Assembly (NCBI GenBank): GCA_902727985.1
Contig: CACVAY010000151.1
Span: forward strand, 1 to 42,629
Source: an uncultured Thiotrichaceae bacterium
Lineage (GTDB): Bacteria > Pseudomonadota > Gammaproteobacteria > Thiotrichales > Thiotrichaceae
Length of the DNA: 42,629 bases
Direction of reading: 5' to 3'
The first letter of the stretch is position 1, and each line of letters opens with the position of its first letter. Both the position numbers and the translations under genes were made by a program. The notes under the pieces were generated by a model, which was given only the letters and a program-made list of their open reading frames with translations, searched no databases and had not been told where the DNA came from. Positions 1 to 42,629 of this stretch are shown piece by piece.

Positions 1-782
1 GGTGCGAAGGGTTCTGCCTGAACAATATCCGCTAGTTTTTCTTTGAGTAACTCCAGTATCGCAAGAAAAGTAACGACAACGCCAAGACGTCCTTCTTCGG
101 GAGTAAATAATCGATGAAATTCAATGAACTTATCGGCTTGTAAAATAGCTAATACATTCGTCATACGTTCCCGTACAGATAGGGATTCACGACGAATTTC
201 ATGGCTGGTTAGTAAATCAGCACGCGCCATAATGTCTTTGAAGGCATCTAAGATATCTTGCAGTTCAATATCAGGTAATGGCTTATCTTTATCGTCTTTA
301 ATGGCTTCGATTGAACTTGGCCAGAAGTCGCGATCCTGACGAGGCATTTCTTCAATATCTACGGAGGCTTGTTTGAAGCGTTCGTATTCTTGTAAACGCC
401 TGACCAACTCAGCACGCGGGTCATCCTCATCTTCCGTTTCTTCATGGCGTGGCAAAAGCATGCGAGATTTAATTTCTGCAAGCATCGCAGCCATCACAAG
501 ATATTCGGCGGCAAGGTCTAGCTTGATTGATCGCATTACCTCAACATATTCCATATATTGCTTGGTAATTTCAGCAATAGGAATGTTTAGGATATCGAGA
601 TTCTGGCGTTTAATCAGATAAAGCAATAAATCCAAGGGCCCCTGAAAAGTTTCAAGAAACACCTCTAAAGCCTGGGGTGGTATATATAAATCTTCTGGTG
701 GGGTGATGAGTGGTTCGCCATCAACAATGGCGAAGGGTAATTCGCTTTGTTGAGATTGCGCACTGGCAGACTCTGCTGACAT
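1..782 (-). CDS. scpA: Segregation and condensation protein A (partial, C-terminus outside window)
   Basis: ScpA is the kleisin-like subunit that, with ScpB, bridges SMC/MukB-like ATPases during chromosome condensation in the cytoplasm. The reverse-strand translation contains the family's typical N-terminal helix-rich region (FQGPLDLLLYLIKRQNLDI, then EYLVMAAMLAEIKSRMLLP, around residues 45-110), then an acidic linker and RAELVRRLQEYERFK. The reading frame stays open to the left edge, so about 260 codons are seen and the C-terminal winged-helix end is missing. Its ATG lies directly against the TAA stop of trpS with no base between them, so the two genes are almost certainly translationally coupled. 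The usual partner scpB would be expected just beyond the left edge. The identification is firm; only the length is unknown. Confidence 0.93.
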   Translation of the reverse strand, partial: MSAESASAQSQQSELPFAIVDGEPLITPPEDLYIPPQALEVFLETFQGPLDLLLYLIKRQNLDILNIPIAEITKQYMEYVEVMRSIKLDLAAEYLVMAAMLAEIKSRMLLPRHEETEDEDDPRAELVRRLQEYERFKQASVDIEEMPRQDRDFWPSSIEAIKDDKDKPLPDIELQDILDAFKDIMARADLLTSHEIRRESLSVRERMTNVLAILQADKFIEFHRLFTPEEGRLGVVVTFLAILELLKEKLADIVQAEPFA

Positions 783-2000
783 TTATGTGTGTGAAAAACG
801 CATAGCTTCGATAACATCTTGCATGGTCTCAGCAGCAATGTCTCGAGCAGCTTCACCACCTTGATGGATAATACTCTTCACATAGTCATGATTATTTTCG
901 TATTGTTTGGCTCGCTCACGAATAGGGTCAAGCTCTGCTTGTACCGAATCAATCACAGGTTGTTTACATTGAATACAGCCAATGCCTGCTGAGGTACATC
1001 CTTCTTTAACCCATTCATGCGTTTTTTCATCGGTGTAAGCTTGATGGAATTGCCAAACGGGACATTTGTTGGGATCGCCTGGATCCGTTAAACGCATACG
1101 TGCAGGGTCAGTCGGCATCTTTTTGATTTTTTGCGTGAGTGAATCCGCTTCTTCTCGCATATCTATCGTGTTGTTATAAGACTTTGACATCTTACGCCCA
1201 TCAAGGCCCGGTAGCTTAGATGCTTTAGTTAGTTTTGCGTCTGGCTCAGGTAAGATGATTTTGCTAATACCTTCAAGGTAGCCATATAAACGTTCACGAT
1301 CACCAATAGTGATATTTTGCTGTGATTCCAATAAGGCATGAGCGACTTCAATAGCTTCTGTGTCACCTTTTTCTTGATAAGCACGACGAAGGTTTCGGTA
1401 CATCTTGGCGTTCTTTTTACCCATTTTGCTAATCGCGGCTTCACACGTGTCTTCAAAGCCTGCTTCTTGTCCATAGAAATGATTGAAGCGACGAGCAACT
1501 TCTCGCGTCATTTCAACATGCACAACTTGATCTTCACCAACAGGTACTTGATTGGCCTTGTAGATAAGAATATCTGCCGATTGGAGTAATGGGTAACCAA
1601 GGAACCCATACGTCCCAAGGTCACGCTCTTTTAAGTTTTCTTTCTGATCCTTATACGTTGGTACACGCTCTAACCAGCTGAGCGGTGTCATCATAGAGAG
1701 CAGCAAATGTAGCTCTGCATGTTGTGGTACATCAGATTGTACAAACATGGTGGCGTGATTTGGGCTAATACCTGCTGCTAACCAGTCGATCATTAGCTGT
1801 GTGACGTGGTCAGGGATATTTTCAGGTGTTTCGTAGTGCGTGGTTAATGCATGCCAGTCAGCGATAAAGAAAAAGCAGTCATATTGATGTTGCATGTCGA
1901 TCCAATTCTTCAACACGCCATGATAATGACCTAAATGCAATTTTCCGGTAGGGCGCATGCCTGAAACAACGCGCTCATTTTCCACTGCCGATCTGCTCAA
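783..2000 (-). CDS. trpS: Tryptophan--tRNA ligase, long form with four-cysteine motif
   Basis: Class I aminoacyl-tRNA synthetase that charges tRNA-Trp in the cytoplasm. The HIGH-like motif appears as GKLHLGHYHG near residue 20 and the KMSKS loop as GRKMSKSYNN near residue 270. At 405 residues it is clearly longer than the E. coli enzyme (about 334). The extra length lies in the C-terminal half. That part contains C313, C335, C342 and C345 (spacing C-x21-C-x6-C-x2-C), which resembles the [4Fe-4S]-binding motif reported in Thermotoga TrpRS. The ATG start gives a normal N-terminus shortly before the HIGH motif. It lies between yciO and scpA on the same strand; a 113-base gap with a strong hairpin separates it from yciO, while scpA follows with no gap. 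Confidence 0.95.
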   Translation of the reverse strand: MSRSAVENERVVSGMRPTGKLHLGHYHGVLKNWIDMQHQYDCFFFIADWHALTTHYETPENIPDHVTQLMIDWLAAGISPNHATMFVQSDVPQHAELHLLLSMMTPLSWLERVPTYKDQKENLKERDLGTYGFLGYPLLQSADILIYKANQVPVGEDQVVHVEMTREVARRFNHFYGQEAGFEDTCEAAISKMGKKNAKMYRNLRRAYQEKGDTEAIEVAHALLESQQNITIGDRERLYGYLEGISKIILPEPDAKLTKASKLPGLDGRKMSKSYNNTIDMREEADSLTQKIKKMPTDPARMRLTDPGDPNKCPVWQFHQAYTDEKTHEWVKEGCTSAGIGCIQCKQPVIDSVQAELDPIRERAKQYENNHDYVKSIIHQGGEAARDIAAETMQDVIEAMRFSHT

Positions 2001-2033
2001 AATAACCTCGATTTAATGTTCATAATTGATAAG

Positions 2034-2058
2034 AGAAACCTCTGTATAAGAGGTTTCT
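2034..2058 (-). promoter_or_regulatory. Perfect 10-bp hairpin between yciO and trpS
   Basis: AGAAACCTCT and AGAGGTTTCT pair perfectly around a 5-base loop. Read on the minus strand it lies after yciO and about 35 bases before the trpS start. No run of T follows on either strand, so it is not a clear rho-independent terminator. It may be an attenuator, an mRNA-stability element or a processing site between the two genes. The structure is seen directly; the role is not. Confidence 0.5.
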
Positions 2059-2114
2059 GGAAAGTATAACAAACTGGGACGTTTGCTATCTCTTAAATTG
2101 TTTGTGAAAAGTGC

Positions 2115-2741
2115 TTAGTGTTTCATTAACCAATCTACGTCACCTTTACCTTTTCTGAGGATTTCTGGTGGATTTTGCATGAGGTCTACTACGGTGGTTG
2201 GTTCATGTCCGCTGTAGCCGCCATCCATAATCAAATCCACTTGATTTTCTAATTGTAGTTGAATTTGGTAGGGGTCTGTCATAGGGAATTCATCATTGGG
2301 TAACATCAAAGTGCTAGAAATGATGGGCTGAGTAAATTCTTCTAACAAGCTTTGAACAATCGTATTATCCGGAACGCGAATCCCTAATGTTTTTCGCTTG
2401 GGGTGCTTAAGACGGCGTGGGATTTCACGCGTAGCTTCCAAAACAAATGTATAGGGGCCTGGCGTTAACGATTTGATAAGGCGATAGTTGATGTTATCGA
2501 CAATGGCGTATTGCGAAATTTCGGATAAGTCTTTGCAGACAAGTGTAAATGGATGTTTGTCATCAACGCCACGTATGCGACGTATGCGGTCTACCGCTGC
2601 TTTATCATCTAAATGACAACCGATTGCGTAACTAGAATCAGTGGGGTAAACAATCACACCACCTTGATTCAGGATGTCAACTGCTTGTTTGATCCGACGC
2701 GCCTGTGGGTTGTCAGGATGCATATGGAAATATTCGCTCAT
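2115..2741 (-). CDS. yciO: YciO-type Sua5/YrdC family protein
   Basis: Member of the Sua5/YrdC/YciO fold family, whose best known members make threonylcarbamoyl-AMP for the t6A modification of tRNA. YciO itself is a paralogue whose role is less well settled. The protein starts MSEYFHMHPDNPQ, very close to the start I remember for E. coli YciO, and has the family core GGVIVYPTDSSYAIGC (residues 28-43) and GPYTFVLEATREIPRRL (around 114-130). The 208-residue length fits YciO. It lacks the extra C-terminal Sua5 domain. It begins the yciO-trpS-scpA minus-strand cluster and is divergent from yciB across a 172-base intergenic region that must carry promoters for both directions. Confidence 0.9.
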   Translation of the reverse strand: MSEYFHMHPDNPQARRIKQAVDILNQGGVIVYPTDSSYAIGCHLDDKAAVDRIRRIRGVDDKHPFTLVCKDLSEISQYAIVDNINYRLIKSLTPGPYTFVLEATREIPRRLKHPKRKTLGIRVPDNTIVQSLLEEFTQPIISSTLMLPNDEFPMTDPYQIQLQLENQVDLIMDGGYSGHEPTTVVDLMQNPPEILRKGKGDVDWLMKH

Positions 2742-2913
2742 GGGGAAGCCAATTGCCGTTTAAAACACGGTATTCTATATCAGGTCTTTCTGTTAGAGTA
2801 GCGAACCCGACTAGAAAATGGGACATTCTTTTAGGAATTCCTGATTAAACCTCATCAGCTTGTCAGGGGGTTCCTCAAAATGACGTTTCAATGAGCTATA
2901 TTAAGAGCTATGT

Positions 2914-3540
2914 ATGAAGTTTTTATTTGATTTTTTGCCAGTTGTCCTGTTCTTTCTGGTTTATAAATTTTATGGTGACGTTCCAGCGTCGTATATTGAA
3001 TGGGTCAACCAAATTCCTTACGTGGAATTGGTGTCTGGGGATCCAAAGCATGCTCTGATCTTTGCTACATTGGTACTGATTGTTGCGAGTATTTTGCAAA
3101 ATGTATTACATTGGCTAATGTATCGTCGCTTTGAAAAGATGCACTTAATCTCGATGGGCATTCTTGTCGTTTTTGGTAGTCTAACCATTATTTTGAAAGA
3201 TCCTAACTTTATTAAATGGAAAGTCACCCTCTTTAATTGGATTTTTGCGATAGTTATTTTGGGAAGCTTGTTTTTTGGCGAGAAGACCCTCATAGAAAGA
3301 ATGATGGGGCAAGCTCTTACTGTATCGTCACAAGTTTGGCGTCAAGTAACGCTTTATTGGGGAGGTTTTTTCTTTATCATTGGTGTCTTAAATTTGATCG
3401 TCGCCTTTATTTACCCTGGTGAAAATGATACGAATTGGGTTAACTTTAAACTCTTTGGTATCTTGGGTTTGACCTTTGCCTTTATTATTGGGCAAGCCTT
3501 TTATCTCAGTAAGCATTCAACCGAAACAGCAGAGAACTAG
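2914..3540 (+). CDS. yciB: Inner membrane-spanning septation protein A (YciB)
   Basis: YciB/IspA-family inner-membrane protein linked by genetic work in enterobacteria to cell-envelope synthesis and septation. The protein opens with the family signature [18 protein letters not shown] and later has the conserved [18 protein letters not shown] stretch. By hydrophobicity it has five or so membrane segments (roughly residues 5-20, 45-67, 78-95, 105-122, 148-166 and 178-194). At 208 residues it is somewhat longer than E. coli YciB (179), mostly through extra residues near the N-terminus and tail. It is followed after four bases by yciI, the usual gammaproteobacterial neighbour, so the two are likely cotranscribed. 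Confidence 0.92.
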
Positions 3541-3544
3541 TATT

Positions 3545-3844
3545 ATGTGGTATGCCATTATTTCACAAGATAAACCTAACTCCCTAGCAGGTCGCTTGGC
3601 TGCTCGCCCTGATCATTTGGCGCGTTTACAAGCATTAAAAGTAGAAGGGAAATTGCTAATAGCAGGTCCACATCCCGCCATTGATAGTGAAGAGCCGGGA
3701 GAGGCTGGTTTTACTGGGAGTCTTGTGGTGGCAGAATTCGATAGCTTGGAAGTAGCACAAGAATGGGCAGATGCAGACCCTTATATGGCTGCTGGTGTTT
3801 ATGAAAAAGTTATTGTAAAACCGTTTAAAAAAGTTTTACCTTGA
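3545..3844 (+). CDS. yciI: YciI family protein
   Basis: Small cytoplasmic dimeric ferredoxin-like-fold protein (about 99 residues). The start [13 protein letters not shown] was chosen over a longer frame opening because it gives the standard YciI length and lies four bases after yciB. The family's conserved His is in RPDHLARL (residues 23-30), and the Asp/Asn pattern around GPHPAID and [13 protein letters not shown] (80-93) is typical. YciI proteins have been suggested to have weak hydrolase-like activity, but no cellular reaction is established. It probably shares a transcript with yciB. Confidence 0.9.
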
Positions 3845-3975
3845 AGAGTGTCAAAACATTTATCAGTGATTTTTCCATTTAAGAATATTGACTGGATAGG
3901 CATATAAAATATTCTCTGGAAATACGCTAAATTTGGAAGTGTAAGAAAATAAAAAATATTATTGCAGAGGAATAA

Positions 3976-4830
3976 ATGAAAAATACGCATAGAATTTTAT
4001 CCATCAGCATTATGATGGCTGTATTATCAATGCCAGCATTGGCGAAAGATGAAAAACCCGTAGCAAGTGTTAATGGTGTTGATATTACAGAGAAAACGCT
4101 AAAAAATTATATGGATGTCGTCAACCGTTCTCGACCTGGTTCGGTAACGCAACAAGATGCTCTTGATGATTTGATTGTTACAGAAGTGGCTCTTCAAGAG
4201 GCAAAAAAAGCGAAATTCCAAGATCGTGAAGATATACAGGCGCAAATTCGTGAGGCGACTAAAAAGATTATTCTTTCAACATGGACACGTGAAAAAAGTG
4301 AGTCTATCGAAATTACCGATGCTGACTTAAAAGCAGCTTACGATACAAGAATGGCGGATCAAGAAAAGCTTGAATACAAAGCACGTCATGTTTTGTTAAA
4401 AACAGAAGAGGAGGCCAAAGCTGTTATCAAGGCAGTTACTGATGGCGGTGACTTTGAGAAACTGGCAAAAGAAAAATCAACAGGGCCTTCGGCTGCCAAA
4501 GGCGGTGATTTGGGGTGGTTCAAACCAAGTACCATGGTACCTCCTTTTGCTAAAGCCATTACTGCAATGAAAAAAGGCGATGTTACTCAACAGCCAGTTA
4601 GGACTAACTTTGGTTGGCATGTGATTAAACTGGAAGGTGAGAGAGAAGCCCAGCTTCCTGCTTTAGAACAATTAAAACCGCAATTGAAGCGGACTTTAAT
4701 CCAAGAAAGGATGATCGCTATGTTGGATGAAATCAAAGATAAAGCCGATGTAAAGATCATGTTACCTGAAGAGAAGTCAGCTGAGGCGGCGTCTGAAAAA
4801 CCAGGCATAGTGGAAGAAAAAGCTAAATAA
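3976..4830 (+). CDS. Periplasmic parvulin-type peptidyl-prolyl isomerase
   Basis: Exported protein-folding catalyst. Residues 1-23 form a signal peptide ending in ALA, so the mature protein should be periplasmic. An N-terminal SurA-like helical region (about 30-125) is followed by a single PpiC/parvulin domain at about 134-222. The domain shows the hallmark ARHVLLKT, GGDFEKLAKEKSTG and GGDLGWF motifs. The C-terminal tail (about 255-284) is charged and low-complexity. At 284 residues it resembles PrsA or single-domain SurA-like proteins rather than SurA, which has two PpiC domains. It sits in the common yciB-yciI-ppi gene order. An AGAGGAA ribosome-binding site lies upstream of the ATG. Confidence 0.9.
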   Translation: MKNTHRILSISIMMAVLSMPALAKDEKPVASVNGVDITEKTLKNYMDVVNRSRPGSVTQQDALDDLIVTEVALQEAKKAKFQDREDIQAQIREATKKIILSTWTREKSESIEITDADLKAAYDTRMADQEKLEYKARHVLLKTEEEAKAVIKAVTDGGDFEKLAKEKSTGPSAAKGGDLGWFKPSTMVPPFAKAITAMKKGDVTQQPVRTNFGWHVIKLEGEREAQLPALEQLKPQLKRTLIQERMIAMLDEIKDKADVKIMLPEEKSAEAASEKPGIVEEKAK

Positions 4831-4850
4831 TCGAATCAGTGGAAAGCATC

Positions 4851-5891
4851 ATGAACCAGCAATGGAAAAAACACTTAATCGGCAACGGCGCAGAATTTGA
4901 AGGCGACGTTTTGACATCATTTGGCAACCCGGGAAGAGAGCGTCGAATACCGCCTCAGGGGGATATCCTTTGTGATCTTTCCCACATGGGGTTAATAAGT
5001 GTTTCTGGTGATGATGCCACCACGTTTTTGCAAAATCAGTTTACCAATGATATTACGCATGTGACTGAAGAGAAAGGTCAGCTGACTGCGTGGTGTAACC
5101 CTAAAGGCCGTGTACTCGCAACCTTTGTTATTCACAAAAATAATGATACCTATTATTTGAGTCTTGCGGCGGACTTGGTTGAGTTTGTTCTCAAGCGTTT
5201 GCGCATGTATGTTTTGATGTCGAAAGTTGTCCTTGAGGATGTCGGGCAGAGTGTCATTCGCTATGGCGCAAGCGGTCAACACATCGAGGCAGATTGGGGG
5301 TTATGTTGTAAAGAAACAGGTTTGCCGGAACAAGATTATGATGTGGTATCTGAAGGTCATCTAAGTGTGATGAGAATCCCCGGGGATGTGCCACGATTTG
5401 AGGTGTTTGGTGAATATGATCAAGCATTGGAGCTTTGGCAGAAACTGAATGTTCGTGCGGCACCCGTTAACGCTGATGCATGGGCCTACCAAAACATTGC
5501 TGCGGGTATTCCGCATGTCTGTGAGGCCAGCACGGAAGCATGGATTCCGCAGATGCTGAATTTACAAATTATCAATGGTGTAAACTTCAAGAAGGGGTGT
5601 TTTCCCGGTCAGGAAGTTGTCGCGCGTTTGAAGTATCTCGGCAAAAATAAACGCCGTATTTTCCGTATGACTTTTGCAACTGATGATGTGCCAGCCATTG
5701 GTAGCTTAGTTGTAACAGAGGATGGTGGTGATGCGGGTAAAGTTCTCAATGCCGTTATGAATCCAAATGGTGAGCTTGAATTGCTGGCAGTATTAAAAAT
5801 TGCCAATGCTGAGCAGCCTCTTTATCTAGGGTCAAAGGAAGGCGCGGTTGGAACGATGCTGGCGCTACCGTATGTAGTCGATGAAGAATAG
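4851..5891 (+). CDS. ygfZ: Folate-binding protein YgfZ (GcvT-like)
   Basis: YgfZ is a cytoplasmic tetrahydrofolate-dependent protein needed for synthesis or repair of certain Fe-S clusters. The frame contains the diagnostic motif KGCFPGQE around residues 248-255 with its reactive Cys. Upstream is the GcvT-like fold, with DLSHMGLISVSGDDATTFLQNQ at about 40-60 (cited in part). The frame opens four codons earlier at a GTG, but I chose the ATG because GGAAAG sits four bases before it and the resulting 346 residues fit the family. It follows the parvulin gene by 20 bases on the same strand, so cotranscription is plausible. Confidence 0.92.
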   Translation: MNQQWKKHLIGNGAEFEGDVLTSFGNPGRERRIPPQGDILCDLSHMGLISVSGDDATTFLQNQFTNDITHVTEEKGQLTAWCNPKGRVLATFVIHKNNDTYYLSLAADLVEFVLKRLRMYVLMSKVVLEDVGQSVIRYGASGQHIEADWGLCCKETGLPEQDYDVVSEGHLSVMRIPGDVPRFEVFGEYDQALELWQKLNVRAAPVNADAWAYQNIAAGIPHVCEASTEAWIPQMLNLQIINGVNFKKGCFPGQEVVARLKYLGKNKRRIFRMTFATDDVPAIGSLVVTEDGGDAGKVLNAVMNPNGELELLAVLKIANAEQPLYLGSKEGAVGTMLALPYVVDEE

Positions 5892-6254
5892 CGGGTAATT
5901 TAAACAAAACGCTGAGTTTCTCTGAGTTTCTGTATGGTTATACGTTGTTACCAAGATCATGCCAATTTGGTCTTTATCCATTTACTTGCCTAAAATCAAC
6001 TGAAAACCAAGGGTTTCCCCTAGTGTCGTATGGGTTGCAGCGTGGTATTTTGCGACTCCTGAGGGGTTTGCCGAATCTAGTCGATTGAAGTTCTCTTTTT
6101 TTGATAATATCTTTCCAGAATACGGTCGGATAGAAGGATTGATATCCCTTTGTCAGTGGCTGTCACTATCTCAATATAAATGTAAGTTTTTTTCTTCGTC
6201 AGACCGTTTTTTATTGAGTAGTTTGATCAATTTTATGAGATCTTGCCGATAATC
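5892..6254. other. Intergenic region before the CheB-CheR kinase gene
   Basis: I find no convincing gene in these 363 bases. They hold a tandem 10-base repeat (CTGAGTTTCT twice at 5912-5931). They also hold GGGTTTCCCCTAG at 6011-6023, which matches a site after the FixJ-type gene, and a weak promoter-like pair TTGTCA (6150-6155) and TATAAA (6175-6180) with an overlong 19-base spacer. No clear terminator follows ygfZ. Confidence 0.5.
6011..6023 (-). promoter_or_regulatory. Candidate operator shared with the site after the FixJ-type gene
   Basis: Read on the minus strand this is CTAGGGGAAACCC. It matches CTAGGGTATACCC at 10202-10214 at 11 of 13 positions. One copy lies before the kinase gene and the other after the regulator gene. 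FixJ/NarL-type regulators bind short dyads and often control their own operon, so the pair could be this regulator's sites. That link is inference. Confidence 0.35.
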
Positions 6255-9200
6255 ATGACTAACGTTTCAGATGCATCTAATAATAAAAAATTGGTAATAA
6301 TAGGGATAGGTTCATCAGCAGGAGGACTTGAAGCGTTGCGTTCGCTCATTCCCTGTTTACCCGACCAGAAAAATATTGCTTATGTGATAGCGCAACATAT
6401 GGATCCCAAGCACAGCAGTATGTTAGCGAGTATCTTAGAGCGCGATACCGAGTTACCTATCGAGGAGTTGCAAAACAATCAGATCTTGCAACCTGGCTTT
6501 CTATATATCGTCCCTCCTGGCATGCATGCTTTTATAGAAAATGGGCATATCATTTTGCATAAGGCAACAGGAGTGGGGCCTAAGCCGTCTATAGATCGCC
6601 TATTTTTATCCTTGGCCGAAGAGTGCGGTGAACGTGCAGTGGGTATTATTTTGTCGGGTACCGGTACGGATGGTGCGCATGGTATCCATGCAATTAAAGC
6701 GCAGGGGGGGATTACTATTGCGCAGCAAGAATCAACCGCAAAGTTTGCGAGTATGCCGCATGCAGCCATTAACACGGGGCATGTTGATTTAATTCTTGCG
6801 CCAGAAAACATCGGTAAGAAAATACCAGAACTCATTCGTTATCCGAGAATGCTGCCAGAAGTCGCTGACGAAGTAGGCGCGTCTGACTACTTAGCCCGTA
6901 TCTTTCGTTTTGTATTGGATCATACTGGGGTTGATTTTCGCGACTATAAACAGTCTACGATTCGGCGTCGGATTGAACGCCGAATGGCTGTTCACCAGCT
7001 TCATGATCTTGTTGATTACATGAACTACATCGAGAAAAACCCTGAAGAAAGAGTCGAGCTACACAAAGATATCCTTATATCGGTGACCGCATTTTTTCGA
7101 GATGGTAAAGCATTTGAGCATTTAACCAAGAGTTTCAATACTATTCTTGATCATAATGACCAAGAGATTCGTATTTGGGTGCCGGGGTGTGCAACGGGCC
7201 AAGAAGCATACAGTATCGCGATTTTACTGGCAGAATTCTTGGGTAAAAGAATTCATAATTACAATGTTCAAATCTTTGCTACAGACCTTGATGACGAGGC
7301 ATTATTGGTTGCTCGACAAGGCTTGTATCCAAAAGCCGCGGTTGAAGCCATTGATCAAAAATTGCTGGATAAATACTTTACTCGACAAAATGATCAATGG
7401 CAGTTGAAGCCATTCGTTCGTGAAATGATTCTTTTCGCGAAGCACGATATTGTAAAAGACCCTCCTTTCTCTCATTTGGATCTTATCTCTTGCCGTAATT
7501 TGTTGATTTACTTTAATGTCGGTTTACAAAAGCGCGTTTTCCAAGCTTTTCACTATGCTTTGCAGCCGCATGGTTTGTTATTTTTGGGTAAATCGGAAAC
7601 AACAGGAGCCAGCGACCGTTTGTTCAGTACGGTTGATATGAAGGAAAGAATTTATGCCAAGCGCGCAGAGTTAAAATCGTTCTTACCCCACTTAGGAGCA
7701 GTTTCTGTGAATGGGCGTATGGCATCACGCAACTCTCAAGACCCTAAAGAAACCAAAAGACGTCCGCTTTCGCCTGTAGATGTGTTGAATAAAATGGTTG
7801 TGGGGGTGTATGAACCGAGTTGTGTTTTATTGAATGACACCTTAGAGGTAACGTACATTCAAGGGAATACAAAGCCTTTTCTTGGGTTTAATGAAGGTCG
7901 AGCAGGACTGAATGTCTGTGATCTTGCGCATGGTGATATCCGTCATGAGTTACGGGGTATCCTTTATCGTGCCCGACGTGAGGCTGGTTCTGTTATTCGC
8001 AGTCGAAAAATCCGTTTTGAAATTGATGACGAATCACATCAGATTCGCTTGGTTGCACTCCATGCGGCAGAGAGCCCAGAGCATGGACGCTTTATCTTAT
8101 TATTTGATACACGCCAAGTTTCCGATGATCAAGGTGACGAGGTTGTTGTTGGCGCAGAAGATGGGCGTCGTATTGAGCAGCTTGAAGCGGAATTACGTGA
8201 AATGCGAGAAAGCTTGCAGACTACGATTGAAGAACTAGAGACGTCTAACGAAGAATTACAATCTACCTACGAGGAAGCTCAATCTACAAATGAAGAGCTC
8301 TATACTTCAACCGAGGAGTTACAGACATCAAATGAGGAGCTACAGTCCACAAATGAAGAGTTGCGTACCGTTAATCAAGAGGTTGCCGTAAAAAGTGCAG
8401 AGCTAGAGCAGGCGAATGCCAGTTTGCGCGAGGTGAACGAGCAGCTTGAGGTGGAAGTCGCTGAAAGAGCATTGGCAGAGAAGAAATTACGTCTCATTAT
8501 CGAGTCAGAGCCTGCATGGGTGAATATTTGTGATAAAGAAGGCATTATTTTAGAGGTTAATCCAGCTGGACTTAAAATAATGGAAGCTGATACTGAAGAC
8601 CAATTGGTTGGGCAGCAGTTATTAGACTTTGTTACGGAACAGAGCAAAGATATGGTGTTGGCTTGTAAGGAAAAAGCCATTACCGGAGAGGTTTATCGTC
8701 AACATATAGAAGTTGAAACCTTCAAGAAAAAAATTCGTTGGTTAGAAGTGAGTACGGTTCTTTTACCTGAACATGAGGTTGAGGGTGATTTGAAAATGAT
8801 GTCGATAATCAGTGACCACACAGAGTTTAAAGAAACACAGCAGAAGTTGTTAGATAGACATAATGATTTATCACAAATTATGCGATTCAATACACTGGGA
8901 GCGATGGCTTCGGGGCTAACCCATGAGCTGAATCAACCTCTATCGGCTATCACCAACTTTGTGAAGGGGTGTGAGAACCGCATAAAGAGCGATACTTGTT
9001 CTAAGGAAGATATTGTTGAAGTGCTTGAAATGACAGGTATCCAAGCCCACCGAGCAGGGGAGATCATCAATAACGTAAAACGTGTGTTTGCACAGGATGA
9101 CCTTCAATCAGAAGCAGTGGATGTGAATGCATCGATCGACGATGTGATTAATTTTGTTCGAACGACTGGGCAAAGCTCTGGAGTGACGGTTGACTTTTCT

Positions 9201-9575
9201 TCTGCTGAAAGCCTTCCTCTATCTCAAGGCAATAAGGTTCAATTAGAGCAGGTACTCATTAATTTGTTAGTCAATGCCTGTGAGTCAATGCGGGCTATTC
9301 CTGATGATCAGAAACATATCTGGATTAAAACCGAAGTTATTGATGAACAATATTTACAAGTCTCTGTAGAAGACTCTGGGGTTGGGATTCCTGATATCGA
9401 AAAGCAAATGATTTTTGAGCCGTTTCATACCACAAAATCTCAAGGGATGGGAATGGGGCTGTGTATTAGTCGCATGATTATAGAAATGTATATGGGGCAA
9501 ATGTTTGTCGAAGATAGAAAGGGAGGGGGAGCTGTTTTCCGCTTTATCCTACCTCAGGTAAAGGATGCTAAATGA
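6255..9575 (+). CDS. CheB-CheR-PAS hybrid sensor histidine kinase
   Basis: Large signalling protein with several modules. Residues about 12-190 are a CheB methylesterase domain without its receiver: GIGSSAGG holds the Ser, AQHM the His and GTGTDGAHG the Asp of the expected triad. Residues about 210-475 are a CheR methyltransferase, with PGCATGQEAYS and CRNLLIYF. A PAS-like segment lies at about 515-625. A long coiled coil at about 635-735 is built on repeats of the type TSNEELQST. A PAS domain lies at about 745-865. A HisKA domain carries His890 in THELNQP, and an HATPase has NLLVNACES, DSGVGIPD and the G-rich loop GMGMGL. The ATG was preferred over a TTG four codons upstream. It overlaps the FixJ-type gene by four bases. 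No chemoreceptor or CheA is nearby. The stimulus is unknown, and whether the CheB and CheR parts are active cannot be told here. Confidence 0.9.
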   Translation: MTNVSDASNNKKLVIIGIGSSAGGLEALRSLIPCLPDQKNIAYVIAQHMDPKHSSMLASILERDTELPIEELQNNQILQPGFLYIVPPGMHAFIENGHIILHKATGVGPKPSIDRLFLSLAEECGERAVGIILSGTGTDGAHGIHAIKAQGGITIAQQESTAKFASMPHAAINTGHVDLILAPENIGKKIPELIRYPRMLPEVADEVGASDYLARIFRFVLDHTGVDFRDYKQSTIRRRIERRMAVHQLHDLVDYMNYIEKNPEERVELHKDILISVTAFFRDGKAFEHLTKSFNTILDHNDQEIRIWVPGCATGQEAYSIAILLAEFLGKRIHNYNVQIFATDLDDEALLVARQGLYPKAAVEAIDQKLLDKYFTRQNDQWQLKPFVREMILFAKHDIVKDPPFSHLDLISCRNLLIYFNVGLQKRVFQAFHYALQPHGLLFLGKSETTGASDRLFSTVDMKERIYAKRAELKSFLPHLGAVSVNGRMASRNSQDPKETKRRPLSPVDVLNKMVVGVYEPSCVLLNDTLEVTYIQGNTKPFLGFNEGRAGLNVCDLAHGDIRHELRGILYRARREAGSVIRSRKIRFEIDDESHQIRLVALHAAESPEHGRFILLFDTRQVSDDQGDEVVVGAEDGRRIEQLEAELREMRESLQTTIEELETSNEELQSTYEEAQSTNEELYTSTEELQTSNEELQSTNEELRTVNQEVAVKSAELEQANASLREVNEQLEVEVAERALAEKKLRLIIESEPAWVNICDKEGIILEVNPAGLKIMEADTEDQLVGQQLLDFVTEQSKDMVLACKEKAITGEVYRQHIEVETFKKKIRWLEVSTVLLPEHEVEGDLKMMSIISDHTEFKETQQKLLDRHNDLSQIMRFNTLGAMASGLTHELNQPLSAITNFVKGCENRIKSDTCSKEDIVEVLEMTGIQAHRAGEIINNVKRVFAQDDLQSEAVDVNASIDDVINFVRTTGQSSGVTVDFSSAESLPLSQGNKVQLEQVLINLLVNACESMRAIPDDQKHIWIKTEVIDEQYLQVSVEDSGVGIPDIEKQMIFEPFHTTKSQGMGMGLCISRMIIEMYMGQMFVEDRKGGGAVFRFILPQVKDAK

Positions 9576-10189
9576 TTGAGAAACCGACCGTCTATGTGAT
9601 TGATGATGATGATGCTGTACGTAAATCAATTTGTTGGCTACTGGAATCAATCAAGCTGAATGTTAAGGATTATGCGTCAGCTGAGGATTTTTTGGATGAT
9701 TACACCATGTTTAAAACGGGGTGTATTTTACTTGATATTCGTATGCCGGGTATGAGTGGTTTGCAGCTTCAGAAAGAGCTTAACAAGAATAAATTTATCA
9801 TGCCTATTATCATGGTGACAGGGCATGGCGATGTCCCTATGGCTGTGCAATCCATGCGTGATGGGGCATTAGATTTTATTGAGAAACCCTTTAATGATCA
9901 GCGTTTATTGGATCTTATTAAAATAGCTTTGGATCTTGATACGGAAAATCTAAAACGGCGTTTGGAGAATGATGCGGTGATTGCACGTTTGAATAATCTA
10001 ACTCGTCGAGAGAAAGAAGTGCTGATGCTTATTGCGCAGGAATTGCCAAATAAAACCATTGCTAATAAATTGGCCCTAAGTGTCAAAACGGTTGAGTACC
10101 ATCGTTCTCATTTGATGGAGAAGATGCATGTGAAAAAAGTGACTCAGCTATTAAAGCTTTTATCTGATAATGAAATTGTCTTCGAGTAA
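9572..10189 (+). CDS. FixJ-family response regulator (REC + LuxR-type HTH)
   Basis: Cytoplasmic two-component transcription regulator. The receiver domain has the acidic cluster DDDD at residues 11-14, phosphoacceptor Asp55 in LLDIRMPG, a Thr in MVTGHGD and Lys in IEKPF. The C-terminal HTH (about 140-200) has LTRREKEVL and SVKTVEYHRSHLMEKM, typical of the FixJ/NarL class. The start ATG overlaps the kinase stop (ATGA), so the pair is translationally coupled and this is almost certainly the kinase's partner. Related sites at 6011-6023 and 10202-10214 flank the two-gene unit and may be its targets. At 205 residues it is full length. Confidence 0.93.
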   Translation: MIEKPTVYVIDDDDAVRKSICWLLESIKLNVKDYASAEDFLDDYTMFKTGCILLDIRMPGMSGLQLQKELNKNKFIMPIIMVTGHGDVPMAVQSMRDGALDFIEKPFNDQRLLDLIKIALDLDTENLKRRLENDAVIARLNNLTRREKEVLMLIAQELPNKTIANKLALSVKTVEYHRSHLMEKMHVKKVTQLLKLLSDNEIVFE

Positions 10190-10201
10190 AACGATCACTT
10201 C

Positions 10202-10214
10202 CTAGGGTATACCC
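10202..10214 (+). promoter_or_regulatory. Candidate operator CTAGGGTATACCC after the FixJ-type gene
   Basis: Contains the perfect 10-base palindrome GGGTATACCC and matches the site upstream of the kinase at 11 of 13 positions. A second dyad, TCCTAG (10233-10238) with CTAGGA (10250-10255), follows. This block lies about 125 bases before the 42-codon membrane peptide gene, so it may control that gene. The function is inferred from position and similarity only. Confidence 0.35.
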
Positions 10215-10337
10215 AAAGAAAGCCTCATTTCGTCCTAGTTCACAATATTCTAGGAACCCGTACACTAGCTATCAGTAACAAGAATTGATCTATGTTGATT
10301 TTTCGCGTTGTATCGCTATAAGGAAGAGGGTAAAGAA

Positions 10338-10466
10338 ATGCGCATAAAAAGAAGTGAGCCACCAAAAACGCTGTACTGGTTCATGACCATCAGTGTCGTG
10401 GTCATACTCTTGAATGTATTACTTACAATGAATGGACTATCTCCATTCCAATTGATGAATAAGTAG
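10338..10466 (+). CDS. Small single-pass membrane peptide, 42 residues
   Basis: Not a recognised family. The ATG is preceded by a purine-rich AGGAAGAGGG about eight bases upstream, a good ribosome-binding site. The peptide starts with a basic segment (MRIKRSEPPK) and has one hydrophobic span at about residues 13-31 (WFMTISVVVILLNVLL). It ends in a short polar tail, so it should insert with its N-terminus in the cytoplasm. It lies alone between the FixJ-type regulator and a large terminator-like hairpin, with candidate operators upstream. That makes it a self-contained small transcription unit and a possible output of the sensor kinase. It might be a regulator of a membrane complex. Short length leaves a real chance that it is not a gene. 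Confidence 0.55.
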   Translation: MRIKRSEPPKTLYWFMTISVVVILLNVLLTMNGLSPFQLMNK

Positions 10467-10486
10467 TTGAACTTATTTATGCTACC

Positions 10487-10585
10487 AGGTTGTGTTGGGC
10501 TGATTGGTGTTGGTATATTATAATAACGACAAGAATATAATAAACTGCTAGGAGACAGTACCCACCAATCAGTTCAACCTTTTTT
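10487..10585 (+). terminator. Large bulged hairpin ending in T-run
   Basis: Three paired blocks nest inside one another: AGGTTG (10487-10492) with CAACCT (10575-10580), CTGATTGGTG (10500-10509) with CACCAATCAG (10563-10572), and GGTA (10512-10515) with TACC (10559-10562). The loop is about 43 bases and AT-rich. Six T follow immediately (10580-10585). This would end transcription from the 42-codon gene and separates it from the convergent gene on the minus strand. The long loop and bulges are unusual for a plain terminator, so a stable 3' end of a small RNA is another possibility. Confidence 0.6.
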
Positions 10586-10621
10586 GCGATCCTTTAGAAT
10601 GACAGTCGTCATTCCCACAAA

Positions 10622-11404
10622 TTACTTTAGCTGCCAGAATAAAAATACGGCAAATAGTGCGAGTAATATCCCAAATGCAAATTGCATCATATTAGATCTT
10701 ACAATGTCTTCGGGTTTTGGAGGAGGCGGTGAATGTGTTTTAATTGGCGCAACGGTTACTTGCGTTTCCCCAACCGTAGCTGGCTCTTGAGAGAGTCCCG
10801 GTGCAGATGTGGAGTTTTCTGTGTGATTAACGGAGGGAGTGTTATCAACAGGTTCGATTATGCCGCTGATATCACAAGCCAGAAAGTCCTTTTCAATGAG
10901 AGTCGCATTTTGATACTGCATAAAGCCATGACCTTGCATATTCCCGGAAAGAACTTCTTGAATATCCCCATGTTGAATTTTTAAAGAGATATTCTTTAGA
11001 TTGAATACAACCCCAATGAATACACGTAAGTGCCCTGTTAATTTATCCCCGATTTGTAGTTCTAAATTTGGGGTATGTGAGGAGCGTATGTCATGATCGT
11101 CAAGACTAATAATATGCATCTCTGAATCATTATTGGTTCGTTGCTTATTGATTTCACGCTCGACATCCTGATGTGTTTTCCATGACTCCAGTAAAATAGG
11201 TTGAGTCTTGATATCAAACAGGGTGGCAACTTGGCGTAATAATTCACTACGAATAATTTCCCAATTTCCCTTAGGCAATTCTTGATGAATTTGCTCTCGT
11301 AGTTGTCTGAACTCCTCTGTTGATTCTAGTTCAATGAGAGTTTTTGCTGGCAGTTTTTTAAAATCTGGTTTAAATAGCTCGGTGAGCGTGGTGAGTTTAT
11401 TCAT
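10622..11404 (-). CDS. Unrecognised C-terminally anchored membrane protein
   Basis: I do not recognise this family. The start MNKLTTLTEL was chosen over an earlier opening because AAGGAAAGC precedes it and it overlaps the stop of the upstream gene by eight bases, a typical coupled arrangement. The 260 residues form a soluble N-terminal part (about 1-180, with a helical stretch near 25-75 and a mixed region about 110-180). A low-complexity Ser/Thr/Pro-rich linker (about 185-225, including SPPPPKP) follows, then one hydrophobic C-terminal span (about 238-257). It has no signal peptide, so the bulk probably faces the cytoplasm with a tail anchor. It is coupled to the preceding exported protein, suggesting the two form a membrane-spanning pair. 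Confidence 0.75.
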   Translation of the reverse strand: MNKLTTLTELFKPDFKKLPAKTLIELESTEEFRQLREQIHQELPKGNWEIIRSELLRQVATLFDIKTQPILLESWKTHQDVEREINKQRTNNDSEMHIISLDDHDIRSSHTPNLELQIGDKLTGHLRVFIGVVFNLKNISLKIQHGDIQEVLSGNMQGHGFMQYQNATLIEKDFLACDISGIIEPVDNTPSVNHTENSTSAPGLSQEPATVGETQVTVAPIKTHSPPPPKPEDIVRSNMMQFAFGILLALFAVFLFWQLK

Positions 11405-12602
11405 GCTTTCCTTGCTGTAGTTCGAGGGTTTGTTTTCCATTGTCTTTAAGTACGCGAACACGTAGTGAGGGTTGCTCTTCTTCGCTACTTACAATAAGTT
11501 GGTGGTGTCCTGGATCTTCGTGGACAGTGTAATAAATAGAGTATGCTGGTTCTTTTTGTAGGCGTTGTTGACGCTTGAAAAAGGGAATTCCTGCTAAGAA
11601 TAAGCCCATGATCATTAATAATATGGGGAACCAAAGTGGCCAGATATAAACGGTTACAGGAGCACTGGTTTTTGTACCAGAGAGTGTTTTAGAGCTGATA
11701 CTGGTTTGATAAACCCCGAAGTGCTCATAGGCATGTCCGTATCGCAGGCGTCGACTCCAGCCGCTTATTTTACCGTCGCCAGTATCTAGCTGTAACTCGG
11801 TTCCAGCTCCTGGTTGCGCATTCTGAATCCAAAATACAACGGGCATACCTTCCAAACGATGTTTATGCGAAGAGTAGAGTTGTAAGTCGAGCTCACCAGT
11901 AAAGGAAGGGAGGGTATTGATAGCTCCTGTGTTTTCTCCATCAATCATTAAGGTTTCTATATTCGTCTCTTTATCAACAACGACAAGTAAGGCGTTTGCT
12001 GTGGATTCTCGTTTGCGATCATCTCTTGCGATGAGTTCTATCGGGTACTTACCAGGTTCCAAATTTTCAGTGGGGATATTAAAGCTGAGGCCTGAACCAC
12101 GATGTCCTGTGCTAACCGACCAATAAAGCCACTCGCGGCTATGTTGATCAATCTCACTCTCGCTGGTGAAAACCGCTTGCTCACCCTGTTTAACGACGAT
12201 ACTCGCAGGTGCAATAATGGCCTCGGGCTCTATCCATGCATCAATGACATGGATCACTAAAGGCGGAGAGTTAAGTAAGTAAACACCTCCTAGTTTTGCA
12301 ACCACAGATATTTTGTAAGTCCCTTTCTCGCGGAAAGTATGTACTTTGTGCATCCCAGGTTCACTAATTGGTGCACCGTTGATAAGAAACTGATATTCAA
12401 TTTGTTTGGGTGACGTTTCCGGGCTCAGAATAGCCTTCAAAATAACGGGTTTTCCTACTTCTGCCTGACGTGTAGAGGCTTGAACCCGAAGTTTATAGGA
12501 CTTGTAGTTGGTGGGGTTAGGGAGATTGTATTGCTCTACCGTTACCGCATAACTCATACTACCTAGGCTTAGGCATAAACAAGCAAGTAACAGTCTCAGC
12601 AT
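11397..12602 (-). CDS. Exported protein with Ig/PKD-like repeats and one membrane span
   Basis: Not assigned to a named family. Residues 1-19 are a signal peptide ending SYA. The mature part appears to be several beta-rich Ig/PKD-like domains: one with KPVILKAILSPE near 50, one with EQAVFTSESEIDQHSREW near 150, and one with SGTKTSAPVTVYIWP near 315, each containing the G-x-Y-x-I/V strand pattern (GTYKISVVAK, GKYPIELIAR, GVYQTSISSK). A transmembrane segment follows (about 325-347), then a basic FFKRQQR stop-transfer and a cytoplasmic tail of about 55 residues. It overlaps the next gene and starts 45 bases after polA on the same strand with an AGGACA ribosome-binding site. Cotranscription with polA is possible. 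A role in sensing or binding outside the cell is inference. Confidence 0.75.
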   Translation of the reverse strand: MLRLLLACLCLSLGSMSYAVTVEQYNLPNPTNYKSYKLRVQASTRQAEVGKPVILKAILSPETSPKQIEYQFLINGAPISEPGMHKVHTFREKGTYKISVVAKLGGVYLLNSPPLVIHVIDAWIEPEAIIAPASIVVKQGEQAVFTSESEIDQHSREWLYWSVSTGHRGSGLSFNIPTENLEPGKYPIELIARDDRKRESTANALLVVVDKETNIETLMIDGENTGAINTLPSFTGELDLQLYSSHKHRLEGMPVVFWIQNAQPGAGTELQLDTGDGKISGWSRRLRYGHAYEHFGVYQTSISSKTLSGTKTSAPVTVYIWPLWFPILLMIMGLFLAGIPFFKRQQRLQKEPAYSIYYTVHEDPGHHQLIVSSEEEQPSLRVRVLKDNGKQTLELQQGKHE

Positions 12603-12647
12603 TGTTTGTCCTGCAGTTTAGCGTTGATCATGTAATGCATTAGTCCG

Positions 12648-15365
12648 TTAATGTGCTTCATCCCAGTTTTTACCTGTACCTATGTCAACGATGAGGGGAA
12701 CATTTAGTGTGGCAGCTGCTTCCATGTTCGCTTTAATGTCATTACAGAAGTCTTGAAGGGTTTTATTATTCACTTCAAACACCAATTCATCATGCACTTG
12801 CATAATAATACGGGCATCACGCTGTTGCTCTCGAATACCTGCATGAACTTTGAGCATAGCCATTTTAATAATATCTGCCGCAGTACCTTGCATCGGAGCA
12901 TTGATGGCTGTTCGTTCTGCATATTGACGGCGTTGATGGTTGCGCGATTTAATGTCTGGTAAGTATAAACGACGTCCAAATAATGTTTCAACATAGCCTT
13001 GCTCATGGGCTTTTTCACGGGTGTTATCCATATACTGCTGCACACCAGGGTACTGTGTAAAGTACTGATCCACGTATTGTTGTGCTTCTTTGCGTGCAAC
13101 CCCTAATTGTTTGGCCAAGCCAAAAGCTGACATACCGTAAATTAAGCCAAAGTTAATTGCTTTGGCATTACGACGTTGATTTGGCGTGACCGCAATCAAG
13201 GGGGTATCAAAAACTTGTGATGCAGTGGCTGAGTGAATGTCTTCACCGGCTGCAAAGGCGCTGAGTAAGCTTTTATCACCGGATAAATGTGCCATGATGC
13301 GCAACTCGATTTGAGAATAATCGGCAGCAACCATCGTGTAGCCGTCTTCTGGAATGAAAGCTTGGCGAATGCGCCGACCTTCAGCAGAGCGAATAGGAAT
13401 ATTCTGTAAATTGGGATCAGATGACGATAAACGTCCTGTCGCCGTTACTGCTTGATGATATGAAGTGTGAATTCGCTGCGTATTAGGGTCAATCAATTTG
13501 GGTAGCTTATCCGTGTAGGTGGATTTCAGCTTGGTCATGCTGCGGTATTGCAAGATTAGGGCGGGTAATGGATAGTCGTGTGATAGTTCTTGTAAAACAT
13601 CTTCAGCGGTAGAGGGTTGTCCTTTTGGCGTTTTGCGGATGACAGGAATTTCCAGTTTCTCAAATAAAATGGCTTGAAGTTGCTTGGGGGAATTGAGTGT
13701 AAATTCTTCACCGGCAAGCTCAAAACATTCCTGCTGAATAGTAGCCATGCTGGCCTCTAGTTCGGCTGACTGTGTTGCTAATAAATTAGCATCAATACGT
13801 ACACCATTACGTTCGATGTCTGAAAGCACGCTTACAAGCGGAATTTCGATATCTTGATAGAGTGTTTGTTGGGGCCTCAATGATTGTAACTTTGACCAAA
13901 GGGTTTGGTGTAAGCGTAAAGTAATATCTGCATCTTCGGCAGCGTAGGGAGCTGCTTGCTCTAGATCTATTTGGTTAAAAGTCAGTTGTTTTTTACCTTT
14001 GCCCGCAATATCTTCAAAATGAATGGTTTTGTGATCGAGATATTTATCACTCAAGGTGTCCATGTCATGACGATTAGATGTTGAATTATAAACATAAGAT
14101 TCCAACATGGTATCGTGCAGAATACCTTTCAATTCAATGTCGTGATTTAATAAAACACTACGATCATATTTGAGGTTCTGCCCAACCTTTTTTATGTCAG
14201 GGTTTTCTAACAATGGTTTGAAGAGAGCTAATGTAGTTTCTCGGTCAAGCTGTTTTGGGGCGCCTTCATAATCATGAGCCAGTGGTAGATAGGCTGCTTT
14301 GCCCACTTCAGTACTGAAACATAAGCCAACTACTTCTGCTTGCATGTAATTGAGGCTGGTTGTTTCAGTATCAAAAGCGATGAGTTCAGCGGATTCGAGT
14401 TGTTTCAACCAGTCACTGAGCGAATCTTTAGTCAAAATAGTTTCATATTTGACTTGTTTTGGCGCGGATGTCGGATTGTCAGAGTCTAGATCTGATGAGG
14501 CGTCATCAAGCTGACTGTCCAGCCGAGCTAAACGCGTACGAAAACCATAACGCTCAAACAGTTGTTTTAATTCACTCGTGTTTGCTTTACTCATTGAAAG
14601 GCTGTCAGGGTGGCAATCCATCTCAACATCACACTTAATGGTGACCAAGTCGTAACCAAGCGGTAAAAACTCAAGGGCTTCTCGTAAGTATTCACCGACT
14701 TTACCTTTAAACTTATCCGCGTTGTCTATCACATCCTGCAAGGAATCATATTGTGTAAGCCATTTAACCGCTGTTTTCGGCCCCACTTTATTAACGCCAG
14801 GCACGTTATCTACTTTGTCACCCATCAGAGCAAGATAATCACGAATCAGCTCAGGTGGTACGCCGTATTTATCAATTACACCTTGGCGATCATGGAAGGT
14901 ATTAGACATGGTGTTGATGAGGCTAACCCGGTCATTCACCAGCTGAGCCATATCTTTATCGCCTGTTGAAATGATGACATCCCCGTCAAATTCAGTGGCG
15001 AGTGTGCCAATGACATCATCGGCTTCTACATCAGGAATGATTATCAATGGGTAACCTTCGGCACGAATGATGTCGTGCAAGGGCTCAATTTGACTACGCA
15101 AATCATCAGGCATGGGGGGACGATTTGCCTTGTATAGTGGATACATGTCGTTGCGGAAAGTTTTGCCTTTTGCGTCAAAAACGACGCCCATGTATTCAGG
15201 CTCATAATCTTTGCGTAACTTGTCGAGCATGTTCAAAACACCATGCATGGCACCTGTTGGTTCACCGTGTGAGTTAATCAATGGAGGCAGCGCGTGAAAG
15301 GCGCGAAAAAGGTATGAGGAGCCATCTACAAGTATTAATGGTTTGCGGGCATTTTTATCTGACAT
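12648..15365 (-). CDS. polA: DNA polymerase I
   Basis: Family A DNA polymerase for Okazaki-fragment maturation and repair. All three domains are present. The N-terminal 5'-3' exonuclease (about 1-290) has DGSSYLFRAFHALPP and GDKDMAQLV. The 3'-5' proofreading domain (about 325-510) has the DEDD motif start AFDTETTSL, then NLKYDRSVL and YAAEDADITL. The polymerase domain (about 530-905) has motif A DYSQIELRIMAHL, motif B NAKAINFGLIYGMS and motif C QVHDELVFEV. Its 905 residues are slightly shorter than E. coli (928). It is divergent from nadA over a 48-base gap. Two membrane proteins of unknown function follow on the same strand. Confidence 0.98.
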   Translation of the reverse strand: MSDKNARKPLILVDGSSYLFRAFHALPPLINSHGEPTGAMHGVLNMLDKLRKDYEPEYMGVVFDAKGKTFRNDMYPLYKANRPPMPDDLRSQIEPLHDIIRAEGYPLIIIPDVEADDVIGTLATEFDGDVIISTGDKDMAQLVNDRVSLINTMSNTFHDRQGVIDKYGVPPELIRDYLALMGDKVDNVPGVNKVGPKTAVKWLTQYDSLQDVIDNADKFKGKVGEYLREALEFLPLGYDLVTIKCDVEMDCHPDSLSMSKANTSELKQLFERYGFRTRLARLDSQLDDASSDLDSDNPTSAPKQVKYETILTKDSLSDWLKQLESAELIAFDTETTSLNYMQAEVVGLCFSTEVGKAAYLPLAHDYEGAPKQLDRETTLALFKPLLENPDIKKVGQNLKYDRSVLLNHDIELKGILHDTMLESYVYNSTSNRHDMDTLSDKYLDHKTIHFEDIAGKGKKQLTFNQIDLEQAAPYAAEDADITLRLHQTLWSKLQSLRPQQTLYQDIEIPLVSVLSDIERNGVRIDANLLATQSAELEASMATIQQECFELAGEEFTLNSPKQLQAILFEKLEIPVIRKTPKGQPSTAEDVLQELSHDYPLPALILQYRSMTKLKSTYTDKLPKLIDPNTQRIHTSYHQAVTATGRLSSSDPNLQNIPIRSAEGRRIRQAFIPEDGYTMVAADYSQIELRIMAHLSGDKSLLSAFAAGEDIHSATASQVFDTPLIAVTPNQRRNAKAINFGLIYGMSAFGLAKQLGVARKEAQQYVDQYFTQYPGVQQYMDNTREKAHEQGYVETLFGRRLYLPDIKSRNHQRRQYAERTAINAPMQGTAADIIKMAMLKVHAGIREQQRDARIIMQVHDELVFEVNNKTLQDFCNDIKANMEAAATLNVPLIVDIGTGKNWDEAH

Positions 15366-15378
15366 GATCTTGGTATAT

Positions 15379-15400
15379 GCTCTGGGTTTTAAAACAGAGC
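15379..15400. promoter_or_regulatory. Inverted repeat in the polA/nadA divergent gap
   Basis: GCTCTG and CAGAGC flank a 10-base AT-rich spacer in the only 48 bases between two divergent starts. Its centre would fall within the promoters of both genes, so it could be an operator. I cannot link it to a known NAD-biosynthesis regulator. Confidence 0.3.
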
Positions 15401-15413
15401 CTAAGTATAAGCT

Positions 15414-16466
15414 ATGTCGAACACGGTAACAGCTCCAAACATTCCAATTCTTGAAGTTCCTATCACTGCGGAAATTGAATCACTACGACCGCATTACACG
15501 CTAGAACGAAAAGAAGAAGTAAAAGCGCGTATTAGAACCTTACTTAAAGAACAAAATGCCGTTTTGGTTGCGCATTATTATGTGGATGAGGATTTGCAAG
15601 AATTGGCTGAAGAGTCAGGTGGTTATGTTTCAGACTCTTTGGATATGGCGAAATTTGGCAACGAACATTCTGCAGAAACTCTGGTAGTTGCTGGTGTGCG
15701 TTTTATGGGCGAAACAGCGAAAATCCTAAACCCTGAAAAGCGCGTGTTAATGCCAACTTTAGAGGCAGAGTGTTCACTTGATCTTAGTTGTCCGATTGAT
15801 GATTTTAATGCATTTTGTGATCAACATCCCGATCATGTGGTTGTGGTCTATTCGAATACGAGTATTGAAGTAAAAGCACGTGCCGATTATGTCGTGACAT
15901 CAGGCATTGCCTTGAAATTAGTTACGTGGTTGGGTGAGCAGGGCAAGAAAGTTTTATGGGCTCCTGATAAGCACTTAGGTCGTTACATTGAGCGTGTCAC
16001 AGGTGTGGATATGACGATTTGGAAGGGAGCATGTATCGTGCATGATGAATTTAAGTCACGCTCATTGGGGAAACTAGCTGACGAATATCCGGCTGCAGCT
16101 ATTCTTGCACATCCTGAGTCTCCCGAAGAAATATTGTTGTTAGCAGATGTAGTGGGGTCGACGACACAAATTATCAATGCTGCGCGTGATCTACCGCATA
16201 AGCAATTTATCGTTGCAACGGATAGCGGTATTTTCTATAAAATGCGTCAGCTTGTTCCAGAAAAAGAGTTCATTGAGGCGCCAACGCATGGTGAGGGTGC
16301 AACCTGTAAAAGTTGTGCGCATTGTCCGTGGATGGCTATGAATGGTTTACATAATTTGCTACATGTTTTGGAAACGGGTGAGAATGAAATACATGTGGAC
16401 GAAGAAATTCGCGTGAAAGCATTGCGCTCAACGCAACGAATGTTGGACTTTGCTAGTGCTCAATAA
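15414..16466 (+). CDS. nadA: Quinolinate synthase
   Basis: Catalyses condensation of iminoaspartate with dihydroxyacetone phosphate to quinolinate in de novo NAD synthesis, using an oxygen-sensitive [4Fe-4S] cluster. The cluster ligands expected from E. coli are present: Cys120 in EAECSLD, Cys207 in [10 protein letters not shown], and Cys304 of the [10 protein letters not shown] motif. The dihydroxyacetone-phosphate site [11 protein letters not shown] is near residue 52. Its 350 residues match the E. coli length of 347. The ATG lacks a strong ribosome-binding site. It is divergent from polA, and no other NAD gene is close by. Confidence 0.97.
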
Positions 16467-16627
16467 ACCATAGTAAAAGCGTATCTGCTTAAGCGGTGCA
16501 GCTATTAGATGATGTTTTCATATGACCTGGTTAGAAAAACCTAGGGTTTCTACTTGGTTTTTCTTGATATTACCCTTGTTCTTAAATATCATAGTCTTGA
16601 CATTAATCATATAAGGGGATCAATTCC

Positions 16628-16717
16628 ATGAAGTATCATTTACAGGCTTGGCTTATCATGATGGCTATTGTGTCTGCAATCTTTGGTTTGTTGGCATTGT
16701 TTGTACGTTTTTTATAG
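16628..16717 (+). CDS. Small hydrophobic membrane peptide, 29 residues
   Basis: The ATG is preceded by AAGGGG at a slightly long distance (about 9 bases). Almost all of the peptide is one hydrophobic span (about residues 8-26, WLIMMAIVSAIFGLLALFV), with Lys near the N-terminus and Arg near the C-terminus. It is of the size of known small subunits of respiratory or transport complexes, but I recognise none. It stands alone between nadA and the convergent thioredoxin-like gene. CTAGGG occurs about 85 bases upstream (16541-16546). The call rests on ribosome-binding site and hydrophobicity only. Confidence 0.45.
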   Translation: MKYHLQAWLIMMAIVSAIFGLLALFVRFL

Positions 16718-16729
16718 AGTCGCTTGGCT

Positions 16730-17206
16730 TTAGAGGCGCGTATTTTGATGTAATACATATCGTTTATTTTTCTGGTTCGTTGTGAACTTCTTTTCATAAC
16801 TGATATTTTGTTTTTCCAGCAGAGACAAGATTCTTTTTTCTGTTTTTGCACCGAGCGCTATATTTTCGATATGTCCATTTTCAATGAATACCAGTGCGGG
16901 CGTTGTTCCCATAACTCCCATTTGATGTGCGAGTTCAGCATGCTTAACGGCATCGATTTTGGCTAAATCATTACGCTCTTGAGATAATTTATCGACAATA
17001 TGCGTCATATTTGGGCATGTGCCACATTGCGGCGCCCAGAAGTACAGGCTATAGCGTTTATTTTTCAATAAGTTGTCTGACACCAGCCCCTCTAGCTCTG
17101 GTGCTTTCTTGCCACAGCTACGACGGCTGACTAACAACGGATATAGTTGAAATAGCAATAGCATTGCCATCATCAGTGTTGCAAAAAGAATAAGAAGAGG
17201 CGTCAT
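16730..17206 (-). CDS. Membrane-anchored thioredoxin-like protein
   Basis: Thiol-disulfide protein anchored by an N-terminal hydrophobic span (about residues 3-26). The thioredoxin fold follows from about 40. The active site is Cys61-x-x-Cys64 in WAPQCGTCP, in the same place relative to the fold as the WCGPC of thioredoxin, and the conserved cis-Pro follows Thr in GTTPALVF at about 100-107. The basic cluster RRSCGKK after the span may point to the fold facing the cytoplasm, though a periplasmic location is equally common for this group. The C-terminal 20 residues are rich in Lys/Asn. A GGAG ribosome-binding site lies 7 bases before the ATG. Partners are not evident; it may be an orphan redox protein. 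Confidence 0.85.
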   Translation of the reverse strand: MTPLLILFATLMMAMLLLFQLYPLLVSRRSCGKKAPELEGLVSDNLLKNKRYSLYFWAPQCGTCPNMTHIVDKLSQERNDLAKIDAVKHAELAHQMGVMGTTPALVFIENGHIENIALGAKTEKRILSLLEKQNISYEKKFTTNQKNKRYVLHQNTRL

Positions 17207-17277
17207 GTAATCGCTCCATAAAGAAAGAACAAAAAAGATATAAAAATATTACGACTGACTTATCTTAGAGGATGTTT

Positions 17278-17544
17278 TTAATCGCTAGTACGGTAATCGT
17301 ATTCATTGAGATCAATGAGGTAGCGCCCTAATTCATATATAGCAATTCCCATTAATACCAACGTGAATAAACAGGTGAGTACGATAACCAGTAATCCGGC
17401 CATACTTTGTAGGCCTATTCCCAGTAAAAAGAACTGCCCTGACGTTTCTAAAGATTGTAAGGCTTGAAAAATTAATGTTGGAAGCGGGATTGCCGCAAAT
17501 AAGCAGGCGAGTCCGGTTTTAATATGGAATGTTTTCTTTTTCAT
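17278..17544 (-). CDS. Small two-span membrane protein, unknown function
   Basis: 88 residues, no family recognised. It has a Lys-rich start (MKKKTFHIK) and two hydrophobic spans (about residues 10-30 and 40-70, the latter long and containing GIGLQSMAGLLVIVLTCLF). A charged tail LIDLNEYDYRTSD should face the cytoplasm. Ribosome-binding site is weak. It lies upstream of the thioredoxin-like gene on the same strand with a 71-base gap, so they may share a transcript. Coding potential is supported by the amphipathic ends and reasonable codon use, not by homology I can name. Confidence 0.6.
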   Translation of the reverse strand: MKKKTFHIKTGLACLFAAIPLPTLIFQALQSLETSGQFFLLGIGLQSMAGLLVIVLTCLFTLVLMGIAIYELGRYLIDLNEYDYRTSD

Positions 17545-17671
17545 TTTTTAAGTACCCATGAGTAGCGAATTCTTGGGCAAGTCTCCTAGTTGGCTCTTCA
17601 TCTCAACAGGGTGTGATAAAGATTGATGTGATGGTTTTATGTTTATGATTATGTTCAACCCTTTCAGTATA

Positions 17672-17730
17672 TCGGGTCAAAATTGACCAGAAATGAATAT
17701 TGCGAGTTAATGAGTAAATGGCTCGGGTCA
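17672..17730. repeat. Direct repeat TCGGGTCA with dyad upstream of the next gene
   Basis: TCGGGTCA occurs at 17672-17679 and again at 17723-17730, 51 bases apart, close to five turns of the helix. The first copy is part of the dyad GGTCAA-AA-TTGACC (17675-17688), and the second is followed by TTTTGA, a weaker version. The second copy ends 37 bases before the ATG of the membrane protein gene. The phasing suggests a regulator binding both sites. No regulator is identified. Confidence 0.35.
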
Positions 17731-17767
17731 TTTTGATGCGGAGTAACTCTAAGAATAGGGCTAAATA

Positions 17768-18502
17768 ATGAATGTGCTACCCCTTTTAATCATCGCCGTT
17801 TCTTTTTTTGTGATTGTTTTAACAAGCTATGGATTAGCAAAATTTTTGAATATGAAACGTTCACATTTTCCTTGGGTTGCTGTTTCGTGGGGGATGGCTG
17901 TTGCAGCAGCCTATGCTATGTATGAAATTGGCTTGAATTATTTTAGTGTCGATGGGGTTGCTGTGTTTGCAGTGGGTTTCGGTACTCTATTTCTTATGTT
18001 TGTCAGTTTGTTACGTAGTGGCTTCATGGGAGCGGTGACGTTAATGATTGCTAGTGTGGCTGTCGGTATTTTGCTGTTAGGTGTAGGGTATTTTACCTTG
18101 GGGCAGGATGAAAAAGCTGAAGTGATAAGTTTGGCGACATCGTTGATGCCAGAATCAGAAGTCATTGGTCTGGATTTTGAAACCAGAGCTGTAGAAACGG
18201 TATCAGATAATGAGGAGGAGATATTTTTCTCTGAAAGTGATTTGCTGCCTATTGGAGCTGTCAAAGCAAAAAAGACAGTGGTTGTTTCACGCTCTTATAA
18301 AGAGGTGGAGAAAGAGCAAATAGGGCGTTTTAAAGGGTATAAAGTACGTATTACCAGGCGAGATAATAAGATTTTGAGAGGTACAATTATTGGCAAAGGC
18401 AGCAATAAATTGGTGATTAGCCATTACCTTGCTGAAGGTAACGGTCTTATTGAAGCACCTGTTAAGTTTTCTTCAATCAAAAAAATGGAAGTATATCGAT
18501 AG
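17768..18502 (+). CDS. Four-span membrane protein with C-terminal small beta domain, unknown
   Basis: 244 residues not matching a family I know. Four hydrophobic segments are visible (about 2-24, 36-52, 60-80 and 84-110). An acidic linker (about 135-165, with DNEEEIFFSESDLL) is followed by a basic segment, then a domain of about 65 residues (180-244). Its alternating strands (YKVRITRRDNKILRGTIIG, NKLVISHYL) look like a KOW/SH3- or Lsm-like small barrel. That comparison is from pattern only. The small domain and linker should be on the cytoplasmic side if the count of four is right. Phased repeats lie upstream. No neighbour suggests a pathway. Confidence 0.65.
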   Translation: MNVLPLLIIAVSFFVIVLTSYGLAKFLNMKRSHFPWVAVSWGMAVAAAYAMYEIGLNYFSVDGVAVFAVGFGTLFLMFVSLLRSGFMGAVTLMIASVAVGILLLGVGYFTLGQDEKAEVISLATSLMPESEVIGLDFETRAVETVSDNEEEIFFSESDLLPIGAVKAKKTVVVSRSYKEVEKEQIGRFKGYKVRITRRDNKILRGTIIGKGSNKLVISHYLAEGNGLIEAPVKFSSIKKMEVYR

Positions 18503-18526
18503 AAGACACAGAGGGCGTTTGTTTTT

Positions 18527-19108
18527 TTATCCTGCTGGCTTCCAGATGATAGAGTTCAACTTCCAGTTAGCAAGGATGTTTGGAGGTGGTACTTGTGTGT
18601 CAGGGGTGTCGGATGTACCTGAAAACACATAGAGGATATTCGGTGTTTTTGGCGCAAAGCAAAGTACTTTACCGGTTAATTCATCAGTGCCTGTGGTGCA
18701 TGCTTCTGTTTGTTCATAACTGTAAATATCACTGAAAATGGCCCCAATATTGTGCCCGAGGATATTTCCTACATGGGTAGATTGGATAATAATCGAATAG
18801 ATGAGTTTTTGATCTTGGTCGGGGTGTAAGATCAGAATTGGTTTTCCGTTTTCACTAATCCGGATTATACGACCGCCATCCACCTCTTTTTTATCAGTAA
18901 ATTCTTCTACACTGAAATCAGGAAAAGCTAGCGTAACCTGATGTATGTTAAACGGGGTCTGGGCATTAATGGGGCCGACACCATCAGCGGATAGTATGAT
19001 GTTTTGTTGAGGGGTGTTAGCAAGGGAATTGTTTGTGTCCGCTTTGTCATTTCCACATGCAGTCATGAATGTGCATAGCATGATCACAAGTATTTTCTTA
19101 ACGTCCAA
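18527..19108 (-). CDS. DUF1131/YfeY-like lipoprotein
   Basis: Predicted outer- or inner-membrane lipoprotein. The start is a TTG, supported by a strong AAGGAG six bases before it. The signal peptide ends in the lipobox FMTAC, with acylated Cys18. The mature part contains GVGPINAQTPF near residue 45 and ends LANWKLNSIIWKPAG. Both stretches resemble the corresponding parts of E. coli YfeY (RpoE-regulated lipoprotein, DUF1131) as I remember it. The 193-residue length also fits. I see no sigma-E-like promoter just upstream, so the E. coli mode of control is not shown here. Function of the family is unknown. Confidence 0.75.
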   Translation of the reverse strand: MDVKKILVIMLCTFMTACGNDKADTNNSLANTPQQNIILSADGVGPINAQTPFNIHQVTLAFPDFSVEEFTDKKEVDGGRIIRISENGKPILILHPDQDQKLIYSIIIQSTHVGNILGHNIGAIFSDIYSYEQTEACTTGTDELTGKVLCFAPKTPNILYVFSGTSDTPDTQVPPPNILANWKLNSIIWKPAG

Positions 19109-19132
19109 GTCTATCTCCTTATTTATTAGTCA

Positions 19133-19215
19133 TATGCCCTATTAAAGAGTAATGGGCATAATAGAAATGAACAGGCATCATGTGCTCACTTTTACTGTAC
19201 GCTAATTCTAGCGTA
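19133..19215. repeat. Two inverted repeats upstream of the lipoprotein gene
   Basis: TATGCCC (19133-19139) pairs with GGGCATA (19154-19160). TACGCTA (19198-19204) pairs with TAGCGTA (19209-19215) over a 4-base spacer. They lie within the 174 bases between the small acidic protein gene and the lipoprotein gene, both on the minus strand. A run of ten A (T on the minus strand) lies just before the second repeat on that strand, not after it, so it is not a normal terminator. They may be operators for the lipoprotein gene. Confidence 0.35.
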
Positions 19216-19282
19216 TCTGAGTAAAAAAAAAATACGGAATACAATGGGCGCCTTTTAATTTATTGGTTTGTTGAAATTTTAA

Positions 19283-19513
19283 TCAATCGAGAAGCTCGTC
19301 ATCAAAAACGTCAGTCAACTGACGATTCAAGGCGCGTTCTTCAAGAATATCTTCGATGTTTTTGCGCATCATGCGCGGTTTTGGTTTGGTGATTTTGATG
19401 TCAACTTCATCCATCTCTGCAAGTGGGTCAATTTCATCGATTTCATCAAATTCCAAGATAAGCGTGTCTTCTGGTTCGGCTGATTGTGGTGTTTTAGTAT
19501 CTTCGGTGTGCAT
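19283..19513 (-). CDS. Small acidic protein, PA3496-like
   Basis: 76 residues, strongly acidic at both ends with a basic centre (TKPKPRMMRKN) followed by IEDILEERALNRQL and DDELLD. This last arrangement (basic stretch, then I-E-D-x-L-E-E-R-x-L-x-x-Q-L, acidic end) recalls the PA3496 family of small pseudomonad proteins described as putative envelope-integrity proteins. Soluble and probably cytoplasmic. A GAGAG ribosome-binding site precedes the ATG. The family match is from memory and is tentative. Confidence 0.65.
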   Translation of the reverse strand: MHTEDTKTPQSAEPEDTLILEFDEIDEIDPLAEMDEVDIKITKPKPRMMRKNIEDILEERALNRQLTDVFDDELLD

Positions 19514-19689
19514 AGTGCTCTCTCAGTTATTATTGTTGTAGGGAGTTATCTTTTTTGGTTCTACCGTTCATTTAAAAAGGCCACTGATCGGTAATGAAAG
19601 TACTTACAAGAGTGAACTGCTGAGCGATCTAAGAAACGTGCTTAAATGAATCAGAGCCTCTATAAATAATTTTATAGTATAGATTGATT

Positions 19690-20271
19690 TTATGTGTGGA
19701 ATTTTTTTACATATTTTTCTGTTGCAATGCCGTCAAGTTTTACATCCCAAATATTTTCTGGGATGTATTCGAATGACTGAAAATCGTAAGCAAACCCCAT
19801 CAGATAGGGAGTTACATCTGTATTCTGTTTAAAAGCAAAAGTGCGGTCATAGTAACCGCCGCCCATTCCCAGACGATTTCCTCTGTCATCAAAACCGACC
19901 AGCGGTGTAATGACAAGATCCAGTTTTGTAACAGGAATAGCAGATTCTGGCGTTAATTCAGGTTCTAATATGCCAAATTCATTGGGTGTCAGTGGGTCAC
20001 CTAGTTGGTATTTAGCAAAATGCATTTTTATACCATCACTATGATCAATTACCGGTAGATAAAAATGTTTATCTATTGAGGATTGATTCAATAATGCTCT
20101 AGGGTCAGCTTCACCATTGATTGCCAGATAGAGGGCAACATATTTAGCTGTTTGGTAGATCTCAGATTTGTCGAGATGATCCAGAATACGCGTTGACTTT
20201 GCCTCTATTTCCACGTGTGTTAATTGTTTTCGTCGCTTTATTAACTCTCTTCGTTGCTGTGTTTTGTCCAT
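19690..20271 (-). CDS. fau: 5-formyltetrahydrofolate cyclo-ligase
   Basis: ATP-dependent conversion of 5-formyl-THF to 5,10-methenyl-THF in folate metabolism (YgfA/MTHFS). The 193-residue protein has the usual RRELIKRRKQL N-terminus. It has the ATP/folate-binding signature RLGMGGGYYDR near residue 132 and YLAINGEADPR at about 47-57. Length fits the family. The gene is 70 bases after the MltD-like gene on the same strand. In many relatives this gene follows 6S RNA and zapA; neither is seen here. Confidence 0.93.
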   Translation of the reverse strand: MDKTQQRRELIKRRKQLTHVEIEAKSTRILDHLDKSEIYQTAKYVALYLAINGEADPRALLNQSSIDKHFYLPVIDHSDGIKMHFAKYQLGDPLTPNEFGILEPELTPESAIPVTKLDLVITPLVGFDDRGNRLGMGGGYYDRTFAFKQNTDVTPYLMGFAYDFQSFEYIPENIWDVKLDGIATEKYVKKFHT

Positions 20272-20341
20272 TAGTTATATTCAATAGCGTTGATAGGTAT
20301 GATTCTACCCCGAAAACCTATTTGAAACTTTTTAACATTGA

Positions 20342-21544
20342 CTAAACAAATGATGCCCCCACAGAGGAATGCCGAACAATTTTCAAATGCTCGCCGACAA
20401 TAATTTTTGATGAGCGTAGACCGTTGGTTTTCATTATATTGTCGATGCTTGTGCCATACTTTTTGGCGATGGCGGTTAAGGTATCACCCGAACGAATTCG
20501 ATGAACCACCGTTTTTGCCGGAATTTCTGTCGTTTTTAATAAAGTTTGACTGGCTTTAATGAGATCCACATCCATGTGTCTATATGGTACGGGTCTTTGT
20601 GGTGTAGAAACGGCTGCATACATAGCGCTTTGCTCGTAAGGCATGCTTATCCCATATTTGGTTGGCTGGCTATAGAGTTCTTTGTAAGCAAATAAGCGAG
20701 GCACATACTGACGTGTCTCTTTTGGTAGACGTAAATGCCAATAGCTCGTCGGTTTCCCAAGGCGTTTGTTGCGTGCAATTTCGCGATGCACCCGGTTTTC
20801 TCCACAGTTGTAGGCAGCTAGTGAGAGTAACCAGTCACCGTTAAATTCTTGGTTTAAGTCTTGCAGATAATTGAGTGCGGCATTGGTTGCTAGTTTCGGA
20901 TTCATACGTGCATCGTAGGTACGTGTCTGGCGTAAACCATAGCGTCGACCTGTTTCCGGAATGAACTGCCAAAGGCCTGCAGCGTGTGCGTGTGAATAGG
21001 CGTTGGTTTTGTATGCACTTTCAACAAAAGGAAGTAATGCGATTTCCATCGGCATACCTCGGCGTTGAATTTCGCTGATGATATAGGGTAAATGTGGGCT
21101 GGCACGATGGGCCATGCGCTTCAAAGAAACAGGGCTTTTCGAGAATGAACGTATATAACGTTTCACTAAAGACTTGTTAGTATGTCTCGGTAAATTAAAC
21201 CCCCTATTGATACTCTGCCAGTTTTGACGATTTTGCGTTGCTTGGCGGAAATGATGATGGCGAGCCTTAGTTTTTTGGAAGGCTGCACCATTGCCTAAAC
21301 GTTGTGAGGGTGTAGGTTTGTGCCGTAACTGTTGCGCAAGCTGTATGGTATGTTTAGGACGAACGTGTACAGATGTCTTTTGCTCTCGCTGAATATAGAG
21401 TTTGTTTGGGGTCGCTTGTTGATTGGAATATACCGCCCCAGTTTCAGCTTTAGGAGTCGCTGCTGGGATGATGTTGCCAGAACATCCCCCTAAAATCGAT
21501 GACATCGTAGCCGTAGAAATGGCTAGTCCTTTTCTTGTTATCAT
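20342..21544 (-). CDS. mltD: MltD-like membrane-bound lytic murein transglycosylase
   Basis: Lipoprotein that cleaves peptidoglycan glycan strands to 1,6-anhydro products. Start chosen at the ATG four codons inside the frame, because the first codon would be a TTG overlapping the GGGG ribosome-binding site. A signal peptide leads to lipobox ILGGC (Cys21). A basic, His/Gln-rich linker of about 100 residues is unusual. The SLT domain begins near residue 130, with catalytic Glu in LLPFVESAYK, then AAGLWQFIPETGRRYGL and NWLLSLAAYNCGE-like WLLSLAAYNCGENR. A single LysM (about 348-393, RSGDTLTAIAKKYG) ends the protein; E. coli MltD has two. It is divergent from the yafS-like gene. Confidence 0.9.
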   Translation of the reverse strand: MITRKGLAISTATMSSILGGCSGNIIPAATPKAETGAVYSNQQATPNKLYIQREQKTSVHVRPKHTIQLAQQLRHKPTPSQRLGNGAAFQKTKARHHHFRQATQNRQNWQSINRGFNLPRHTNKSLVKRYIRSFSKSPVSLKRMAHRASPHLPYIISEIQRRGMPMEIALLPFVESAYKTNAYSHAHAAGLWQFIPETGRRYGLRQTRTYDARMNPKLATNAALNYLQDLNQEFNGDWLLSLAAYNCGENRVHREIARNKRLGKPTSYWHLRLPKETRQYVPRLFAYKELYSQPTKYGISMPYEQSAMYAAVSTPQRPVPYRHMDVDLIKASQTLLKTTEIPAKTVVHRIRSGDTLTAIAKKYGTSIDNIMKTNGLRSSKIIVGEHLKIVRHSSVGASFV

Positions 21545-21655
21545 TTTTTGCCCCAAATGTATTATTATTATGTCGGTTGTATAATTTTTTTTTAAAGACC
21601 GAGCAAAAAAATATGCAACAATGCCTCATAATTTACAAGTATTTTCTTCTAATCG

Positions 21656-22420
21656 GTGCCTAATTTGAATCATCTTCAACTTGGTGATGCTTGTCGAGAC
21701 TGGTATGAAAGTCCGGCGGGTGAATATGCTTTAGCGAGTCTTAATGACAGGCTGGAGGAGTATTTGTCTGAAATATTTGGATATTTCGCATTGGAAACGG
21801 GGGTGCTTATCGGCAAATCTCATTTTCTTGAGCACTCAAAAGTTAAGACGAATCTAACATTGGGTCGGGCAAATCAGCAAGGGGATATTGTGGCTGAAAT
21901 AGAACAGCTCCCTGTTGATTTTGATAGTGTTGATTTAGTCATTGGTAGCCATATTCTTGAATGTTCAGCCTTTCCTCATCAAGTGCTACGTGAAGTTGAT
22001 CGCGTTTTAGTTTCTCAAGGGCACTGTATATTAATCGGTTTCAATCCGATGGCTTGGTGGTTTGGACGACGTTCGTTTTGCAAAAGGGATGGCCAGAGTT
22101 CTCCAAGGTTTTATGGTGTTCATCAAGTGCGAGATTGGTTTTCTCTGCTTGGTTGGGAGATACAGCATACGTCTTATCACAGTTTCCGCCCGTCATTTTT
22201 ACGCGGAAAGGTTTTTGATCGTCTTGAAAATATGGAAAAATGGGGGCCTCTGTATTGGCCAATTTTTGGAAATATTTACATGATTCATGCTCGTAAGCTG
22301 GATGTGATTAGACCTCCAAGCAAAGTAAAATGGGAGTCTGCTGTTGCTGTATTGCCAGGGAAGGTGGCTATTAACCCAACGTCGCGCAGTTCGCATCAAC
22401 GAGGAAAACCATATGACTAA
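21656..22420 (+). CDS. Class I SAM-dependent methyltransferase, YafS-like
   Basis: Predicted cytoplasmic methyltransferase of the type found between mltD/gloB and rnhA in gammaproteobacteria (yafS). Features are an N-terminal Trp-rich part ([14 protein letters not shown]), a short SAM-binding region, [23 protein letters not shown] (cited in part, about residues 92-114), and [13 protein letters not shown] with Asn-Pro-Met-Ala. The classical G-x-G-x-G motif I is weak. The start is uncertain: a GTG opens the frame, a TTG follows three codons later, and neither has a good ribosome-binding site. Its end overlaps rnhA by eight bases. The substrate is unknown. Confidence 0.85.
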
Positions 22421-22856
22421 TATTATTGAAATTTATACCGATGGTGCCTGTCGCGGAAACCCTGGCCCCGGTGGCTGGGGGGTGCTGTTGCGTACTGGAG
22501 GACATGAGAAAGAGCTTTATGGTTATCAAGAGGAGTCAACCAACAATCAAATGGAGTTGATGGCAGCAATTCGAGGTTTAGAAGCTTTAAAACGTCCTTC
22601 GCAAGTGGTTTTGACTACGGATTCACAGTACGTTCGTCAGGGTATTACTCAATGGATTCATGGCTGGAAGAAAAAAGGTTGGAAGACAGCAAACAAAAAG
22701 CCTGTAAAAAATAAAGAGCTTTGGCAGCGTCTTGATGCAGCGGCTAAAGATCATGATATGCAGTGGCATTGGGTGAAAGGCCATAGCGGACACGCCGAGA
22801 ATGAGCGTGTTGATGAGTTGGCGAATAAAGCCATTGATGAGAAGAAAATTTCATGA
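22413..22856 (+). CDS. rnhA: Ribonuclease HI
   Basis: Cleaves RNA in RNA-DNA hybrids. The four carboxylates are visible: Asp in [16 protein letters not shown] (residue 9-10), Glu in NNQMELMA (about 48), Asp in LTTDSQYV (about 70) and Asp in [10 protein letters not shown] (about 134), plus His in VKGHSGH. At 147 residues it is the standard length. The start [11 protein letters not shown] was chosen over a longer opening because CGAGGAAAACC lies before it and it overlaps the methyltransferase stop. It overlaps dnaQ by four bases on the same strand, so the three genes are one unit. In E. coli rnhA and dnaQ are divergent, so this arrangement differs. Confidence 0.97.
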
Positions 22857-23563
22857 CACGACAAATCGTTCTCGATACAGAAACAACGGGTATTAATCCT
22901 AAAGAAGGTCATCGAATGATCGAGATTGGTTGTGTGGAGATGATTGAACGCCGTGTGGCCAATAATGATTTTCATGAATACTTGCAACCCGATCGAGAGA
23001 TTGAAGAAGAGGCGATTGCGGTACATGGGATTACCAATGAGTTTCTAGTCGGTAAACCACGATTTACCGATGTGCTTGATGATTTTATGAATTATATAAA
23101 AGGTGCTGAGCTGGTTATCCACAATGCGCCGTTTGATGTTGGATTCCTCAATAACGAGTTGAAACTTGCGAATTCATCATGGGGATGTATCGAGGATCAT
23201 TGTACTGTGCTTGATACCTTGGTTATGGCTCGCAAGAAGTATCCTGGACAACGTAATAGCTTAGATGCCTTATGCAAACGTTTAGATGTGAGTAATGCAC
23301 ATCGTGAGTTGCATGGCGCTTTGCTGGATTCGCAGATTCTTGCTGATGTTTATTTGGCGATGACTGGCGGGCAAAAGAGTCTGATGTTGGATAGTGAGGT
23401 TGAGAACAATGATGATCAAACAGAAGTTTCCGCCATCCGTCGTTTGAATGCTGATCGAGGAACTTTACGAGTGGTGCAAGCGAATGCTGAGGAGATTGCT
23501 GCTCATGAAGAGCGTGTTAAGGCAATTACCGAAGCAGGTGGTCGTTGCTTGTGGTCTTCCTAA
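22853..23563 (+). CDS. dnaQ: DNA polymerase III epsilon subunit (proofreading exonuclease)
   Basis: DEDDh 3'-5' exonuclease of the replicase. Exo I is [11 protein letters not shown] (residues 6-16), Exo II is [11 protein letters not shown] (about 85-95) and Exo III is [18 protein letters not shown] (about 144-161) with the His and Asp. The C-terminal 45 residues (about 190-236) vary, as expected for the part that contacts alpha. At 236 residues it is close to E. coli (243). Its ATG overlaps the rnhA stop (ATGA), so translation is coupled. Confidence 0.96.
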
Positions 23564-23621
23564 TTATAAGTGAATAGACTCGATCAAAAACTGACTGGCG
23601 AGTATTACAGGAATCATTGGT

Positions 23622-25007
23622 ATGAGTGTACAAAGAGAATCCATGCATGGCATGTGGTCAGGGCGACTGGCGTTCATCTTGGCTGCAACAGGTTCGGCTG
23701 TAGGTCTAGGGAATATTTGGAAATTTCCTTATATCGCAGGAGAGAACGGTGGCGGGGCGTTTGTCCTGTTGTATCTCTTTTGCATAGCCTTAATTGGTAT
23801 TCCTATTATGATGTCTGAGGTAATGCTTGGACGACGTGGTAGGCAGAATCCGATTAATACGATGCGTACACTCGCCTTAGAGGAAAATGCGCGACCCTCT
23901 TGGCATTGGTTAGGCTGGATGGGCGTCATTGCAGGCATATTGATTCTTTCCTATTACAGTGTGATTGCAGGTTGGGCTTTGTCCTACTTTAAAGATGCTG
24001 TTTTTGGCACCTTTGACGGAATTAGTGCAGAAACGGCAGGTAGCCACTTTGGTGGTTTGGTTGGTTCTTGGTGGGTGCTTTTACTGTGGCATACGCTATT
24101 TATGATGATGACCATGTTCGTGGTCTCTAAAGGTGTTCGGGGGGGATTAGAGCGGGCGGTTACTTTGTTGATGCCTGCATTGTTAGTCTTGTTATTGATC
24201 ATGGTGGGTTATGCCATGAAAAGCGGTGCATTTGCACAAGGGATGAGTTTTTTATTTGATGCAGATTTTTCTAAGTTGTCACCAGAATCCGCGTTAACTG
24301 CGATGGGACATGCTTTCTTTACCCTAAGTTTGGGGATGGGGGCAATTATGGTCTATGGCTCCTATTTGCCAGAAAAAGTCTCTATCTCTAAAGCGGTTAT
24401 TAGTATTGCCTTGGCTGATACGGCGGTTGCCTTGCTAGCAGGAATGGCTATTTTCCCGATTGTATTTGCCAATGGACTTGAACCAGGTTCCGGACCAGGT
24501 TTAATTTTTACTACATTGCCGATTGCTTTTGGGCAAATGCCATTTGGTGTGATATTCGCGTCCTTGTTCTTCTTGTTGCTGATCTTTGCGGCCTGGAGTT
24601 CTGCGATTTCTTTGGTTGAACCTGCTGTGGCATGGTTGATTGAGAAAACACATATTAGTCGTTTGCGGGCTTCTGTATTGATGGGGCTATTGACGTGGTT
24701 TATTGGTATTGGAACGGTTTTCTCATTTAATATCTGGGCAGAGGCGAAAGTAAGCGGAAAGACCTTCTTTGACTGGATGGATTACCTAACGGCGAATGTG
24801 ATGTTGCCTTTTGGTGGTGTTTTGATCGCTATTTTTGCTGCTTGGGTGATGCGTAAAGAAAGCTCATCTGATGAGTTGAAGATGGGAGCAATGGGGTATT
24901 CACTATGGCGTTTTCTAACGCGTTATCTAGCGATTATTTGTGTGCTTATAGTCATGATGAAGGTGACAGGCTTGCTTGATCTTGTACTGGCTAAAGCAGG
25001 TTTATAG
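23622..25007 (+). CDS. Neurotransmitter:sodium symporter (NSS/SNF) family transporter
   Basis: Na+-coupled amino-acid type transporter of the inner membrane with LeuT fold. TM1 carries the unwound signature AATGSAVGLGNIWKFPYIAGENGGGAF at about residues 19-45 (cited in part: GLGNIWKFPY). About 11-12 hydrophobic spans are present. The 461-residue length is in the bacterial range, near the shorter 11-span type. The start ATG has an AGGA about ten bases before it. An alternative Met lies seven codons in. It follows dnaQ by 58 bases on the same strand. The substrate cannot be told; amino acids are typical. Confidence 0.93.
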   Translation: MSVQRESMHGMWSGRLAFILAATGSAVGLGNIWKFPYIAGENGGGAFVLLYLFCIALIGIPIMMSEVMLGRRGRQNPINTMRTLALEENARPSWHWLGWMGVIAGILILSYYSVIAGWALSYFKDAVFGTFDGISAETAGSHFGGLVGSWWVLLLWHTLFMMMTMFVVSKGVRGGLERAVTLLMPALLVLLLIMVGYAMKSGAFAQGMSFLFDADFSKLSPESALTAMGHAFFTLSLGMGAIMVYGSYLPEKVSISKAVISIALADTAVALLAGMAIFPIVFANGLEPGSGPGLIFTTLPIAFGQMPFGVIFASLFFLLLIFAAWSSAISLVEPAVAWLIEKTHISRLRASVLMGLLTWFIGIGTVFSFNIWAEAKVSGKTFFDWMDYLTANVMLPFGGVLIAIFAAWVMRKESSSDELKMGAMGYSLWRFLTRYLAIICVLIVMMKVTGLLDLVLAKAGL

Positions 25008-25017
25008 ATTGGGCTCA

Positions 25018-25042
25018 GTGGGACAGTGATGATTCCTCCCAC
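25018..25042. terminator. Possible hairpin between convergent transporter and glycosyltransferase genes
   Basis: GTGGGA and TCCCAC flank a 13-base loop in the 55 bases between two convergent genes. The stem is short and no long T-run follows on either strand, so this is a weak candidate for a shared terminator. Confidence 0.3.
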
Positions 25043-25062
25043 CTACAAGCTTTTGATGTGTG

Positions 25063-26202
25063 CTAGCTTTCCAGAAAGTCCAGATGTGCCTGCCAGAACA
25101 TTTCTGCTGCGTTATGCAGTTCATGACGTTTGACGACTCTTTCCCTTCCGTATTGGCCTAATGCCTGACGTTCTTGCTTGCTCAAACGATTCATCTGAGC
25201 CATGGCTTCTCCAACACTGGCAGGATCGTTGATCTCTGCGGTTATGCCGCAGTTTTCCAGCATCATTGCCATATCAGAGACGAGTGTACTGACTATGGGC
25301 TTTTCCATCGACTGTGCTTCGAGTACCACGTTGGGTGTGCCTTCATGTTCTGAGGTGAGCACGAGATAGTCGATGCTAGCATAGAAGCTGGGTGTATCTT
25401 CGACAAGCCCTAATAGTTTGCAGTGCTTGCTTAGCCAAGGGTCTGCTGCAATGGCTTCCTTTACCATTGGCATTTTATCGCCATCGCCTCCTAGAACAAC
25501 CCAGTCAGGTCGATCCTCTTTAGGAACTTTTGTCAACGCATCCAGTAATATATCAATGCGTTTTTCCTCACGAAATGCGGCAAGAAAACCGACTACCAGC
25601 TCATTGTCTTGGATGCCCCATTGCTTTCGGATGGAGTGATGGTTTTCTGGATGAAAGCGAACATTCACATCGGTTACATTGGGAATGACATGGATTTTCT
25701 CTTTAGGTACCCCATTGCTTACAATCCAATCCCCCAATGCATAGGCATTCGGTGTAAAGCGTGTTGTAATTTTGCTGAGATAGGGGCGTAATGTCGCATG
25801 AATGCTGGAGGAATGGGCTGGAATGCCGCGATCTGAATGCATAATATAGGGAACTCGGGCTAGCCATCCCATGAGGCGTCCCCAAGAACCTGTGGAACCA
25901 TCAAGTACGGTGTGAATAATACTGGGATTTGAGCGACGAATAGCCCTATAAAGCTCCCATAAGAATTTCCCTTTGGACATACTAGGGTTGTCTATATGCG
26001 TAAGCGTAATCCCCAGATCTAGAAAACTTTGGCGTACTGATTCCGACCGAGATGGCATTAAGGTGATAATTTCTAATTCATATCGGTCTTTATCTGGGGG
26101 GAGGGATAAATATTGTGCCCACTGTTTTTCAGCTCCGCCAACTTGGAAAGCTGCCATAATAAAGAGAATTTTGGGTTTTTTAGTCAAGGTTTGCTTCCTC
26201 AT
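25063..26202 (-). CDS. GT4-type glycosyltransferase
   Basis: Predicted retaining glycosyltransferase with GT-B fold, using a nucleotide sugar to extend a surface polysaccharide on the cytoplasmic face. Evidence is an N-terminal FQVGGAEKQWAQYL loop (about residues 18-31), VVGFLAAFREEKRIDILLDAL at about 205-225 (cited in part), and the donor-site E-x7-E in SEHEGTPNVVLEAQ (about 298-311). At 379 residues it is normal length. It is the last gene of a minus-strand group after the TviB/TviC-like genes, separated by 134 bases, so it may add a GalNAcA- or GlcNAcA-type sugar. The acceptor is unknown. Confidence 0.9.
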   Translation of the reverse strand: MRKQTLTKKPKILFIMAAFQVGGAEKQWAQYLSLPPDKDRYELEIITLMPSRSESVRQSFLDLGITLTHIDNPSMSKGKFLWELYRAIRRSNPSIIHTVLDGSTGSWGRLMGWLARVPYIMHSDRGIPAHSSSIHATLRPYLSKITTRFTPNAYALGDWIVSNGVPKEKIHVIPNVTDVNVRFHPENHHSIRKQWGIQDNELVVGFLAAFREEKRIDILLDALTKVPKEDRPDWVVLGGDGDKMPMVKEAIAADPWLSKHCKLLGLVEDTPSFYASIDYLVLTSEHEGTPNVVLEAQSMEKPIVSTLVSDMAMMLENCGITAEINDPASVGEAMAQMNRLSKQERQALGQYGRERVVKRHELHNAAEMFWQAHLDFLES

Positions 26203-26336
26203 AAACCAATATGCCGCTTAATGCCCAAGAATAACGGATGAACAAAAAGTGAGATATTTGTAATCTTATTGGTGACGGATGTTTTTTATGAAAATGAATG
26301 CGAAGTAATTTGCAAATTAATGGGGGCTTTGTCGTT

Positions 26337-27365
26337 TTAACTCAAGTTATCTACATACCAATCCAAAGCTTCTTCTAATCCTTCAGAGATTGTATGGGAA
26401 GCTTGGTAACCTAGAAGCCTTTCAGCCTTGCTGACATCTGCTTGAGAGTGACGCACATCGCCAGCTCTAAAGTCACGATAGCTTGCTTTCACTTCTTGAA
26501 GTTCAGGTTTAACATGTGTAAGACCATCCTTAATTGTTGAGAATAGGTCGTTAAGGGTTGTACGACCACCTACAGCAACATTGTATACTTCATTTTTAGC
26601 TTCATCGGATGCAGTGGCACTTAAAATGTTTGCTTGCATGGTATTTTCAATATAGCAAAAATCTCTAGAGGTTTCACCATCGCCATTGATGAAGACGGTT
26701 TCATCGTTCATTAAAGCCGATATCCATTTTGGAACAACTGCAGCATAAGCGCCATTTGGATCTTGGCGTTTACCAAAAATATTAAAGTAGCGTAGACCAA
26801 TGGTTTTAAAGCCATAAGTCTTGGCAAAAACATCTGCATATAGTTCGTTTACAACCTTTGTAACCGCATAGGGTGATAAAGGTTTGCCAATTTTGTCTTC
26901 AACTTTAGGTAGATCAGGATGATCGCCATAGGTTGAGCTTGAGGCTGCGTAGGTAAAACTTGCAACTTTTGCGTCGCGTGCGGCGACCAGCATATTAAGA
27001 AAGCCGCTAAGATTTGATTGGTTCGTTGTGATTGGGTCTTCAATAGAACGAGGAACTGACCCTAGAGCGGCTTGATGAAGGACGTAATCCACCTCTTTGC
27101 ATGCTTGTTGGCAATCTTCCAGGTTGCGTATATCGCCTTTGATCAGGGTGAAACGTTGCCACTGTTCTGGACTAACCGAGTTTTGTACCTCGTCTAGGTT
27201 GTGTTGATGTCCTGTTACAAAACTATCCAGCCCAACAACTGTTTGATTAAGTTTTAATAGCGTTTCAAGTAAGTTCGAGCCAATAAAACCTGCTACTCCG
27301 GTCACGAGCCATGTTTTAGGTGTTTGTTGCAGTGTTTTCTTGATGTTTTCATATCGAGAGGTCAT
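26337..27365 (-). CDS. wbpP: UDP-N-acetylglucosamine/UDP-GlcNAcA 4-epimerase, WbpP/TviC-like
   Basis: Short-chain dehydrogenase fold enzyme that inverts C4 of UDP-GlcNAc-type sugars in the cytoplasm. It has the NAD-binding motif TGVAGFIGS (residues 22-30) and catalytic Ser-Ser-Thr-Tyr in [10 protein letters not shown] (about 141-150). Tyr166 and Lys170 lie in SPYAVTK. The N-terminus ([10 protein letters not shown]...[15 protein letters not shown]) and [16 protein letters not shown] strongly recall WbpP of Pseudomonas and TviC of Salmonella Vi. A good AGGAAAAAAAT site precedes the ATG. It lies 9 bases after the dehydrogenase on the same strand, the normal tviB-tviC pair. Confidence 0.92.
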
Positions 27366-27374
27366 ATTTTTTTC

Positions 27375-28649
27375 CTAGAGACGAAGGTCGGATTCTTCGC
27401 GAGGAAGAATGTATTTTAAATCATAGATCAAGCTGTCTGTTTTTGTTAGCTTAGACAGTTCGGCTTTGCCCATGGCTTTAAAAATATCATGTGCAACCGC
27501 TAAGATGATGGCGTCATAGTGACCTTCTTGAGGTTTCTCTATGGGGAATACACCATATTCGAGCTGAGCTTCTTTGGCATCAACCCAAGGGTCGTAAACA
27601 TCAACATTCAGTTTAAATTCTTTGAGCTCTTTGAGAATATCTACAATTCTTGTATTTCTAATATCAGGGCAGTTTTCTTTAAAGGTTAATCCCATCACCA
27701 GAACATTTGCGCCTTTGACTTCAATTTTTTTGTTTATTATGGACTTCACTAATTGACAGGCGACATATGCTGACATGCCATCATTCAAGCGGCGACCAGC
27801 AAGAATAATTTCTGGATGATAGCCTACTGCTTGCGCCTTGTGTGTTAAGTAATATGGGTCAACACCAATACAATGTCCTCCCACCAGGCCTGGGCGAAAG
27901 GGAAGAAAGTTCCATTTACTGCCTGCGGCCTCCAATATTTCCAATGTGTCAATATCCAGACGATTAAAGATAAGAGAGAGTTCATTGATGAGTGCTATGT
28001 TGAGGTCTCTTTGTGTATTCTCAATAACTTTGGCGGCCTCAGCAACTTTGATCGAGCTTGCTTTGTGTGTGCCTGCAGTAATGATGCTCTTATAAAGCTG
28101 GTCAACAAACTCAGCGATTTCTGGATTGGAACCTGATGTTACTTTTTTGATGGTCGAGAGTCTGTGTTCTTTATCTCCAGGATTGATACGTTCGGGACTA
28201 TAGCCCGCAAAAAAATCAGTATTGAACTTCAGTCCTGAAACGTTTTCAAGAATGGGGATACAAACTTCTTCTGTAGCACCTGGGTAAACGGTTGACTCAT
28301 AGATGACTATGTCGCCTTTTTTTAATATTTTACCCACACTTGCGCTGGATTTCTCAAGTGGTGTTAAGTCAGGGCGGTTATGTTCATCGATTGGAGTAGG
28401 AACGGTAACAATGTGTATGTTGCAGTCACTGATATCTTCTAAATTACTGGTGTAGGAGATTTTGGTAGCCACTGCCATCTCTGCAGAATCAACTTCCAAT
28501 GTACTATCCTGCCCTGATTTAAGTTCATCAATTCTCGATTGGTTAATATCAAATCCGACTGTATCAAGGTTTTTTCCGAACTCAATGGCGAGTGGAAGTC
28601 CTACATACCCTAGGCCAACAATTGAAATTTTTGATTCTTCTATGTTCAT
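27375..28649 (-). CDS. tviB: UDP-N-acetylhexosamine 6-dehydrogenase, WbpO/TviB-like
   Basis: Oxidises C6 of UDP-GlcNAc or UDP-GalNAc to the uronic acid with two NAD+. It has the Rossmann motif [11 protein letters not shown] (residues 11-21) and Glu/Ser in YESTVYPG (about 117-124). The catalytic Cys260 is in [13 protein letters not shown], and the C-terminal UDP-binding domain has [16 protein letters not shown]. The 424 residues and the N-terminus match the Vi polysaccharide TviB/WbpO subgroup rather than UDP-glucose dehydrogenases. With the 4-epimerase next to it the pair should supply UDP-GalNAcA or UDP-GlcNAcA for a surface glycan. No polymerase, flippase or export gene is in the window. 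Confidence 0.92.
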
Positions 28650-29206
28650 GGTTTTTTTACCGAAGGAAAGAGGTAGACGATTAGTATAGGTCTATACATA
28701 CCAATATTTCTTGTATAAATAATGCCCTTCAAAGAGCTGGGATTTATATGTGCCATATATGCGTAAAGATTTTAGTTACCGTTTGCGCGGTTTCATTTAT
28801 CCCAGCAAAAGTATTCGATAACCTCAAACAACTCTCATAAAACTGATGAGCTGTATTCCTTTTTGCTGGAGGAATGAGCATTCCTAAGTCATATTTTTTG
28901 TTTGTTAAAAATACGTATTTTTTTCAAGCCTCCATGAAAAGCAATGCATTTGCCCATGTTGTTTTTGTTATCTTTGTATGGGAGAGTCAGGAACTTTTTT
29001 ACATGAATTACCCTGTAAATTAAGGTGTGCTATCCAATATGTGTGTATTAAAACAGACTGAAAAAAAGGGCCGTGATTTTTTCTCTAAAAGGTCACTTTG
29101 GGAATAATTGTTGATGAGAGAACACATGGCAACGTGGATAAATTAGCGTTGTTTAGTAAGCGTACTATAATAAAAGCTTGGTTAATTCGCCCCCCAAGGT
29201 TAAGAG
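28650..29206. other. 557-base intergenic region with inverted repeats
   Basis: No credible gene. Between the divergent tviB-like and channel genes it holds: CCAGCAAAA (28802-28810) paired with TTTTGCTGG (28861-28869), enclosing a smaller hairpin CTCAT/ATGAG (28834-28850); then the 16-base palindrome AGGAATGAGCATTCCT (28870-28885). A TATAAT lies at 29166-29171. A 29-codon frame at 28934-29023 lacks a ribosome-binding site and is not called. Confidence 0.5.
29143..29171 (+). promoter_or_regulatory. Putative sigma-70 promoter of the channel gene
   Basis: A perfect TATAAT -10 box (29166-29171) lies 35 bases before the channel ATG. A poor -35 (TTAGCG, 29143-29148) lies at the standard 17-base spacing. 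The -10 is strong, but the pair as a whole is only moderate. Confidence 0.4.
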
Positions 29207-30313
29207 ATGTTTGTTGGTATCTTTAATTCCCCTATTCGTCAGGGAAAGACTTATATTGTTCAGTGTTTCGTATTTTTTCTGTTTCTGTTTTCTCCTTTTG
29301 CGCAGACCATTGCAGAAGAGTTTTCCGTTGGTACCATCGAGAGACCTCCTTTTTCATTTCACAATGATAACAAGGAGTTAACGGGTTTTTCCGTTGAGTT
29401 GTGGGAGTTGGTTGCGGATCGAGTGGAAATGTCTTATCAATGGGATGAAAAAGAGAGCTTCAAAGCATTAATTGATGATGTGGCCGCAAGCAAGAATACC
29501 TTGGCGATTGCGAATATCTCTATGACTTCAGAGCGTGAGCAGTATGTTGACTATTCACATTCTGTTTATGCGTCCGGTATGGCTATAGCGGTAAAGCAAG
29601 GGGGGAAGCCGAATTGGCTAGGCTTGATATGGGAATCAGGTATCCTGTGGTTTATTGGTGGAGCACTGTTGGTGCTGTTGGTGATTGCTCATGTTGTCTG
29701 GTTTTTTGAGCGAGATATTGAAGATGCGCGACATGATTACTTTCGTGATGATTATGTCGGGGGGGTCTGGGATGCTTTTTGGTGGGCGTTTATTATTATG
29801 ACGATGGGGGGGTTTGAGAATCAGGTGCCCCACAAGGTTATTAATCGTTTATTAGCCATTTTCTGGATTTTTGCAAGTTTGTTTTTTATATCGACCTTAA
29901 CGGCAAAAATTACGACCACTCTCACCATCGCTGAATTGAAAACAGGTATTGAGAGTTATAAGGATCTTGCAGGTAAGAGGATTGGGGTAACCGAGGGATC
30001 AACGCATGAACGATTCCTTAACGTAAAAAACATGAGCCCCATTGCTTATCCAAACATGACAGAATTATATGCTGATCTAAAAGAGGGTAAATTGGATGCT
30101 GTGGTCGCTGATTTTCCAATACTGTCTTATTACGCAAAACATCAAGGAGCTGATTGGATGATCATGGCAGGTGAAATTTTTAATCCCGATAATTATGCCA
30201 TTATTTTCCCAGAAAACTCTCCACATGTAGAGGATGTCAATAAAGCGCTATTACAAATTCGTGAAGAAGGGAAATACGATGAGCTTTATCAGAAATACTT
30301 TGGTGCGGATTAA
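29207..30313 (+). CDS. GluR0-like ligand-gated ion channel with atypical filter
   Basis: Prokaryotic ionotropic-glutamate-receptor type protein: a periplasmic amino-acid-binding clamp split by a two-helix pore. A signal peptide (about 1-36, ending QTIA) leads to lobe S1 (about 38-132), with TSEREQYVDYS where the Arg normally binds the ligand carboxylate. TM1 is at about 144-167. A pore helix and filter (about 186-208) read IIMTMGGFENQVP, where K+-selective members have TVGYGD. TM2 is at about 213-236, ending STLTAKITTTLT, equivalent to the SYTANLAAF motif. Lobe S2 (about 244-368) has GVTEGSTHE. The 368 residues and order match the family. The lack of the TVGYGD signature is seen directly; a changed ion preference is inferred. 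No linked transporter genes are visible. Confidence 0.85.
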   Translation: MFVGIFNSPIRQGKTYIVQCFVFFLFLFSPFAQTIAEEFSVGTIERPPFSFHNDNKELTGFSVELWELVADRVEMSYQWDEKESFKALIDDVAASKNTLAIANISMTSEREQYVDYSHSVYASGMAIAVKQGGKPNWLGLIWESGILWFIGGALLVLLVIAHVVWFFERDIEDARHDYFRDDYVGGVWDAFWWAFIIMTMGGFENQVPHKVINRLLAIFWIFASLFFISTLTAKITTTLTIAELKTGIESYKDLAGKRIGVTEGSTHERFLNVKNMSPIAYPNMTELYADLKEGKLDAVVADFPILSYYAKHQGADWMIMAGEIFNPDNYAIIFPENSPHVEDVNKALLQIREEGKYDELYQKYFGAD

Positions 30314-30340
30314 TAAATAGAGTGCTATCTGACCTGGTGT

Positions 30341-30364
30341 CATGAGAGTCGAGAATCTCTCATG
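30341..30364. terminator. Hairpin between channel and DUF3465 genes
   Basis: CATGAGAG and CTCTCATG pair perfectly around an 8-base loop in the 65 bases between these convergent genes. No T-run follows on either strand, so it is a candidate shared terminator of moderate quality. Confidence 0.4.
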
Positions 30365-30378
30365 CCCAGCTTCTAATA

Positions 30379-30870
30379 TTATTTAAAGTATTTGCCGTTG
30401 GCAAAGATCCAGCCACCTTCTTTACGACCCTTAGGGTCATGGTGTGTCCAGTGAAGAACGCCACCGCGGTTATTCCATTCATAGCGACCACGAATCTTGA
30501 TTTTATCTCCCTTTTGAACATTGGCGCGAGGGGCAAGGTCAATATTATGGGCAACTAGCAATGTAATATCGGGTGCTAGTTTGAGTAGGAATTTTTGATG
30601 CTGATGGCCTTTGGTATCATCTTTGAGGTTTTTAATGACAACACCTTCAGTTTCCAGCCACCAACCTGATTTTTGATGTACAGCTGCATCACGGATTTTC
30701 TCAAGTAGTGCATTGTTCTGGTTTTGTGACGTGTTTTTAGGTGCTTCTGTTGTCGTCGAAGTCTGATTGCTGGTGTTACCACCTGATAACTGCTTATTGA
30801 CGAAATCATAAATCCCAGCACCAATGAGAATGACTAGAGCGAGCAAGAGTTTTTTTACAGGAGCTTTCAT
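30379..30870 (-). CDS. DUF3465 domain protein, exported or anchored
   Basis: Function unknown. Residues 1-21 form a hydrophobic signal/anchor. A Ser/Thr/Asn-rich linker (about 30-52) follows, then a DUF3465-type domain (about 53-163) with the recognisable LLVAHNIDLAPRANVQKGDKI core and VLHWTHHDPKGRKEGGWI near the end (both quoted in part). The His-His and conserved Trp/Gly residues suggest a small OB-like fold in the periplasm. At 163 residues it fits family members. It may share a transcript with tpx, but a terminator-like hairpin separates them. Confidence 0.82.
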   Translation of the reverse strand: MKAPVKKLLLALVILIGAGIYDFVNKQLSGGNTSNQTSTTTEAPKNTSQNQNNALLEKIRDAAVHQKSGWWLETEGVVIKNLKDDTKGHQHQKFLLKLAPDITLLVAHNIDLAPRANVQKGDKIKIRGRYEWNNRGGVLHWTHHDPKGRKEGGWIFANGKYFK

Positions 30871-30981
30871 AAAAGTATCATCAAAATTATGGAGGGGGCA
30901 TTCTACCCTTATCGTTTGTTTTTTTACTACAAGGTGAAAAATAGACAGGCTGAGTTAAGAATTTGTCTTTGAGAAATGATG

Positions 30982-31012
30982 AGCTGTTGTTGAGAAAATG
31001 CCAACAACAGCT
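30982..31012 (-). terminator. Hairpin after tpx
   Basis: AGCTGTTGTTG and CAACAACAGCT form a perfect 11-bp stem with a 9-base loop. It starts 17 bases after the tpx stop. Following bases on the minus strand are only moderately T-rich, so it is a likely, not certain, terminator. Confidence 0.55.
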
Positions 31013-31028
31013 TTCAGGCAAGAATGAC

Positions 31029-31526
31029 CTATAGAGCAGCAATAGCGCTTTCGTAATCTGGCTCTTGTGCGATTTCTGGCACAAGTTCTGTGTAAGTGAT
31101 GTTGTTATCGGCGTCCATTACCACAACAGCTCTCGCAGTAATGCCAGCAAGAGGGCCATCAGTAATCAATACCCCATAGTCTTTTGCAAAATTACGGTCG
31201 CGCATCATAGAAAGTGTTTTTACCTGATCAATATTCTCTGCTTCACAAAAACGTCCCATTGCGAAAGGTAGGTCAGCGGAGATTGTCAGAAAAACAGTAT
31301 CTTCATGAGCTGCCGCTGCATCATTGAACTTCTTGGTTGAGATGGCACAGATTCCTGTGTCTAAACTTGGAACAATATTCAAAAGCTTCTTTTTGCCAGC
31401 AAATGAATCCAGTGTGACATCATTTAACTCCCCATCAGTCAATGTTGCGGCTGGCGCCGTTGTGCCAACTTCAGGTAAGTCACCGTTGGTGTTAATTTCA
31501 TCGTCATGCAGGGTAATAGTAGCCAT
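31029..31526 (-). CDS. tpx: Thiol peroxidase Tpx
   Basis: Atypical 2-Cys peroxiredoxin that reduces peroxides with thioredoxin. Residues 57-60 (TGIC in SLDTGICAIS) hold the T-x-x-C peroxidatic Cys60. The resolving Cys94 is in GRFCEAEN, the expected distance for Tpx. The family's LTDGELNDVTLDSFAGKK is near 29-47 (quoted in part: SFAGKKKLLN). At 165 residues it matches E. coli Tpx (168). In place of the usual S-L-D-T-P-V-C it has G-I-C, a mild change next to the active Cys. A GGAG-type site precedes the ATG. Confidence 0.95.
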   Translation of the reverse strand: MATITLHDDEINTNGDLPEVGTTAPAATLTDGELNDVTLDSFAGKKKLLNIVPSLDTGICAISTKKFNDAAAAHEDTVFLTISADLPFAMGRFCEAENIDQVKTLSMMRDRNFAKDYGVLITDGPLAGITARAVVVMDADNNITYTELVPEIAQEPDYESAIAAL

Positions 31527-31563
31527 TATTTCTCCTTAAAATGGTTGTGCTTCTTTGATTTGC

Positions 31564-31594
31564 AGAGCTGATTGTTTTCAGCTCTTATAGTATA
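31564..31594 (-). promoter_or_regulatory. -10-like box and 7-bp hairpin upstream of tpx
   Basis: On the minus strand TATACT (31594-31589) precedes AGAGCTG/CAGCTCT with an 8-base loop (31585-31564). The hairpin would lie at the 5' end of the tpx messenger. No clear -35 is seen. Control by an oxidative-stress regulator is not shown. Confidence 0.3.
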
Positions 31595-31615
31595 GGGTAG
31601 ATGCTCGTTATAAGG

Positions 31616-32425
31616 TTATTTCTGAGTTGTAATTTTTAAGTCAGGGTAGAAATAATTAAGCGGTTTGAAATCAGCCACACAGCGCACCTTTGGAATCCAC
31701 TTTGCGATATGTGTGTTGGTGTAGGTACGGCCAATATGATCTTGTTCGCTATCCCCATCATGGAAAAGAATCAGACCTTTTTTCTTAGTGCAAATTTCAT
31801 TCATCACCGTATCGAGAATTTTGTCCCCCTGTTGGTCACTGACACGCCAATCAAAGGCCGACATTTCCCAAGCGATATGCTTAAAGCCATATTTTTCGAC
31901 AGCTCTTAGCACCTGTGGCTGACTTGCGCGATTGAACCAACCATCACCATTTGGTAGACGAAACATCGGAGGCTGAGAGGTAAGGTAGGGGCCCAGCACC
32001 TGCTTGGAGCGTTGAATATATTGATGCATCAATGATGCAGGAATTTCTGAATGTTTGTCATGGCGATAGCTATGCGACCCCACCATATGACCTTCAGCAA
32101 CAATGCGTTTTAGGGTATTTTTGCGAACTTGACAGAGTTGATAATCAGCACAGTTTTGCATGGTTATTCCGTTATTAGCGCATTGCCTGCGATAGTTTTC
32201 ACAGTCCACTTTATACGCGATGATGAAGAAGGTAGCGGGAATGTTTTCTCGTTTTAGCATATCTAACACTCTTGGTGTTAAATCTGCTGGGCCATCATCG
32301 AAAGTAAGGTGAATAGGGTATTTGGTATCCCCATCGCATTGATAGTGCTTCCGAACTTGTGCACAGTCCGTAGCCCATAATGATGTTGAAAAAATACCTA
32401 ATAAAACAAGTGTAATCAAGCGCAT
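31616..32425 (-). CDS. Exported polysaccharide deacetylase (NodB family)
   Basis: Carbohydrate esterase 4-type enzyme removing N-acetyl groups from glycans, outside the inner membrane. A signal peptide covers residues 1-18 (ending LWA). The NodB domain has TFDDGPADLTPRVL (motif 1 with Asp43/Asp44), SHSYRHDKHSE (motif 2, zinc His pair) and FRLPNGDGWFNR (motif 3-like). LILFHDG near 235 supplies the last His-Asp. Six or more Cys suggest disulfides. Its 269 residues fit. It could act on peptidoglycan or on the surface glycan from the sugar cassette upstream; neither is shown. It lies before tpx on the same strand, with a separate start signal likely. Confidence 0.9.
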   Translation of the reverse strand: MRLITLVLLGIFSTSLWATDCAQVRKHYQCDGDTKYPIHLTFDDGPADLTPRVLDMLKRENIPATFFIIAYKVDCENYRRQCANNGITMQNCADYQLCQVRKNTLKRIVAEGHMVGSHSYRHDKHSEIPASLMHQYIQRSKQVLGPYLTSQPPMFRLPNGDGWFNRASQPQVLRAVEKYGFKHIAWEMSAFDWRVSDQQGDKILDTVMNEICTKKKGLILFHDGDSEQDHIGRTYTNTHIAKWIPKVRCVADFKPLNYFYPDLKITTQK

Positions 32426-32496
32426 AGTAGATGATGTTTGCTAGTAATGGATTCAAAGGCTACCATCATTGTTAAATTCTATCAAAGGTCATTGAT

Positions 32497-33366
32497 ATGC
32501 ACGTTATTGAACACCCTTATCGCATTCTTCCAGATACTGATTTTTCGGTTGCTGATTTAGCAACAACACCTCCATTCACTGTTGATAGGAAGGTGTTTGA
32601 AAAGCAATTAAAAAGTGATAGAAAACAAATAGCCAAGCTGCAACATCGTTTATATGCAGAAGATCGACGAGCATTGTTATTGGTGTTTCAAGCCATGGAT
32701 GCGGCGGGTAAAGACAGCACGATTCGAGCGGTGACCAAAGGGATAAACCCAGCGGGTTGTCGGGTTCATTCTTTCAAGAAACCATCTTCCCTGGAACTGG
32801 ATCATGATTTCTTGTGGCGTACTAATAATGCGTTGCCTGAACGAGGGCATATTGGCATTTTCAATCGGAGTTATTATGAGGAAACCCTGGTGGTTCGCGT
32901 ACACCCTAAAATCTTGCAGTACCAGCGTTTACCTGCCTTGCCAGAAAATCTAGATACGCTATGGGATGAGCGTTTTACCGCGATTAATGCGATGGAGAAG
33001 CATTTAGTTAACAATGGTACGCAAGTACTGAAGTTTTGGCTCAATGTTTCTAAAGAAGAACAAAAGCAACGTTTCCTCTCGCGCTTGGATGAGCCAGAAA
33101 AACATTGGAAGTTTTCCTCATCAGATGTCAAAGAACGAGGGCATTGGGATGAGTATATGCATGCCTATGAGCAAGTGATTCGTAAGACATCCACAGATGT
33201 TGCCCCCTGGTTTGCTATTCCTGCGGATAATAAGATGTATATGCGTCAAACTATTGCCGATATTGTTATGAAAACGTTGCAAAATATGAATCCACAGTTT
33301 CCCGAGGTTCATGATAAAGAAAAAGCGATGTTTGACGAAATGCGTGTTGCGTTAAACTCAGACTGA
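32497..33366 (+). CDS. PPK2-family polyphosphate:nucleotide phosphotransferase
   Basis: Cytoplasmic enzyme moving phosphate between polyphosphate and nucleoside mono- or diphosphates. A P-loop kinase core has Walker A FQAMDAAGKDST at residues 64-75, the lid motif around GCRVHSFKKPS (88-98), and Walker B-like GIFNRSYYEE at 120-129. The N-terminal extension IEHPYRILPDTDFSVADL fits the subgroup annotated polyphosphate:AMP/ADP phosphotransferase (class not decided here). It is a single-domain form of 289 residues. An AAAGG site lies about ten bases before the ATG. It is divergent from the deacetylase gene and ends in a good hairpin terminator. Confidence 0.92.
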   Translation: MHVIEHPYRILPDTDFSVADLATTPPFTVDRKVFEKQLKSDRKQIAKLQHRLYAEDRRALLLVFQAMDAAGKDSTIRAVTKGINPAGCRVHSFKKPSSLELDHDFLWRTNNALPERGHIGIFNRSYYEETLVVRVHPKILQYQRLPALPENLDTLWDERFTAINAMEKHLVNNGTQVLKFWLNVSKEEQKQRFLSRLDEPEKHWKFSSSDVKERGHWDEYMHAYEQVIRKTSTDVAPWFAIPADNKMYMRQTIADIVMKTLQNMNPQFPEVHDKEKAMFDEMRVALNSD

Positions 33367-33388
33367 ATCACATGAGGGGGTATTAAAC

Positions 33389-33420
33389 AGCCGAGGTATT
33401 CTATTACCTCGGCTTCTATT
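33389..33420. terminator. Bidirectional hairpin terminator
   Basis: AGCCGAGGTA and TACCTCGGCT form a perfect 10-bp stem with a 6-base loop between convergent genes. Moderately T-rich sequence follows on both strands (TTCTATT on plus, GTTTAAT on minus). It is a good shared terminator for the PPK2 and EamA genes. Confidence 0.75.
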
Positions 33421-34331
33421 CACGATACTTTTTTTCCTAATAGACTAACGCCGCCAACAACGAGTAACAGACCAATGAAGTGCGCCCATCCAAAAGGCTC
33501 ATTAAGCACAATAATGGCAATCAAGATGGTAAATAGTGGCCCCAATGTGCCGATGATACTCATTTTACTTGCACCAATTCGAGAAATAACTTCTGCCATA
33601 ATATAGCTAGGCAATACGGTGCTAAAAATAGCAAGCAAGAAAGCGTAAAGCCAAGCGTCCGTTTGGATCAATAAATTCCCAATATGATGGGTTAATAAGA
33701 AATGCACAAACACAAATCCCGTTGAAGCAAGCATGACAATACTGGTAAACATCCGGCTTCCGAATTTTTGAATGACGGGTTTACTGGATACCACATAGAT
33801 CGAATAACTCAGAGCAGACATCATTACCAAGGCAACACCAAGATGGGTATTGGCATTCCCGGCAAACGATTCTTGCGCATAGATCACCATAATTCCACTG
33901 TAAGTAAGGATCAATGCAGCAATGATGTAACGATTAATTACTTCCTTCAAAAACAACCAACCAAGTAGGGTTGTCATGATGGGATAGGTGTATAGCGTTA
34001 AACGCTCGAGTTGAGCCGTAATGTGATTTAAGCCTTCCATATCAAGAAATGACGAAAGGTAATAACCAATAAACCCAAGCAACAATATGCCGCCTAAAGG
34101 TTTGCCATTAGGTATGGGTTTTCCGAAGTTTTGATGCTTGAGAAGCCAGATTAGAATCGCCGCATAGATTGGCATTGCTATAAGCATGCGCAGTGTTAGT
34201 AACGTCACTGTGTCTATGCCCTTTGCGTAAGCGAGTTTGATGAAAATAGATTTCATCGCAAACAAGGCTGTACCAGCAACGGCTAAAACCAAGCCGACGC
34301 GTATTGATGATGCTTCTGATGTTTCCCGCAT
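33420..34331 (-). CDS. EamA/DMT-superfamily transporter
   Basis: Inner-membrane drug/metabolite transporter with ten predicted spans in two EamA repeats (about residues 5-140 and 150-295). Each repeat has the typical late-span pattern, for example LGPLFTILIAIIVLNEPFGW with the P-x-x..E motif near 265-290. The start ATG giving MRETSEASS was chosen over a TTG ten codons earlier because TGGAG lies six bases before the ATG. The protein is 303 residues. The substrate is unknown; amino acids, nucleobases or metabolites are known for relatives. Its leader (34332-34478) has unusual alternative pairings that involve the Shine-Dalgarno, so translation control by RNA structure is likely. Confidence 0.9.
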   Translation of the reverse strand: MRETSEASSIRVGLVLAVAGTALFAMKSIFIKLAYAKGIDTVTLLTLRMLIAMPIYAAILIWLLKHQNFGKPIPNGKPLGGILLLGFIGYYLSSFLDMEGLNHITAQLERLTLYTYPIMTTLLGWLFLKEVINRYIIAALILTYSGIMVIYAQESFAGNANTHLGVALVMMSALSYSIYVVSSKPVIQKFGSRMFTSIVMLASTGFVFVHFLLTHHIGNLLIQTDAWLYAFLLAIFSTVLPSYIMAEVISRIGASKMSIIGTLGPLFTILIAIIVLNEPFGWAHFIGLLLVVGGVSLLGKKVS

Positions 34332-34478
34332 GTGCTGCTCCAGAGAGGCTGCGGGATTCAAGGCTTAATCAGCTGTGGGAAGACCCCGCAGCTAATTAAG
34401 AAAAAGGAATAACTAACTGCTCCGCGTAGTGTCGAGGAGCAGCCAGAGTTTGGAAATGGTGGGTGAAAAAATATTCAT
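34332..34478 (-). promoter_or_regulatory. Structured leader of the EamA transporter with alternative pairing of the Shine-Dalgarno
   Basis: Read on the minus strand: GCTGCTCC (34443-34436) can pair with GGAGCAG (34423-34417) to give hairpin 1, or with GGAGCAGC (34341-34334), which includes the Shine-Dalgarno, to give 8 pairs. Between them lies a strong hairpin, CTTAATTAGCTG (34400-34389) with CAGCTGATTAAG (34375-34364), one G-U pair and a C-rich loop. An overlapping alternative is GCTGCGGG (34392-34385) with CCCGCAGC (34355-34348). The exclusive pairings look like a translation switch. All pairings are seen by eye; energies were not computed. The ligand or signal is unknown. Confidence 0.5.
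34413..34478 (-). CDS. Possible 21-codon leader peptide
   Basis: An ATG opens a 21-codon frame (start MNIFSPTIS, then KLWLLL, end DTTRSS) that ends in TAG right after the 3' arm of hairpin 1. A translating ribosome would cover that hairpin. It has one Trp and four Leu codons. No clear Shine-Dalgarno precedes it, and TACAAT (34493-34488) could be a -10 box placing the start of transcription almost at the ATG, so it might be leaderless. Weak evidence as a gene, but its position is suggestive. Confidence 0.3.
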   Translation of the reverse strand: MNIFSPTISKLWLLLDTTRSS

Positions 34479-34752
34479 AAGTGACCGATTGTACAATACT
34501 AACTATTAAGTTATCGCTTTTTTTGAGCATTTTTTTAAAGTTGAACCATACTTGGTTCATTAGTCGCTTTTTAAAGAACTAAGTAGTGAGGAAAAAATTA
34601 TTCTAATAAATCCTTACCTGCTTATTTTTTATAAGTAGCTTTTCGTTACAAATTAGTCCTTGAATTAGGAACTAAGGTAAACCATAGTTCGTTCAGGGTT
34701 GAGAGAATTGATCTTCGTCATTCTTTTGTTTTTCGAATGCTTGGGGTTAGAT
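34479..34752. other. Intergenic region between EamA leader and the APH-like gene
   Basis: About 270 AT-rich bases with no gene seen. It holds the dyad TGAACCA-tact-TGGTTCA (34542-34559), operator-like, and a smaller one, TCCT/AGGA around 34660. A GGGG before the ATG at 34753 is the ribosome-binding site of the next gene. Confidence 0.5.
34542..34559. repeat. Operator-like dyad TGAACCA/TGGTTCA
   Basis: Seven-base arms with a 4-base spacer, total 18 bases, in the divergent region between the EamA gene and the APH-like gene. Size and spacing fit a dimeric helix-turn-helix regulator. No such regulator is next to it. Confidence 0.35.
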
Positions 34753-36357
34753 ATGAGTAAAACAACACACAATTGTTGTAGCCTAAAGGAGGTTGCAACC
34801 TTATATGATGCGATGAAAAAACATGACTTCTATTCGCATAAGGTTTCAAATATCCGTGTTATATCAACGCGCTCATCTCATATTTTTTTGACAGGTTCGT
34901 ACGCTTACAAAATCAAAAGAAACCTGAATCATCCTCAATGCAATTACCAAACTCTAGAAAAGCGTAAAGCATACTGTGTGAAAGAATGTATCATTAACAG
35001 AAGGCACTCCTCAGGGCTCTATGTTGATGTGTTACCTATTGCTTTTAAAGATGGACAATATTCATTACTTGAGAGGGGTAGTACATTTAATCCGCAAGAC
35101 GTTGTTGAATATGCCGTTAAAATGCGTCAATTTAATCAGGCCCTTATTTTTGATGAGCTGATAAGGAAGGGGCGGTTATTACCTGAAAAAGTGGACGAGC
35201 TTGCTTTAGAGGTCGCCAAACTTCACCAGCATCATTCATCTTCTATTATTGCCCCTGTTCGTCTTAAAAAATCTGATCTTCAGGAAGTTATCCAACCGCT
35301 GACTGAGATTTTTGATGCCATAAAACATGCCCATCAATTGTCAGGCTTTTCATTGCCAGCACAACTGACGTATCTTGAAAACTGGGTGAGCAATGAATGG
35401 CAACAACTCAGAGGCACCTTTTTACAGCGTAAAAAAGAAGGCTTTGTTCGCCATTGCCATGGCAATTTACACTTGAGAAAGGCTGTGCTTATCAAGCGTA
35501 AAGCGGTTATTTTTGATGCAGTTGAACATGATGAAAAACAACGCTTTATTGATGTAGCGAGTGATATTGCCTGCGCGATGATGGATTTTGAGAGACATCA
35601 TCAGGAGCAATTGTCACAACGTTTCTTAAATACCTATCTTATTGAAACAGGCGATTATGGCCTCTTGAAAGTACTGAGTTTCTATAAAGTTTATCGAGCG
35701 TTGCAACGGGTGAAAGTTGCTTCAATTAAACACTCGAGTAGTATGCATGAAGAACAGCGAAATCAGCATCTATGCGATATAGAAACGTATACGGACTTGG
35801 CGGATGCCTATACAGGAGAGCATCGTCAAGGGTCGTTGATTCTTTCTCATGGAAGTTTGCGTGAAGGCAATGACTGTATTCAGCAAATAGCCAATTCATT
35901 GAGAATGGTTCATGTGCGAGGAGATGCTGAAACGATTCGTTTACAGTGTGATAACAATACACATCAGGCCCCCGGCGCTCTAGGTGCGTCACAAATCACG
36001 CATCAATTGCAAAAACGTTTATTTGATATGGCACAAATTGCCTTAGCAGCGGGTTATTATGTCATTGTTGATGTGCAATCTTTGAATACAAAAGTCAGGG
36101 ATAAATTCGTCGAAATGGCAATTGCTCACCGAGCACCGTTTCTCATTTTGAATTTCCAAAACGACCAAATGAAGCTCAGAGCACTGGTGAGAGAAGCGAT
36201 TAGTGCTGAATCGAACGTGGTGCATATCAAATCCTCAGAGTTATTTAAGGATGTTGTTGAATCAGATATCTTGGTAAACAATTACCCCATTCTCAATATC
36301 ACCGATGAGTCGGCGCTACCTTTGGGGAAGATTGAACAATGGTTAGATAATCACTAA
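34753..36357 (+). CDS. APH-like/P-loop fusion protein lacking catalytic residues
   Basis: Resembles the bacterial fusions of an aminoglycoside-phosphotransferase-like domain (residues about 25-330) with a P-loop ATPase (about 360-534). Family landmarks kept are FLTGSYAYKIKR, TLEKRKAYCV, LYVDVLPIAF and FYKVYRAL. In members I know, the catalytic loop reads HGDLHLRN. Here it is HGNLHLRK (236-243), so the catalytic Asp is Asn and the metal-binding Asn is Lys. The P-loop, normally G-x4-G-K-S, reads GSLREGND (Lys replaced by Asn). Both sites are therefore probably dead, which makes this a candidate pseudo-enzyme or scaffold. The start ATG was chosen over a TTG 18 codons earlier because GGGG lies before it. 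The frame is intact for 534 residues, so it is not a simple decaying gene. Confidence 0.8.
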   Translation: MSKTTHNCCSLKEVATLYDAMKKHDFYSHKVSNIRVISTRSSHIFLTGSYAYKIKRNLNHPQCNYQTLEKRKAYCVKECIINRRHSSGLYVDVLPIAFKDGQYSLLERGSTFNPQDVVEYAVKMRQFNQALIFDELIRKGRLLPEKVDELALEVAKLHQHHSSSIIAPVRLKKSDLQEVIQPLTEIFDAIKHAHQLSGFSLPAQLTYLENWVSNEWQQLRGTFLQRKKEGFVRHCHGNLHLRKAVLIKRKAVIFDAVEHDEKQRFIDVASDIACAMMDFERHHQEQLSQRFLNTYLIETGDYGLLKVLSFYKVYRALQRVKVASIKHSSSMHEEQRNQHLCDIETYTDLADAYTGEHRQGSLILSHGSLREGNDCIQQIANSLRMVHVRGDAETIRLQCDNNTHQAPGALGASQITHQLQKRLFDMAQIALAAGYYVIVDVQSLNTKVRDKFVEMAIAHRAPFLILNFQNDQMKLRALVREAISAESNVVHIKSSELFKDVVESDILVNNYPILNITDESALPLGKIEQWLDNH

Positions 36358-36391
36358 AGGTCTTGCTGTTCGTCATATCCTCATCTTTAAA

Positions 36392-36427
36392 AAGTACTCA
36401 TACTTCTATGAGTGCTTAGCAATTTTT
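36392..36427 (+). terminator. Hairpin terminator after the APH-like gene
   Basis: AAGTACTCAT pairs with ATGAGTGCTT (one G-U) over a 6-base loop, then AGCAATTTTT. It ends 45 bases before the cobO start and so separates the two genes. Confidence 0.55.
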
Positions 36428-36471
36428 GTATTTACGTTTATGCTTGCGTTTCTATTTAACGAGATTTCCCT

Positions 36472-37074
36472 ATGTCAGAAGAAAAAGATTTGCGCCATAA
36501 AAAACGCATGGAACGTAAGAAAGCCCTTATTGATGCTTCAATAGCACGAGCAGACAAAGAAAAAGGGTTGTTACTCGTGCTGACGGGCAATGGTAAAGGT
36601 AAGTCTAGTTCTGCTTTTGGCATGGTTGGGCGTGCCTTAGGACATGGTATGAAAGTCGGTGTTTGTCAATTTATCAAGAGCCGCACGGATACGGGCGAAG
36701 AGGCATTTTATGGTAAGGATCCAAAGGTAGACTGGCACGTGTTAGGTGATGGCTTTACATGGGATACCCAAGATAGGCAACAGGATATAGAAACATCTGA
36801 ACAAGGGTGGAATGTCGCAAAATCCATGTTGAAAAACGCCTGTTATGACTTAGTGATTCTTGATGAGCTAACGTATCTGATGAGCTACGATTATCTGGAT
36901 AGTGATAGGGTTTTAGATGACATCTTAGCTCGGCCTGATATGCAGCATGTGGTGGTGACAGGGCGAAATGCGAGTGAGCAACTTAAAGAGCTTGCTGATA
37001 CCGTATCGGAGATTGCTGATGTAAAACATGCATATCAGGATGGCATTCAAGCGCAGAAAGGGATCGACCTGTGA
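36472..37074 (+). CDS. cobO: Cob(I)yrinic acid a,c-diamide adenosyltransferase
   Basis: CobO/BtuR/CobA-type ATP:corrinoid adenosyltransferase that makes adenosylcobalamin forms in the cytoplasm. It has the P-loop variant TGNGKGKSS (residues 38-46), typical of the family, followed by AFGMVGRALGHGMKVGVCQF (quoted in part) and, near residue 127, LVILDELTYLMSYDYL. The N-terminus is a short Lys-rich helix as in CobA. At 200 residues it matches. No cobalamin riboswitch can be fitted into the 114 bases upstream, and no other cobalamin gene is nearby; this points to salvage or to a scattered pathway. Confidence 0.94.
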   Translation: MSEEKDLRHKKRMERKKALIDASIARADKEKGLLLVLTGNGKGKSSSAFGMVGRALGHGMKVGVCQFIKSRTDTGEEAFYGKDPKVDWHVLGDGFTWDTQDRQQDIETSEQGWNVAKSMLKNACYDLVILDELTYLMSYDYLDSDRVLDDILARPDMQHVVVTGRNASEQLKELADTVSEIADVKHAYQDGIQAQKGIDL

Positions 37075-37079
37075 TGTAT

Positions 37080-37124
37080 TTTGCTTTGTAAAAGTAGGTA
37101 ATGTCATTCGCTTTTTACAGCAAA
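37080..37124 (+). terminator. Possible hairpin after cobO
   Basis: TTTGCTTTGTAAAAG can pair with CTTTTTACAGCAAA with one bulge, directly after the cobO stop. There is no T-run. Downstream, TATAAT at 37203-37208 is a possible -10 for the efflux genes, without a clear -35. Confidence 0.35.
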
Positions 37125-37318
37125 TATTAGGAAAATTATTGATTCACAGCTTGAGTCGGAAATTTGCTCATAGGGATAAAAAATAACCAATGAGAATTTG
37201 TCTATAATCAATTCAATATGCTTTCAAAGGCCGTAATCTAGCCTTGGCAGTGTATATGGCATTTCACCACTGTGTATTCTTCCAATCATAATTTCAGCAC
37301 CAGAACTAAAGGCACATC

Positions 37319-38683
37319 ATGAAAAAAATCTTCAAAAATCTAGCGGCATTTCTTGTAATGATCGCGATAGGTGTCGCTGTTTTTATGATGATGCAAAAGA
37401 ATAAGACACCCGTCGAGCATACGGATGAGCAATTACCTGCCAAACCCGTAGAAGTATTGACTGTAAAGCGAGAGCCGTTTAGGGCTCATGTTACGGGATA
37501 CGGAAATGTTGAACCTGCTATCGTGTTGCGTGGTAAAGCAGAAGTCAGCGGAAAAGTAAGCTATGTGCATCCTGAGCTGGAAGCAGGTGGGAGCATTCCT
37601 AAAGGTGCGGTGGTGCTGAAGATTGATCCAGAAGATTATGAAGTATCGCTTAAGCAAACACAGGCAGATCTTGCTTCTAGCAAATCGCAGTTAGATCAGC
37701 TAAAGCAGGAAGAGCAATCAACACGGCGCTCTTTGGCGCTTGCGCAACAAAATTTACGATTAGGTGAAAAAGAATTAGAACGGACTCGGGGTATTTGGGA
37801 GAAGCGCCTCATTGCACGTTCTACCTTGGATGCAGAAGAACAAAAGGTGATTCAACTGAAACAGTCTGTCAGTGATTTGCAAGGTCAGTTGAATACTTAT
37901 GCCAGCCGTAAAAGCAGTGCCAGTGCGCAACTCACAAGAAGTTCTCAGCAAGTAAAAGGACAAACCACAACCCTGGGGCGTACCGAAATCACTATGCCTT
38001 TTGATGCACGAATTAGTTCAGCGAGTGCAGAAAAGGGGGAGTTTGTATCAACAGGAACGACCGTTTTTGAGGCTACCAGTATTGATGGCGTAGAAATATC
38101 GGCAGAAATTCCTTTGCCACACATGCGAACATTATTCGCGGCCATGCGGGGACAAAATATCGATATTAGTCCGAGTAATTTAAAGTCTTCACTGGCCAGT
38201 TTAGGCTTGGAAGCAAAAGTTCGTTTGGTCGATGAAAATATTCCTAAAGCTATTTGGGAGGCGCGAGTGGCGCGTTTTGGAGAATCGGTTGATCCCACGA
38301 AACGAACCTTGGGAGTGGTGGTTGCCGTTGATAAACCCTATGAAAATATTGTGCTGGGTGAGCGTCCACCTTTATTGAAGGGTATGTTTGTATCCGTTGA
38401 GCTATTTGCTCCTGAAAGCCAAGCCTTGGTTATTCCACGCAAAGCTCTGCACCAAGGCCGAGTTTATCTTGTGAACCAACAGCAACAATTGGAAATTCGC
38501 GAGGTAAAGATTCTTACTCAACAAGGGAATCAGGCTGTTATTGCCGCAGGGCTTGAAGAGGGTGAAAAAGTGATTGTTAACGACCTCATTCCTGTCATTC
38601 CCGGGATGTTGTTGGCGCCCATTGAGAATGGCAAACTGCTGGTTAAAGCCGAGCAAAGTAGTAAAGAACAGGAAGCAGAATAA
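37319..38683 (+). CDS. RND efflux periplasmic adaptor (MFP) subunit
   Basis: Membrane-fusion protein linking an RND pump to an outer-membrane channel. It has an N-terminal anchor (about residues 6-25) and no lipobox Cys. The beta-barrel/lipoyl half is around VLTVKREPFRAHVTGYGNVEP and GKVSYVHPELEAGGSI (both quoted in part; about 46-95). An alpha-helical hairpin at about 115-215 is rich in Gln/Glu/Leu (LDQLKQEEQSTRRSLALAQQ). The second lipoyl half has TEITMPFDARISS. At 454 residues it is longer than AcrA by some 55. Its stop overlaps the pump start by one base (TAATG). No outer-membrane channel is in the window. Confidence 0.9.
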   Translation: MKKIFKNLAAFLVMIAIGVAVFMMMQKNKTPVEHTDEQLPAKPVEVLTVKREPFRAHVTGYGNVEPAIVLRGKAEVSGKVSYVHPELEAGGSIPKGAVVLKIDPEDYEVSLKQTQADLASSKSQLDQLKQEEQSTRRSLALAQQNLRLGEKELERTRGIWEKRLIARSTLDAEEQKVIQLKQSVSDLQGQLNTYASRKSSASAQLTRSSQQVKGQTTTLGRTEITMPFDARISSASAEKGEFVSTGTTVFEATSIDGVEISAEIPLPHMRTLFAAMRGQNIDISPSNLKSSLASLGLEAKVRLVDENIPKAIWEARVARFGESVDPTKRTLGVVVAVDKPYENIVLGERPPLLKGMFVSVELFAPESQALVIPRKALHQGRVYLVNQQQQLEIREVKILTQQGNQAVIAAGLEEGEKVIVNDLIPVIPGMLLAPIENGKLLVKAEQSSKEQEAE

Positions 38684-41600
38684 TGAGCGGTATGATTCGT
38701 TATTTTGCCGCTCATCCAACGGCCGCAAATATTCTCATGGTCGCGATTATCTTGTTGGGTTTTACGTCGCTTTCTGGTTTGAATAAGGAAACCTTTCCAC
38801 AGCTAAAAGCCGATAAAGTCAGTGTTAGCGTACCCTTCCCAGGTGCAAGCCCTTCTGAGGTTGAAGAGGGGATTTGTAATCGTCTCGAAGATGCTACCGA
38901 TGGCATTAGCTTCCTAGAAGAACAACAATGTGCCGCACAAGAAAGTGTTGGCTCAATGACGTTGGTCATGGAGGAAGGCGGGGACATCGCTCAGTTCAAA
39001 GATGATGTGCAATCTGCTGTTGATGCGATTATCGATTTCCCCGAAGGAACGGAGGATGTCACGGTTAAAGAGTTAGGGCGTATTGATGCGGTGCTGAGTA
39101 TGGCCATTACTGCGGATCTTACGCAGCCTGAGCTGAAGGCGTTGGCCGAATATTATCGAACAAAATTGTTAGCACTGCCCAATGTGCCGATTGTTGAGGT
39201 AACCGGCTTTTCTCAGCATGAATACAGTATTTTAGTTAAGCCAGAAGCGTTGCAGCAATACCAATTAAGTATTCAGGATATTGCCAACCTGATTAAATCA
39301 CAGGCTTTGGATTCTCCTGCAGGTGTATTGGAAACCGATGATCGCTCCTACCAGATTCGTTTCGAAAATCAGCGCCGTAGTCCTGAAGAGTTAGCTGACC
39401 TTGAGGTACTGAATAGCGCTAAAGGTGGCATCATTCGTTTGGGGGATATTGCAACGATTCGTGATGAATTTGAAGTCGCCGAAAAACGGACTGAGTTAAA
39501 TGGTCAGCCAGCAGCCTTGTTGTTAGTCAGCAAGAACAAAACAGATGACACCTTAAAAGTGTATTACGAAGTCAAAGACTTTGTTGATGCTGAGAATGCC
39601 AAACTACCCGAGAGCACCCGTCTGCATATCACACAAGATGCGGCCTCGATTGTCGAAGATCGTCTCAATCTATTGTTGCGAAATGGCTGGCAAGGTTTGG
39701 CGCTGGCAACATTGGCCTTGTTCCTGTTCTTTTCATGGCGTTATACCTTCTGGGTAGCTTTGGGCTTGCCTATTTCCTTCTTGGGCGGCTTAGTTATCAT
39801 GAGCGCTCTAGGCGTCACGATCAATATGATTTCCATGGTTGCCTTACTGATGGCGATCGGTATTTTAATGGATGATGCCATCGTCTTATCAGAAAGTATC
39901 GAGAGTGAGCACCGTAAAGGGAAACCGCCCTTACAAGCCGCTTTGGATGGAACCAAACAGGTGGCACGTGGCATTATTGCTTCATTCACTACCTCTGCTA
40001 TCTTATTCGGTAGCTTGTTATTCTTAAAAGGGGAAATGGGACAGATTATGGGAGTACTCCCTATTGTTCTGCTCTCTGTTTTAACCGTGAGTTTGATCGA
40101 AGCTTTCTTGGTATTGCCTCATCATCTGAAGCATTCCTTAGAAGCGCATCACGAAAAAGAGCGGGCTGGCTGGCGTAAAAAATTGGACGCGGGATTCGCA
40201 AACCTAACGGATAAAGTCGGTAATTTAGCAAATTTTGCCATTCGTCTGCGTTACTTCACAGTGGGAGGAGCGATTGCCTTATTTATTATCTCCATCAGCC
40301 TCATGGCATCAGGTGTGGTTAAATTTAAAGGCTTTCCAAGCATAGAAGGTAACCGCTTGGAAGCACGCGTATTATTACCGCAAGGCACGCCGTTTGAGCG
40401 TACCCAAGCAGTCATCAAGATTTTGCAAGCCAGTCTTGAGAAGACGGTTAAAGACATGCCGCCTGAGCCTGAAGGTAAATTGGTTAAGAACCTACAGGTC
40501 TCCTATAACACGAATGCCGATGCCAATGAGTCCGGCTCGCATTTAGCGACCATTTCATTAGATTTGCTGGATGCAGAAACCCGCTCAACATCATTGGTTG
40601 AGTTACAGAGGCGTTGGCGTGAGAATACGCCGATTATTAGCGATGCAATCAGTATTCAATTCAAAGAACCGGCTTTTGGTCCTGCGGGTCAAGCTATCTC
40701 AATTCGTTTACAGGGTGATAATTTAGAGCAATTGTCTGAAGCCTCGTGGGAACTCCAAGATTGGCTGAAACGTTATACGGGCGTTTCGAATATCATGGAT
40801 GACCTTCGTCCTGGTAAGCCTCAGTTCCGCATTAGTTTACTACCTGGTGCTTTAGGTTCAGACATGGATGCGCAACAATTATCCTCACAATTGCGAGCAG
40901 CCTATCAAGGCGTCAAAGTTAGCGATGTCTACCAAGGGCGTGAGTCTTACGAGATTAATGTAAAACTTGATAGCGCACCTGAAAGAGCATTGACAGATTT
41001 CGAACACCTCATTATCTTTTCGAAAAAGGGTGAGGCGATTCCCTTGAACGCGATTGCACGGATTACGGAAGACCGAGAATATTCACGGGTATTACGCATT
41101 AATCACCAACGTACTGTTACGGTTTCGGGTGATGTTGATTCTGAGATTGGGAATACGGCACAAATTATTGGCGATACGCAGGAACGCTTTCTCCCAAAAT
41201 TGGAGGAAAAATATCCTACGTTACAGATTAGTTTAGAAGGAGAAGTCAAAGGTGATGCGGAAACTAGTGGCTCAGTACTGACAGGTTTCTTGCTGGGAAT
41301 CATCGGCGTCTACTTGTTGCTGAGCCTGCAATTCCAGAACTATCGCGAACCCTTTGTGGTATTGCTCAATATCCCGCTGGCGCTGATTGGCGTTATTTGG
41401 GGACATCTCCTCATGGGCTTGGATATGAGCTTGCCGAGTATGATTGGCTTTGTTGCTCTGGCAGGTGTTGTGGTTAATGACTCCATCCTCCTGGTTGAGT
41501 TCGTGAAGAAACGAAGTGCCGAGGGGATGACTTTGCACGATGCAGCAGCACAAGCGGTAAAAGATCGTTTCAGAGCGGTCTTTCTAACCACAGTGACAAC

Positions 41601-41817
41601 CGTAGCAGGGATGTTGCCATTGCTTTCTGAAACCAGTTTGCAGGCGCAAATCCTCATCCCATTAGTGACGAGCGTGGCATTCGGTATGATGGCTGCAACC
41701 TTGTTTTTGTTGTTGGTACTGCCAGCGTCTTATGCGATTCTTGAAGACTTTGGCTTCACTGAACTGGCTGAATTAGATGATACTGATGAAGTAAAGCAAG
41801 CAATGCATTCGGCTTAA
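38683..41817 (+). CDS. RND-family efflux permease
   Basis: Twelve-span proton-driven exporter of the AcrB/HAE-1 type (1044 residues). TM1 is at about 14-31. The large periplasmic loops are at about 32-330 and 555-860. TM4 has GILMDDAIVLSESIESEH, with the Asp pair of the proton relay at about 400. The C-terminal repeat has GFVALAGVVVNDSILLVEF (about 925) and FLTTVTTVAGMLPL. The first periplasmic loop has PFPGASPSEVEEGICNRLEDA, common in the subgroup often annotated as efflux RND transporters with unknown substrate. Translationally coupled to the adaptor. Substrate cannot be inferred. Confidence 0.95.
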   Translation: MSGMIRYFAAHPTAANILMVAIILLGFTSLSGLNKETFPQLKADKVSVSVPFPGASPSEVEEGICNRLEDATDGISFLEEQQCAAQESVGSMTLVMEEGGDIAQFKDDVQSAVDAIIDFPEGTEDVTVKELGRIDAVLSMAITADLTQPELKALAEYYRTKLLALPNVPIVEVTGFSQHEYSILVKPEALQQYQLSIQDIANLIKSQALDSPAGVLETDDRSYQIRFENQRRSPEELADLEVLNSAKGGIIRLGDIATIRDEFEVAEKRTELNGQPAALLLVSKNKTDDTLKVYYEVKDFVDAENAKLPESTRLHITQDAASIVEDRLNLLLRNGWQGLALATLALFLFFSWRYTFWVALGLPISFLGGLVIMSALGVTINMISMVALLMAIGILMDDAIVLSESIESEHRKGKPPLQAALDGTKQVARGIIASFTTSAILFGSLLFLKGEMGQIMGVLPIVLLSVLTVSLIEAFLVLPHHLKHSLEAHHEKERAGWRKKLDAGFANLTDKVGNLANFAIRLRYFTVGGAIALFIISISLMASGVVKFKGFPSIEGNRLEARVLLPQGTPFERTQAVIKILQASLEKTVKDMPPEPEGKLVKNLQVSYNTNADANESGSHLATISLDLLDAETRSTSLVELQRRWRENTPIISDAISIQFKEPAFGPAGQAISIRLQGDNLEQLSEASWELQDWLKRYTGVSNIMDDLRPGKPQFRISLLPGALGSDMDAQQLSSQLRAAYQGVKVSDVYQGRESYEINVKLDSAPERALTDFEHLIIFSKKGEAIPLNAIARITEDREYSRVLRINHQRTVTVSGDVDSEIGNTAQIIGDTQERFLPKLEEKYPTLQISLEGEVKGDAETSGSVLTGFLLGIIGVYLLLSLQFQNYREPFVVLLNIPLALIGVIWGHLLMGLDMSLPSMIGFVALAGVVVNDSILLVEFVKKRSAEGMTLHDAAAQAVKDRFRAVFLTTVTTVAGMLPLLSETSLQAQILIPLVTSVAFGMMAATLFLLLVLPASYAILEDFGFTELAELDDTDEVKQAMHSA

Positions 41818-41951
41818 TTATCAGTAAATCATAGGTGCCGAAACTTCAGACCCGCACGGAGCGAGTTGCAAAACAAAGAATAGATATCGTTGGAAATGAC
41901 AACCCGCAGCGAAAACCTCTTCACGGTACGCTGGACGCTCAAGGAGCAAGC

Positions 41952-42629
41952 ATGATTGATACCACAGAACTGGTTCGAGAACTGGTTTATCAAATCCGTT
42001 TGGGTGGAGACTCGGCTTATGAATTCAAAACGGTACGGATAGAAAATAACAGGATTACCGCTCCTCACAGAGATAACATTGCTGATGAAATAGTGGCCTT
42101 TGCCAACACTACAGGTGGCATTATTGTATTGGGTATAGAGGATAAAACACGACATGTTGAAGGCATTGAACAAGACAAACTCGATAATGTGGAGTCATGG
42201 TTAACCAATATTGTTACAGAACGCATAGAACCCTCTCCACTCATCCAAACGCGGTTAATTGAAATCCCTGATGCGTCGGGCGAACTTAAGCCTGTAATCT
42301 GGGTACGCATCCCTAAAAGTCTGTTTATTCACAAAAGCCCCAATGGATATTTCCACAGAGTTGGTTCCAGCAAACGTGAAATGGCACCGCACTTACTCGC
42401 CCGTTTGTTCCAGCAGCGTAGCATGGCAAGCCCCATTCGTTTTGATGAGCAAGTGGTTAATCACGCCCCGTTAGATGCTATCGATGATAGCTTGAAAGAA
42501 CGCTTTGTTTGCGATGACGATCTGCCTGAAAAAATGCAGCTAAAAAAGTTCTACCTCATTGGCGAAGATGAGGAAAAGCAGGAGTATCTAACCGTGTCAG
42601 GCGTATTGTTACTCACAGCACAGCCCGCT
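41952..42629 (+). CDS. AlbA_2 (Schlafen-like) domain protein, 3' end outside window
   Basis: Partial gene of 226 codons running off the right edge. An AAGGAG lies five bases before the ATG. The N-terminal part has the AlbA_2 pattern: SAYEFKTVRI (with the E-F-K of the domain), then DNIADEIVAFANTTGGIIVLGI (quoted in part; the A-F-A-N-T-x-G-G motif at about 51-61), then YFHRVGSSKREM near 137. Such proteins (COG2865 type) often carry a C-terminal ATPase/HTH part that is not visible here. Roles range from transcription regulators to parts of defence or accessory modules. It follows the RND gene by 134 bases with no terminator seen. Confidence 0.85.
   Translation, partial: MIDTTELVRELVYQIRLGGDSAYEFKTVRIENNRITAPHRDNIADEIVAFANTTGGIIVLGIEDKTRHVEGIEQDKLDNVESWLTNIVTERIEPSPLIQTRLIEIPDASGELKPVIWVRIPKSLFIHKSPNGYFHRVGSSKREMAPHLLARLFQQRSMASPIRFDEQVVNHAPLDAIDDSLKERFVCDDDLPEKMQLKKFYLIGEDEEKQEYLTVSGVLLLTAQPA

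Follow-up and report, generated by a model that had tools for sequence, protein, structure and literature searches.

Introduction

In the trpL leader of E. coli, Trp codons are located at hairpin 1, and the 1:2, 2:3 and 3:4 arms compete with one another for pairing. The erm and cat translational attenuators use a ribosome stalled on a leader peptide to free a sequestered Shine-Dalgarno (SD) sequence. In B. subtilis, the leader peptide of the anti-TRAP gene, rtpA, carries Trp codons, and a second gene of this organism, ycbK, encodes an EamA-type transporter. The leader peptide region of the anti-TRAP gene reportedly regulates its translation initiation (Chen and Yanofsky 2004), and control of ycbK translation by TRAP has been described (PMC13170310, PMC11255114). 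S. meliloti trpL (peTrpL) is described as leaderless, with its upstream open reading frame (uORF) starting at the 5' end (PMC7298713), and the LEU element, which precedes actinobacterial leuA, is described as containing a run of Leu codons in the leader peptide that pairs with the SD (PMC1262725).

Here, we describe a leader preceding an EamA-family transporter gene of an uncultured Thiotrichaceae bacterium, in a stretch of 42,629 nucleotides that is referred to as a whole as the window. In common with trpL attenuators (RF00513), this leader has a short uORF whose Trp codon falls at the 5' arm of hairpin 1 (25/25 leaders of the family, and 14 loci outside it) and predicted competing helices equivalent to 1:2, 2:3 and 3:4 (A:B, B:C and C:D, favored over swapped partners in 22, 18 and 24 of the 25 leaders, respectively). 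It differs from trpL in its EamA target, in having mostly one Trp codon, which is fewer than in the classical leaders, and in having no terminator in the window and no Rfam match, and an arm that would gate the start codon (E1) is an added feature. As in S. meliloti trpL, the uORF also begins at the (predicted) 5' end. The likeness to rtpA and ycbK is that tryptophan status would govern the translation initiation of a gene, whereas the B. subtilis systems belong to another phylum and are built from T-box and TRAP. To our knowledge, these systems contain no switch between C, E1 and a start codon. The LEU element resembles the EamA leader in placing the regulatory codons of a leader peptide and the SD in alternative RNA structures, and differs from it in that it involves leucine and a pseudoknot and its codons pair directly with the SD, whereas pairing of arm A with the SD is not conserved in the EamA leader. 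The erm and cat attenuators share with the proposed switch a stall on the leader peptide that frees a sequestered SD; however, their arrest is antibiotic-dependent, with no amino-acid codon signal. None of the compared systems is known to combine all of these elements.

Organization of the leader upstream of the EamA gene

The leader and the gene lie on the minus strand and have the following observed and predicted features.

34488..34493, minus strand, -10-like box TACAAT, 9 nt 5' of the uORF start
34413..34478, minus strand, leader uORF of 21 codons, MNIFSPTISKLWLLLDTTRSS and stop; W-containing uORF in 25/25 leaders
34443..34445, minus strand, TGG (Trp codon), base of hairpin 1; invariant in the alignment of leaders
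34433..34446, minus strand, arm A, 5' arm of hairpin 1 (folding and partner-swap comparison)
34413..34423, minus strand, arm B, 3' arm of hairpin 1; partners A or the left half of C
34384..34400, minus strand, arm C; left half CTTAATTAGCTGC pairs with B or D, right half (GGGG..) with D or E1
34364..34379, minus strand, arm D, 3' arm of the 12-bp hairpin (folding and column covariation)
34347..34356, minus strand, arm E1, TCCCGCAGCC; partners C or the EamA start-codon arm
34338..34341, minus strand, SD (GGAG) of the EamA gene (sequence)
34324..34331, minus strand, arm E3, ATGCGGGA, EamA start codon and next bases (sequence and covariation)
33420..34331, minus strand, EamA-family (DMT) transporter gene, product MRETSEASS... 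(PF00892, 125 bits); ATG at 34331-34329

The region was predicted to fold at -57.2 kcal/mol, compared with -35.9 +/- 3.5 kcal/mol for shuffled sequences (z -6.0; 0/200 shuffles as stable), and the minimum-energy fold contained hairpins A:B and C:D plus a third, in which E1 pairs with the EamA start-codon region. A preliminary description of this DNA had reported that GCTGCTCC (34443-34436) is complementary both to GGAGCAG (34423-34417; 7 bp) and to the SD-holding GGAGCAGC (34341-34334; 8 bp), that a 12-bp hairpin is formed by CTTAATTAGCTG (34400-34389) and CAGCTGATTAAG (34375-34364), and that an 8-bp competitor pairs GCTGCGGG (34392-34385) with CCCGCAGC (34355-34348). All of these complementarities are present in the window, the 12-bp hairpin including one G-U pair. 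The 21-codon frame was also described correctly as ending exactly at hairpin 1 (34478-34413), since its TAG closes the 3' arm.

Searches of the window revealed no strict match to a sigma-70 promoter, no intrinsic terminator and no Rfam family reaching its cut-off. A transcription start site set by the -10-like box would leave about 2-3 nt of 5' UTR ahead of the uORF. This box lies upstream of 34423 and is kept in relatives, which argues against a transcription start downstream of that position, a case that the preliminary description had raised.

The Rfam result led us to reject a known riboswitch class. A riboswitch that binds a metabolite and belongs to no named class would be in keeping with the exclusive pairings around the SD and with the strong folding, but is very improbable: conservation lies in the uORF and in the switching arms, with no conserved unpaired core seen by eye in the alignment, the Trp codon is invariant, and no Rfam family, a comparison that covers known classes, matched at its cut-off, a search of 7 loci giving sub-threshold matches only.

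Distribution of the leader in Thiotrichaceae

An ortholog of the EamA gene (E <= 1e-30) was found in 45 of the 63 family genomes, the named relatives being Thiothrix, Leucothrix and Thiolinea; Thiolinea disciformis and Leucothrix arctica (L032, L033) are cultured species that carry the leader. Upstream DNA of all 45 orthologs was read for the leader, which was present in 25 and absent in 20; for one of the latter (G010) the gene is split across two contigs, and no leader was seen on the one that holds the start of the gene (L067). Two nearly identical leaders, L028 and L029, are both counted among the 25. A covariance model built from these leaders, consisting mostly of sequence with 5 pairs, yielded 26 matches of at least 69 bits when the 63 genomes were searched with stricter filters, namely the 25 and one in G062, with the next match at 26.5 bits. 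The 26th leader also precedes an EamA gene, the frame of which has an internal deletion. At the sensitivity of this model, each leader-bearing genome among the 63 has a single copy, with the EamA gene.

Could these elements be plain stable 5' UTRs or terminator-like hairpins that regulate nothing? The many hairpins, and the 20 of 45 orthologs that manage without a leader, would fit such a view, but the 26 leaders are tied to one gene and their mutually exclusive helices covary (see below), and we regard it as highly unlikely.

Several additional observations were made on these loci. In L119 (G062:C1:1339574-1339752), where the leader is intact and the EamA frame internally deleted, the leader has apparently outlived the gene. 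Four leaderless orthologs (L004, L014, L021 and L027) still begin with the sequence of the E3 arm (ATGCGGGA), apparently a vestige of a lost leader. Upstream of the trpE-like gene of the bacterium itself (L111), no clear similar Trp leader was seen, the sole W-containing uORF there being MTNRLRLLRWHTK. The upstream flank of L007 and the downstream flank of L093 each encode a putative DNA-3-methyladenine glycosylase I. Gene neighbors of 12 loci, judged by eye, gave no hint of the transporter substrate, and a PDB sequence search gave no match. Identity with YddG was rejected, as the model scored 23 bits (cut-off, 300).

Covariation of the alternative helices

In a swap test of the 25 leaders, pairing of each arm with its own partner was compared with the mean for partners from other genera. 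The own partner was better in 22/25 leaders for A:B, 24/25 for C:D, 21/25 for C:E1 and 23/25 for E1 with the start codon/SD. The weakest of the supported helices was B:C, for which the own partner was better in 18/25 and 35/2000 permutations were as good. Six further control pairings gave values of 12 to 16/25. For the control pairing of D with the start/SD arm, which has no place in the proposed mechanism, only 4/2000 permutations were as good, yet the own partner was better in 16/25, and the effect was not significant between genera. When arm C was split, the left half favored its own partner in 19/25 leaders with B, 20/25 with D and 13/25 with E1, and the right half in 23/25 with E1 and 19/25 with D (140/2000 permutations).

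Pairing of arm A with the SD was rejected as a conserved element, the own partner being better in 12/25 leaders with 87/2000 permutations as good. Hence, of the exclusive-pairing switch put forward in the preliminary description, the switch-like leader with covarying exclusive helices stands, whereas the pair of alternatives that it stressed, arm A with the hairpin arm or with the SD, is not the conserved one. As judged from these comparisons, the conserved start-codon switch is arm E1, predicted to pair either with C or with the start codon/SD of the EamA gene.

Column covariation was examined with arms chosen by eye and with column shuffles that leave relatedness in. For E1:E3 (17 leaders), which would provide the feature of translational attenuators that the SD/start codon lies in an alternative helix, 92.4% of the cells were paired, with 10 double-change cells, a number reached by 0/500 shuffles; the corresponding values were 90.7%, 15 cells and 0/500 for C-right:E1 (25 leaders) and 82.3%, 22 cells and 1/500 for C:D (25 leaders). 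Two of the five measures, double-change pairs and further pair types, were not above shuffles for these three helices. The count for E1:E3 omits 8 leaders whose E1, of the GATTCC type, was judged by eye to lie opposite the SD stretch, of the GGAATC type, and not opposite the codons after the ATG. RNAalifold on the full MAFFT alignment gave only 5 consensus pairs; that alignment does not bring A and B into register, and for A:B and B:C we therefore relied on the swap test alone.

Shuffle tests of single sequences were low in power. For E1:SD, 6/35 leaders had at most 15/300 shuffles as good, and for the picked E1 with upstream RNA, at most 3/300 shuffles were as good in 13/32 testable leaders, the automatic pick of E1 often being wrong. 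As the E1:SD tests mostly failed, the case for pairing of E1 with the start codon rests on covariation. Altogether, covariation supports A:B, C:D, C:E1 and E1:E3 as candidate helices, and B:C more weakly, so that the absence of covariation in relatives, against which the preliminary description had set its proposal, was not what we observed.

The upstream reading frame and its Trp codon

The W-containing uORF present in all 25 family leaders (18-33 codons), along with the covarying exclusive pairings, bears out the earlier suggestion of a leader of the leader-peptide type. The -10-like box is separated from the uORF ATG by 6-7 nt in 18/25 leaders and by 9-10 nt in 5 (9 in the window), and no box was found in 2. 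A combined -35/-10 score of at least 8/12 was obtained for 17/25 family leaders, compared with a mean of 1.8 in shuffled sequences (maximum of 6 in 300 rounds). Because the -10-like box sits so close to the ATG, we read the uORF as nearly leaderless, with at most a few nt of 5' UTR, too short to hold an SD. An objective scan for a near-leaderless uORF with Trp detected one in 22/46 regions (including L047, a misfiled region from outside the family), versus 1.18 in shuffled sequences (maximum of 5 in 200 rounds).

The TGG codon has an identical position, the base of hairpin 1, in 25/25 family uORFs. It is the single Trp codon in 23/25 leaders, including that of the window; only L011 and L018 have WW. 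The untranslated counterpart of this site in arm C is TAGC in 6/25 leaders, whereas the matching place in arm A is TGGC in 25/25, which argues that the codon is held, rather than the pairing. Residue W is followed by L in 20/25 family peptides, and the next residue is L or I in 15. Enrichment of W in the peptides (27 seen versus 4.2 expected, and 21 versus 4.0) is partly circular, because the uORFs were selected for W.

Leaders of the same EamA family outside Thiotrichaceae

The EamA gene was found at E <= 1e-30 in 53 of 369 genomes spread across the class, a count that includes the genome studied here and two others of its family. A near-leaderless W-containing uORF was present in 13 of 51 non-family regions (two of them from Alphaproteobacteria), compared with 0.71 in shuffled sequences (maximum of 4). 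With L059 and L065 added by eye and L088 dropped, this gave 14 outside loci from 12 families. The scan match L088 has a two-Trp uORF ahead of a distant EamA ortholog. Promoter scores of at least 8 were obtained for 11/14 outside loci versus 0.5 in shuffled sequences, and TTGACA was perfect in 8; most of the 14 had been picked for a -10 box and none for a -35 element.

At four of these loci (L059, L060, L065 and L093), a T run follows a GC-rich hairpin, the 5' arm of which forms an antiterminator pairing with the bases downstream of the Trp codon (1, 8, 4 and 1 of 1000 shuffles as good, respectively). In form, therefore, these four appear to be Trp attenuators before an EamA gene. The Rfam Trp_leader model, searched against 7 loci, gave a best score of 23.5 bits (L059) versus a cut-off of 41. 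For the other 10 outside loci, the best long-range pairing C:E1 was matched by at most 8/100 shuffles in 8; in L101 (61/100 shuffles as good) and L110 (56/100) it showed no excess over shuffles.

The peptides bear on the nature of the signal. The sensor could be an arrest peptide, in which the nascent W-L-(L/I) stalls the ribosome on meeting a ligand, and tRNA charging is not the signal; the TnaC peptide stalls the ribosome in this manner, with tryptophan as the ligand. The residues following W in the family, the mostly single Trp codon and the exclusively synonymous changes before W between L007 and its near relative in G062 would be expected of such a peptide, but other families do not share these residues (WLRR, WWLA, WWKY and WQFL) and a second Trp is found in 7/14 outside peptides, as in leaders that sense tRNA, and we consider this explanation doubtful. 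A broader interpretation, which we put forward tentatively and think improbable as it stands, is that near-leaderless and often single-Trp switches act on one orphan EamA gene throughout the Gammaproteobacteria, the output being a terminator or the E1 start-codon gate according to lineage, with the W-L-(L/I) peptide forming part of the sensor in addition to tRNA charging.

Proposed mechanism and predicted effects of ribosome position

The leader is probably a Trp-codon leader-peptide attenuator that controls EamA translation in response to charging of tRNA-Trp. Sequence comparison establishes the uORF with its invariant Trp codon, as well as the potential for exclusive pairings; the leader would be transcribed and translated, charging of tRNA-Trp would be the signal, and the sign of regulation proposed below is likewise conditional. 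Tryptophan is suggested as the signal because the Trp codon is invariant and because the relatives in other families are Trp attenuators.

The near-leaderless uORF would be translated while the RNA emerges. If charged tRNA-Trp were scarce, the ribosome would be held at the Trp codon and cover arm A, so that B would pair with the left half of C and block C:D, whereas a ribosome at the uORF stop codon would cover B and C:D would be able to form. Pairing of E1 with C would leave the start codon free, and pairing of E1 with the SD/start codon would close the gene. During a stall, B would lock the left half of C, D would fail to displace E1 from the right half of C, and E1 would be kept off the start codon. 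Thus, stalling would most likely open the gene, and the transporter would be made when tryptophan is short. We favor this sign because the terminator versions in other families have it and because each covarying helix then has a job.

Folding of RNA ending just after C, with at least 4 expected pairs scored as a helix, predicted B:C in 25/25 leaders when a ribosome was placed at the Trp codon, in 1/25 when it was at the stop codon (L007, which has a short uORF), and in 12/25 without a ribosome. This modeled dependence of B:C on ribosome position is the logic of an attenuator. In full-length folds, E1 was paired with the start/SD (at least 4 expected pairs) in 23/25 leaders both for free RNA and when the ribosome was placed at Trp, and in 24 with B:C forced. 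As E1 stays on the start/SD in 23-24 of the 25 leaders in all states tried, the switch is not borne out by the thermodynamics of the full-length RNA. For RNA ending after E1, C:E1 was predicted in 20/25 leaders without a ribosome and in 14/25 with B:C forced, a decrease that would favor the opposite sign.

The same switch would have the opposite sign if a finished uORF frees C to capture E1 and opens the start codon at plentiful tryptophan, and if stalling at Trp leads to formation of B:C and closes the gene, an arrangement that would suit an exporter. Apart from the prevalence of C:E1 in ribosome-free RNA ending after E1, this arrangement agrees with the full-length folds of L039 and L046, which are mainly C:E1, and with E1 often keeping GCAGC, which is complementary to the left half of C. 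However, the left half of C and E1 do not coevolve (13/25), the covarying C:D helix would be left without a clear job, and the relatives with terminators regulate the other way, making this sign possible but unlikely, and we retain the model in which stalling opens the gene.

Discussion

Our analysis indicates that the leader is real and conserved and is a candidate Trp leader-peptide switch of a known kind, in which the new elements are the target gene and the predicted start-codon gate. A search of mainly open-access literature found no report on EamA together with a leader peptide, attenuation or a uORF, and the matches for EamA, tryptophan and attenuator were apparently unrelated.

With its near-leaderless uORF, the leader would offer a compact natural setting for testing how leaderless initiation is coupled to attenuation. 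It would also extend Trp leader-peptide control beyond trp biosynthesis, the output here being translational and gated at the start codon. Finally, it points to tryptophan as a testable physiological signal for an uncharacterized family of EamA transporters.
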